Below, in pieces: positions 1-64,000 of a DNA stretch of 64,000 bases (the stretch's first letter is position 1; each line of letters begins with the position of its first letter). Made by a program: the position numbers and the translations under genes. The DNA is taken from contig JAHRHY010000003.1 of the NCBI GenBank assembly GCA_019671135.1, forward strand, positions 2,852,001 through 2,916,000, in the 5' to 3' direction. Origin of the DNA: Linnemannia hyalina (taxonomy: Eukaryota; Mortierellomycota; Mortierellomycetes; Mortierellales; Mortierellaceae). Below the pieces are notes generated by a model that was not told the origin of the DNA, ran no database searches, and was given only the letters and a program-made list of their open reading frames with translations.

Positions 1-780
1 TTCTATGTTGACGTCCATCATAGATTCGCCCATGGCTTTACCATCATGCAAAGAAAAGAACAGCGCAGCATCCTCGGAAGGATATTGGGACTCGGAGATG
101 AAAGGAAAAAAAAGGAGAGCATTGAGGAGAGAAGACATTCTTTCGGGGGGTATTAGAGACATCCGCCCAAAACAAGTTTTTGTTTGTTGATGTTCTTTCC
201 ATGGTGGCAAACATCGCGTTATTTTGGCGGGCAAACAATAACCACAGAAGAGCCATTGGATGTAACTTATGGGCATGCTTGTTTATGCTTTTGTTTGCCA
301 CTTAGTTTTTTCTCTTTTTACCTCTTGGGATATGTTTGGTCAACGTACACTCTCGTTCCATCCGGATACATTTACGCCCATATCAAAAACCACAAAAGCC
401 ATTTGGCTCCTGAAAACACCCGCGCTGTTCTTCTCCACAACTCACTCCAAACGTACTAAAATGCCCTTTATTCTCTGTATCATCCCTGTCCACTGTACAA
501 CCCACTGGCTTTTCTTGGTGTATGAGCTACCTAAGCATCCTTAACCGAACATCCATCGTCATTCTTCTTTCTTGTGGGTACCCCCCACCTTCGTACAGTG
601 CATTCAAGTACTATTTAATCAAAATTGAGTGAAATTCCTTAATTACCCTGCACATGCCAACAACAGAAAGAAGGGGATGCCAGAAGGGATTTCTGCCCTT
701 GTTTACATTTTTCATGCTTATCGATTGAAAAGGGAGTAAACGTAAACAAAAAAAGAGAGAACGGATTGGAATGGATTAGA

Positions 781-832
781 CTGTGTGTGTGTGTGTGTGT
801 GTTTTTGTGTGTGTTTGTGTGTGTTTGTGTGT
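781..832. repeat. GT microsatellite
   Basis: An interrupted (GT)n tract with short TTTT interruptions on the plus strand. It is a simple sequence repeat without coding content. Confidence 0.85.
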
Positions 833-3800
833 GCGGGTGCTATCATTTTTTTTCTTGTAGGTCCGTTTGCTTTGAGTAACCACCGGACAGGGCCCTCCCT
901 CTCCCTGCCTTCTCTAGAAACAAGGAAATGCTCACGTTCCAACACACTCAACACAACTCAACATTAACGCCAACGCAAGCAACATCAATATACAACAAAA
1001 ACCATATATGCAATCCCCATGCATCCCACACCAGGGTATTGTTTTCCCTTTTTCCTTCTCATCCTCTCCCATCCACTTGTCTCTTTCTTGGTCCCAGGCG
1101 TCCATCCGTGGCTCGGGTTTACTCTCGTCTCTGATTCGTCGCATGAACCCCCTCTCATCACGCCTTCTCTCTCCCGCGTCTTTCTTAAAACCTTTTCACT
1201 ATCTGATTGACGTTTTCCTTTTCTGTGTTTTCTTTCTTTCCTGTTTATCGTTATCATTTTTTTAAATCATCATTCCTTGCTTTTGACTCCATTCCTCACA
1301 CCCAACCTGGCTCCTCTCCCTCCTTCTCTTCCTCCGCTCTCTCCGTGTTGTATGTCAGGTACCAACAGCCACATCACCACATCCACCCATCCAACCAGCA
1401 ACCACGCTTCCACACGTCTCTCTCCTTTTATCTCTATCTATCCTTTCGTGTACGAATGTACGTGCATCCAACAAAAGCGCCAATCCTGATCTCTTTCCAT
1501 GCTGTTGCATTGAAGACAGCGTGTTTTTTTCTTTGCCGATGGTTTGATTTGATCCATCATTCATAATCGCCAAACCGTCCCACAATCCTTCTTTATCTCA
1601 AAAGAAGCGCCCTCGTGTTTACCTGGTTCTTCTCTCAGCAGCTTCTTCCTCCTGCTTCTCCTCCTCCATCTTCCTTTTCCCCAACCGACGACGGCTTTCA
1701 TACTTTACTTGGGATACACTCTGGTTACCTATCATTTCGTACCTTTTTTTCAATGGTTAAATAGTTAAGCTTCATTTTTTTCCTCCTCTCTTTAGTTTGC
1801 CAGAGTCGTAAGAACGAAGAACCGGTCAAGCAAAAAGGTAAGGCAAAAAGAATGGCAGCGGGTTTGCTGATATAGATGTGGTTTGATTTTTTTTTCTTGG
1901 TTTCTTTTGCTCTGTCTCCTTCAAGGGCAGCTTTCCTCCCCTTTCTCCCCAAAGGCAATCCTTTTTTTATTTGTTCATTGCGACAGTTTTCCAACGGTTT
2001 TTTTTTCTTGTTTGGTTTTCCATTAGTGTATCGTCTTTTTCTTTCTCTTTTATTTCAACTCCTTTGCTCTGCCACAGTTGTCAGTAAAAGAAAAGAAGAA
2101 AAAACCTCGCATGGCAATTGAAGGGGTTGAAAAATACGCACACACGAACAATCAATCAAGCGAACAAACGAGCCAACAAAAACCTGGAGAGAAAGGGGGT
2201 ATGGGCAAAGGGGTTCATTGAGGGTAAGAAAGAAGATCGCAAAGCAAAGAAAGGAATGAAACGAAGAAGGGCTGGAACGGTCGCTGTGTTTTTTCTTGTT
2301 TTTTCTCGCCGTATTTTTTCCTACAATCTTTTCTCTTGTTCCATTGATTTTTTTTTTGGCATCTGTCCAAGATCTCAAAAAAGCGATGAAAAGACCGGTG
2401 CGTGGGCGCGATATGATATCGAAAAGGATCGCTTGGTTGTTTTTTCTTTTGTTATTATTGTTATCGTAGCTGTACAGTAGGTTTGTGGGTATTGTTTCTT
2501 TTGGTCCGGTGCCTTTTGTCGTCGTCTTGTTCATTATTTTATCTTCCCGAGAATATGTACGCGTTTTTTTTATGGTTTTTATCTGCGCCAGATGGTTGTC
2601 CATGGATGGGCTGACAAAGACGGAAGGAGATGGGAGTGGGATGAGGGATTGGGGTTGGGAGAGACGGCGCCGATTAAAGCACGATTGATAACGCAGAGAG
2701 AAAGAGAGCGAGGGAACAGAGAGAAGGAAGGGTGCCAATAAGCCCTTTTCCCAAGATCCTTCTCCTATCTATCCTATCAATCGCCCTCCCATTCCAATGC
2801 ATGCCAAAATGTTCCCCTTCCTTCAGTCGTCATCATAAGAGCCATCACGATCCCAAAAGGAAACTATGCGCCACCTAAAAGTGGAAAGAAACAACAGCAA
2901 CAACAAAACAAAACAAAACAATAGGGCAAAACAAAACGGCTCTTTCTTCCCATCGTGTGTTGGATGTACCGGTACAGTACTAATGCAAGAAAAGCAAAGC
3001 GACCCCTCAGGAAAAGCTCTCCCTTTGTATTGCTATTCTTTTTCCCTCCCTTCCCCTGCCTTGGCATGCACTATCATCCAAAAATGACATTTGCACAACA
3101 CACCCCAAACTTATTCAGCAAAAACAAAGTTGGCTCAAAATAATAACCACCATCATTGACAACCCATGCCCTCCTTGTGGCCGTCCGCTCGTTCCTCTTT
3201 TTCCCCTCCTTTTCCCCCTTTCTTCTTTACTGTCGGTTCGTCCTTTTTTTGTTGCCTTTTTTAACCCCCTTGGGCATTCATTCATTCTTTCTATTATGCT
3301 TTGTGCATTCCGATGGGTGGATGATAATATCTAGGTTTGCCGAATTGTTTGTTTCTTTTTGTCTTCTGTGGGTAATGCCGCCAACAACAACAACAATAGC
3401 AACAACAATCAACCGAAGAAGTGAGTAGTACGTTCGCTTAAACTTCTCATCTCGTTTAGTCTTCTTTTTCTCCTTGCTCTCCTTTCACCCGTTCCCTTCA
3501 ACTTTCCCCCATCTGACTCTCCCCTTTCTGGACCCTTTTCTTTTTCTTTTCTTGCTTTCTCAAGAAGAAAAGAAATTGTTGAGAGCGCGCATAATCGATC
3601 ATTTTGCAAACAACGCTCTGCCTTCTTTCCCTCCCTCGCCTCCTGCTTTCCCTCTCTCTCTTCCTTCCTTCCTTCTTTTTGCTTCCTTTGTCTCCTCACG
3701 CTTTGTGCGTACTTTTTGTTTTTGTCCTTGAACTACTAAACAAAGGCAAATGTACGTCCATCATTTACTACGACCCTGGCCCTTTCCTTACCTGCACCTC

Positions 3801-3860
3801 AGCGCTCTGTTTCTCCAGATGCTCGCTTTCTTTTTCTCTCTTTTCCTTTTGTCGTCATAA

Positions 3861-3875
3861 CCCCCCCCCCCCCCC
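3861..3875. repeat. homopolymer C tract
   Basis: Fifteen consecutive C residues followed by a T-rich stretch. This is a simple repeat and a likely site of length error in sequencing. Confidence 0.85.
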
Positions 3876-6800
3876 TCTTTTTTTTTAAGGCGCCCAAGGG
3901 GGTCGTCTGGTTGTAGTCATATGGGGGTTCACCATTTGTTTTATTTTCCTTTCATATATACACTTGGGCACCAAGGTTAAGAACAATCGATAGTGGTCCT
4001 GGGGTTTTGTTGAGCAAAAATATAAAGAGTGAAGGAGCGAGGATGGTCACTCCATTTGTCCATGGTTCGGCCCTCCTCTTCTCTGTCCTTCTTCGCTTCC
4101 TCATCTCTTGTGCCTTCGCAGCAGATAATCAAGAAACAACAAACAGCAACCGTACTTCATCCTGCTTCCCTCTCTCCCTCCCTTCCATTCCCCCTGTCTG
4201 TCTGTTCTTTCAGGCGTCCCCTCTTTGAACCCTCTTTGATAATCACCCTCGCTTCCCTCCCTCCTCTCAACCCATCTGTCACTCTCGGTCCCCCATTGAA
4301 CTTTGTTTTTCTGTTACTGTTGATGTAATTTGTAGTGGCGCTTGAAGTATGATCCTTGGACTGCAATCCAAAAAAGAGAAGGCGTTGACAAAAGAAGGGT
4401 TGTTCCAGTCTCTTCCATCGGGTTATTCCTCTCTCGCTTCCCTCGGCTTGCTCCAAGAATAGCAAACCATTGGCCATGTCCTTTTGAATGAAGGGGTGCC
4501 AAAAAGTGTGAGGCAAAACGGAAGGGCGGGAAAAGGAGGCTACTGCTCGGCGATGGATGAGGTGGGTGGTGTTAGGATGAAAAGTGGGGGGAGGAGGGAA
4601 TTGTTGTTGTTGTTGTTGTTGTTATTGTTGAAGTTCTCTGCGATCCTGCTAAAAACGATACATTGTCTCTTTGTTCTCTCCCCCTATTTTCTCGATTTCC
4701 TCGTGTGCCTGTGAATGAGTGACCTGAATGTGTGCAAAGGAGGAGTGTGAATAAGGGTGCCCGTGGGCATGTTTTTCATATTTCCGTGTCAGTTCGGACT
4801 GTTTCGCTGTTTCCCATCATCCATTCCATCCACTCATCTCATTCGATCGTCTGTTCAGAACAAGAAGGTTGGACTAATGCCGAGTGACCCGGCAGGGTCC
4901 ATCATTACTTTGTTATAATCTTTTACTTTAATCCGTAACTTTATTTTTTTTACATTCAATCGGTTGCCCATTGACGACCGATTGCCAATTATCGATACGA
5001 TTGAGTTGTTCTATTTTTCTTCTTCGTCCTCTTGTTCTTTCTCGACACGGCTCTTGCTCTTCTTTTTTGCTCACTATTTTTTCTTCCTTCTTTCTCGCCT
5101 GCCTTTTCTTTTCTCTTTGATTGTGTAATGTGCTGACACATGTATTTTTTTTTCTTTTCGTATTTTTACTTTTAACGGAAGTAAACGAGTGAAATGTGTT
5201 CCATGCGTTCGCGTTTTCTACTTGGGAGATTTACTCTAAGTGCCCTTCCTATTGTTTTGAACAGAATCTAACAAGAGTAACGTCCTCTTTTCTATGCTCA
5301 CCGCTTGCATCTTTTCTAGACACAAAACTCTCTCTCACTCTCTAGCCGGTTTCTTTCAACAAAGGACCTTCTGAAATGTAAGTGCTCTCTCGCTCAATCC
5401 TCTTCCCTTCTTCCTTTCCCTCCTTCGCTTAACATACCTTACTTCAATTCAATCGTTCAGCCCACTCTTTTCCCCTTCGGATATCCTTTGGAAAAGAAAG
5501 AGGAGTGGCATGTGTTGCTGTTTTAGTTGCTTGGGCCAATTGTGTTTTTTTCCTTATTTTTTGCCTCAAGTACATGCCCATGCACAACAGAAGACAACAG
5601 CAGGGTATATTTTCAACGCTCACTTTTTATCGTTCTTTCTTCTTGGTGTTGACATGGACCAGCATGTACATCGAGGAAGGAGAAGGATATACAAATGCAC
5701 GATCACTATTTTTTATTCCAGATTCATATCGATTGTCCCCGTTTTGTTGTTATTTCTTGGAAGGAAAGGAAGGAGGGAAGGAAGGACCGAGGGAAGCTGT
5801 GGGGTGAATTAGCTGATAAAGTCTGAGAGAAACAAAACAATTGAAAAAATGAGAGAAGGAAAGACCCATCGACAACTCTAGAGCATCAACACAGAACAAA
5901 AAACAAGAAACAATAGAGAGAAAAAGTATTTGCGGATGCATGGATGGACAATCATGGGCGTGTGAGAGAAGAAAAATAAGAGATGCGAGGCCAAAGCAGA
6001 AACAGAAGCGATGCAGGCGAAGAAGAAAGGGAGCCATGCACTTTGTTTTATGTTTTACTTTACGTACTCTTTTCATTGTTCGTTTATTTATCTGATGACT
6101 AACCTCCAATGTTCATTTGGATGTGCATCATTGTTCAAAGAGTTGTGTGTATGCTGTTTTCCGTGTTGACATTCAAGGTTAAAGATTCAATTCAATAATG
6201 TCTTTTGCTGCAGTCAATTAATCACTTCATGGTTCTTTGTCACCCTTTTTAATCATTTTTCATTCCATCTATCCATGCATTTACTATTATTTTATTTTAT
6301 ATTATTTTATTTTATTTGATCAATTCATCCTTACTTTTTTTTCCCTCCTTTCATTGCCCATGGCATCCATGGTCCCATGGTGCATATAAAGTGTTCCTCC
6401 TCTTTATCTTCCACTTCCCTTTTCTTCTAATTCATTGAGCCTTTTTTAACCATTCTATCTCTCCTTCTCTTCTCATCCTTCTTCCTTAATTTCCGTCCCT
6501 TGGTTCGTCACTTTTTCTCTTTTCTCCACTTCCCTCCATTTTTACCTTCCTTTTTTGAATCGCAACTTTCACATTCCCTCCTCCTCTTTTCCTCCCATGT
6601 GCTCATCTGTCTTCCATTCATCCTCTCGCCTTCAATCATCACATCCTACTCCTTCTCACTCTTCTTCCTTCTTCTCCTCCAACCCTTCACCTTCGCCTAC
6701 GCCACCCTCATCACCATCACCATCACCATTGTCATATCGCCATCCTCCACATCATCACCATCCACTCCATTAGCCCGTCATTCGGCTTGTAAGTCTTCTC

Positions 6801-7888
6801 CTCTATAAACTCTTCTTCCTCGTTCATCACCCAATTCTCTTCCTTTGTTTCCTTTCGCCTTTCTATCCCCACGTCTCCGTCCATTAGTGTAGTTGTTGAT
6901 CATTTGTGTGTTACTTTAATTTATCAACCTTCCCTCAACACCCCATCCCATTCATCTCGCACCTTCACCTCCTATACCTTCTCCATTCTTCTTTCATCGA
7001 CACATCTATCGCCGACTCAACGGCGGCTTTTTTAACTTGGACCTTTCTATCAAAAGCCAGGCACTCATATCCCCGCACGGATCCATTTGGCCTTTTTGAA
7101 ACGCCCTCTTGTTTTTCTTTTTCTTTTTCCTTTTTTTTGATCTTCACGCGCCCGACAGACAAAAAACAAACAGACTATTATGCTTTATCTCTGTATTAAT
7201 CCCCAATCATATCCAACACCATCCCTCTCTCAACCACCAGCCAACCCCGACCCGGCCCCCTGCCAACAGCTCATAAACAGCTATCTCGTAGCTAGCTTGT
7301 TCTCCATCCAATTGCTCAGATATCCATCCACATCGTCCTCCTAAACGAACGTATATTAATCCCCAATGTGAAATAGCTCTTTCCTTGTCCTTCTCTTTTC
7401 TCTTTTTATTTCTTAACTCATACCACTCACTTTTTTTCCCCCACCACTCCTTTTTCCTTCGTCACTTTTCCCTCCACTTTTCTCTCTCACTCATCGACTA
7501 ATTTGAACATCTTCTTCTCTTCTTCTCCACTTTCGCTCTCCCACATCCCATCCACCTTCCTCTCCCCCACCCCCCGCTTTCACCGCCACTTCAGTCACCC
7601 TCCCTCCCCCTTCATCCCTCTATCTCCTCTCCTTCTCCACCCAGGAGAATTCTGTAATCAATCTTAACCCTAAACCCGAAACACAAACAGGTCCACATCA
7701 TCACCATTATCGCCGTCAACCTCGTCCAACCACCTTCTCTCCACTCTTACACATCCCTTCATTTTCCCGCCTTCGACGACTCTCCCTACTCTTTCCTTCT
7801 ATTTACTTAAAGAGAGCAGCCCGTCCCAACCACCCCTCACCATCCTTCCCTCTTAAACCCCCCTTTCAACCCGACACACTATCGAGCA

Positions 7889-10800
7889 ATGACCGTCTCC
7901 ACCTCGATTCAGGAGGACGTTTCGTCAGACCTAACAGGCAAACCACACTTTCGAGAAGATCAAGATCAAGATGTGGCCCACCCCCACCCCCACCATCAAC
8001 AACAGCAACAACAACAACAACACCATCACTCCTTATCCGACGACACTCCTCGACGCACACACCACCTTGCACCGGGCGTCCTATCTCGCCATTCCGAAGA
8101 AGAGGTCCAAGGTACTTCCTCTTCTTCCCCTTCTGCTCATCGTAACAACAACAGCAATCACCATTCACAGCACTATCGCCATCATTCAACAAGTAACTCC
8201 TCAGAACACATGACACAGACACAGACACAGACACAGACACAGACACAGACACAGGCACAGCAAGCCATAGCACATCCCAACGACAAACGTCAGAGAAGCC
8301 ATAGCTTTGACGACCATCAACAACAACAACATCACAACAACCATCTTCATCACCAACGCGACGACTATCGTATCGACAGGGATTCTCGTGACCCCGAGAT
8401 GCACGATGGTGGCAACATCCATTGGGGTGGTGCTCGACATGAGCGCGAAAACAACACGTCCGAACAACAGCGCCGGCCAACCTCTGTCCGATCTACCTCT
8501 GAGGAGCATCGTTTCAATCCGTACAACCGTCACTTAGACGCTGGCCGGATACATGGTGGTGGGGGTCACGGAGACCGAGACCACCGCGATCACCATCATC
8601 GTCACCACCAGAACGAGCAGAGTCCCTCGGCCCGAATTGACGGTCAGCCAGAGGAGGATGCCGAGTTTGATGAGAATATCTCGGATGAGAACATTCAAGA
8701 GGGCGAAGATGGTGAAGAGGATGAGGATGAGGACGGGTCGGAGGAGAATGATGAAGATGGGCGCAACTCGAAGGAACGCGATGGCGCGGCCAAAAATGAG
8801 GATGGTACATGCAGCCTTACCTTTTCGATGTATCACAACCAAAAGCCCGTCAAGGTGCGGAGCATGTTTGTCGACAAGTTGTTCAAGTATGGTTTACTCA
8901 TTGACTCTGACCACATGTATCAAACGAACGCGCTTTTTTTTTTATCGGTCTTTCATCTCGTACTAATGCACGCTGGCCTATTGCCCTCTTGATCTTCTCC
9001 AATCGTCTTTTTGCATCGTGTTTGGTTATATTATGCTCCGCTCATGATACACAATAGGATGGTAGAAGATCCATCGATTCAACATCTCATCTCGTGGGCC
9101 AAGGAGGGAGATATGTTCTATGTCTACAACTGTGTCGAGCTCTCGGACACCATCCTGCCGCGGTTCTTCAAGCACAACAACTGGCAGAGTTTTGTCCGTC
9201 AATTGAACAGTATGTGGATCAATTCCTTTTCGCAATTCATTTTTCTTTTTCCTACTATGCATTGAAATGAATGGCGAATAGATCGATCAAACATGCACTT
9301 CATACGTGAACATGGCACGGGTGCGGACCCTGACTATCATGGCTCACTCTTCATAAGGAATAATTGCAATTAACCAGTACCCCCCCACCTCTTTTTCATT
9401 CCTGGATACACAACATAGTGTACGGATTCCACAAGAGTAAGTGTGTCATCCAACCCTACCCCTGCCTATCTATACTTTTCCTTCTTTTCCCCGTGGGAAA
9501 AGTGCGCAGTAGCATTGCCCACTGTCGGTTGTGATCAGATTGTTGGATACTCACCCATCTCTTTTGTTTTCTTTTTTTCCTTCTTGCAATCTTTTTTCGC
9601 CCTTTTGTTGCCTTCCCCCCTTCTCCATCCGTGCAGTCTACCGTTATGATCGAGGTAAGTTTGATTCACTGGATATTCCATCCCGCTGCATGCATCCCTT
9701 TGTTTGTTTTGTTTGTTATTTCCCTTTTTTTTTCTTTTTCCGTTTAATTTGAATCGTGGGAGCGAAGCAAAATGAATTTTCTTTGTCCTCTCCTCTCCTT
9801 CCCCACCTCCCCAAGAATCTGAATATCCCTAACCCATCGCTGTCGCCCCACCGCCGCCGTTCTTTTGTTCTTTCTTTCTTCATTTTCACCCATTGAACAT
9901 TACTATCTAGAAGAATCGACACTGAACAGGAAACGACCCGAGTCCCAGCGATGGCAGTTCTATCACCCACAGTTCCAGCGTGACTTTCCTCACCTGCGAG
10001 CTAACATTAAACGCAAGTCTGCCCGGTCGATGAACACTGCACCAGCGACATCCAGGGTTGTGTTTGAGCATGGGAAAGGGTACTTTCTTCAGAGAAATGA
10101 TCGCTCTCGATCGAACAGCGGAGATGGGCCTCCACCCCCTCCACCACAAGCAGGAGGACTGGGGCATATGCAGGTAAAAATTGATTGACTACACGACCTC
10201 GCTTTTGCATCCATTTTCGCTTTATACCACGAATAATGAACTGACACTCCCTTCACTTTATTGTATATTCATCCCCCTTCAAATAATCGATCGATAAAAA
10301 AGGGTCGTCATGGCGAGAACGGTTCTTCTCCTACGTCTCGACATGTCACTGTAGGCCGGCAGCCGTCGCTGAACGACAGCCCAAGAGACCACCACCACCC
10401 CGAGGGGCGAGGAGATGGGATGGTATGTGCCACCAAAATTTTCTATCCCGCTCCGTTCATACAACTCTAACAAACAACTTTGACTGACATCTCTTCTTTT
10501 GCGCACAGGCATTTCCTGGATACCAACGCCAACACTTTCATTCCGATGAACGATATGCTGTCAAGGCTTCATCCGTGTCGCCACATGCTGCTCATGATTC
10601 TCACCATGGTCGGCTACCACCACCACCTGGACACGGTGGAATCCACCCTTCTTCGTCAGATCCACATGGTCCTCCATTTGCTCCTGAGGAACGGTCGGCG
10701 ATTGCAGCGGTTGGTCATCTTCGGAACCATAGCTTAACCAGAGGGGTCTCTTATGAGAAGGGCAGTCTCTTTGCCCTGGGTGCTGATGCAGCTTCATCAT

Positions 10801-12104
10801 CCCCTTCTGGCCCTCACCATCCAGGCGGTCCTCGTGTTGGACATCGCAACTCGGATAGCGCCATCAGCCCACCGTCCGTGAATGGTCCTGGGTTCGGACA
10901 GCCTCACTACCCACAGGACTCGCCTCATCGGCCACCCAGACAGCACCACCATCACGGCTCAATTAACGATGGTCCCGCGGGCACCCCATTGTCATCCTCG
11001 TCGTCTCCAAGAGGTCCTTGGCCAGCCGCTACCAGTCACCATCTCCCACCTGCAGAGGCTCTTGGAGGAGACGAATGTGCGGCTGGTCGCCATGGTTCGG
11101 TGCCTCCGGAGCACATGCATCCTCATCCTGCATTATCCTCGCCACCCATGCACCCACAACATTCGCAAAATTATCATCCTAACCACCAGCAGCAACAACA
11201 GCGTCATGACTCGCGGCATCGACACGGTCGATTGCATTCCATGGGAGGAGGCCCTGTTCCAAAGGATCTGCCACAACCGATTCTCTCATTACCCTCTGGT
11301 AGCACTTTCAACACCCCCCACGCTCCCCCTCCTCCTCCCTCTAACGCTCAATCAATCCCACCACACCACCACGCACCTGCCGGCGCTGCTGGTTCGCCCA
11401 CCCTGTCACCCTCTGCAGCAACAGCATCAATTATCCTGCCACCGTTCTCGGGTCCTCTCACAACAGGTTCCTCGCCCACCTCAAGGACAGGAGATCCGTA
11501 TGTTGTGATCAAAGAACTCGAACATCGACTCCAGTCTGTCGAGGAGGCCTACATGTCCTTGAGACAGTACACCCAGAAGCTTCAACAGAACCAAGCTTCG
11601 CAGGATCGGACTATTGGATGGATGCGTGAGCGAATTGACCAGATGTCCGATGCTGCAGCACTTGGACGCCGAGGTATGCTCTTTTTTGTTGTCACTTTTG
11701 ATTGCGAAATGGTATTACTTGCATCCGCTAACATTCTCTATCCATACCGCCACCTCCCCCAAATAGATTCGATTGCATCCCCATTGACGCCTCAGTCAAC
11801 AGCCAGCTTCTCGGGTAACAAGCGAAGAGCTGAGCCATCACCCGAAGATGCACGGACTCGTGCGCGTTTCGAACAACAGGGCCTTCCCCCTCTTTCTGGT
11901 CCTCCTACTACTGCTGGTGGACCACCTTCGTCAATCCACAGCCCCGACATGCATGCCTTTGAGCACGGTCGTGGTGGTCATGGCCGTCATGAGTCTATGT
12001 CTGGGCCTCATCATCCCCAGCAACAGCAGCATCATGCGATTCCTTCTTCTCAGACCGGTCCCTACCCGCGTCTTCTTACCTCCCTCGGCCGTATTTACTC
12101 TTAA
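7889..12104 (+). CDS. HSF-type DNA-binding transcription factor
   Basis: Predicted nuclear transcription factor of 1,023 residues. Exons, all joining in frame: 7889-8886, 9058-9209, 9419-9436, 9637-9654, 9911-10173, 10303-10422, 10509-11673, 11767-12104. Residues 1-320 are Q/H/T-rich and then acidic. An HSF domain spans about 325-432, with FVDKLFKMVEDP at its start, FFKHNNWQSFVRQLNMYGFHK in the recognition-helix region, and a closing WQFYHPQF...ANIKRK. A predicted amphipathic coiled coil lies near 855-905, followed by P/H/Q-rich sequence. The domain resembles Hsf1, Sfl1 and Mga1, and which paralogue this is cannot be settled. Two 18-nt micro-exons encode the heart of the DNA-binding domain. 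The last intron (11674-11766) is a multiple of three without a stop, so it could be retained. Confidence 0.88.
8212..8260. repeat. ACACAG hexanucleotide repeat in the HSF-type gene
   Basis: About eight tandem copies of a six-base unit encode alternating Thr-Gln in the disordered N-terminal region. It is likely polymorphic in length but stays in frame because the unit is six bases. Confidence 0.85.
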
Positions 12105-12617
12105 TTCTATTGTGTTTTCTTAGCCTTGTCTTTTCTCGCCTCTTATTTTCATTTCCCTTTCCTTGTTTTTCTTGCATCATTTTTGCCTATTCATTTTCCA
12201 CTTTCTCGTTTTTCTTCGCTAATGTCTTCCCCTCTTGCCTGTTATTTTTGCCGCCTTTTCTTTCTTTTTTTTTTCCGTTTGTTCTTTTGTTATGTTGTAT
12301 GTACTCTTAGTCGTAATAGTCTTCCTAATCTCGCATAAAACCTCTGCTCTTTTGTTCGCTCATGTTCTTCAGTCTCCATCAATGACTTTTTTTTTTTTTG
12401 TTGCTCGTGAAACACAAAGAAATTCCGTAAAGACAAATGATGTTATCGCAATTTCCCGGTATTTTTATTGCAGGGGGAGTTGGGCTGAGTAGAGAATTGT
12501 GAAGGAGAGAGCGATTGAGTTTTTTTCCTGTCTATCGTTGGATATGTATTGTTTGACGTTGTTTGTTGGAGGGAGGTTGAAAAAAGGTCGTAGAAAAGTT
12601 GGTGAGTTGGACAAAAT
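12105..12617. other. convergent intergenic region
   Basis: T-rich 3' flanks of the HSF-type gene (plus) and the NDUFB2 gene (minus). I see no further gene. Confidence 0.5.
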
Positions 12618-13356
12618 TTAGTGGTTCTCGCCGGCGGGGGCGGCGTGTCCATGTCCGTGTCCATGTCCGTGACCATCCCAAGGGTGGCGGAGACCCTAAG
12701 TGTTAGTGAAGGCGATAGAATAATATGGGGATGTCAGTCAGGATATGATAGAAGGGGTGTCAATTTGGTTGTCGCGTCCTGTTGTAGAAACTGAAAGGGC
12801 GGATGGAGGGGGGGGGGGGTCGGGATGTGTCCGATCTTTGTTTTTGTGTGCGGTATTTGATCGCAAATCCAATGGGTGACAACAGGGCGGTGGGTTCTTT
12901 TTTCTCGTCCGGTAGCAAAAAGGTGTTGCCTTGCGTGAGTGACGTCCAATTGATGATTCTTGACAGAGGTCCTGGTGCTGGTCGTTGTGTTCTCTGCCCT
13001 ACTGTCACGTCCCGATAACTCAGACAACAAAAACACTTAAAAACACGCCTGTAAAAGGTGCTTGTTATCCATCGTTCCAATTGATGTCGTGCTCTGTGTA
13101 AATGTGGACGTCCGTTACTTGTCCTGCTCCTGTCCTTGTTCCTGTTCCGTCTTCGTCCCACCATCGTTCCAGCAAACTCCTGAACATCACTTCGGGTTCC
13201 TGTAAGGTGAGGAGAAGGAGGGGATAAATAACGTACGAGGACGACGGGGCCTTCCTCCTTGGCCTTGTACATGACCCAGAACCACATGGAGGCGCCGAGG
13301 GTCTTGGCAACGATAGAGTAGCGGGCAGCGGGCATGTGTGGGTGGAAACCGGCCAT
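12618..13356 (-). CDS. NADH:ubiquinone oxidoreductase subunit NDUFB2-like
   Basis: Small accessory subunit of mitochondrial complex I in the inner membrane, 65 residues. Exon 1 is 13237-13356 and exon 2 is 12618-12695, read on the minus strand, joined phase 0. Exon 1 carries FHPHMP and the transmembrane core MWFWVMYKAKEEGPVVL. Exon 2 begins GLRHPWDGHGHG and ends in a Gly-His repeat. The MWFW...RAK..GPV.LG.RHPW signature and His-rich tail match plant and fungal NDUFB2. The start is the ATG just before the conserved motif; a longer reading frame upstream does not look conserved. The intron is 541 nt, the longest in the window. A homopolymeric C run inside it (near 12810 on the opposite strand) has no coding meaning. 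Confidence 0.82.
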
Positions 13357-13787
13357 TTTTGTGTATATGGTGATGAGAATGGAGTTGATGATGTAAACTG
13401 CAAGTCGATTCGATCTCTTTGAAAGTCTCCAATCTCCGGCGGGCAGAGGCCAGTCCATGCCGTACTGCAATCCCATCGTTTTTGTCCGACGTGCGATTTA
13501 AGCCGGATACGGTGACGTATATTGCAACCAAGAAAAAGCGAACTTTGCCAAAAATTAGAGTGGACCTGCTATCCCTGCTGTGTGGATCCACTTGAGAGAA
13601 CTTGAGGAAAAAACAAACACATTTTCAGCAGTCTCGCAAAAAAAAAAAGAAAAAAAAAAAAGTTGCCTTGCCCACTCTTTCACTTCAAGTTACCTACTTC
13701 CCCTCCATCACTCTCCATCACCCGTCTCTCCATCCCTCACTACCCCCTTTCCCCTCCTCCCTTTCTCTCCTCTTTTAATACGACAAA

Positions 13788-14466
13788 ATGGGAAGACTCC
13801 GCCGCTCTCGTGTCCACAAGGGAATCCGTGATATCAAGCGCAAGTACCGCACCAAGCGTTACATGCGAGATATCGACCAGATCCATGGCGATATCCAGCC
13901 TGAGAACGCCAGCAAATACGAGAAGCCCGAGCTCGACCCCGAGTTGCCTGGACTGGGACAGTTCTACTGTATTCAGTGCGCGTACGTATCTAGGGCTATT
14001 TTTTTGTGGTTGAAAGGGAAAGATTATTGAATGGAAGTTGTCCTGGATTGGAAGGAAAGAAAAATGGTTGACTGACATTGTTTGATCTTTTTTTTGTTTA
14101 ATGTGATAATTAGTAAGCACCACATTAACGAGGAGTCGCTTGCGGAACATCAGAAGGGAAAGATCCATAAGAAGAGGTACAGCTTGGTTCAACATTCAAG
14201 CGCAGGATATAAAAGGCTTCATTGGCCCAATTGGCATGGACGATCAGGATCGTTAGTTATCGATCTAAGATAACTCATTACAAAGGCATCAAAAAACTCA
14301 CCCACCGCTTTGTATCTGCACCTTTGTTCATAGATGCAAGCTGCTGAAAGAGGAGCCTTACTCGCAGGCCGAGGCCGATGCCGCAGCTGGACTCCAGAGA
14401 GCCGATACCAAGCCCAAGAAGGCCAAGACTGAGGCTATGGATGTCGCTGAGAACTCCACCGCATAA
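13788..14466 (+). CDS. BUD20: C2H2 zinc-finger ribosome-biogenesis protein Bud20/ZNF593
   Basis: Shuttling pre-60S ribosome export factor, 129 residues, the usual size for Bud20/ZNF593. Exons 13788-13981, 14114-14176 and 14334-14466 join in frame. The basic N-terminus starts MGRLRRSRVHKG. A single zinc finger uses Cys61, Cys64, His77 and His83 (FYCIQCAKHH...EHQKGKIHKKR). The family tail KLLKEEPYSQ.EA..AAG follows, then a Lys-rich, probably nuclear-targeting end. The start ATG follows an A-rich context and the first residues match the family. Intron 2 (157 nt) has an ordinary GTACAG donor. The gene lies head-to-head with NDUFB2, their start codons 431 bp apart. Confidence 0.93.
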
Positions 14467-14710
14467 TCAGGGAGGCGTAATCGATTCCAGCAAGGAGCAG
14501 GCAGCGCACTCTATTATATTTCACTTCAATACTTCCATTCATCTTCATTTCATCGTACTTGTACACTAGCATTTCTTCATCAACCAAAAAAAATAAATAA
14601 CAAATACCGAAACACATTCCTTCTCTCGCTCATGTTCATTGGCTATTTGGAGTTGTTTTGATATCAGATGGGGCATGGACAAAGGCGGACAAATGAGGAG
14701 AGAGGAGGTT

Positions 14711-15814
14711 CTAGTATCCTAATTCGCGGCCGAGGGCCCATGCGTACAGACGACTGTCCAAGACCAGCTTGGACTGGCCGCCGACTTTTTCTTGAAGATC
14801 TAATTATTTGTCAACACAGCGGAGATAAAGAGTCAGTTTACTTGGTACATATGGAGATCAGGCTGGTGGACGCTTCTTTGTGAGAGTGAAAGTTGATCGT
14901 AGGGTACCTTGAAGGGATTGGAGCAAGCCTGGAAGAGGGAGGACGAGGACCTGGAGACTCCATTCGTCGTCCTCGGGTTTTGCCTTTCGTAGAGGTGATT
15001 CAGGCCCCAGCAGCTGCTCCTCTTCCGTTTGGACCTATTGTATGTTTCGACATGCCAAGACAAGATAGTTAGAAACATTTTGAACCATAGAGATCTGCCG
15101 CAGTCGCTTCCCACAACATCCTGGCCGCGAACTCCATTTCCTCTTCCTGTAGAATTCCATCCCAGCTTACCTCAACGATTACGAAACGAGTGCACGATCC
15201 CGTCAGACCAGGCTCATACGAAACCGGGACACCGACATTGACAATCCTTACAGCATGTCCAGCCTGGGCACTGAATCCGGTCTCTTCTTCGAGCTCTCGC
15301 AGGGCTGCGATCTCGGGGGATTCGTCGGCGTCGATGAGTCCTGAGGGGAATTCGAGAGAGTAGGCGGAAAGTGCGGGGCGGTATTGAATGACGAGGACGA
15401 CATGTGTTGGTTTGTTGTGAGAGGTTTTGATGACCGTTATCACATCCACCGCTATTGATTGTAATTGAGGAAAAGTTGTATGAAGGGTGGTGAAAAGTGT
15501 GGGGGTAATTAACACTAGGTGTTGTTTATCGCGTTTCGCTCCCAATCTCCATTTTGTTGATGGTGTCCTTGGTTGACTGGACTGATATGTTTCTCACCAT
15601 CTACGGAAGCGGTGTTGCCGAGAATATCGCCGTTGTTAGATGTAGGATTGGTGGCAGAGACGGGTTTGATTCGGCGACAGACCTCCCAGCCGCGTGGTGT
15701 TCCTGAAGGATCCTGGAATTGGATCTGGTGTAAGGATAACCATCGGCCCTTTCCAAGAACTGTCTCTGCAGTGTGTTTGATATCATGGATAACGGGGTTT
15801 CCTTGTGTCATCAT
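14711..15814 (-). CDS. ADP-ribose pyrophosphatase, Nudix family (Ysa1/NUDT5-like)
   Basis: Hydrolyses ADP-ribose to AMP and ribose 5-phosphate; the relatives are cytosolic or nuclear. Four exons on the minus strand, in order 15598-15814, 15171-15451, 14908-15034, 14711-14799, encode 237 residues. The Nudix box GLIDADESPEIAALRELEEETG fits GX5EX7REUXEEXGU with every acidic residue present. The N-terminal region WLSLHQIQFQDPSGTPRGWE, the mid-section VQTEEEQLL...KPEDDEWSLQVLVLP and the end LDSRLYAWALGREL also match NUDT5. Donors (gtgaga, gtaagc, gtaccc) and acceptors (aatag, attag) give correct phase at each joint. Two adjacent Met codons start the protein and either could be used. There is no organelle signal. 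Confidence 0.9.
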
Positions 15815-16180
15815 TTTTCTTTGTTTTTGGTGGCGGGTTTGGCGAGGAACAAGAGACAGTTTGAAAACGAAAAGTGAAGAGTGGAGGCGTTGGATGATTG
15901 TTCCTGAATATGCGCGAAGGAAAGGCAGGTGACTGGTTTTGTGTAAGGTTGCGCAACGCCTTCATGAATTTCGAAGAGGTACGTCGCCGCACTGATGATA
16001 GTCCACGTCTGCTCGCTCGTTACTTTTTTGAAGAGCTCATTCATTCGTTTTCCTCCTTCTTCATTCCTCCTCTTCTTCACATTCACCTCCACACACTCCG
16101 CTTTTACTTCACACACTCCACTTTTTAAAACTGCACACACTTTCTACCTCACCACTCTCAAGAAAAGCATTAATAACAAA

Positions 16181-17555
16181 ATGGACCTCGTCCCTCATAT
16201 CTTCCACGAACAGGTAACGCGGACTTGACTACTCAGCCATGCTTGCTTCGCCAAGATAAATGTACGCCTTTAAAACTCACACGCCCACACCTACCTGTTA
16301 ATTACTTCTTCATCTCTAGCAAGAGGGAAATCTCTGCGCCCAACATTGTCTGAACTCGCTCCTCCAAGGCCCATACTTCACTGCAATCGACCTCGCAGAT
16401 CTGGCACAGCAGCTCGACCAACAGGAACAACTCGCATTGGACAATGTTGGACCGGGCGCCAGGGCTGTCAAGAGTCAGAATATGGACGACTCTGGATTCT
16501 TTTCTGTCCAGGTATGCTACTCTTCTTCATAGTGAGAGGGTTCTTAATTGAAGTGACCATTCGAAGTTTTGATCTAACTGACGGTATCACTTGAAATATG
16601 ATGTACATAGGTTCTGAGCCATGCACTGAGTATCTGGAACATCCAGATCATCCCCTGGGGGTCCAAGGAGGTTGCCGACGCCAAGTCCAAGCCAGAGTAC
16701 GTCCCTCGCTCTTCTCCTTCCTCTATGCTACCCCCTATTTTCTTCCAGTGTGCTAACTCTTCTCGTCTTTAATCAATTAGGCGAGAGGCAGCGTTTATTT
16801 GCAACTTGAACGAACATTGGTACACACTGCGACGATTCGGTCCCTCCACACAACGATGGTACGACCTCAACTCGATGCACCCTCGACCTCAGTACATGTC
16901 TGCAACATATCTTGGGATGACGCTCTCGCAGCTCGAAGCGGGAGGATATTCGATCTTTGTTGTCCGGCCTCTTGGATCCGTCCAGCCCGCTCCCGAGACA
17001 TCTTCATCGACAGTGGAGGCGTTGGCACCGAAACAGGAAGCGCCGGTACAGGAGGCGCCGGTTGAAGAGGTAAACCCCGCGTTGACAGAGCGGCAGGAGA
17101 TGGAGAGGTTGAGGAGACAACGACAGGAAGAACGGGAGAGAGCTCTTCAGGGTCCATCCGTGGACTCATCGACAACAACTACTACAGCTACCACGGACGC
17201 GTCAACGAAAAGGACCAGGGTTGACCACACAGGCGAAGAAGTCGGGGACGAACCTTCCAACAAGAAAAACAAGGGCGATCTAGTCACAACACCTTCATTC
17301 CTGCCTCGGTGTGAAGTTGACATCTTGGCAGCTTCAATGCCAATAGTCGAAAGTGCTTCACAAGGAGCACCCAAGAAGGAGCAGAGTTTTGGTGGGTCGG
17401 GGTACCGTTTAGGCGGGTCGCCTCCTCCTCCTGCAGCTGCGTCGCTTCCGCCGGGGTTTGACTATGAGCAGTTTGGAGGACAGGGGGATGAGGATGCGGA
17501 GTGGGAGATGATGCAGGAGGCCATTGCCCTGTCTTTGAGTAGCCAGCAGAAATAA
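16181..17555 (+). CDS. Ataxin-3-like Josephin deubiquitinase
   Basis: Cysteine protease that trims ubiquitin chains, 361 residues, the size of human ataxin-3. Exons 16181-16213, 16320-16511, 16611-16696 and 16781-17555 join in frame. The Josephin domain fills residues 1-165. The catalytic triad is visible: Cys17 in EGNLCAQHCLN, His116 in NEHWYTLRRFG and Asn134 in YDLNSM. NMDDSGFFSVQV and GYSIFVV are further family hallmarks. A middle region of charged and T-rich sequence follows. A ubiquitin-interacting motif, DAEWEMMQEAIALSLSSQ, closes the protein (about 342-359). No polyglutamine tract is present. Only one clear UIM is seen, against two or three in animals. Confidence 0.93.
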
Positions 17556-18332
17556 ATACTACCATTTTTTTTGTCTCTTAGACTCATGATGGTGCAGAAG
17601 TGAACATCTCTCCGTTGTTGATATCCCGTTCAACGTCAAACTGCAGACACGGTATTCTACTAGGAAAGAATACAAATATGTTCACATGATAGGTAGCTGA
17701 AAACGAGGCGTTTCCTTCCACAAACAGTGCGGACTTTTGTTTTGAACCATTGGGAAGCTACCCATAAGAGGATACGGGAAAGTGACGATTGAGCAGAGGG
17801 GGAAAGAGTCGGGGTATGTCTATGGTGTCCAAGTTATGCATGTTACATGTCGATCGATACTCTTTTACCGTTTATGTACTCCTCTTTACGGCAGTGTTTT
17901 TTTTTGATGCTGGTACTTTTGATGGACAATGGTCCGGTTGGGGCCCCGGGTCATTTTGGTGGACTTTCCTCCTCCCAGCCGTTTGGGGGGGAGGAAGGGG
18001 GGAGTCCTCAAGTCACTCAGTCAGGATCTACCTGTTTCTTTCTGAGCGAAGAAAAACTTACCGAGATAGTCATTTTGCGCACCAGAAAAGAAAGAAAAAA
18101 AATGGCCTGATCTGAGTGGCAAGCCACTCGATCAGTTCACAGCTGAGGGACAGGCGATTCTTTATCAAATCTGAGCTGGGAGTGCAAGTGTAACCATCAA
18201 CCAGCCTGGGAAACGAAGCACAACGCCTTCGTCTTTATCAACGTGCACTTTTCTACTTTTCTCCTTTCTTTCTTCCTCTCCTTCCCTCCACCACTCCACC
18301 CTACTCTCCACCGCATAGCACGTACATACACC
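17556..18332. other. intergenic region between Josephin and EBP genes
   Basis: Contains the 3' flank of the Josephin gene and the promoter and pyrimidine-rich leader (18240-18330) of the sterol isomerase gene. I see no other gene. Confidence 0.5.
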
Positions 18333-19135
18333 ATGTCGGCAACACACACACCACACCCCTACTACCCCCTGGACTTGATCCTCGACCACTACGTCCCCAA
18401 CACCTACACCATGAGAGACACCCTCATCGTCCTCTTCTCCACCTTTGGCGCAATTACCGTCGGTTCCATCGCTCTCTCCTACCAAAAGCGAACCACCACC
18501 ATCCGTGGTCTCGGAAACCAGTTGACTTTCGTCTGGTTCGTCATGAGTGGATTCATTCATCTCTTCCTCGAGGGCTACTTTGGGGTGTACCATCGCACCT
18601 TGGCGGGCGATCAGTCTCCTTTGGCCCAGGTCTGGAAGGAGTATGCGCTTTCGGATTCCAGATACTTGTCGAGTGATTCTTTTGTTCTTATCATGGAGCG
18701 CATCACCGCCGTAAGTCTTCTGCATTTTTATTAGTCGACACCTATTGCCGGTGTGCCGATTTTACTCCCTGAACGCGTTATATTAACCTTGTTTTATTTT
18801 ATCTCCTTTTCTTGTAGTTCGCGTGGGGCCCATTGGCGTTCTTCACAGCATACGCAATGTACCACAACAGACCTTCTCGCCACATCGCCCAGCTCGTCGT
18901 CTCTCTCGGCCAGCTCTACGGTTGCGTCCTCTACTACGCCACAACCTTGGTCGAGGGCTCTCCCCATTGCGACCCCCGCCCTTACTACTACTACTTCTAC
19001 TTTGTTTTCTTCAACATCTTTTGGATCGTTATTCCTATAATCTTGATGCACAACTCGGTCAAGAACTTGTACCGTGCTATGAAGGTTTCGGTCGAGGCTG
19101 AGAACCAGTCGAAGAAGGTCAAGAAGTCCAAGTAA
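18333..19135 (+). CDS. Sterol delta8-delta7 isomerase, EBP family (EXPERA domain)
   Basis: ER membrane enzyme that moves the sterol B-ring double bond, 231 residues; human EBP has 230. Exons 18333-18710 and 18818-19135 join in frame. The start is set by HPYYPLDL..DHYVPN, which matches the N-terminus of EBP; the longer frame upstream is leader sequence. Active-site residues line up with the human enzyme: His76 and Glu80 in GFIHLFLEGYF, Glu122 and Thr125 in MERITAFAWGPL, Asn192 and Trp195 in FFNIFWIVIP. Four or five hydrophobic segments are evident. The Lys-rich end KKVKKSK resembles a dilysine ER-retention signal. Fungi of this type may carry EBP in place of, or besides, Erg2. Confidence 0.94.
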
Positions 19136-20373
19136 AGGGGATACAATATTGGCATAGCATAGCATTACCTCTGTTTCTTTTGTCCCGTTTTTCAATCATT
19201 CATTAAAAATATCTTGTTCGCCCAATTCCTTTAAGCAATAATGTGTTTTGTGATCCTTGACACACTATTCGAACAAAACAAAGGGATAATACACATTTGA
19301 CCTGTGGACAGCCCACTTTTCATGTGCTTTCCTTAATGTCTCAAGGATTGCTGCAAGGCGTCATGATCGCTGCCTGTGCCCAGTGAGCAGGCAGACCCAC
19401 ACAAAGACATTCATGCAAATGCACACATCACTATCAAGCATAAGATGTTTTCTTTATTCATACTTTCTTTCATCGTTATTACAAAAAGTGTTTATATTAT
19501 CCTGTCCTGGTCCTGTCCCGGTCCTTGCTGTGCGCTGGCGTGTTCTGACGTTGATTTCCTAGTAAAATCCGGAGATCTTCCTGCTGACTGGAACCCAGAG
19601 AGAGAGCCGCTTTAGACGCGTCTCTGGGGTGGTGGTGGAGGTGGTGGGGGAGCTCCGCGACTGGTTGTAAGAAAAGAAGAAAGAGAGAGGAAGAAACGGT
19701 TCCCGAGAAAAGCCGTCCTTGTGGTTGGTCATCATTGTTTCTGTGTCCGTCGACCATAGCGATCCTGATATTCATGTTAATCGCGCCGCGCCCCCTTTTC
19801 TTTTCTAAGGCCTCTTTGGTCCGGTCTGTCGCCACCGCCACCGCCACTGTTGTTGCTGCCGCTACGCCCGCCCAATGCCTTGTATTTCTGTATATTCCGT
19901 TTTCCGTTATCCGTATTTCGCTGAATGCCTGAATACATGTTCTCCCTGTCTGATGCTAGTCCCATGTGCGCCCAAATAAAAAATACAAGAGGAGAGAACA
20001 GAACAACACAAGAACGTAATCCCGGATCCCAGTGCCAAGAACGCTTGCCATCTCTCCTGTTGTCCGATTCCTCGTTTCCTTATTATTTTATGTCGAGGAT
20101 GATGTCGCCTATTTGTGTTATACTTCTTTTGTCTTTCGTCCAACTGATCTTCGTTTGCCTTTGTTCCGTTAAATTGCCAATAATGGGGATTGATAAACAA
20201 GTGTCGAAAGTCTCCGCGCCACTCCCGTAATATCCAAGGATTATAGAAAACATTGTGCGTACAACTGAGAGCGTGCAGACAAAAAAGAACCAGAAAACAA
20301 TGAAAAAGATCAAAGCAGCAGCCAGTAAAGTAACATTCATATAGATAAGAGATAAAACAAAGGTAGACATGAC
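19136..20373. other. intergenic or 3' region of the SR protein gene
   Basis: No independent gene is recognised. On the minus strand this is the downstream flank of the RRM/zinc-knuckle gene. It holds possible alternative 3' exons: one near 19616-19654 coding [15 protein letters not shown], and a Gly/Arg-rich frame near 19777-19965. Confidence 0.4.
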
Positions 20374-21403
20374 TTACCCATAGGGGCTGGGAGAGCGTCC
20401 ACGACCGCCATCACGGTAGTAAGGGGAAGGAGAGCGTCCACGGTAGCCGCCATGGCCTCCGTGACCACCACCGGGAGGGTGGTAGGGGGAGCGCTGGCGG
20501 TATCCGCCGGGTCCACCATAACCGCGGTCAGGCGATCTGGAGTAACCACGACGGTGGCCATACTCATAGGGATCACGTCCGTAGTGGGGAGGCGAGCGAC
20601 CACGACCACCACCACCACCACCACCACCACCGTAGCGGGGAGGAGGAGGAGGTCCACGGTGGTAGTCACGAGAGGGTCCATCCACAGGGCGTCTGGTATC
20701 AGTACCACGGCAGTATCTTGCCAAATGTCCAGGCTGACCGCACTTGAAGCACTTTCCAGACTTCACATCCATGCCTTTTTCACTGGCCTCAGGGCACTCG
20801 CGAGCCCAATGACCGGTTCCGTTGCAGAGGAAGCATCCGCTGCCGGGTCCTCCTGAGCGTCTTGACCACTCTACTGAGATTCTGTTGCCGTCCAGTTCGT
20901 ATCCGTTCAACTTGCTGACTGCATCGTCAGCATCGCGGGGGTCCTCGTATTCGACGAATGCAAAGCCTCCATGCTTCAACTCGACAGAGATTACACGACC
21001 GTACTTCTCAAACTAGTTTTAGTAGTTGTAAGGACATTTATAAATATTAAAAGTATGTTCTACACCGAGTTCTGCCTGAAAACATGAACCAGGTCTGGCC
21101 AAACAATACTATAGCTGCACTTACAAGTTCCTCGACGTCTCTTCTCTCCGTCCTTGGGCTCAAGTGGCCGACGTAGACAGTAGAGTGGGTGCTGCCGGCA
21201 GGAGCAGCGGGGGCGGCTCCTTCAGGACCTGCTATTTGTGAATTCAGCAAAAGTGTCAACAAAAAATTGATCAGTAAAAACAGCAAAGACCAGTTCGGCT
21301 CTGGAGAATATCATCATCCTTTCCCTGCAAGCGATAAAAAAGGGCAAGGCTGTCGACACCTACCAGCTGGGAGTGGGGGTGGTGGGGGTGGGGGTGCAGA
21401 CAT
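20374..21403 (-). CDS. SR-type splicing factor with one RRM and two CCHC zinc knuckles
   Basis: Predicted nuclear pre-mRNA splicing protein resembling SRSF7 and plant RSZ proteins. Minus-strand exons 21364-21403, 21125-21231 and 20374-21012 give 261 residues. A proline-rich start is followed by an RRM (about 30-105) with RNP2-like VYVGHL and RNP1-like GGFAFVEYE. Then come two knuckles, [14 protein letters not shown] and [14 protein letters not shown], both CX2CX4HX4C; SRSF7 has one. The tail is rich in RGG, RSP and GYRGRSPSP repeats, likely kinase targets. The last Gly codon and TAA stop overlap a strong GGTAAGTC splice donor, so longer isoforms are possible. Its start faces the Swi3-like gene 270 bp away, suggesting a shared promoter. 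Confidence 0.9.
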
Positions 21404-21672
21404 GGTAAGTATGTTTGTTGTGTGAGGATGGTGTGAAAGATTGAAACGTTTCTGCTGCGACTCTGCTTGAGCAAACCCCAAAAAATAATGTATACGTCAT
21501 CTCTATTTCCTGGGAGAGAGATAGAAATATCACCTGATATATAATTTATTTCCCGACCATGAAACATCGACGCGGGCCTGATTGCTTTTTGATTTGCCAC
21601 TCGCAATCACCATATAATCACCTTATTCTTCTTCTTCTCTCTTCACTCTACCGTTGACGACTGCATCCCATC

Positions 21673-24600
21673 ATGACAGCCAGTCGCAAATCAGGAGGCT
21701 GCGACATCGCCTTCTACCAGGCTCCCGACACCATCGCCCAGTTCGAACACATCCGCCCAATCCTGACGCGTGATTTGCAGCAGTCCAACCCTCAAGGTCC
21801 CATCCCCGCCTCGGGCGAGGAACTCTCCCTCTTCATCCACGCCTTGCAACAGTTCCAGGAGGAAGCTCTAGGCATCAACCGTGCCCCCACAACTGAGGAT
21901 TCAGCTGCTGTTTCAGTCAGAATTCCCGCCAAGGTCTTTCCCCGTGGCAACACAGAGGCCATCACCCCCAATGCTCCCGTTTACAACATCCTTTTGGCTG
22001 CCTACAAATACCGTCAAAACCAGGGATGGGCTGAGTGGGACTTATCCAACCCTGCCAACACCACTGCTTACATCCAGCTGGTTGCTCACATCCGGGACGC
22101 CCTTGTTTCGACAGGAATTGTCAAGAACCCTTCTATCGCCTTTGGAGACTCTGTCAGCCCTGAGGAGCGGGCTTCTCTTTCAGCCTCGATCCGCACACTG
22201 GGAGGTAATGTAACCATTCAGTTAATGTGCTTGCTCTTTTTTGTCCACAAATTTCAGGCACCAGGAGCATGAAGTTTTCACAGACTCGTCATCTAACATC
22301 TGATGTGCCACATTTAAAATAGGCGCTATCGCCGAGGACCACCAACAGGCATCTCATATCGTCCACGTTGTGACAGATAAACGGGACCACTCTGACGACG
22401 GTGAATGGCTCCGCACATTGGAAGTGAAGGGCGACAGGGTGTTCATTCACCACTGGCACTACCCCGATTCGTACGACGAGTGGGTGGCAGACCCCTCCGG
22501 AGACTTTGCTGACCCAGAGCCTATTCCCGAGCACCAAGGATCCTGGAACGTGTCGACTCGTTGGGTCAAGGACAGCGCAAAGTACTCAGAGTGGATGAAC
22601 GAGGAGGATTACGATTCAAACAATAGCAAAACCAACGAGCAAGGTTCAGATTCTTCCGCCCCATTCAGCCAACGCTACAGGAGCAAGCGCGACAACTCGG
22701 ACCAGGTCGAGTCAGACTCCAAGAGGATCAAGCGCAGCTCTTCAGAGTCCCTCATGGATACCGGCGATAACAACGCAAAGCCCGCTGAGCCCACCAAGAG
22801 CTCATCCGAAGACGCCAACATGGAGGAGACCACTACTTCTACTGCCGCTTCGACTCAGGAACAGGAGGGCACACTTGCGGCTGATGTGGACACTATGGAA
22901 GTCGACGCTGAGGCTGAGGGCGAGGCTGAACCCAAGCCTGAGGGTACACCTGCCAAGGACACCGAGCCCAAGGAGATGAGCGTGACAGAACAAGAGTCGA
23001 ACCGCGGAAGCGCACCACCAGAGACAGAGGAGGCTTTGAGCCAGGCCGAGGCAGAGCGTTTCCAGTTGGAGGAGGAGGCTGGCCGCTATCTCTCTCGACA
23101 GACACAGGAGGTGATCATCCCATCCTACGCCGCATGGTTTAACCTCGCAAAGATCCACGAGATTGAGCACAAGTCATTGCCAGAGTTTTTCAATTTGAAG
23201 AACCGCAGCAAGACCCCTACTGTCTACAAGGATTACCGCGATTTTATGATCAACACCTACCGCCTCAACCCCTCTGAATACCTCACCGTCACCGCCTGCA
23301 GAAGAAACTTGGCTGGAGACGTCTGCGCCATCATCCGCGTTCATGCATTTTTGGAGCAGTGGGGATTGATTAATTACCAGGTAAGGCACTGACAATGTCA
23401 ACTGTTGACATACAGGACTTTTTTATTTTATTTTTCGAGTTGTCTAACCCAACCCTTTCTTCTCTTTTATCGCAATTAGGTCGATCCTGACACTCGCCCT
23501 TCGACTGTCGGACCTGCATTCACTGGCCATTTCCGCGTGACGGCCGATACACCCAGAGGTCTTCAGCCCTTCCTCCCAAGTGTGGCGGCACCTACAGCAG
23601 CACAGGCAAACGGAGAGTTGAAGGTGGCGACGGCCAGCGCACCCAAGACAGAGGCCAACATGGAGCTCCGACGCAACATCTTTAGCAACAACGCCGCAGC
23701 AGCATCAACCGCGACTACCAAGGAGGGTGAGGAGCAGCACCCCGACAAGAAGCAGCGTTTCAACTGCTTCACCTGCGGCACCGACTGCACCAAGATGCGT
23801 TACCACAGCGTCAAGACCAAGAACTTTGAGCTCTGCTCTAACTGCTACCTCGAGGGACGTTTCCCCACGACCATGTCGTCAGGCGACTTTATTCGTCTCA
23901 ACGCTCAACACTTCAAGCACGCCACAGACGACACATGGACAGATCAGGAGACCCTCTTGTTGTTGGAGGGCTTGGAGATGTATGACGAAGACTGGAGCTT
24001 GGTCGCTGAGCATGTTGGAACCCGCAGCCGTGAGCAGTGCATCCTTCACTTTTTGCAGCTGCCCATTGAGGATCCTTATCTGGGTGCTACATCAGAGCGC
24101 GAGTTGGGGCCACTTCAATATCACCGCATTCCTTTCAGCCAAGCCGACAACCCCGTCATGAGCGTCGTGGCGTTCTTGGCAAGCGTTGTGAACCCCGGTG
24201 TGGCTGCTGCTGCTGCCAAGAGTGCTTTGAAGGAGTTGGCCCAGGCCAAGATTGGCGCTGAGGGCGAGGTCACTGAGGAAGCACATACTGAGGAGGCTGA
24301 TAAGGCCGCACCAGTCGAGAATGGAGATGCAGAACCCAAGGCAGAGCCACAGTCTGGTGAGATGGATGTTGACAAGGTTGCAGGAGAAGACACAGAGATG
24401 AAGCAGGATGGAGATGCATCGGCCGACATTGCGGGCTTGCCTCGTTCGACTTTGGAGAGGGTAGGAGCAGCGGCTTTGGGATCGGCAGCAGCCAAAGCCA
24501 AGGTGTTGGCCGACAATGAGGAGCGCGAGGTCCGGAGATTGGTTACACAGGTTGTGGAGGCACAGCTCAAGAAGATGGAGCTCAAGTTGCAGCAGTTTGG

Positions 24601-24907
24601 GGAGTTGGAGAGTGTTTTGGAGACGGAGAGGCGCGAGCTGGAGAGGCAACGACAGCAGCTGTATCTCGACCGGTTGGCGATGAAGAAGAGCATCATGTCT
24701 ATGCAAGAGAAGTTCCAGTTGGCAAGGCAGACCGCCAACCCACAAGCGATTGCCAATGTTACTGTCCCACCAGGAGGTGTTACCGGTACCGGAACGACTT
24801 TCCAGAACGAGGCGACGGTCCGTCAGCAGCAGGAGCAGGGCCAAGGGGTGGGGCCATTGACCCGAGACCAGAATGCAGAAGGAGTTGTCGTGATGCCATT
24901 GCCATGA
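21673..24907 (+). CDS. SWI/SNF or RSC complex core subunit, Swi3/Rsc8/SMARCC family
   Basis: Scaffold subunit of ATP-dependent chromatin remodellers, 1,005 residues. Exons 21673-22204, 22323-23380 and 23480-24907 join in frame. The N-terminal region (about 10-280) has the SMARCC-type module, with the [13 protein letters not shown] motif. A charged linker follows. The SWIRM domain begins at IIPSYAAWF (residue 441) and runs to about 545. A ZZ-type zinc finger ([10 protein letters not shown]...CSNCYLEG) starts at 624. A SANT domain ([17 protein letters not shown]...[19 protein letters not shown]) starts at about 681. A long coiled coil near 840-930 fits the dimerisation region. The full SMARCC order including the N-terminal module is present, unlike the short yeast Rsc8. 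Whether it serves SWI/SNF, RSC or both is unknown. Confidence 0.95.
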
Positions 24908-25439
24908 TAGACCTTCCCTCTTCCTCCTTTCCGTACAGATAGTAGCCCTCCCTTCATTCCCCCTTTTTGTCCACTTTTTCATATATTTTGTTTTATCCAA
25001 CTAGTAATCTTTTTTTTCGTTGTTGTTATTTTGTCCGTGTTCCTGCACATATTGTAATAACATCATCTTCCACGCAACTCGTAATGGTAGCCTGCGGAAG
25101 TGGAGCAATTGTTGCAAGTTAGGCAGAAGGAGGAGAATGCACTATGCGGGGATGATGGTGCAGTTTGAATTGCAATCGGTCCTGACAGACGACAGAAGAA
25201 TGGCGCTTCTCGAATTTTTATTTCATGGGCGTTTTGATTCAGTCCGAACGGAGCATTTCAGAACGAACACGAGCAAAAATGCTATGGACCTCGGACGACT
25301 ATAAAAATCGACATTCATCCATCCTCTCACTTTTTTAATTCACTCACATCATCCTCTTCCACTTGCTCTCCCACTTCCTTTCACTGATATACCGGAACAC
25401 AGCACCATCCACTCATACCACATACAACAAAAAAAAAAT
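24908..25439. other. intergenic region with chitin deacetylase promoter
   Basis: Holds the 3' flank of the Swi3-like gene and the promoter and CT-rich leader of the chitin deacetylase gene, with a TATAAAA-like site near 25300. No other gene is seen. Confidence 0.5.
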
Positions 25440-27126
25440 ATGACGCGTTCAGGATCCAACAACAAGAAGAAGATCACGACCGTGGTCCTCTTGGGCTCGA
25501 TCGCCTTAGCAATCACCCTTTTCACAACCGTGGCCGATGCAGCCGCACCCAAGATCCCCCACAAGGCCGACATCTCCCACCCCGAGGGCTCAAGCCCCTG
25601 GCCCACCTACGGCGAGAAGCCCAAGACCAACACACCCGAGGTCAAGGCCTGGGTCAAATCGATCGACTGGTCCAAGGTCCCCAACCTCCCCATCCGCCAC
25701 ACCGACACCCCTGGTGACCCACCAGAGTGTCCCAAGAAGGGGGTCCCCAAGGGCGATTGCTGGTGGACTTGTACAGGTTGCTATGCACCCGATGATGTTG
25801 TTGATTGCCCCGGGAAGAACGATTGGGGGCTGACGTTTGATGATGGTCCAGAGCCCGGTGTGACCGAGAACTTGTTTAGTCTGCTGAAAGAGAAGAATGT
25901 TACGGCGACTTTCTTTGTTACAGGAATGAAGTCGACCAAGGCGCCTTGGTTGCTCCAGGATACTATTGATCAGGGTCATCACCTTGCTTCTCACAGTAAG
26001 TCCCTTCTTTTTGGTCATTCATTGTTGCATTATGTTATGGGAAGCATAAGTATTGACAATATTGTTTTCTCTCTGGTGTGCACAATTAGCCTGGTCGCAC
26101 TCGGGATTGACCACCTTGACCAACGAGGAGATTGTTGCTGAGCTCAAGTGGACTGAAAAGTACATTTTTGACCACACAGGGTACAAAATCAAGTACTTCC
26201 GTCCTCCCTATGGTATGTTCTTTTCTTCTCTCTTTCACATTCCACTGTTTTCTCCCATGCGAATGAATGCTTTGGAGATTTCTATCTTGCACTGCTCTGT
26301 TCTCCACCCCAATTTCGATGGAGTATGTACACAAGAAGCGTGAGGTTGGCTGGATTCCTTATTCCAAAGAGGACCGTTGGGAAGAAATTTCTTGCCAGAG
26401 AGGGGTGTATGATCGAATCTACCGATTTTTTTTATCAACGCGCTCCCCTATCTCTTTCTATCCCCCCTTTCCGCGTCGCCCCCCCTCGCACTCTCACTCA
26501 GAAACCTTATCCACATTCACCACTAATCCTCATTACCTTTCTACAAAAACATAGGTGACATCGACAACCGCGTCCGCGCAATCGCCCGCGAGCTCGGCTT
26601 CAAGTCCGTGATCTGGTCAAACGAATGGGACACCCAGGACTGGCAATTGGCCGAGAACACCATCTCCTCCAAACAAGTCGTCGGAATCTTCAACGCGGGT
26701 CTTAAATCCCTCCCCGACAGGAAGAAGGGCGTCATTACTCTCCAACACGACGGCGACAAAAAGTTGGTCACCATGGCCAGAACGTTGTTGGATATGGGTA
26801 TCAAGAAGGGGATGAGACCTATGAATATTGCTCAGTGTCTGGATGATAAGGTTGGGTATAACGCCGTCCCTGCTTTGCCTGCTTCAGCAGCACCCAAGAA
26901 GCCTGCCGCACCTGTCGCTGTCCCTGATGCTGAAGATGAGGACGTGACGCAGGCTGGTGGTGTTGAGCCCGAGGTTTCGATCTCGACTTCGCCAAAGAAG
27001 GAAGACCATGGAGCAGTTAAGGGTGCTGCGAACCCTGGAAAGAAGTCTGCTGCTGCAACTGTTTCTGCGGGTCTTTCGGTTGCAGGCTGGACTCTTGCTG
27101 CCGTCGTTGTCTCTTTTGTTCTCTAA
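25440..27126 (+). CDS. Chitin deacetylase, carbohydrate esterase family 4, GPI-type
   Basis: Secreted or wall-anchored enzyme converting chitin to chitosan, 416 residues. Exons 25440-25995, 26090-26212 and 26555-27126 join in frame. An N-terminal basic segment and hydrophobic helix (about 12-34, ending VADA) forms a signal peptide. CE4 motifs: TFDDGP with metal-site Asp135, SHTWSH with His185 and His189, RPPYGDIDNR, W.TQDW and ITLQHD. All catalytic residues look intact. The tail is A/P-rich, then hydrophobic (AGWTLAAVVVSFVL), as in GPI-anchored proteins. The second intron is long (342 nt) but has normal ends. Confidence 0.95.
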
Positions 27127-27440
27127 ACTGTTCGGATTTTTTTTCTTTCGTTTTCCTTTCACCTTCCCTCCCTCCATACCTGTGTTTGTACTTTGTAGTA
27201 CCCCTTTTAATGCTCCTCTTTTCCTCGTTCAAAATAAAATGCTTTGCTGGTTCAATCTCATACAACATGTTCCTTTTGAACATGACAACCGTCTCAAGCA
27301 TGGCACCAAGAATATGGGAAACAACAAGAAAAGCACTTGTTTTAATACTCATTACGGTTTATCTCTTTTCATCATAAGAAAAAGAAGCAAACAAAGCAAA
27401 AAAACAAAAAAAGATGGCTCCAAGTCTGCAGCCTCTTAAA
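27127..27440. other. 3' flank of chitin deacetylase
   Basis: Pyrimidine-rich 3' flank with AATAAA-like sequence near 27234. I see no gene. Confidence 0.4.
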
Positions 27441-28420
27441 GCGCATATTTCTGCGTTTTTGGCTTACCACCACCAAGCACGACGTTCCCTTTCATCAAAC
27501 ATTTTTTTCTTCTTACACGATCCAATTCGGTATCCATCTCGTCTCTTTCAATGGGGTTGCCGTTGGTGGGTCCCCTATCCATGACCAACTCCACCACCAC
27601 CTCGTCGATAGCGTTTGTTGAACCGATTTGAGGATCAAACTTGGCGTTCGATGCCTAGACGTTGCGCTTTTCTGGGTGGCGACCGACATGGCCTATACCA
27701 TTGTTATATAGTCCTGGCTATGAAGCTTTGTCCCTCGTCAATCCACAGTGCGCCTTGACTGATCGCGTTTTCGAAATCGGCTTCCTCTTCTGGGGATACA
27801 GTCCTGCTCTAACTTGCTGCCTCTCATCTCCAGATTCCTTGCCCGCCTCCTCGGATTCGGTACAGTCGCACATAGCCTCTAAGGTTAATAGGCGAAGCAA
27901 AAAAAAAGATAGTTCTGGTCAGTTCTTTCTTTCAATCGAATGTTCATGCAACATCCTTCTCATGTTAGCCCACAGCGAAGATGAGTACTTACTTCGACGG
28001 CGATCAACAATTATCCTGAACACTCCACGATCACAATACTGGGGATTTTCCGGGCGGTCGCCAGCTCTCTTCTAGGCGTTCCGGCACCTTGACGGTGTGC
28101 CAGTCCGGATGTTCAATGATCAACCTACACATAGCATTATAAAAAAGACAGCAGAATCAGCAAACTAATCAATGCCAAACTCTGCGATCAATTGCTCTTC
28201 TGTTTTCTTTTACAAACCACTCACCATTATATCTCGGCTCCTATGCCAAGCAGATGGTGGCAGTTGGGTGATTTTCTCACCGATTGTCCAGTTCGTTTTT
28301 GTTATGTAGGACGATAACTTGCTCACTTTGCGAAACAGACGATGATGCTTGGCCGATATCGTGTTTTTTTTTTTTTGTTGATTGTACTTGTGAAGGCCAA
28401 ATTTTGTCGTTTCTCTCATC
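27440..28420 (-). pseudogene. decayed multi-exon gene, family not recognised
   Basis: Several stretches on the minus strand look coding but cannot be joined into an intact protein. From the right: about 28236-28420 (ends TQLPPSAWHRSRDIM, then a GTGAGT donor); about 27994-28126 (LIIEHPDWHTVKVPERL, a one-base frame slip, then GVFRIIVDRRR and a GTAAGT donor); about 27690-27895 (ESEEAGKESGDERQ, then ADFENAISQGALWIDEG in another frame); and 27440-27655 (GRHPEKRNV, an in-frame TAG, then ASNAKFDPQIGSTNAIDEVV to a stop). Intron-like signals separate the pieces. At least two frame slips and one stop suggest a pseudogene. I do not know the parent family. Confidence 0.5.
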
Positions 28421-29294
28421 TTTTAATGGAGGCCGACACGCTTTCTCTCTTTTGTGAATGAAGACCCCCGATATTGTTTTTTTTGGTGTTTTGGTGAGGG
28501 GGGAGGGGGGAGGTGGTTTTTGGACGCGCTTCCTGTTTTGGTGGACAGTTGGTTGTGAGGATAAGTGGTTGATTGAGTTTGCTTTTTTTTCATGACCGTT
28601 TAAACCATTTTATGGTGAATATATTTTTCTTCAGTATCGAAATGGAAGGGAGGGATGAAGGGAAAGGGGGGGGGGATTGAAGGAGGAGCGGGCAAGAAAG
28701 ACAAAGCACATTCGAAAAGAAAAGGGATGCGACGTGACGGGTGATCGGGTGTGCTTTGGGCAGAACCGCGTCTGAAGGGAAAAATATTTTTTGTTATTTC
28801 GAGAAGAGCCTACTGCATTGGCGTGATGAGAAATAAAAAAAGAGCCCGTGAACTGATTGGTAGCAGGGTTTAAATCACTGTTTGGGGATCCCATTGCGTG
28901 TCGCCAGGTTCAGATAATGATCGTCAGGTTTTGTGGACTACGAGTTGGCGTCAAGCCGTATACTATTATTGAGAAGTATGGGATTGGTGTTATTGGGTAA
29001 ATTACTCCTGTAATTGAGTCTTTTGTTATTATCGTGTTGGATGGGATAATGGAGATGTGAGTAAGCACACCCCTTTGTTCTGATTGTGGATGGATGAGAG
29101 AGTGACATTCCACATGGGTATATTGTTCTTGAGGTATGTGGAACATAGCTGTTTTTTCTTGGCTCCTATTTCGTTTCTAACTGAAAGAAACATCATAAAT
29201 ACTCCTTTTTTTCCTATGCCCCTAATTCACAACCCAACCCAACCCAACTCGATCACCTCCCTCGGCCATAGACGACAGGCGAGATCTCCTCAGT
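28421..29294. other. intergenic region between two relic genes
   Basis: Low-complexity G- and A-rich DNA with no recognisable gene or RNA. Confidence 0.4.
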
Positions 29295-30351
29295 AGGACC
29301 AACAGTCTCATTCTTCAACCCAGTAGAACCCGTCTAAAAGGCAGTCGACGAACTGACAGCCAAGGGCATCATTGCCGTCTCACATCACTGATATGGAACC
29401 GACATTGAAGCTGCCACCAAGACGCGTGGGCTAGACTTGATTGTTGGTGGACATTTGCTCACTTACTTCGGTGACCCCAAGGATGCGATATACCAAGGCC
29501 CTTATCCCACGTTGATCAAGAATCTTGATGGGGAGGGGACACATATTGTTCAGGTACCCTATTTTTTGTCCGTGTTTCATTGATGCGATGGTTCATTGTA
29601 TCTTTTGGTTTGCGGTATCTAATCTATGTAGTCTGCGATGATGATACGTGGATAGGCATACTGCTGGGGAAGGTTCATCGGGAACCTCGACATCTCATTC
29701 AACCCCGAGGGCAAAAATCGTTTCCTACGCCGGCGGGCCTGTCCACGTCGACCATTCCCTCCCCGGCGACCCCCCGCCCTTCTCCAAAAAGTCGACGGCT
29801 GGCGTTCAGAATTCGAAGCCTGGTCCTGGATATGTTGGAGGGGAGTTGTCGTGGGCATGAACGCTGAGACCGGTAAGGCCGTCAGCACATTCATTCAAGC
29901 CTCTGGCCTCCGCTTTTCCTACGACTCCACAAAACCCGCGAACGGTGCCTCGAGTCAAATCATCAAAGCCGAGATCCAAGACCGCACCAAGAATTGGCGC
30001 CGGATCGTCCCTGGGCAAACCTACTCCGTCGTCACCATGGACTTTGTGATGACCGGTGGGGACAACATCCTCGTCAAGGAACCCCGTACCCGAAGCTATC
30101 GCCCTCAAAAGAATGAACGAGATCCTGATTTCGTATGTCGAGACGGGAAAGTGTATTACGCCACGCCCTATGTGGATGGGAGGATTAGCGATGTGGAACC
30201 GGGGATGGAGAGAGATTATAATGAGATGATGGCGATGGATTTGAAGAGTTATTTGGGTAATAGGGAGGGGTGTACGCCTGGATATTTGAGGAGGCAGTTT
30301 CCTGAAGGTCCTGAGCAGATGAATCGTGCCTATTCGCACCTGCGTAGATGA
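29295..30351 (+). pseudogene. 5'-nucleotidase (metallophosphatase family) relic
   Basis: Residual reading matches the UshA/CD73 family: FNPVEPV, KAVDELTAKGI, TRGLDLIVGGH, YQGPYPTLIKNLDGE, then after an intron-like gap AYCWGRFIGNLDI and PVHVDHSLPGD, and finally a C-terminal part with VVTMDFVMTGGDN (frame open 29851-30351). It is broken by in-frame stops at 29335-29337 (TAA) and 29389-29391 (TGA), by a one-base slip in an A-run near 29712, and by another near 29792. The N-terminal metal-binding half is missing, and GGHSHT reads GGHLLT. A block between the catalytic and C-terminal domains is also deleted. This is a dead copy. Confidence 0.8.
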
Positions 30352-31724
30352 GTTACACCAGAGTTGGGGAGATGGGGAAGTGGAGGTAAGGGACGATAGA
30401 AAGAGAAAGATGAAGGATATTAAAAGAATAAGATACCCCTAAGGTTTGCATGGATAGTGGATTTACTCAGCGTTCCTTGTTTCTGCATACGATTACAAAG
30501 GACATCTTAGTGTTGTGTCTGTGTGTTAACCCTTTTTTTCTGTTGTTTGTTTGTCAAACGAAGATAAAAGAATACATCTCCGCCCTATCCGTTGTGTCGT
30601 GTCGTGTTGCGTTGCGTTACGTTGTGTTGTTTGTTTCTGTGTGTTTGAGAAGTGATTCTGATAGGATATGTCTCTCCTTTGTGTCTGGGCGTATGAAAAT
30701 TGGCGGCAAAAAAGATTTTTTTTCGATCAAACCGAGGGACAGGAGACAGGAGAAAACAAGAGGAGGGAGTCAACTCCGAGACGAAAGAGAGAGTAGCAGG
30801 AGAGAGAAAGAAAAAAAAGGAGACGCAAGGACATGTAGGAGAAGAGGAAGGCAAGGCATATAATGCTTGAAGGATTGCTAATTGCTATTTGCTAATTGGC
30901 AAGGGGAGTCCTGCATGGACATTGAATGTCGAGTCGATCGGGTTGAAATACTGGCGGCGTCAGAGCAACCACGGCAACCAAGTGTGCCTTTTATTTTCTG
31001 TGCTGTTTCATATACGAGATCCAGGCAGGGTGTTGTTGTGGTTGCTGTCGTCGCGTGTCCCTTGGGCCCTGACTCCTGACGTAAGAGGGAGAGGGAGGAG
31101 GGAGAATATTATTCTGCAAAAGCTCTCACGGTGGACAAACAACAATGACTTCATCCCTTTTCTTTTTGTCCTATGTTCTGGCTGCAGTTGAATTACTCGT
31201 GCTGAATGTGAATGAGGCCCGACCGGGATATAAGCCCGAAGCCTCACGGGAAGGAAAGGAAAGGGGAAATGAAAAAGAGAGACATGCATTGACAGTGAGT
31301 GGCGTGGCGACGAAGGAGAGGAGGAGCGAGGAAAAAAAAGAAAAAAAAACAGTTCAAGAGAGGAGTTTTTTCTTCTTTTTCTTCTTTTCTTCTCTTTTCC
31401 TCTTCTTGTTCTTCACTTTTCGTCACCCTTCTTTTTTTTTTCTTTTTCTTATTCTTTGTCCTTCTTTTTTGCCCTCTCACATATCATAATATTTTGCATT
31501 GTTCATATTCCCTTCATTTTTTGCATATACTTTTCTCTCACCCTTTTTACATATCCATATCCATTTCCCTTCCCTTTACCCGTACTCCATTTCCCTTCCC
31601 TTTACCCGTACTCCCCTTCCCTTTCCCTCACTTGTAATTACCACCCATCCAACAGACAAAATAACAAACAAAACAAACCCCCCTTCGGTCAACACAGACC
31701 ACATACCCTCATCTTCACCAAAAG
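30352..31724. other. intergenic region with promoter of the methyltransferase gene
   Basis: Mixed low-complexity DNA. The last 400 bp form a C/T-rich leader with a tandem TTCCCTTTACCCGTACTCC-type repeat near 31570-31615. No gene is seen. Confidence 0.45.
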
Positions 31725-32099
31725 ATGGGCTCAGCTCCCTCGAAAAATAAAAAGAAGAACCGTTACTCCTCCCAATCCCTCACACGAAAGTCAAAGAAGA
31801 CCACCTCCAACAACAACAACACCGACAACACCGACAGCCCTACAGCAACACCTGGTGACGGTCGTCCTCGGGTCCTTTCCGAGGCGTCTGTTCTCCCTCA
31901 GATCCCGGCTCAATGGGGTTCGAGTAGTAGTAACAACCAAATCCAACATGACCAACAACAGCAGCAACCGCCTCTGAAGCAGAAGGAGCAGCGTGCGTTG
32001 GAGGAGAGCGTTTACTACAGTCCGATGAACAACCATGACAACCAAGATCTCTACCAGGGTCAAGGACACACCAAATCCACCACCACCACCACCACCACG

Positions 32100-32130
<31 letters not shown>

Positions 32131-35100
32131 ACAATGACGGACGGACAAGCCCAAGAATCAGCGGTGGAAACGTCTCCCCTACAGGCAACACCATCCGGCC
32201 CCGAACAAACTCTTCCGGCCTCTCGTCCTTCTCCTTCCTCAAGAGCCGCAAGAGTAGCTCCTCCCCTCGCCATCGTCAAGTGTCCGAGAAAGACCACCAC
32301 TACAGCCACAGGGTCATCGATATCAGCTCGCCCATAATCGAGTCCAGGATCATGATGGGCGCAGGCAACTACAGTCGAGACCCGACCTTTGCCGCCATTT
32401 CGACCGAGCAGCCAGTCCCCCCGAGAAAGAACCACCTCCGTCGCAGTCTCGAGGCCAGCCAGTTCGAACAGCAGACCAACACCTATGTCGAGCCTCCCAA
32501 GCCCAACGCTGGTGCGTACAGAGCCCCTGTCCCCTCTCTTCCGTCCTCGCCCGCGCAACCGCAGCAGTCGTCGACTTTTATGGCCAGTCCTTCATTACCC
32601 TCGCCCTTTGATTCACCTGCAGTGGGCTATTACCCTCCTCCTCCCGCCTTGACCTCTTCTTCAGTCCAAGACCCTCATAGTCTCTGGAAGGAAACCACCT
32701 TGCGGAACGCCAACAATGCGGCCAATGCTGCAGCTTTTGTTTCAGCCACAGCTGCAGAGGGGCGTAAAAGTGAGCCCGCGGCAAACAGATTGAGTCGATC
32801 CGAGAGTATTCACAGCCAAAATAGTCGAGCCAGTTCCACGTTCTCGTCCTCCGGAAACAACCACAACAAGAACAAGGGCAAGCCCATCTCGGGTCCGACC
32901 TTTGCGACCTCCCTCTCCCCTTCCCCCTCCAATGCATCCCAGTCAAGTTTCAAACACCGTGACCACCACCACCATCGGAACAGCAAGACCAATATCGCCC
33001 ATTCCGATGGTAATGCCGAGTCCTCCCGTCTCAACAGCAACCAAGTCCGTCACTACCTGCACAGTCAACAAATTGAGACCTCATCTACCTCTGACTCCGA
33101 GAATGCATCAACCCTTTCCTTGCCTGGCTCAAGATACCTCGGCGACAACCACAGTTTCAGGTCAAGGGCAGACGACGACGACGTCGGCGGTGGCGCTCGC
33201 AACAACAACAACACCTCCATCCTTTCCGACAGACGACATGCCTCAGAGATTTCGCTAGCAGGGTCACCAGTCAGTGCCATGGCCACCGGAGTCAACACAC
33301 CTAGCCTTGCAGGAGGAGTCCGCACCCCCAACGACAGACAGAGTCAGTACTCAAGCCCACGTCACTCGACCTCTTCGTCTTTTGACGCGAAGCGAACCTC
33401 ATCCCCTCTGGCTTTCCCTGTCGATGGCTCTACTGCTGCCACTGCTACTGCTGCTGCTGCCACTCCTGGGGATCGTCCTGTGTCGCCTAAACGCCACCCA
33501 GCACACACCCTCAGCACCCGGACGGCCAACTCTTCGGCACGTGAATCCATGGTGTCGGTCAGCACCGCCAACTACCGCTGGATGGAGGGGCTGGATATCG
33601 AGTCGGGTGTTCAAGACGCGATCCATCGGGACTCGGCCCTGCTGCTCTTTCCCTCTCCGACCACGTCAGATCCCAGTTCCCTGGGCAAGGCTACTCCGGC
33701 CCCGTCCCCTACCACTGCACCTACGACCACCACATCATCACCCACAGTGCCCGCGAGACCTCCTGCAGGCGCTGAACCGATCTTTAATCCGGAACAGATG
33801 GCCCAACATAGTCTCGAGCAGCAAGCACAACAACACGCCCTACTCAAGTACTTTTTCAAGGGCAACTATCATGCTCCACTGAACAAGGCTGAACTCGGTT
33901 CCGTGCTCGATGGTGAGTTGTCTTCTGCCTTACTCCTTGCTTATTTGCTGCAATGCTCCAATATCTATTAGCTAATACTAATGCCTTTTCTTTTACTCCT
34001 TTTTTTTATAGTTGGATGCGGTGCAGGACTATGGATGCGGGATATGGCGCTCGAGTTTCCTTTGACAGAGATCCACGGAGTCGATGCAGTCGTCCCCACA
34101 AGGAAGCGTCGCCCTCGCGTACCACCCAACTCCTTAAACCCAAAGACGGGCTCTCCCAACGCAACCCCATTCGGTTCCAAGCACTCCAGTCCCCAGGGTA
34201 CTCCCACATCCAGCGTCAGTGGATCTTCATCATCCATCGATCCATCGATGAAGGTGCCCCCCGCGATGTTGGATTCGATGCCTAACAACTGTTTCTTCCA
34301 CAAGGCCGATACGACTCGTGGGTTGCCGTTCCCCGATAACACGTTTGACTTTTGTCGGGTGAGACTGGTCCTTTGGGGATATAACCTGAATAGTTTCCCG
34401 GACATGCTTTCGGAGCTGGTTCGTGTTACGAAGAAGGGTGGATGGATTGAGTTTGTGGATATGGATCCTTGTATCAAGAAGGCAAACGAGACTGGTACTC
34501 GTATCAACGAATGGGTAAGTCCGACAACAAAGCAATTGAACAATTGAAAGAGTGTGAGTTGTTACATAACGATGGCTAACTCTGTATTTTTCTTCACTTC
34601 TGTTTAAAATAGATCAAGACAGGATTGATTCACGGCAACTTGGATCCAGATCTGGTCAAGACGCTCCCAAAGTTCCTTCGAGAGTATTGCGACGCCACCA
34701 GGGATGCAGCCATCGCCGAGACCGACCCTGAAACCCATCGCGAGTCACAGTACCGAACTGGCTCCTGCATCCTCCCCACAGAGCCCTATGGCCTCGACCG
34801 ATTGACCGTCTCCAAGATCTCGCTCCCCTTTGGTTCCTGGGGAGGTAAAATCGGAGAGCTCTGGCAGCAGTGCTTCATCACCTTTTTGCACGAGCTTGAG
34901 CCGTTGATCATGGATGCTACTCTCTCAGGGCTTGTTATGGATCAGTATCATCGACAGTTCCAGCAGGAAATGCAGCACCGCTTTGCAGAGGCTGCTGCTG
35001 CCTCTGAGGAATCCGAGGCGGGTACCAGTGCCACCGATCCGTCTAAGTCAAAGGAGCGTGTGACAAGTTTCGATCAACGCCTGTGCACTCACTTGGCATG

Positions 35101-36916
35101 GACAAACCTAATCGACCAACTCGTCAAGGATGCCACCATCTCCCCCATCTCACTCACCAACCCCGCCAGCAAAGCCATGCCTTACTCCCACGACAACTTC
35201 CTATCGTCCGTCAAGGAGGTCCGGTCTTACAACGACTTTTATATCGCCTACGCCCAAAAAGTCGATATTGTCGAGCTCAAACAGCAATTACTTCTGTCGC
35301 AGCTCGAGCAGGAGATCCTGTCCCCGAATCTGAATATGGCTTCGGTGTCAACTTTCCCGTCGTTGGGTGCTGCTGCTGCGTATAACCGGGCTGTTAATAA
35401 CTTGCAGAAGCTGGAGGGTGCTACCGGTGGTGGATTTCTCACGGCGGCGGCGGCTGCTACAGTCAAGAGCGATAATGCTGGCGAGTCCGATCGTGAGCCG
35501 GTGGACCGGCAGTCGGATACATCGCACATCATGGCCAACACCTTGATCCAGAAGGCGTCTACGCCAAGCCTTCGTCAACAGTTCCTTGGTTCCAGATCTG
35601 CATCCGACCCCGGGTCTCCCAGCCCCAAGGCCTACTCCACCCCAGATACAGGCCATGGAGAGAAGGAGAAGGATAACGATGAGGAGGTAGAGGAGGTTGG
35701 GATGATCGCGCCAACGGCCCGCAAGATGAACCAATATGGATTGGTCGCTTCCTTGACCCAAGGCGCCCTCGAGTCCTTCAATCAATCTGACGGTCAGGAT
35801 CCTGCAGTTGCAGTTGCAGTGACAGCGACACCCCCGACTCCTACTTCTGTAGCCGCTCTGTCCATACGTAGCAGCTCTCGAAATTCGATCCGCAACAACA
35901 GCATCTCTGCCGGGTCCGGTTCTGGCTCCGCCACTGGCCCCACCGTCTCCGCGTCCCCGAACGCCGGTAATGGCCTCCACAGTCCTCGAATTGGGTATGG
36001 CGGTCTCCGACGCCAAGAGTCCAGCAATAGCAATGGTGGCCTCCATAGTCCTCAAGCCCAATCCGCGACAGCTGTTGTAGATGGTGGTGAAGATGAAGGT
36101 GATGGTGATCCTGAAGCCCAGCGGCAGGATTACTTTCCCCATGCGCCTGTCACCCCCCCTGCTGATCATTCGTCGATGTACCACCAACAACAGTACCATC
36201 ATCACTACCAGCAGCAGATGAATTCTGTCAAGCGCAAGAGTAGTCTCTTGTCGACGGTTGTTACTCCTAGTGCCCTTGCCGCGACTACTACAATCGCCGC
36301 TGTTCCTGTCGTTGCGACTGTTGTTGGAGATGGAGGTGCTTCTGCGACCAACTTACCCCTCCACAGCGAGGGGGATGAAGGTGCCGCCCAGCAGAAGGAA
36401 CCTGACACCGTAGAGACTTTGGATGTTGGCCCTGATGGCGATGACGATGACGATGACGATGACGGTGAAGGGTCGGAGATTTTGATTGCTCTCCAGGACG
36501 ACGACGATATTCAAGACCCCGGCGATCCCGATCCCAATGTCGAGGTCGAGCCAGGGGCCGAAGGCACGATTGAGATCATTAACCGAGTCTCCAACCCCGA
36601 CCTTGGCTCCAACCACGACCGATACCAATGCCCAGCCGAGCCGGTTATAAAGCCGGTGCAGGAAGTGGATGCGGATGCAGACGTCGAAAGTTTTGTCGAG
36701 ACGCCGTTAGGTCACTTGACGCCTGTTGAAGGTGGCGATGATGATGATGGTTTCGATTCGGATGAGGTCGTGTTTGTAATGATGGCTCCTCCTGGTCCAC
36801 TTGCTCCTGACTCTGGTCCTCTGCCTATGCATGTTGCTGTGCCTGCGTCCGATCCTGGTCCTAAGGCCCCAACATCGTCTTTAAGTAAGGCGGCAAGTGT
36901 ACCGGTGCCAGAGTAA
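31725..36916 (+). CDS. giant SAM-dependent methyltransferase-domain protein, possibly N-myristoylated
   Basis: Predicted 1,664-residue protein. Exons 31725-33912, 34012-34514 and 34613-36916 join in frame. A class I methyltransferase core begins near residue 690 (LLKYFFKGNYHAPL) with the SAM motif VLDVGCGAGLWM at about 728, then EIHGVDAV, LPFPDNTFDFCRVR and LVRVTKKGGWIEFVDMD. The arrangement resembles fungal regulatory methyltransferases such as LaeA and UMTA, but the substrate is unknown. About 55 low-complexity residues are inserted after GVDAV inside the fold. The first 690 residues are S/T/N/Q-rich and the last 500 are low-complexity and acidic. The N-terminus MGSAPSKNKKK fits an N-myristoylation signal next to a basic patch, suggesting membrane attachment. 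Confidence 0.85.
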
Positions 36917-37900
36917 TTTTTGTATGAAGGGAAAAAGATACCCTTTGAAAGAAAGGGGTTCCCGCTTTTTGTGTTTTGGGAGGGTCGAGTTGGAGTTCTT
37001 GCTTTGCTCCCTCTCCTTGAAGTAGTTTGTTGTCTAAAAAAAAAAAAAAAAGAACCATTCGTTTTGGTTGTTACTTTATCCTTTTGTAGTACACCGTAGT
37101 ACCTGTAATACAAATGTATATCATCGTCCCACAATACCATGAACGCTTCTTCGTTTCTCGTTGAATGTGCGTCCTTGTTTGCGACGTTTTCTAGCGATAT
37201 TTTTTTTTACTTTTTGGTGGCAACATGTCCTCGAGTGATTGGGCTCAGTCGAGAAAGGTCCTCTTGGAAGCGGATGAGAGGAGACGACCTTGTTTTTTAG
37301 GTGGCTTGGACTGGACCAGCCTTTTTTTTTTTTTTTTTTTTGCCTTGTTCTTCTGCTGCCTTGCATCAATTGTTGCGGACTCTAAAAGAGCCGACTCGCA
37401 TTTACCTTTTGCATTCCTTTTCACGCACATTAAAACTTCTTTCTCTCTCTTCCTTTTCTTCTTGAACCATCATCCTTGACCTTCCTCAGCTACATCCCCC
37501 GTCTTTCTCTTTGCCTACACCCATTCCCCTCTTTTTACTTTGATTCGCCCTAATCATTTCAACGCCACCACCTTTTCACATCAAATTTCCTTTTCTTCTC
37601 CTTCACTGGGCACTCCCCATCGTATTCATCCTTGCTCCTTGCATCCTTTCTTTCTTCTCTTGCCAGTCTCCCTTCAACAAACAACCGAATACCAAAGGAC
37701 TCATGCCGACTGCACATCCTTCACTTGGTCGTCCTCGCCCTCCCTCACCTCACTCTCCTTCTTTTTCTTCTGTCTCTTCCTCACCACCACCACTCACCTC
37801 CGCCTTGTCTTCGTCCTCGTCTTCAGTCTCCCCTTCTTCCTATCGCTTCTCCTCCTCTACCGCTTTTCACACTCACCACCCATACAGCCAATACAACAAC
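36917..37900. other. intergenic region and leader of the SET gene
   Basis: 3' flank of the methyltransferase gene with A and T homopolymers (T20 at 37322-37341), then a long C/T-rich leader. A frame in this leader from an ATG at 37703 continues into the SET gene; I treat it as leader because of its composition. Confidence 0.45.
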
Positions 37901-40900
37901 ATGAAGGACGCCGAGCATGTGCCAGACTACCAGCAAGAGGACCATACCAACAGCGAACACCAACGTCAACAGCCTCAAGAACGATATCCTTTTTCTTCTT
38001 CATCCACCCACGACTCTCCTTCATACGATGGCCACCACCACCAGTACCAAGAACACACCTCCTCCTCTCCCCACGACAGCAACCACCACCTCAACCACCA
38101 CTACCGCCACCATCAAGAGTCGCCATATCACCTGGAGCCAACTCGAGGCAACATACCCTACCACTACACTCCAAGGGGCGGCCATCGCCACTCGATAGAC
38201 TCTGCAGCTGCAGACACGCTGTTGATGCTCAGTGCCGCGGCTTTTATGGATCCGGACGCCGTCCGCATGGTCTCTGCTACCCATACTGAGGACAAGCATA
38301 GCCAACACCACCAGTACGAAGGCGACTACCACCACCGCTCTCAGCGCACATCCTTTGTTGGAGAGGAACAACAGCACCATCGTCATATTCAGCATCGGCC
38401 TCAGATGATGGCCAAGACCGTCTCCGCCCCTGTCTCGTCTTTGTCCCGACCTCCATTGCACCCACTTTCGAGGATGCCCCCACGGCCAAGAGACCTGGTC
38501 GTTGAAGAGACAGACATGGACATGGATGGTGTCGAGCATCCGCGTCGTCCTTCGATATCCGACTCTTCCTCACAAGTAACTTTTTCGAATTCTTCTGCGG
38601 TAAAGTGTAGTACAGGAACACAAACTCTGATCACCAAGGGACCAGGAATGAGGCATCACTCCCTCTCCTCGCCCACTTCTTCCTCTAGACACATTCCTCC
38701 GGCTGTTGTCGCCTCAGCAACTGCATCTTCAAAGAAAACATCGGCAACAACTACCACGACTTCAACTTCTACGGGTACACCGACATCACCCACGACGACC
38801 ACTGTGAGCAGTAATGGCCGCAATGACCTCTTCCCCACCACCACCCCTGTCTCATCTTCTTCCCATGGCCTGTTTTCTTCTGAGGAAACAATAACAACAA
38901 CACCAGCAGCAGTAACAAACAGACGGTCGAGCAAGAGTCAAGAGCCACTGACGACGGCTCGGCTTTCGTTCACCATCAGTAAGAAGGAGGAGGATGGTCA
39001 TCGAGTCATGGAGGAGCATGAGGATGTCGTCGATAACCTATTGAACAGGAAGGACCTGGCGGAGGAAGAACTTGAGGAGGGAGAAGTGGAAGAGGAAGAC
39101 GAGGAGGATGAGGTGATGTCAGAGGGAGTGGTGTATGTCAACAACCATCTCACACCAATCGGCTTGTCCCCACCCAACCATGTACAGCAGGTGGTGCCAC
39201 CTCTGATCGTTACCTCTGGACCTGCCTTCAAACAGCAGCAGCAACAGTCGCACCAGTCGCATGGTCAGGATTCGCCAAAGACTCCGACCAGCGCCAGGAC
39301 ACCTCGGACTCCGAAGCAAGCCCGCCCCACTCCCAAGACGGCTACCCCTCGGCCAACTAAACGGAGCCAGAACGATCCCATCTCCGTCCTCGGCAATGGT
39401 TCTGCTGTTGCTGCTTCTGCTAGTGTCGGCGGTTTTTCTCCCACTCGAGGCAAGAGCAGCGCACGCGACTTGCCAGTCGATTATTTCTATTCGCCCTTCC
39501 CACCTTCGATTTCCTCCCCAGCATCGTCCCCGTCGTCGCCTTCACCTTTCCAGCTTCAGCTCCTCCAGCTGACACGCAATTTTGTCTCCGTCCAACCCCA
39601 TGCCTCACCCACGAGTCGATTCCGACGGGCCACCAACTCGGGCGCGCTCTCCACGCATGGAATCCTGCCCTTCTCACCTCCAGTTTCACCTGGACAGGAC
39701 CTCAATCTCCCGCGTGAATCGGCCTCGACTCATTCATCACCAACAAAGAGTCATGGAAGTCATTCTCATTCAGCACGAGGAGCTCACTCGCACCGATCGT
39801 CGCCTGGTAAGCCCAAGTGGCACACTCAGCCCTATATGATGTTCTTGGCTCTTCGGGCGATGCCTAATCGAACTGCTGCACGGCAGGAGTTGATCCATGC
39901 CGCTGTTGAGTTGGATAAGAAGTTTTCTGCCGAGAAGGGTCTTCCACGTGTCTTTACTGGCAAAGTAAGTTCTCTTTTCTTTGCCCTGTCAAACAATTGG
40001 CAAAACGAGGTGCTAACGAATAGAGCATCAATCAACTCACCATCGTTTTATGCGTTGTTCCGAACCTTGTTCTTATTTTTTCTATATAAAATAGACGCCC
40101 ATGAACTCGGCATCGGCCTGCTTGACGAACAACGGCGACAAGTACTTTATCCCCTTCAAGCCTGAAGGAAGCAGGAGCACACATTTCCGACTGGCATACC
40201 AACCCTGCGACTTTGACACTGCTGTTGCGGATTACTACGGCTGGATGGAGGAGCTGATCCGCCATGATTGGCCTCTCTGCTTTGGTGTTTCCAAGAGCAA
40301 CGAAGATGCTGTTACAGGACCAGCTGGCGACACGACGATGACAGGCACGGTGACGGTCGACGGCGGTAGTGGTAGTCGACCGGACTTTGCGAGGGCCGAT
40401 TCGTCGGAATCTAGGAAGCGTGGTCCGGACTTGAGAGAACTTGCGGATGAGGATCTGTTGATGCAGCTCGCGTCCGGCAACAACAACAATGTCGGTAGCG
40501 TCAGTAAGAAGATCAAGGCTGCTGCTCCTGAGGATGACAAGGATGGTGCGGGTGTGACGGAAACAGTGCAAGCTTCTTCGTTCGCACTGGATGAGATCAG
40601 CAGTCTTGACTACTACCACTTCAAGACTCTCAACAGCAGCAGTGGTAGTGCCAAGGCGATGAGTGTGGGTGTGCGACGACTGGATGTGGATGCTGCTGGG
40701 CGACTGGATGAACCCAACTCGTGTCCTCCCACACCTGCGACGGCTACAGCTTTGGCTCTTGAACGAGGTCTGAACCTAAACGATTCACCTTTGATCAACA
40801 GCAACACTAACTACAACACAGTGGTGAAGAAGAGACAGCAGGAGGATCTGGATCTGAGTCGTGTGCCAAAGTCGCTGGCGGAAGTTGTGGAGGTGAAGGC

Positions 40901-41624
40901 GTCCAAGATCCCCAACGCTGGAAAGGGACTCTTTGCCAAGATCGACTTGCCCGCAGGAACACCGTTGGGCTTTTATTTCGGGATGCCAATTTCAGAGAAC
41001 GAGTTTGATTCGTTGAAGGAGGGCGTGGGTGCGGCGTCTCAGTATGCGATCATGTACCGACGAACGGTTTTGGATGCCACGGACGAGCAAGGTATGCCCT
41101 TCAAACTCGATAGTACCACCTTGCCGTGGGAACAACAACAGCGGATCGTGGTGGATGGCCAGGTCGAGGGGCAGGAGTTGTTGTGCCCGTTCAACGTTCT
41201 GAACGAGGACTTGGACGGCAATGTGTCGTTGATTACTGGAAGTGTCGTTAACCAGGTCATCTGTACGACGAACCGAGACGTCAAGGAGGGCGAAGAGTTG
41301 GTTGTCTTTTTTGCGAGGGATTCTGAACGCCATTGGCCTGTACTTGCCACCCCCCCTCCTCCTACACCTTCTGCTCATGCGCCTGTGCCTAAGACTGTGA
41401 AACCTGTGGTAGCCGGGGCGGCGCCTGCGACGTCTAATGCAAAGACGACACGAAAGGCGGCTGCGGCTGCTGCTGTGGTGGCTGCTGTCATTGCAGCGGG
41501 GGAGGTGTCTGAGGGATCTGAAGGGTCTGGAGTTGAAGCTGGCCGATGGAGTCACGATTCTGCGTCCCCAAGTGGTCGGCCGCGTCGGGATACTGTCTAT
41601 AAGCCCGTGCGGTATTCTCGGTAG
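37901..41624 (+). CDS. SET-domain-like protein with large disordered N-terminus
   Basis: Predicted 1,197-residue protein. Exons 37901-39964 and 40095-41624 join in frame. The chosen ATG has the context ACAACAACATG; an in-frame ATG at 37703 would add 66 S/P-rich residues. Residues 1-600 are H/Q/S/T-rich with acidic patches. A short conserved-looking module (WHTQPYMMFLALRAMPNRTAARQELI) precedes the intron. A SET-like domain starts near residue 950 with ASKIPNAGKGLFAKIDLPAGT and ends VVNQVICTTNRDVKEGEELVVFF. The usual RFINHSCNPN is replaced by CPFNVLNEDLDGNV and the catalytic-Tyr motif by VVFFARD, so lysine methyltransferase activity is doubtful. Target and location are unknown. Confidence 0.8.
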
Positions 41625-41920
41625 TGAATGGTCGCGTCTTTTTTTTTTTTTTTTTCTTTTCATTTTTTGTTATATCACATTTTTGTTGTTCTTTTATCAT
41701 TGTAGCCTCACTTCATTCTGTAATTGTACTTTTCTTATCTTGTTCTTTGTATCATTTCGAATTAAACAAAAAAAAAAAAAAAAAAAAAGGCAGGCTGCGA
41801 AGGCTTTTGGCGCGTTGCTTGTTTTTATTTGCTAGTCGCATGGTTTCTTTCTTTTTTTTTGTATGTAAGCGAAAAGAAAGGAAGAGACCCTACATCCATC
41901 GTTCCGTCCTTCCTCCTCAC
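41625..41920. other. convergent intergenic region
   Basis: 3' flanks of the SET gene and the coiled-coil gene, with T and A homopolymers of 14-21 bases. No gene is seen. Confidence 0.5.
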
Positions 41921-43221
41921 TTAGATCTTGATCATCTGAGCAGCAACCTTGAAATTCGTCTTCAATTTCCGCTTCTCGGTCGAAAGTGCCTGAACATCCT
42001 TCTGGCGAGAATCAAGCATCTGGGCCAGAGCCGCACTTGGGTTCGAAGACCATGCCGAGGGCGTCGCTGGTGTCGCTCCAGTCGTTCCTGTACCTGTTGT
42101 AGGTGGAGGAGGAGGGTGGTTGGGGTCGGCAATTGGGGTTGTGGCAGACATGAGGATATCTGACGTAGGGAAGGGGGATGGCGACCCGACGACGACGACA
42201 CCTCCTTGTGCGTTCGCACCTGCGCCGGTACCGGTGGGGGTTCCTACAACGCTTACTGGAGTCGGAGACATCATTTGTGTATCAGCATTTGCTGCTCCTA
42301 CACCCGTTCCTCCTGCATTATTATTTCCAACTGCATTATTAGGGGTATTGTTATGCTGGTTATTGTGGATATGATTTTGCATCCTCGGGGAGAGGAACAT
42401 GGGTTTTGGGGTACCTCCTGCTCCTGATCCGGAGGGACCGGGGGTGGTGGTGGTGGTTGTTGGGATTGCGGATGCGGAAGGAGTGGGGGTTGAGGCGACG
42501 GTTTGGGAGGTTGGGAGGTGGGTGAGTGCGCCAAAGCCTGTTGTTTTTGATTGGGTTGTTAGAGTTTCTAGTTGGATTAGGAGGTTTGCTGTGTCCGCTG
42601 TTTTTTTTTGTTGGAGAGGTTGAGGAAAGAGAGTTGGGTTAGTATGAAGATGAAAGAGGGGGAGGGTTTGGTCTTCTTTTCTTTGTTTCCGGAATGGTTT
42701 GCCTTCTTGTGGTCTGATGGAGAGATGTGTAACTTACCGATTGCTTCTTGTTGGGTGTATGGATGTTTGAAGGACTCTTCACTAAAGTATGCGGATCATG
42801 CACAACGGGGGAAGGAAAGAGGTCATTAATTGACATGATAATTAATACAAGCGTTCTCCACACACACAGCGTCTGAAGATCCTGCTTTGTTATTCCTTCC
42901 TTTTGACTCCCTTGTCGTGTCAAATTGTCTGGATACGTTTTCCTTGGTTGATAAAAAAAAGACATACCGCACGAAAGGCAAAAGTGCGTGCGCTTGTCTT
43001 TCCTGCTGAATGCTTGATGTAAACCAGACCCTCTTTTTCCAGCCATGAACTTACATCTTGTGGAACATGACGAGGCCTTGTCGCTCGACTTCTCCAAGCT
43101 GGTTGAGAAGAACGTGGAGTGAGGCCATCAGCTCCTTTTCGAAAGCGCCCGGTTGCTGATTCTGTTGGGCTTGCCAGCCTTGCGGGCGGGGAGATTGGAT
43201 GCTGCTTGCTGGGGATTGCAT
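41921..43221 (-). CDS. uncharacterised Q/N/T-rich coiled-coil protein
   Basis: Three minus-strand exons, 43055-43221, 42738-42781 and 41921-42597, join in frame to about 295 residues. A first helical segment reads FEKELMASLHVLLNQLGEVE and MFHKIEESFKHPYTQQEAI. A second, TANLLIQLETLTTQ, follows. A long T/P/N/G-rich linker comes next, and a closing helix has ALAQMLDSRQKDVQALSTEK. The layout resembles small Mediator subunits or similar scaffold proteins, but I cannot assign a family. The true start may lie in an upstream exon, because the frame before the chosen Met stays open for about 26 codons with QHHPYHPYHPHQ. The middle exon is only 44 nt. Confidence 0.6.
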
Positions 43222-43763
43222 CTCTTGTTGACTGATCGCGATCAAAGATTGGTGGGGATGGTAGGGATGGTAGGGATGGTGTTGGTGCTGTTTGGTTGCT
43301 TATTGGTTCTTGGAGGAGGGTTTGGTGAAGTGGGTAAGAGTGCTCTCGTCCTTTGTGTTGGTTTGGCTTCCTTGTCCTTGTGTGAGTGCGCGTGTTTGTG
43401 CGTGAAAGAAAAAAGAAAAGCAGATGCAAAGGCAGAAGAGCTGGACTATGACGACCCCATAATTCCGCAAATTTCTTTTTATTATTTCAGGGACGGTACA
43501 GCGAGCGCGTACCTTAGTTGGCGTTGTAGCTGGCCAATAAAAGTGTACTGTACCATCGACCATTGACCAACAGACACACACACAACCAGGGCTCACGCCC
43601 TTCCCATGCTGTGTACAAAAAAACCCTCCACCTCACTCATTCTTAAAGTGGGTGTATTTCTTATCCTCCTCCCATCGCACCTCTTCAACTCTTTTCTCCT
43701 TTCTTCCACTTTTCCACTCATAAAACTTTTCTGCCCTTTTTCTTTCTTTTGCATTTCCGTATC
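43222..43763. promoter_or_regulatory. divergent promoter region of coiled-coil and F-box genes
   Basis: The two genes point away from each other across 542 bp. The left part has a GGTAGGGATG triple repeat (about 43258-43283) that may still belong to the first gene. The right part is a C/T-rich leader typical of genes in this window. Confidence 0.4.
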
Positions 43764-46142
43764 ATGCCACAACACTTCAACGATATCGCTGCGTCAATGC
43801 AGGCACTATCATTATCATCATCTACTTCCTCAGTCCCAAAGGAGAAGAACCACACTACTCTGTCTACTCTTCCTCCTCAAGCACCACAACCCTCCCCACG
43901 CTGCCAGAACGCATTCCAAATCCCCGAGATCCTACTCCGAATTCTCCAATTCGTCCCCCTCTGGATCCACCCACCTCACACCACCCCTAGTACTACCTTC
44001 TTTGACAACGAAAACATCACATTCTCCCCACGCAACATCCTGTCCTGCTCGCTCGTCTCCAAACCCTGGCGCAACCCCTCCCTCGACCTCCTCTTCTTTG
44101 TCCACCATTCGCAACACCAACGCCAGATCCCAAAACAACTTGTGCTTTTGCAATCGCATCGGTATAAGGTTTTTGTGGATAGTCAGGATTTCTGGACGAG
44201 AGAGTTTCGAGGGCTGGGGAACCTGGTGGTGTTGGAGGTGAGGTGTGGGTTGAGCGAAGGGCAGATGAGAGAGGTTTTGGAGAGGAGTGCGAGACTGGAG
44301 GAGCTTTTGTGGACTAGGGTTGGGTGTAGCTCCGAGAGAGGAGGAGGAGGGATTTTGAAAGGGGAATGCTTGGAGATGATGTTGAGGTTGTCAAGGTTGA
44401 GGGTTTTGGTGCTTGATGGGTGGGTGGTGGAGTGGGCTGACTTGTGGGCGCTTTGTAGGGCCAATCCCAATTTGAAGACGCTGGGGTTGGGATCTACCAG
44501 GCGGTGGGAGTCAAGGGCAGCACCATTCCAAGGTGGTGACAGGGAGTTGGAGTTATTGTCGGTGGAGGATTTGAGGTTGAAGCTCGTGTGTCCATCGCAC
44601 GAGGAGGACGAAGACGAGGATACTGAGACGTTGGATGTGGTCGCGTTTCTGCCGTATCTGAAGCGGTTGAGGTTGGATGTTTTTACGCGGGTGGATGGGA
44701 AGCTCCTTATCGCCAACTTGCACAAGGCCCGTGCCCGTGCCCACCTCGCCGCCACCACCGCCGCCAGCGGGTCCAACTCTTCTCCAGCCCTCCTCCTTCC
44801 ACTGCCGTCCAAGCTCGAGTCCTTAGAGATCCACGTCCACCAAGGCACCACCCTCAATCCCACCGACGAAGACAACCAAACTCTGTACCTTACTTTCCCA
44901 GAAATCACCACCCTAATCCAAGAACACGCCCACCTGCAAGGCCTCACCCGCCTCCACCTCCACCTCACAACCATCTCCCCCTTCCTCACATCTGCCATCC
45001 GTGCCATACCTCCCTCCTCCCCCCTTGGGTACAACGTCCTTCAGGATCTGGAGATCCGGATCTCGGATTTTTATGGACATACCTGTGATCCTATACCTTG
45101 GATCCGGTCTATCCTTGCGACGTGTACGAGGCTGAGGAGGGTTTATTTGGATCTTGTGGGGCCTCAGGCGGAACAGAAGGTTTATATGCGATTTGCGCAG
45201 GGACTCTTCTGTGGCGAGGTTGAGGCCGAGGAAGGAGAGGCGGGAGGGACGGGAGGGGTTGTGGATCCGAGGAAGGCGTGGGGGTGTGCGGGATCGTTGG
45301 AGGAGTTGACGGTTTTGGGGATACATTTGCCTGTTGTGGTTGATATGGCTGGGTATTTGGGGTGGAGGTATCGCAAATCAGAGAGTGGGAGGCTAAAGAA
45401 GGCTTGGAGGACGAATCGGCAGCGGCTTCAGGGCCTTTTCACTCGTACCCTTACCAGCACCAGCACCAGCACCAGCACCAGCGCCAACGCCAACGCCAAC
45501 GCCAACAACGGGAACAGGAACACGAATAGCAACGAGGGTAAAGATGATACATCATCCTCGGAGGAAGAGGAACAACAGTGCTCGCGCAAAGACCGGAGGA
45601 TATCTATGACCCGGGTGATCGCCTTTGAGATCTACGAGAACCTCAAAAGTATCGGTCGCGACCCGGATACCGTCTGCCCGGACGATGTAACATACTTTGA
45701 TCGACTCTTGAGTTTCGCCTGTCCCGATTACTCCCCTTCCTCTTCCTCCTCCTGCTCCTCCTCCTTGGACTCACAGCAACAACAACTACAACAGCAACAA
45801 CGGACACGCAAGCAGTACAAACAGAAACAGAAACAGAAACAGACACCACCGTACCGCCCAAGCCGAGCAGAAATGCGGTTCAACGCCCAACTGGCGACCC
45901 AGATCGCGCAGTGCCCACGACTGATAATGCTTCGTCTGAATTGGGATACCTGTACCCAAGAGCTTGCTGATCTGCGTGCGCGACAGAAGGTTCTGCAGTT
46001 GGAGCAGCAGGAGAAAGAGTTGTTGAGGGAGAAGATTGTCGCGTTGGAGGGCCCAAGTGAGAGGACGACCAAGGTCCAGCAACAGCCAAGACAGAGTCAG
46101 AAGCAAGAGCAGAATAAGAGGCGCTCGTTTTTGTTTGGGTAA
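43764..46142 (+). CDS. F-box-like protein with leucine-rich C-terminal region
   Basis: Intronless gene for 792 residues, probably a substrate adaptor of an SCF ubiquitin ligase. An F-box-like segment spans about 50-100 (IPEILLRILQFVP and later NILSCSLVSKPWRNPSLDLLF). It is interrupted by about 25 residues (WIHPPHTTPS and on). Then come irregular leucine-rich elements (LVVLEVRCGLSEGQMREVLE, LRVLVLDGWVVEWADLWALC) as in fungal F-box/LRR proteins. A TSTSTS-ANANAN hexanucleotide repeat (about 45453-45510), an S-rich stretch and a Q-rich coiled coil lie near the end. The target is unknown. The start is the first ATG after the C/T-rich leader. Confidence 0.78.
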   Translation: MPQHFNDIAASMQALSLSSSTSSVPKEKNHTTLSTLPPQAPQPSPRCQNAFQIPEILLRILQFVPLWIHPPHTTPSTTFFDNENITFSPRNILSCSLVSKPWRNPSLDLLFFVHHSQHQRQIPKQLVLLQSHRYKVFVDSQDFWTREFRGLGNLVVLEVRCGLSEGQMREVLERSARLEELLWTRVGCSSERGGGGILKGECLEMMLRLSRLRVLVLDGWVVEWADLWALCRANPNLKTLGLGSTRRWESRAAPFQGGDRELELLSVEDLRLKLVCPSHEEDEDEDTETLDVVAFLPYLKRLRLDVFTRVDGKLLIANLHKARARAHLAATTAASGSNSSPALLLPLPSKLESLEIHVHQGTTLNPTDEDNQTLYLTFPEITTLIQEHAHLQGLTRLHLHLTTISPFLTSAIRAIPPSSPLGYNVLQDLEIRISDFYGHTCDPIPWIRSILATCTRLRRVYLDLVGPQAEQKVYMRFAQGLFCGEVEAEEGEAGGTGGVVDPRKAWGCAGSLEELTVLGIHLPVVVDMAGYLGWRYRKSESGRLKKAWRTNRQRLQGLFTRTLTSTSTSTSTSANANANANNGNRNTNSNEGKDDTSSSEEEEQQCSRKDRRISMTRVIAFEIYENLKSIGRDPDTVCPDDVTYFDRLLSFACPDYSPSSSSSCSSSLDSQQQQLQQQQRTRKQYKQKQKQKQTPPYRPSRAEMRFNAQLATQIAQCPRLIMLRLNWDTCTQELADLRARQKVLQLEQQEKELLREKIVALEGPSERTTKVQQQPRQSQKQEQNKRRSFLFG

Positions 46143-46293
46143 AGAAAAAAAAACGCATAAATCAGACACAGTTTATGTACAGAGAGAATAAACGAACAAA
46201 AAAAAACAGCAATGAACATAACGACAAAGAACTATGAAGAAAGGGGTGAAATGGAAAGTAAGGGGTGAAAGGAAAGAGTAGTGGATGAGATCT

Positions 46294-47562
46294 TTAAAGG
46301 GCGGCGGCAATCTCGGCGGCAAGGACTTCGTCGGTGGGAACAGCAACTGCGACCTTGACCTCCTTCTCTTCGTGCGATACCTCGATATGGTGAGAGACGA
46401 CCTCAGAGAACAAGACACCCTCCTTCATCAACTCCAAATCCTCGGTCTGAGTCAACACAGCCTCGTCTTTGACCTCCATCACAATCTCTTCATCCTCCTT
46501 GCGGGTGCCAGCCTCCTCAATGTGAGAGACGACATCGGCAAACGAAACACCCTCCTTCATCTTTTCCAGATCCTCAGTAGGCGCCAAGATCTCAGGTTCA
46601 GGGACATTGTGCTTGGCGATATCGGCAAACGAAACACCCTCCTTCATCTTTTCCAGATCCTCCGTTGGGGCCAAGATCTGGGGCTCGGGGATGTTATGTC
46701 TGGCCATGTCTGCAAACGAAACATTCTCCTGGACCAATGCTGCGACTGCAGGTGCAACGTGTCCGTTGGCCTTCTTCTCCTGTTCCTGCTTTTCCTGCTT
46801 GAGTTTGTCCTCAGCCGCTTTGACAGCGGCAAGGGCAGCCTTCTCCTTGGCCACGGCCTCAGCCTCAGCAGCCTTCTTCTCATAAATCTCAACAGCGGCC
46901 AACCGATCCTTAAAGCTCCCCGCCAACTTATCCATCTGGCCCATCAACTTTTGAATCCTCGCAATATCGCTCCTTTTCCTCTTCCTCAACTTCTCAAACG
47001 CCACCACCTCTGGGCCATTCGCCAACGGCAGCCCTCCAAACCCATCCCCCAAATCCATCAACTCCCTAGGCGAAATCGCATCCAACCCCTCCAACAACCT
47101 CAACAGCCTCTCATTGATCGACTGGACCAAAAAATCCAGCTTCTTATACCCCTGCCGAACCATTGCCGGATCCTTCGCAAATCCAAGCTCGTTACTCCGT
47201 TCCCGGATCAATTCCTCCTGCGTCTCCTCAACGTCCTCCCCAAACGTCTTCTTATCCTCCTCATTAATCAGTCCCAACGCCGGCAAGCGAACATGTGGAT
47301 CCGCAGGGTAAATAGGATGTTGACGGAGAGTCTTTGTGCGGACTTGAGCGAGACGCACATCCTCGTCCAGGAGTGTCTGGAGGGCAGATTCGACCTTGGC
47401 GAGCGAGGACGAGAGTTGCTTTTGGGTGGTTTTGACGAGACGGAGATGCTTTGTGCGACGGTCGTCTTGGATGAGTAGGTAGGCAACGGCGCCGATGGTT
47501 GTGAGGCCGACGATTGCTGAGCCTGCGATGATCAGGTTCTGGCGGGTTGATGCAGCGACCAT
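46294..47562 (-). CDS. N-terminally membrane-anchored BAG-domain-like protein with C-terminal repeats
   Basis: Intronless gene for 422 residues. A single transmembrane helix lies at about 10-31 (NLIIAGSAIVGLTTIGAVAYLLI). Helical sequence follows, with a BAG-like pair of helices: KLDFLVQSINERLLRLLEGLD and RKRSDIARIQKLMGQMDKLA. This arrangement matches Snl1-type proteins, ER or nuclear-envelope anchored Hsp70 nucleotide-exchange cofactors; that identity is inference. An A/E/K-rich coiled coil follows. The end has imperfect repeats of about 29 residues built on VSFAD...HN.PEP.ILAPTEDLEKMKEG: two near-identical copies and two diverged ones. The function of the repeats is unknown. Confidence 0.65.
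   Translation of the reverse strand: MVAASTRQNLIIAGSAIVGLTTIGAVAYLLIQDDRRTKHLRLVKTTQKQLSSSLAKVESALQTLLDEDVRLAQVRTKTLRQHPIYPADPHVRLPALGLINEEDKKTFGEDVEETQEELIRERSNELGFAKDPAMVRQGYKKLDFLVQSINERLLRLLEGLDAISPRELMDLGDGFGGLPLANGPEVVAFEKLRKRKRSDIARIQKLMGQMDKLAGSFKDRLAAVEIYEKKAAEAEAVAKEKAALAAVKAAEDKLKQEKQEQEKKANGHVAPAVAALVQENVSFADMARHNIPEPQILAPTEDLEKMKEGVSFADIAKHNVPEPEILAPTEDLEKMKEGVSFADVVSHIEEAGTRKEDEEIVMEVKDEAVLTQTEDLELMKEGVLFSEVVSHHIEVSHEEKEVKVAVAVPTDEVLAAEIAAAL
46513..46722. repeat. tandem repeats of about 87 bp inside the BAG-like gene
   Basis: Two near-identical direct copies and part of a third carry the sequence CAAACGAAACACCCTCC on the plus strand. They encode the VSFAD...EDLEKMKEG repeats and stay in frame. 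Confidence 0.8.
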
Positions 47563-48636
47563 TTTTGCGGGGTGTGGTTGGGTTGGTCGTGTGGATCGAA
47601 GGGGTGTGCGAGTGTGTGAGTGAGAAAAGGGGGGGGAAAGAAAAAGAAAAGAAGTGAAAGAAGGAAAAGAAAAGAAAAGAAGGGAAGAAGAGGGGTGTTC
47701 CTTGTTGTCCGTGTGTGAGTGTGACAGAGAGAGAGGGAGAGAGAGAGTGAGAGAAAAGGCAGGAAGGAGACCGTTGTGGGATCCCTTGTCAAAAGTATGA
47801 CGTCGGGAAGGGAAAATAAACCACCCCATGGGCCACAAGGCACTCTCAGTCCTCCCTCAGTCCTCCCCGGCTTGACTTGTTTTGGGAGTGTCGCGCGACG
47901 GAGATAAACACATCCCTTCCCGCGGCTTGGAGGTGTCTCACACTACTCGTCAGGCACACATCCACACAACTCGCAACAAAACCCGCCCATGGTCCTCCTC
48001 ATGCGGTCCTCCTATCCACTTTGCACTCCACACATTGAATCAAAGAGCATACATCATTGCTCACTCTCTCTTGCTCTGTTGTGTTGATTTTCTTCTCACG
48101 CGAGGGCCACCCTCTTCTCCGTCTCTGTCCCACAAATACAGTACAGTCCATTAAGGGGCCAAGTTCATCATCTACCATTGGGCTCATTGTGCCTGCCGCT
48201 CCTACCTTGTCTTCTTTGTTCTGCTCTTCCTCTATTTCCAGGCCAATCACCCGCAACAAATCACCCATGGAGCCATACAATCTGGTAACTACAATACGGT
48301 CCCCACGTTCTTCTTGAGTGAGAGGCATCACCTGGACAAAAAACTAATCGCGACCTTTTCTTGGATCATTCAGACCGACAACATCGTGCTACTCCAGGAC
48401 CAGGACTGGGTTCAAAGAGCCCCACGTCTGGCTCCGGACGAACGCCTTGCCACACAGCTCGAGATCGCCTTCACTCGAATGGAAAAGCACGACTTCAACG
48501 GACACGTTACCACGACAAAAAACCGACTCCTCGACTGTGACTTGGCCGTCCAGATCCTTTCCGACCCAGCGGCAACAACACAGCGTTTGGAAGCTGAAAC
48601 GCCACCAACAGCACTAGCTCTTACATCGCACAAACA
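47563..48636. other. upstream region of the BAG-like and Fanzor genes
   Basis: Divergent upstream region. The left end is the C/T-rich (on the minus strand) leader of the BAG-like gene. On the plus strand an open frame at 48314-48655 with normal-looking codon use but no in-frame ATG near its start overlaps the Fanzor start and may be an extra 5' exon. No terminal inverted repeats of a transposon were found by eye. Confidence 0.4.
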
Positions 48637-51600
48637 ATGCTCAACGTGGGAATAACGACGAAAAAGCGACCCGATCACTCATTCACCCTCAGCATCGCCA
48701 ACCAGACAGTATCCCAACACGCCAACCATCGACCTACTCCCGACCCACCACCAGCAATCATGCGGCTAGATCACCGTGGTTCAATCTTTTTCCAGTTTCT
48801 GTCGGACCATTACCAAGCACATGTTTACGAGTTCAGCAGCCTCGGGAAGGCTAAGAAGTACAGTCCTCGAAGCTGTTCCCAGACCACCAAGTCGATTGGT
48901 TTCCTTAAGGCGGCGGACCATGTTCAGACAAATATCGAGTATCTTGTTCTTGGCACCGCCATCCACGCCACCCCTCGCCCGCAGCCCCCTGAACGAGCCT
49001 CGCTGACCGCCTTTACGGATATGGAGCATCCAACACCAGCTACCTATCGCGAGCACCACCGTCCCCACGGTGGGAAAGGAAAAAAGCGAGATGCTGAGTG
49101 GGGAGATTTGCAGAAAGCCGTGCTGGTTAGTGCCTATGAGGACCATTGGTAAGTGGACATTATAGGCTTATGGCGTTGTATGATAGTCAATCTCATTGAT
49201 CAAAGGCGGTAGCATGTGATTTCTTTTTTAATCATTTTTTTTATTTTGCCTTTTGTTACAGCAAGGACTTCATCAACGCAGAGATCGAAAAGCGAGCCAG
49301 TGTTCTGCAGAAGATCAAGACAAAGACCAACAGCGACACACAAGCACTCAAGGATAAGGAGCTGGCCGACCTCACAACGAGCTGGCTAGAGAGGACCAAG
49401 AGCCCTATCAATTTCAAGGACTTTGTAGCTGCTGCCAGAACAGACTTTCGGAGCCCACACCTGACGGAGGATATGGTGAGAAAAAAGATTGGGAAGGGTC
49501 TCATTGATGTTTGGAGGCAAGTCGTCAAAGACCACCTCCAGCCTGGATGGGGGCAGGTTATGGAAAACGTCATTGTCGGATCCCAGTATGTTGCCGACAG
49601 GGGTGGACGAACGCGCTTGGCGGCAGTCTCGCATCTGCCATCCAGCTCGGGACCATCGTCCGGATCGACAAGCAGCTTGCAGAAGAGAATTGGACAGTCT
49701 GGAACAGGAGCTGATGCTGGCTATATGGACGTGGACGAGGAGCAGGATAACGATGACGACGAGGAGGACCAAGACAGCGACGACAACGAGGACGGCTCGC
49801 ACCAGTACCGATCTATCACAGTCACCCTCAACCAAGTACTCCGGCCCGACCTTAAGCAAGAACTCCAACATGTTATTGACGCCCTGGATTCTCGACAGGA
49901 CACGATGACTGACCTGATGTCAGATGCTGCAGTTCTGGGGCAGAAGATTGTCCTCTTGGTAAGTAATTCTCTTCTTTTAAAAAGCGTTACTGTTTATTAG
50001 AAACGTCCCCAAATATTACTGAAATTTGTTACTAACAAGGCCTTTGTTGTTCTATGTGAATTGCAATAGGCTGCAAGGCAATTCGGTGTGGGCAACGCGG
50101 AAGAGTTCCCCTTGGGAGACCTTCTACCTGATGGTTTCCGGCCCCGAGTTTCAGATGTCACACTTTCAACTCATCGAGTCCCGATCGCACCTCTTGACGC
50201 AGATATTGTACGATGGATCGAGGAGCAGGAGGACCAGTCCAAGAAGGCAAAGGACCTTCGCAACATTTTATCAGCAGAGGCCTTTCGGTTCTTCATCGCC
50301 AGGAATTTGGGTGTCAAATCTGGCCAGCAGGACGAAAACAACAACGACAAGGACAACATATCTATGGAGCATCCATTTTGGCAGGACGTGTCGGACCATG
50401 TGCGAGAGCTATCGACAAGGCGCCCCTCTCTCCCCCCAAAAGACCACCCACTCCATGGCCTCATGCAGACCATCAACGCCTTTACCAGAGATCTTTCTCA
50501 GGATTTTCAACAACTACTCAATGGTAACATTTTCGACAAAGTCTTCAACACGTTCACCAACAAAATTCTTCGCCTTCACCTTACACCAATCAAAGAGCAA
50601 CTTGCATGGGAGAAAGGGGATTCGAAAGGAAGTTTGGTGACTGATGAAGGAGACAAAACGAACAGTCTGACGAGGAAAGAATGGTGGAGACGCTGCCGGA
50701 AACTGCAGGGCGATCTCGATGACTGTCTTTGGCGAACAGACTCGAAGGAACGGGAGACTCGACTGGCTGTCTTGACGCAGGCTATTCGGCAGATGATCAC
50801 TAGCGAACCTACTCTGACGCAAGGCAACCGCCTAAAACCCCTCGATGAAGAATTTTCAAAGTCTATCAAGCCATCCACCACTGCGGCTTTGGAAGCAGAA
50901 TTGGAGGATATTTTGATCGCAGGAATCGCTGCAGACGAAGCCAACGATTGGCTTGCTAAAGAATATCTTCAGCATGAGGAAGGTACGTTCGTAACGATGC
51001 AAATTACACACTTGTCAACGCTATCACTTTCCTCAAACAAATGCCTTGAATAAAAGAGATGCAACGATGAGGGTGACTGACCAGCGTTTTGATCATTTCG
51101 ATTTTTAGACCGCCTAACCGCATTGCTAGACAAGGATTGTCATGTTTCATCCAAGGCAAAGCGAATGAGTAAGTGAGGAGCTATGTGATGTATGGCTGTT
51201 CAAGGCGTTACGTTGGTGATGTGATCTGACATATCTTCTTTATATATATAATAGACGCCGAGACTCCTGCAGATCGGATTACGGGCCTTCACGCCGTTAT
51301 GAAGATGTTGCTCCAGTCCCCCTCGCTCGAGAGACCAGTAGACGCGTGCTATGTACAACGAGTGTGCAAAGGGATCAAGCCTACAACCGCCGAGTGCACC
51401 ACCGTCGCGACCTTAGTTAATCTTCTCAGGCCGTTTGTTCCCAAACGTCGGCTGCCACGCTCGTCGAAAGACATGAAGACCGAGGAGAGAGTCGGGGGCT
51501 ATACATACAAGGCGGAGGCGCACATGGCATTGAGGGCACCGTTCCTAGTCTTGGCAAACGAGTTCTTCCGTGTTGCTGGCTATCCAGGGTCAATGCGAAA

Positions 51601-54131
51601 GTTGACTCCACAAATCTCTCCATCGTCTCGACATGCCCTGTCACTCACGCGGTCCTCGCTCTCTGAGATCCTATACAGCAGCAAAGGAAACCAGTTTGAC
51701 TACTACGACAACAACCACAATATCGTCAGGACTCGACCAACTATTCAACAGAGAGCCAGACTGTTTTTCTCCTTGTTTAACCGACACGCCGTTGAGCGCC
51801 TCTGCAGCCAGTATCAGATGGAGTTCGCCTTTAGGTAACCCTTGGTCAAACACTCTTGTTATCTTTTGCTCGTGATGAACCGCTGGTTAGTATTAGTTTT
51901 TAACCCTTTCTCCGTCATTTTACTGGATATTAGAATGATTTACATTGACAACCTGAGAATACGAATCATTGGCAGATCCATCGGTCATGGCCAACAAGGT
52001 CGTGTAGGCTACCCGATCGTCAGCTCGTTTGATACTAGCCGCAAGGCCAAGAAGAAGAAGAGGTCTCCTGCCTCTATCGACTGGGTCCAAGAGGTTCGAT
52101 ACATGGACGCAGATACTGAGCTGGCGGAGGAAGAGTTTGCAAAGGCCGAGTTGAACCTGGAGGAGGCGGAGTCGACATTGAAGGTACTGCGGTCTGAGCT
52201 AGAGCCATTGCGGGAAGCAAAAGCCAAATCCGCGCGGGACAAAAAGCGACTTGCTCGCCGCCGTCGACAGGGAGACAAATCCGAAGGCCTTTTGGAACAG
52301 ATGACAGCGGCACGCCATGACTTTCGTAGCAAGCAGGATCTCTATCAGTCCAAACTAAAACCGACTCTGCTGGCGGAAGAGGAAGTCAAGACTCTTCGAA
52401 GATATCGGTACTATTGGATGCGTCTACAACACTTCACCAAGGACACCAAACCGGATCCAGAACCTGAACCGGACACGTCGAGCGAGTCTCTCAAGACTTG
52501 TCGAGATCCATCGTGGGATAGGCCTGAACTCGAGGATTACGCCGAGCATATCAAGCTTACTCATCTGAAGCCACGAGACTCACGAACGATAACGCTCGGT
52601 AGTTTTGATCCGGGTATTGCCAAGATGTTACAAGGATCCAGAATGTCTCTACGCGACGTTGCTGCACGACTTAACATCTATCAATTGCTCCAAAGTAACA
52701 GACTATTTGGTAGCATTGCTTGCGATCGAACAACATGATTTATTAAGTTCATTCGACCATGGTCACTAATATTTCACAACATCCCATTCAAACATAGACG
52801 AGGACGTGGACACGAACGGCAAAGACGCTGAGATGCTTGGTCATCATGACGGTCAAGACGTCAACAAAGCGGATTGCGGCGACAGCTACAGCCACAGCCA
52901 CAGCCATAACAGCAACGCCACCGAGGACCAAGATGAGGATGCCGACATTTTCATTCCCCACCACTCGTCTACCGTCCAAGTCCCAGAGCCACCACCCGCC
53001 GCCACGGTTCCTCCTGCGATCACCACAACGGCGAACCAAATCAACCACTTGTCCTATATGAACAAGGCCGCAAGGAGACGAAACAGAAGATTAACACCAG
53101 AGTGGAAATCAGCGCACCAGGTCTCGAACAACTCCATCACACACCTTCTTTCGATTCCCGAACTCGACAAGATCCAGAGCGAACGAATGTCGACAAGATC
53201 GGTTCTACGCAACTTTGAGAGGAACAAGACGACTGTGAAGGACCGTCGAACTCGGGAAATATTGACCAAGAGGACTTATGCAGGGTTGGCGGCGAATCAG
53301 CGGCGTTTCTTCCAAGATGTTGGTAAGGATAACGTCTCCCTTTGATGTATGATTATGAGAATCAAGAAAGAAAACATTAATGCTGGCTTGTTCATTTCAT
53401 AATGGACACTAGACGCTACCGCAACGACCACAATCACAAACACGCCATCTCATGGAGAACTTAGCATCACACCCAACACCGAACCACTCATCATTGATGG
53501 ATACTGCCATGTGCCAGACTGCCAGCAGTACCACACGTCGTCTCACCCTTTTGGCAATTACCATCCGACCAATATCTGCCTCCTCGAGAATCCCAAGCCG
53601 CTCCCCGTTATTCTATATGGTGCAGCAGGGTCAGGAGTTGGTTCCACTATTAAGGGTCATGCTCGCAGGGTTGGCGGCAGGTTCCGTAGGGAACACAGAC
53701 AGCATTGTGTTGTTGCTGTTACGAATGAGAACTTGACCTCAAAGTTGTGTTGTGTCTGCTTCCAGTTTGTGAAATTGGCCACAGCCCGGCGCCTCATCAA
53801 TGGCGCCATACGTTCGGTCAGGATTAATGGATCCGTGATTTGCCAGAATCCAGCTTGTCCTTTAACCCACAACGGTACTGCCACACAGAATCGGGACAAG
53901 AATGCCGCGGCCTGTATCGCTTTGTCAGGATTCACAACTCTACTTGCCGACGACCACAATCCGCTGCCTCCGTTCCGTCTCCGCACTCGCCCTCCTCGTC
54001 CATCTCTCCAAGAAAACTCCCCAACCAATATTTTCTCCAACAGCACCAGTGTTACATCTGGATTGTTCATTACCTCCAATGTCACGGCGTGGATCCGTGC
54101 CACATTGGATCTGTCCATGAGGGCAGAGTAG
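48637..54131 (+). CDS. Fanzor: eukaryotic TnpB-like RNA-guided nuclease with giant N-terminal extension
   Basis: Predicted 1,588-residue protein. Eight exons join in frame without a stop: 48637-49148, 49262-49958, 50070-50982, 51109-51168, 51255-51834, 51934-52694, 52798-53322, 53413-54131. The C-terminal third matches Fanzor/TnpB: RuvC-I GSFDPGIAKM (Asp1146), a basic linker rich in R and K, ILYGAAGSGVGSTIKGHARR, RuvC-II TNENLTSKLC (Glu1455), a zinc ribbon with CCVC and CQNPAC, and RuvC-III QNRDKNAAACIAL (Asp1511). All three catalytic acids are present. The segment before RuvC-I (FNRHAVERLCSQYQMEFAF, then MIYIDNLRIRII) resembles the region preceding RuvC in Fanzor proteins. The first 1,100 residues, with an acidic tract near 325-350, are unassigned. 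Known Fanzors cut DNA guided by an RNA encoded at the 3' end. The gene converges on valyl-tRNA synthetase with a gap of 125 bp. Confidence 0.88.
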
Positions 54132-54256
54132 AAGGTATATTATTTGTTTGGCCAGATGTCCTTTAAACGTTGTCATGTTGGTTGCTTTTATAGAGGTTGG
54201 CATTCACTAACTCTATTGTTTTTGTTACTCTAAAAATATATAACCCCACGACTTCT
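54132..54256 (+). other. candidate Fanzor guide-RNA (omega RNA) 3' region
   Basis: This is all the DNA between the stop codons of the Fanzor and valyl-tRNA synthetase genes. It contains an imperfect hairpin at 54190-54216: ATAGAGGTT pairs with AACTCTAT around a ten-base loop, one G bulged. In known Fanzor and TnpB loci the guide scaffold overlaps or follows the 3' end of the gene, so this is where it would be expected. Nothing else supports it yet; it could be ordinary 3' UTR. Confidence 0.25.
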
Positions 54257-57200
54257 TCAGACTCTACCAAGGGTCCGGATAGTCGTCAACAAATGCTCCT
54301 CCTGCGCTAACAAATCCACCTTCCGCTTCCCATCCAGCTGCCTCACATTCTCAGGAACCCTCTCCGAATACTCGGGCCGTCCCAACCTCACGCCCAACTT
54401 CTCCAGCTCGGCTTGCACATTGCCCAGTTTCTTGTTCAGGCGCTTCAATTCCTGTTCCTGCTTCTTTGCCGCACCCTCTCCACCCGCACTTGCAGCTGCT
54501 TTCTCGGCGGCCTTGGCGGCATCGGCAGCGGCCGCTTCAGCAATAGCGTCCTTGATGGCCGAAAGCGGGGTGAGGAGCTTCAATTCGGGGCTGATGATAT
54601 GCACAGCCATCACGGTGGGGTCCACCACCAAGTCGTTGGAGGTGGATGAGGCAAGTTTGATATCACCGGTGGAGCGCGTGAAATGCGACAGGGAGGATTG
54701 GCTTTCGAGGAGAGCTCCTCCAGGTGCTAGGAGGGAGATGTCATTGGTCCAGATGGTGAAAGGGAGCTCCTTGGACATGGGCACCTGATGGCTTTGACGC
54801 AGTGACCGTGATGCCTGAATCACTCCCAGCGCCACCTACAGGTTATCCAAGAACCAAAAAAAAAAAAAAAAAGCAAAGGCGAGTTAGTGACATTTGCCAT
54901 CTCGGGCCTGAAAATACAGCACTGGAGTAATCGGCTGTTTTATGTACCTCCATGTCCTTCTCGGCTGCTTCATCTTTCCAGGACTCGAGTTCTGAGGGCG
55001 ACGGGAAGGAGGAAACCATGATTGACGTGGATCCAGCTGCGGACTCTGGCAGCATTCTTTGCCACAGTTCCTACATCCACGATAGAGAAAGAAAAGGCGT
55101 TAATCAATGTGCACAATATAAAAAAAGACTAAATATTAATTCAATACACAGAAAAGTGACTCATACCTCGGTAACGAAGGGCATGAAGGGGTGCATCATA
55201 CGCAACGACGCGTCAAAGCACGTCTGCAGGATCTTTAACACGCTATCCCGTTGCTGGATCGACTTGTGGTCCTCAGACACCAGGACAGGTTTGATGAACT
55301 CGACATAGACATCACACAGGTCCTGGATAATAAACTTGCGCACGGTATCCGTCGCAACCGACGGTTCAAGCTGGTCCATCCCGCCGTTGACCTTGTTCAC
55401 CGTGTCAGCAAGACGCGACATGATGAACCTCTCGACCAGCGAGAGTTGTTGCTGTTGACCACTGGCAGAGACTGATTTCCTGAATTCGGTCAACCCTTGG
55501 GCAAGGACGGTCTCAGAAGTGACCGACGATACATAGTTGAGGTCGCCCAAACGGGTCCGGTAGAACGCCGACAGGTTCCAAAGTTTGTTGGCGAAATGCT
55601 GGGCCGAGGTAACGTTCGCCAAGTCCAAGTTGATCTGACGCGACTGTTGAGTCGATGACACCAACGCGAACCGAAGTGCGTCTGCTCCACTGGCCTGGAT
55701 ACCTCTCGGGAAATCCTTCTCCATCTGAGTCTGCGACCGTTTGACCTCCTTGGCAGCCAAGTTCCCGCCCTCCAGAGTCGCCTTCAAACCCTTGAGCGTG
55801 ATACCTTCAATGACATGAGTTGGGTCAATGACATTCCCGACAGATTTGCTCATTTTCCTTCCTTGAGCATCTCGAACCATAGCATGGAACAAAATATCCT
55901 TGAACGGTACCTCGCCCGACAAGTGCGTACACAGCATCACCATCCTGGCAACCCAAAAGAACATGATATCTGTCCCCGTCTCGATCAAGTTGGTCGGGTA
56001 TCTCAAGGGCGTCATCTTTTCAAGGGGGTATCCAGTCCAGCCCAAAGCCGAGAGGGGCAATAGTCCTGAAGAGAACCAAGTGTCGAGCACATCAGCATCC
56101 TGGACAATTTTGTAGGGTGTATCCTTGAGCCCTTTGTCGGCGAGAAACTTTTGAATCTGTCGAGTGGCCTCCTTTTCAGAGTCGGCTACGAACCAGGGGC
56201 CGTCCCCTGTGTCAGTTGGGAAGTGGGTTTGGAGGATGCTGTGGTGTTCGAAAACAGGCTTGTAGGCTGGGATCCGATGGCCCCACCACAGCTGTCTCGA
56301 GATGCACCAATCCTGGATGTTCTCTACACATTTTTAGTGATGCGAGATAAAATAGCTAATGTTAGTATACGATGGTCGCGATGGTCAGCTGTCAAGTTTT
56401 AAAGATGTGAAGCAAAACATACGGACGTACCCAACCAACGGTTCCAGTCCTTGATAGAAGATTCAGGGTGAAAAACCAGGTTCCCGTTCTCGGCATCCTT
56501 CAGCGCCCGCTGGGCCATCCCATCGCACTTAATATACCTATCGGAACCAAGAAAAATGTGAAAGGCATTAATATGTAAACGCACAAAACTTTTTCTCTTA
56601 ATCCTTCAAAGTCCGTACGCGTACACTTACCACTGGGGCATGACCATGGGCTCAATGACATCTCCAGATCGTGAGCAACGCGCCAACCGCATAGCATGTT
56701 TTTCGTTCTTGCCCCTGTATACTCCAAGTTCCTTGAGCTCTTCAACAATTTTGTCCCTTGCATCGAATCTGTTCATTTTCTATGTCGCATCAAGAAGCAG
56801 AGGGAAAGTTGTTAATACAGGCGACAAATAGTTGGTAAGCGCGATATGCAAAGGTTACGCTTGGCGTTGACTGGGTAGTACCTCGTATGATTTTGATCCG
56901 CAGTTCGAGTTGAAGGTTCCGTCCTTGTCCAAGATATTGACAATAGGAAGTCCGTGTCTCCGCCCGCATGCATAGTCATTTGGATCATGTGCTGGTGTGA
57001 CCTATTCAGGTTAGCCCACGGTGGAATAAATTAGCACGTTTAGTATCAGTACATGATCTAGTTCCTTGTCTATCATAGGAGAAACGTTCCATGATTCGCT
57101 CCATGATTGCCTGTACCTTAACGACGCCGGTTCCGAATTCCATTTCGACGAGTTCGGGATCACAGATAATAGGAAGTCGTTTGCCCGAGATAGGGTGGAT

Positions 57201-58436
57201 TACATGTCGACCGTGAAGATGCTTGTAACGAGGGTCTTCTGGGTGGATCGCCACAGCCTCGTCTCCGAGCATGGTCTCGATACGTGTTGTTGATACGACC
57301 AGTTCCTGTGATCCATCGCCATCCACCTTGTACGCAAAGTCGTGCAGCACTCCGAACTCCACCCTAAACAAACACCACGGATAAGGTAATGGTCGATTGT
57401 TAATGCAACAGCACCCAGAGCCAAAAGAAGGGGTGCGGATCAGACGAGGGAGACTTACTTTTTCAGGCGGCCGGGGACGTTCAACATTGTCCGTCCTTCG
57501 ATATCCTCGTGGTCGACTTCAATGTCCGAGATAACAGTCTCCAAGGCACAGCACCAATTGACAAGTCGCGTGTCTCTATACACAAGCCCATCCTCAAACA
57601 ACCGAATAAATGCCCCCTTGACAGCTTTGGTCCTGTCCTCATCCAATGTAAAGAAGCTCTCCTCCCAATCCATCGACGCGCCCAAACGCCGAAACTGTCT
57701 CGTAATCCGATCCCCATGGAGTTCCTTCCAATCCCAGATCTCCTTGATAAACGCCTCCCGTCCAAGATCGTGCCGTGTCAGTTTCTGCTCCCGCATCAGC
57801 TTCTTCTCAACAACGGTTTGAGTACTGATACCAGCGTGATCCATTCCGGGGACCCAGGATACACTCTCCCCGCGCATGCGACGCCACCGAACGATTGAGT
57901 CCTGGATCGAGGCTGTGAGGGCGTGGCCGATGTGGAGGTAGCCGGTGACGTTGGGTGGAGGTAGCAGCATTGTGAAATGCGCTGGAGAATCGGGTTTTCC
58001 TGCTCCAGTGTCAGTTGTTGATCCTGATCCTGACGTCACTTTTGAGCCGAAGTAGCCTAGATAGAGAATGGAAATGGAGATTTAGAATGTGCTTTTCTGG
58101 TTCCTGAAAGTACCGTGCCTGAACGACAGAAGTCTTGTACCTTGTGATTCCCACCACTCGTACCAGCCTGATTCTACGATAGACTAGAAGGCGAGAATTA
58201 GCTGAGGCTGCTGTTGCCACTAGGTTTTGCCATAAAGAAGAAACTACCGACCGTTCGATTTTTCTTACGGGATCATATTTGTCAATGGTCCGCTTGGGTT
58301 TAGGGATACTTGTCCTTGTAGCAGTAGTTGAGGCGAGTGACCGGCTGTAGGACGAGAATGCGGTCCTGGCAGAGACGGTTCCTGGTGTGAATTGTCTCCG
58401 CGGGTGAAGGTGTAGTTTTCCTAATGATCGCCACAT
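54257..58436 (-). CDS. VAS1: Valyl-tRNA synthetase
   Basis: Class Ia aminoacyl-tRNA synthetase, 1,096 residues, close to yeast Vas1 (1,104). Ten minus-strand exons join in frame: 58269-58436, 58141-58183, 57459-58056, 57117-57363, 56882-57001, 56631-56779, 56431-56537, 55167-56323, 54948-55070, 54257-54835. The HIGH motif is at residues 112-115 ([12 protein letters not shown]) and KMSKS at 634-638. [16 protein letters not shown] and [13 protein letters not shown] are further family signatures. The C-terminal coiled-coil arm of ValRS is present ([14 protein letters not shown]). Residues 1-40 are Arg/Ser/Thr-rich without acids, like a mitochondrial presequence. Either the gene serves mitochondria only or an internal start makes a cytosolic form. 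Confidence 0.95.
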
Positions 58437-58673
58437 AGTTGCGAGTCGAGAGTGTTTGCCATGAGAAGAGAGAAGGTGCCCATTGCTCGCGGTTCACGGA
58501 GCACAGTTTCCCTCGAACCTTGCCCAATCCGCGCGACTGCTTTCTGCCAAATGTTTACTCTTTCCCAGTCACTCAGTCCAATAATTGCACTTTGTTTTCT
58601 CGTCGAAGCAATTGAGCCTTCTCTACCACACCCTCCTCCTTCACCCAACCTCCCTACCTCTGCATTCCTCGCC
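58437..58673. promoter_or_regulatory. bidirectional promoter of ValRS and Tpa1 genes
   Basis: The two start codons face away from each other across 237 bp, so promoter elements must be shared or interleaved. The right part is the C/T-rich leader of the Tpa1 gene. Confidence 0.6.
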
Positions 58674-60328
58674 ATGGCAAAACACGAGTTGGCCCAACAC
58701 AACAGCGTACCCCTGAAGCGCTCCAAACTCAGTCTCCAAGAACCACCAACCATTGAGCCGCCGGTCTTCAATCCCCGCTACAGCAACCCAGCCTTCTCCA
58801 ACCCCTTCAATACCGCCTTTCGCGACCGCCTCGTCTTCAAAGACGACCAGAGCGACGCCTGTCTCTTCAATACCCCATACCCAGCTGCCAGTCTCCCCAA
58901 CTTCCTCGAATCGACCGACTATCTCCAAAAACTGCGCGAGGAACTCTTGACAGAGGCATACTTCCACAAGTCGAACGACCTCTACGAGTTTTACCAGTCT
59001 GAAGATCTGCGTCTCTCCAAGAAGCCCCATATTGCCGCCTTCAAGAATGCAATCTACTCCCAAAAGTTCTTTTCTTTGATGTCTTCGCTGACGGGGATTG
59101 ATCTGGATCCCTCAATCATTGACCTGAACGGTAACCAGTACCATGAGGGATGCTATCTGCTCTGCCACGATGACGATATCAAGAACGAGAAGGAGGGTCG
59201 TCGGATCGCTTTTATCCTTTACCTTGTTGATGACGACTGGAGTGCTGCTGACGGAGGTGCCCTCGATCTTTTCAGATGGTAAGCGCATTTTTGTTTAACT
59301 GACAACAACAGTTTTTTCCCCAATTGATCCACTATGCTAACATTGCCTGGGTTTCAATCGTATATTTTCTTAGTGATGAAACGGGATACCCGATTGAGGT
59401 GACACAGTCGCTGGTCCCTGCCAGGAACACACTGGCATTCTTCGAACTCTCTTCAGTTTCATACCACCAAGTCGCCGAAGTCCTGACCCGGGACAAGAGT
59501 CGAATTTCCATCTCGGGCTGGTTCCACGGACCCCTGCAGACAAAACTGATCTCCAAAACCATGCCCTTCACACCCCTGGAATCATCCGCACAGGACATCT
59601 CTCTAGAATCGCTGTTGAACCCAGACTACTTGAGCGAGTCGGCCATGGCCAACATTGGAAACGTCTTTCTGGAACAGAGCTCGATTGAACTCCAACAGTT
59701 CCTCCGCCCAGAGATCTATGAGCAATTGGTTCAGGAGCTGGAAGCCATGGGATCTGTGGAAGGGGCAGCAACCGAAAAGGCGCTGTGGGATGTTGTGATG
59801 GGGCCACAACATGTTCGTCGGTACAGTCAAGTCTCTCAACGGAATCAGGATCAGATCCCTACAACGCTCTCGCGACTCCAACGGCTTTTCAAATCCAAGG
59901 TGTTTGAGGCCTATCTCTTCAAAGTGACGAATCTGACCTTCTTGTCGGCGAACACGGAACTGAGGATGTTCAAGAAGGGAGACTATACCCTGTTGCACGA
60001 TCATGCCCTGGAGAGGAACGGACTGGATGTTGTGTTTAGTTTCCCGCATTTGGGGGAGGGCAAGGAGGAGTGGGAGGAGAGTTGGAATGCTGGATCAACT
60101 CATTATGTTGCGGATAAGGCGAACTTATTGACGTTGTACCCAAGGCACAATACGTTGACGATGGTGTTGAGGGATGAGGGCACGTTGAGATTTGTGAGGT
60201 ATTTGAATGCGCGGGTTGGAGAGTCTAGGCGACGCGAGCTGAGTGCTATGTATACCGTGAACGAGGACGATGAAGACGAGGAGGAAGACGAAGAAGGCGA
60301 GGAGGAGGCCAACGGAGATGAGAACTAA
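58674..60328 (+). CDS. TPA1: Prolyl 3,4-dihydroxylase, Tpa1/Ofd1/OGFOD1 family
   Basis: Fe(II)- and 2-oxoglutarate-dependent oxygenase that hydroxylates ribosomal protein uS12 and affects translation termination, 519 residues. Exons 58674-59278 and 59374-60328 join in frame. The catalytic N-terminal domain has the iron ligands His165 and Asp167 (CHDDDI) and His233 (SYHQVAEV), and the 2-oxoglutarate-binding Arg245 (RISISGWFHG). YLQKLREELL and DLYEFYQSEDL are family motifs. The second, non-catalytic double-stranded helix domain follows, ending in an acidic tail of D and E. The start is the ATG giving MAKHELAQHN; the upstream sequence is leader. It shares a promoter with valyl-tRNA synthetase. 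Confidence 0.95.
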
Positions 60329-61141
60329 AGTTTCGATCAAATAAACAAACGAATCTTCGACGCACCTGCAAATAGTGCAATTGGCTGATAATGTTCGTGC
60401 CTTGTGCCCTAAATGTATCTTGACACGCTATTTTTTGGTTCTCCATATCTTCCGTCTTTACCTCACGCTCTCTTGTTCATCCCAGCCTCTCTTCCTTTTT
60501 TTCAGACTACGACGACGACGAGAACGATATTTACAACAATAATATCGCCACCAACAGCAAGGAACACCACCAGCACTCGCAGGCTCAGATACCCTCATGC
60601 ACCTCACCACCTTCCATGCCTTTTCACCCTCTTCGACGCGACCGGACAAACCACGGAGAGCGAGAAGACCAGCTCCTAGTTCTTTTTTTTTCTTCTCTCG
60701 CGGTCGTGTCCTTACACAGTTTCTCTCTCTCTCACCTTTGCCTCGTAATGAACCAAAAATAGCTTGCAGAGATGAATGAACAAGACGTCTCCCTTGTATT
60801 CGTCGCACTCGTTTTAGGTATGGGTTTGAACTGACGACCAACCCTTGACTTATGGTTTCCTGGGACAATTATTTAGAGCTGGAGTGAGCCACCAAGGGAA
60901 TGGCGTATCAGAGATTCGAACGACACGCATTCGTTTTCAGGACCAGAACCGTTGGTACGCCACTGAACCCACCTCTGATAAAGGGTGCTTCAGATAATCG
61001 TAATTGTGTCAAAAGAAAATTGATCATGTCAAAAATAATCTGATCCTTCGTAGCCTGCCGGAAATGTGCCGCGGTATTGGAAAGGAAAGGAAGTAGAGTA
61101 GCAGTAGCAGATAAGCAACGACGACAGCGACACCTACGAAG
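60329..61141. other. intergenic region with tRNA-like sequences
   Basis: No protein gene is recognised. The left part is the C/T-rich 3' flank of the Tpa1 gene. On the minus strand at 60820-60962 two A-box/B-box-like pairs occur (see separate entry). Confidence 0.45.
60822..60962 (-). repeat. tRNA-like (possible SINE head) sequences
   Basis: Read on the minus strand, TGGCGTACCAACGG followed by GTTCGAATC (60901-60962) resembles RNA polymerase III A and B boxes, and the ends TGGCGTA and TACGCCA are perfectly complementary. A second pair, TGGCTCACTCCAG and AGTTCAAACCC (60822-60891), follows. Neither folds into a complete cloverleaf; the first is only 62 nt. They may be tRNA-derived SINE or degenerate tRNA sequence. 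Confidence 0.3.
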
Positions 61142-63190
61142 ATGACACGGGGCGAGGAGGAGGATGAAAAAGTACTCGGACCTGCAAAGGATTCGGCAGA
61201 AGAGCGTCGTCGAGCAACATTAGAGATTAAGAAGCAATACCTTCATTTCAAGAACCCTGATCTGTCAGACGCCACGTTGACGTGTTATGCTCCGCCGTTA
61301 GTTGACTAGGATGTAAGTGCTGGACCTCAAAGGTCCACTGGGGGGGAGGGGAGGTGGCAAAGAAGCAGCTATATTGTTTAACGCTTTTTCTTCTTCTTTT
61401 GTTTTGTCGCTGAAAACACAAATAGGCATTCTGTGTGAAGCATTATGGAAGCAATGTAGATGTGGAACCAAACAAAGTTTGCGACTTCTTTCGACGGCGT
61501 GTGTTCACACGGAGCAAAGCACTTACAATTAATCTCGCGTATGGCTACAGTGGCAATATTGGGCGGTTGGAGACGGATCCCGCAGATGAGCGTGAGGATG
61601 CAAAGGTTAGAGTTGTTTGCTGAACGCAAAGCTACACTTAAACAGACTCGACTTGTGATATACATGCGAGACAATTAATTGACATTTTGTTTATTTGTTC
61701 GTGGGTGTAGCCATACAGACGTGCCGGGATAAGGGCGAGAAGACGTGTCACTTCGTGGCGCCTCTCGGATATGAAGGGGTCGAAGCGTATTTGAAGTCTC
61801 TAGTTGTCGAATGGGGGTTTCAGGCAGCCGCCAAGAAGCACACCTTCCCCAAACCGCGTCATTCGGCAATCGTCATGGACGAGCTTGCATTGTGCAGTCG
61901 CACACTGGTGTAAGGCAAGACTATAGACTTTTCACCTGCCAGCCAGGACCGTGTCGGTGCGCCGCCAGAAGAAGGTGGCGATGCTATTAGTAGTGGTAGT
62001 GGAAGCCTCGCAGTCGAGGGTCAACTGTCTACGATGATGCTACAGTTTTGGAAGGGCGAGTATCTGAACTCTATCAATCGTAAGTCATATATCTGGGATC
62101 GGCTTGAGGTCAGTCTGCGACACCATATGCTGTTGAGGGGCGGAATTTGAACTTGACTGATTGCCATGTCCAGATTGTGCTCGCGCACCCATTCGATGCT
62201 ATGACTGCTGCAGGAACAGGACACTAACATTGTCAGGACCGCGTTGTGAGGGGCTTGGAGCTGTCGCTGACTCCGCACAGAACTCGACGTAGGGCGAATG
62301 GGGTGGCAGAGTACCCGATGGCGTTGCGGCATAGGGATGTTGTGCGGTGTCCTATTGGCGCTCTTGCGTTCTGCCTCTTTGAGCGTTTCGATGTATGCTT
62401 ATCTCATTATGTTGGTGGGCTTGTAGTATGCCATCAATGGCTGGAAGTTGGTGCTAACCCTGCTCATTATGGCGTGCGTTTAGATCATGGATGAGCCAGT
62501 CCCAGATTTCAACAACGCGACCGAATGGCCCAACATCAAGATCCTCAAAGCCAAGAACAAACTCAAACCGATCGTTCCCTTAACCCAAAAGCGATCCCTC
62601 CAGGACGTCTTCCGCCAATGGAGAATCAACCCACGCCTCTCCTCCTAACGAGGCCGACTTTCTGGCCTCCAAGAATTGAAAAAGATGGACCTTAGCATAT
62701 TACGCCCTCGGCAACAACGGCTTCGTGGAATATCGGCGGAGGTGGGACAGGAGCAGAGTGATCGGCATTTGAAGATGAAGAAGGACCATTATATCTCCAA
62801 GGAGGATACGTTGAGCTTGTTTGGTATGGCGGGTTTTCCGGATGCAAGGTATTGTCTGTTGAGGGCTCGAGTCGCCCCGGGGTTGGAGCTGCAGAGGTTG
62901 GTGTTCCCATGGATTGAAGGGCAGTTCCAGGATACGGATACGGAGGATTGGGAACATGAGTGTAATAGGGTCATGATGCAGGACATTCTTCTGGCAGACG
63001 CGTCGATCAGCACAGTCGCTCAATCTGAACATTCGGTGCAAGCAACCAGCGTCCGGAAGGGTACAACATCCACCACCGCAACACCTCTGAACCAGGAATC
63101 CTCGAACCACCTGGCGAATCACCTTCCAAGCCCTCATCGACGCCAACGCCCAAGCAGGCGTCACCAGGGCGCTAAGCAGAGCAGGAAATA
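61142..63190 (+). mobile_element. Crypton-type tyrosine-recombinase relic
   Basis: A broken transposon gene. Exon 1 (61142-61312) starts MTRGEEEDEK, reads TLTCYAPPLVD and meets an in-frame TAG at 61307-61309 just before a GTAAGT donor. Exon 2 (61426-61605) reads FCVKHYGSNVDVEPNKV. Later pieces, in shifting frames, read GYEGVEAYLKSLVVEW, then MALRHRDVVRCPIGALAFCLF, VPDFNNATEWPNIKILK, and finally HYISKEDTLSLFGMAGFP with LQRLVFPWIEGQF. This order matches fungal Cryptons and the related Ndc10/GCR1-like DNA-binding proteins. The R-H-R part of the recombinase core is not recoverable; a Tyr remains in DHYISK. Stops and frameshifts mean it is inactive. Confidence 0.7.
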
Positions 63191-63609
63191 ATTGAAGCGA
63201 GGGAATAAGATGCACGATGATTTAAAGCTGCAGAATGCGTTAACGGCTAGGATGATCATGGCACTGACTGATAAAGGGCATTTTGATCCCTTCTGCTGCT
63301 TGCTCGGCGGCGACGGATTCGTGAGGGGGCGCTTGGCAGGATATGGATACGGTGTTGGGATTTTTGGCTAGATGGGGCGGATGGTGGATCTCGGACACGG
63401 GTCGGTGATATGAGGGGAGGAGGACATTTGCAACCGAGAAGGCCGCCTGCCCCTTTCACACTCTGCCTCAGTCACTTCCTCTTCTCTCTACATCTGCCTC
63501 TACCCAACGTACGTGGAGGAACTACTCATAGCACCCACAGCCTTCTTGTAAACTGAGAATAAACAACATTTTATTTAGCATACATTCGCACGCACCAACC
63601 AATGCCCTT
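63191..63609. other. intergenic region
   Basis: Flank of the Crypton relic and the 3' flank of the CoA-binding gene, with an AATAAA motif near 63560. No gene is seen. Confidence 0.4.
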
Positions 63610-63922
63610 TTACAACTGAGCGGCAGGAATCCCATTTTCAAGAACACAAGGCCCACCCGCAATCACCTGCATCCCTTTCTCCTTTGCAAATTCAAGCGCG
63701 GCGTCAGATTCCACGCCCGGTTGAAGCCAGACACGACGGATCCCATTCTTGTGGGCTTCTTCCAGGATGGATTTGGTGACTGTTGGAGGGGTGATGATGG
63801 AAACGTGGTAGTCGGAGAGTGTGCCTGGGAGGGAGGAAAGGCTGGAAACGCAAGGGAGGGATTCGATGGTGGGTTCTTTTGGGTTTACGGGCGTTACGGA
63901 AGGGTAGCCGTTTTCTTGGTAC
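63610..63922 (-). CDS. CoA-binding-domain protein, 3' exon (partial at window edge)
   Basis: Last exon of a minus-strand gene continuing past the right edge. It follows an AACAG acceptor and starts within a codon. It encodes YQENGYPSVTPVNPKEPTIE, then VSIITPPTVTKSIL, AHKNGIRRVWLQPGVES and a stop after VLENGIPAAQL. These are the second half of the small Rossmann-fold CoA-binding domain shared with succinyl-CoA synthetase alpha and bacterial YccU-like proteins. The GXG-type N-terminal half must lie in exons outside the window. The biological role of the family is poorly known. The DNA from 63923 to the edge looks like intron. Confidence 0.85.
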
Positions 63923-64000
63923 CTGTTTCGATCGGTTGTTGAAGAGTGTTGGAGCGTGGGAAGTTTTGTTAAGCGATTGAGGTAAGAAGAGGGTGATAGG

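Follow-up and report, generated by a model that had tools for sequence, protein, structure and literature searches.

The window analysed here, a 64,000-nucleotide stretch of the Linnemannia hyalina genome, probably holds a solitary transposon gene of giant Fanzor1 type, ~6 kb in extent, which was long constrained and is now frameshifted, unless the assembly is in error. Judged by its sequence, the gene is a giant and divergent member of the Fanzor1 type: our fuller model comprises nine exons and ~1,681 codons, and most Fanzor1 proteins are 600-700 amino acids long.

Gene model and frame break

An earlier note on this DNA had described an apparently intact gene of eight exons and seven GT-AG introns with its start codon at 48637. 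These eight segments were confirmed to join at the seven GT-AG introns, giving 1588 codons without a stop. Codon usage, scored with a model trained on neighbouring ORFs, placed the annotated frame top of the three forward frames in seven of the eight exons (the exception being exon 4, of 60 nt) and top of all six frames in six (the exceptions being exons 4 and 8); intron 6 has two possible donors, with the preceding exon ending at either 52694 or 52709. The 5' end had to be revised. The homologous locus L036 has a single continuous frame and a counterpart of an 18-nt first exon (MDMTTL followed by TELLYISHDQEW), and the window gene therefore has one exon and one intron more upstream, which makes the ATG at 48637 an internal methionine within the second part of the second exon. 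The N-terminus of L036 matched window positions 48395-48616 in frame 2 (43% identity by tblastn), and the same L036 frame matched 48622-49149 in frame 1. With L036 as guide, the reading frame of the window assembly thus breaks between 48616 and 48622, which separates ~87 N-terminal codons from the remainder and does not fall in a homopolymer. We considered an intron concealing the frame change and rejected it, since the neighbouring donors are non-consensus and the use of a donor at 48646 would delete residues that align to L036. The frame change rules out an intact gene in the assembly, and the window copy has probably lost full function, recently; alternatively, the break could be an assembly error. 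A product started at the internal ATG would retain the RuvC and zinc-ribbon stretches and be without the N-terminus. A resemblance of the N-terminus to an OTU protease was considered and dropped, as Pfam scans of two N-terminal ORFs gave no match.

Table 1. Features of the Fanzor1-type unit, in window coordinates (motif positions are first bases of codons; exon numbers are those of the earlier note)
Feature	Position	Strand	Basis or remark
6,031-bp unit common to window and contig-8 relic	48211..54241	+	Edges are where similarity to the relic stops
First exon, 18 nt, absent from the earlier model	48267..48284	+	Same exon-intron layout in L036
Second exon, first part, frame 2	48374..48616	+	tblastn with L036 N-terminus; codon usage
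Frame-break interval	48617..48621	+	Matches to one continuous L036 frame go from frame 2 to frame 1
Second exon, second part, frame 1	48622..49148	+	tblastn, 37% identity to L036; GT donor 49149
Exon 2	49262..49958	+	Splice joins, open frame, codon usage
Exon 3	50070..50982	+	Splice joins, open frame, codon usage
Exon 4, 60 nt	51109..51168	+	Frame without codon-usage support
Exon 5	51255..51834	+	Splice joins, open frame, codon usage
Exon 6, with RuvC-I Asp codon	51934..52694	+	Alternative end 52709
RuvC-I D (FDPG)	52607		
Exon 7	52798..53322	+	GBA39 protein P0001 continuous in frame over next join
Last exon: RuvC-II, zinc-ribbon Cys, RuvC-III, stop	53413..54131	+	
RuvC-II E (ENLTSK)	53727		
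Zinc-ribbon cysteines (CxxC / CxxxxC)	53748, 53757, 53841, 53856		
RuvC-III D (NRDKNAA)	53895		
3' segment to inferred right end of unit	54132..54241	+	Guide-RNA location expected by analogy with Fanzors

Homology to Fanzor1

The RuvC motifs, cysteine pairs and three catalytic acids reported in the earlier note were all recovered (Table 1). The acids follow the order of the Fanzor1 triad (D1146, E1455 and D1511), and TSKLC is followed by CxxC and CxxxxC pairs and by RD 11 residues past the last cysteine, in agreement with a pattern of [TS][TS]xx, a C4 zinc finger and RD within 5-50 residues. In an alignment whose members are 27-55% identical to its first row, the E, TS, cysteine pairs and RD were kept with few exceptions in ten loci of the genome (the window included) and two outside proteins, and the RuvC-I Asp was conserved in relatives wherever it was resolved. 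Profile-profile comparison with other Fanzors of the same genome by hhalign gave 95.5% (35% identity over 60 columns), and a PDB search with the family profile returned SpuFz1 of Spizellomyces punctatus (8gkh) as the best of four matches at E ≤ 1 (E = 0.0025). PpFz1, the Fanzor1 of Parasitella parasitica (9cf0), matched the family profile more weakly (E = 0.14). The Pfam profile PF07282 matched nine of 12 family members at E ≤ 1, the best at 3.3e-4. These comparisons show, at the level of sequence, homology to Fanzor1 in the RuvC-II, zinc-ribbon and RuvC-III stretch, as the earlier note had claimed.

Several results count against our preferred reading. The RuvC-I D lies 311 residues from the TS, outside the motif D-X(125,275)-TS given for Fanzor1 in the available text of Bao and Jurka (PMC3627910); the window exon alone scored 10.4 bits with PF07282 (E = 0.77) against a curated cut-off of 26.3; and a PDB search with the window exon alone returned no Fanzor match. 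Given this spacing and the sub-cut-off score, the profile search that the earlier note had proposed as a check would not on its own classify the gene as Fanzor. Two AlphaFold2 models had mean pLDDT values of 31.8 and 33.1.

The window gene shares with SpuFz1 the E..TS, two cysteine pairs with G..C-NP-x-C in the second half, and RD, and differs from it in its D-to-TS spacing and its length (633 aa for SpuFz1; PMC3627910, in part). PpFz1 also has an insertion in RuvC, of ~100 aa according to the accessible part of its description (PMC11423790), whereas the window protein exceeds the usual Fanzor1 length more than twofold. PF07282 itself finds 91 matches in this genome, among them L001-L008; these Fanzors also have a zinc ribbon with NEYYTSKKC, RD and a profile-profile match, but their cysteine pairs lie nearer each other than in the giant family, and the set of 91 includes none of the 25 giant-family loci.

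Selection on the window copy

The only close copy of the window gene found in the genome with three DNA queries was a relic on contig 8. We counted substitutions polarised with an outgroup and compared the window branch with that of this decayed copy. Since their split, changes at the first, second and third codon positions numbered 22, 11 and 51 on the window branch and 54, 51 and 41 on the relic branch (p = 1.6e-6), out of 333 differing sites from which 103 ambiguous ones (30, 15 and 58 by codon position) were excluded. These counts show purifying selection on the window branch and flat decay of the relic; they support past selection, at either the host or the element level, where the earlier note had inferred that the gene is still under selection. 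Part of the 5' gene is absent from the relic, and the test accordingly covers the sequence up to 48415 and from 50722 onwards. The window protein served as query for the outgroup alignment, which could favour the window, although the near-equal third-position counts suggest that this bias is small. The coding/non-coding comparison treated three intron bases as coding sequence, and its non-coding set included 19 bases past the unit together with the 18-nt first exon.

The family and the unit

The giant family gave 33 matches in the genome, 25 of which extend to the zinc-ribbon stretch, and is thus present at at least 25 loci. Eight loci are 98-100% alike and each adjoins a Crypton-like recombinase; another three, ~98% alike, adjoin a PIF/Harbinger-type transposase, one of these units measuring 8,683 bp. 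At the family level, then, the gene is carried by repeated elements with transposase genes and, judging from the near-identical copies, the family has been mobile recently. Neither a TIR nor a consistent TSD was found in the Harbinger-linked copies, both ends being visible in two of the three. Outside the genome, Mortierella sp. GBA39 has a relative (93%) and L. elongata a partial one (83%). The earlier note had taken the dense introns as a sign of long residence or domestication; they do not point to domestication, as the mobile relatives are interrupted by introns too, and Fanzor1 genes with five and ten exons were described inside transposons in 2013 (PMC3627910, in part).

The window unit lies near a valyl-tRNA synthetase gene. 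Its left edge is the start of its BLAST match to the relic, and just past the right edge, at 54242-54290, 31 of 47 aligned sites differ in a pairwise alignment. No Harbinger, SANT-like or Crypton gene was found in or adjoining the unit, and no convincing TIR or TSD was present among the repeats listed, which comprised 20 families of direct repeats out of 60 or more and 25 inverted pairs out of 44. Folding of RNA from three right ends gave no signal (z = -0.01, -0.27 and -0.17), which, like the lack of a TIR or TSD among those repeats, counts against our preferred reading, and an Rfam search of the window gave zero matches. Among viral contigs, seven stretches fitted a pattern and none was confirmed.

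Among the papers listed for Fanzor together with Crypton or Harbinger, the best match was the study of Bao and Jurka (2013; PMC3627910), whose available text describes the Fanzor1 elements MCi-2 and MCi-5 of Mucor circinelloides. As in our family, the Fanzor module there is ~6 kb with variable 5' parts, MCi-5 has no obvious TIR, and the partners are parallel: MCi-2A carries a partial Crypton gene and three MCi-5 elements a Harbinger-type transposase. Unlike our family, for which none was found, the MCi elements carry TSDs (ATAATTNNNN(N); ATTTAT), and the window copy differs from them in its frame break and in being without a visible transposase. Our literature search found no paper pairing Fanzor with Mortierell* or with Mucoromycota.

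Discussion

By analogy with characterized Fanzors, the protein would bind an RNA derived from the element's right end and, so guided, may cut DNA; such cutting would favour persistence of the element, and a separate transposase would do the moving. That the gene is instead a working, domesticated giant Fanzor kept by the host for itself, with the frame break an assembly error or translation starting at the internal ATG, is in our view unlikely. Purifying selection on this copy, the relic as the single close copy found with three DNA queries, the relatives in GBA39 and L. elongata and the absence of transposase-associated genes from unit and flanks would all fit; the family is mobile, however, and the frame is broken in an assembly built from more than 13.7 Gbp of PacBio reads for 51.6 Mb (PMC8444964, in part). 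A broader proposal would make the giant Fanzor a resident gene of Mortierellomycetes: split from its transposase, the 6-kb module would be under host selection, and an N-terminal extension of ~1,100 residues before RuvC-I would give the RNA-guided cutter a host role, such as policing other copies of its own mobile family. We hold this to be quite doubtful.

Improbable, too, is a late arrival, in which selection acted on the copy as part of a mobile element elsewhere, in another strain or species, before it landed here a single time and began to decay: recently mobile relatives, similar genes in other Mortierellaceae and a selection test blind to the level of selection agree with it, but the three DNA queries found no mobile close copy of the window subfamily in the genome, and no TSD appeared among the repeats listed. 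Least credible of all is that the protein is no Fanzor and that RuvC-like motifs line up by chance in some unrelated zinc-ribbon protein. The sub-cut-off Pfam match and the low pLDDT values would allow this, yet it would leave the conserved E, TS, cysteine pairs and RD, the RuvC-I Asp, the hhalign match and the rank of SpuFz1 in the PDB search to coincidence.

Overall, the results correct the claim of an intact, domesticated gene and reveal a large Fanzor1-like lineage that lies below the standard Pfam cut-off and occupies at least 25 places in one fungal genome, which suggests that counting Fanzors by profile underestimates their number. Importantly, as the family adjoins two unrelated kinds of transposase and has been mobile recently, Fanzor modules that have a transposase can be compared, within a single genome, with modules that lack one.

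Identity of the window gene

The earlier note had described an apparently intact Fanzor gene of eight exons in the window. When the last exon was compared on its own with PF07282, the Pfam TnpB/Fanzor profile, it stayed below the cut-off (E 0.77, 10.4 bits; cut-off 26.3) and its PDB matches contained no Fanzor, but the assignment fared better once relatives were included. A three-sequence profile matched the C-termini of seven Fanzors of the same genome with 95.5% probability and 35% identity across 60 columns. Of the four PDB matches that a 12-member profile gave at E ≤ 1, the best was SpuFz1, a known Fanzor1 protein (E 0.0025), followed by two Cas12f sequences (0.037 each) and by PpFz1, also a Fanzor1 (0.14). 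Nine of the 12 profile members matched PF07282 at E ≤ 1, the best at 3.3e-4. The 12 alignment rows share the catalytic Glu as well as the cysteine pairs and the RD, with some exceptions, namely L041 (without the first Cys), L043 (without the last Cys) and L045 (which ends before the RD). The RuvC-I Asp could be placed in the window gene, the contig-8 relic, both mobile families, L039, L040, L041 and the M. alpina protein P0003, though not in L042, L045 and L047. The spacing from RuvC-I Asp to TS in the window gene (311 residues) exceeds the 125-275 residues published for Fanzor1 (PMC3627910), and most Fz1 proteins have 600-700 aa (PMC11423790). We therefore regard the window gene as probably a Fanzor1 variant that is both giant and divergent.

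The window domain has relatives in Mortierella sp. GBA39 (93%), L. elongata (83%, partial) and Thamnidium elegans (27%), and M. alpina gave a 27% match. Two relatives among public proteins are annotated as Linnemannia hyalina, a mortierellomycete.

Locus and gene model

The window spans 2852001-2916000 of contig 23, in a genome of 51.5 Mb and 50 contigs; the published L. hyalina SCG-10 assembly, which HGAP4 produced from PacBio Sequel reads, comprises 52 contigs with a total of 51,558,230 bp (PMC8444964).

Features at and around the Fanzor gene (window coordinates)
Feature	Position	Strand	Remark
ORF with 5'-nucleotidase C-terminal domain (PF02872, E 3.4e-8)	29656-30351		relic according to the earlier note
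ORF without Pfam match	46294-47856	minus	one flank of Fanzor gene
Mini-exon matching that of L036	48267-48284	plus	comparison with L036
Intron after mini-exon	48285-48373	plus	comparison with L036
Valyl-tRNA synthetase	54257-54835 and 55161-56333	minus	other flank of Fanzor gene
2-oxoglutarate oxygenase gene, Ofd1 C-terminal domain	58428-60328		near valyl-tRNA synthetase gene

We recovered the exon chain of the earlier note, 1588 stop-free codons from eight segments with seven GT-AG introns, and found its motifs at the same positions; intron 6 has two workable donors. By codon usage, the annotated frame was top of the three forward frames in 7/8 exons and of all six frames in 6/8, and frame 2 scored as coding at ~48311-48570, 5' of the claimed start. 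This upstream signal is explained by the layout of L036, a Harbinger-linked copy in which an ATG mini-exon (MDMTTL) precedes an exon with one single frame, which aligns with frame 2 of the window as far as 48616 and with frame 1 from 48622. Since the window holds a matching mini-exon and intron, the gene has nine exons, with a total of about 1,681 codons. Relative to the continuous frame of L036, the reading frame of the window gene thus breaks between 48616 and 48622 in the assembly, and the gene can no longer be called intact. Homopolymers in 48596-48640 do not exceed three bases. The contig-8 copy lacks the 48616-48622 stretch and therefore does not date the break.

Selection on the window gene and decay of its sister

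Apart from the window itself, DNA queries from three parts of the unit matched a single copy, on contig 8, which aligns with window 48211-48414, 50723-51186, 51241-52798 and 53254-54189 at 78-82% identity, the similarity stopping at 54241. This copy has two large deletions, 15 further coding indels (11 not multiples of three) and seven stops in 743 aligned codons. The two copies differed at 114/792 first, 83/789 second and 155/789 third codon positions; among non-coding sites, 136/662 differed. When changes were polarised with L038, another Harbinger-linked copy (103/333 differing sites being ambiguous), the changes split by codon position as 22/11/51 on the window branch, against 54/51/41 for the contig-8 copy (Fisher p 1.6e-6); of 743 codons, the amino acid was changed in 67 on the contig-8 branch and in 10 on the window branch, with 94 three-way. 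This branch-wise pattern shows purifying selection on the window gene during the decay of its sister, and either the host or the element's own life may have been its source. Selection is thereby shown for the past; the test does not extend to the period after the frame break.

A mobile family with changing transposases

At least 33 genome matches to the protein query P0002 were obtained, of which 25, the window among them, reach the zinc-ribbon stretch. We examined 10 kb around 20 of these 25 and around the contig-8 relic; C16:74876, C8:767984 and C6:157357 were left out. Eight copies (L028-L035) are 98-100% alike along about 8 kb with a common end base, and their right flanks differ, save that L030 and L031 have a common one; their reverse ORF matches NDC10_II (L028: E 9.1e-10) and is presumably a Crypton recombinase. 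Three others (L036-L038, about 98% alike) carry a DDE_Tnp_4 transposase (L036: E 3.5e-24), which is typical of PIF/Harbinger, beside an ORF without Pfam match that we took for a SANT-like partner. Within this ORF, L038:1-127 carries tandem repeats of a 20-nt unit (TATGCTGAGCACGAGGCCGC). The relatives of the window gene are mobile. In 9 of the 20 examined loci neither a Crypton nor a Harbinger transposase, the two kinds searched for, lay within the fetched stretch. With L036 proteins as queries, the window and L011 gave no Harbinger or SANT-like match; the sole match was to the L028 recombinase query, at window 62285-62416 (38.6% identity, E 5e-5), in line with the Crypton relic noted earlier.

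Besides the giant family, the genome holds 91 PF07282 matches (e.g. L001-L008), several sets of which score identically, for instance about a dozen sites at 36.2 bits, a sign that they may be recent copies. At L041 (C44:1900700-1910600), about 5 kb separates the giant-family locus C44:1902844 from C44:1908071, a PF07282 Fanzor match with the same orientation.

In Mucor, Bao and Jurka describe an MCi-2 family, in which the 6-kb Fanzor regions are almost the same and one subfamily has a partial Crypton gene, and an MCi-5 family with a Harbinger-type transposase in three elements (PMC3627910). A Fanzor module with varying transposase parts is therefore already known in kind.

Proposed mechanism and significance

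The model systems for the mechanism are SpuFz1 and PpFz1 (PMC10432273, PMC11423790). By analogy, the right end of the element would encode an RNA that the Fanzor protein would bind, RuvC would cut DNA matching the bound RNA, and a separate transposase would move the element. What is shown for the window copy is its protein anatomy; a guide RNA, cutting activity and expression are inferred. From stop codon to right end the distance is 110 bp in the window, 130 bp in L036 and 131 bp in L028 (a Crypton-linked copy), and these right ends did not fold beyond chance (z -0.01, -0.27 and -0.17). Overall, we judge the window gene to be real: an unusually large and divergent gene of Fanzor1 type with a mobile origin, which was long constrained and is now frame-broken in the assembly, unlike the intact gene proposed earlier. 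Its interest lies in its size, in its family and in how poorly the standard profile fits it.
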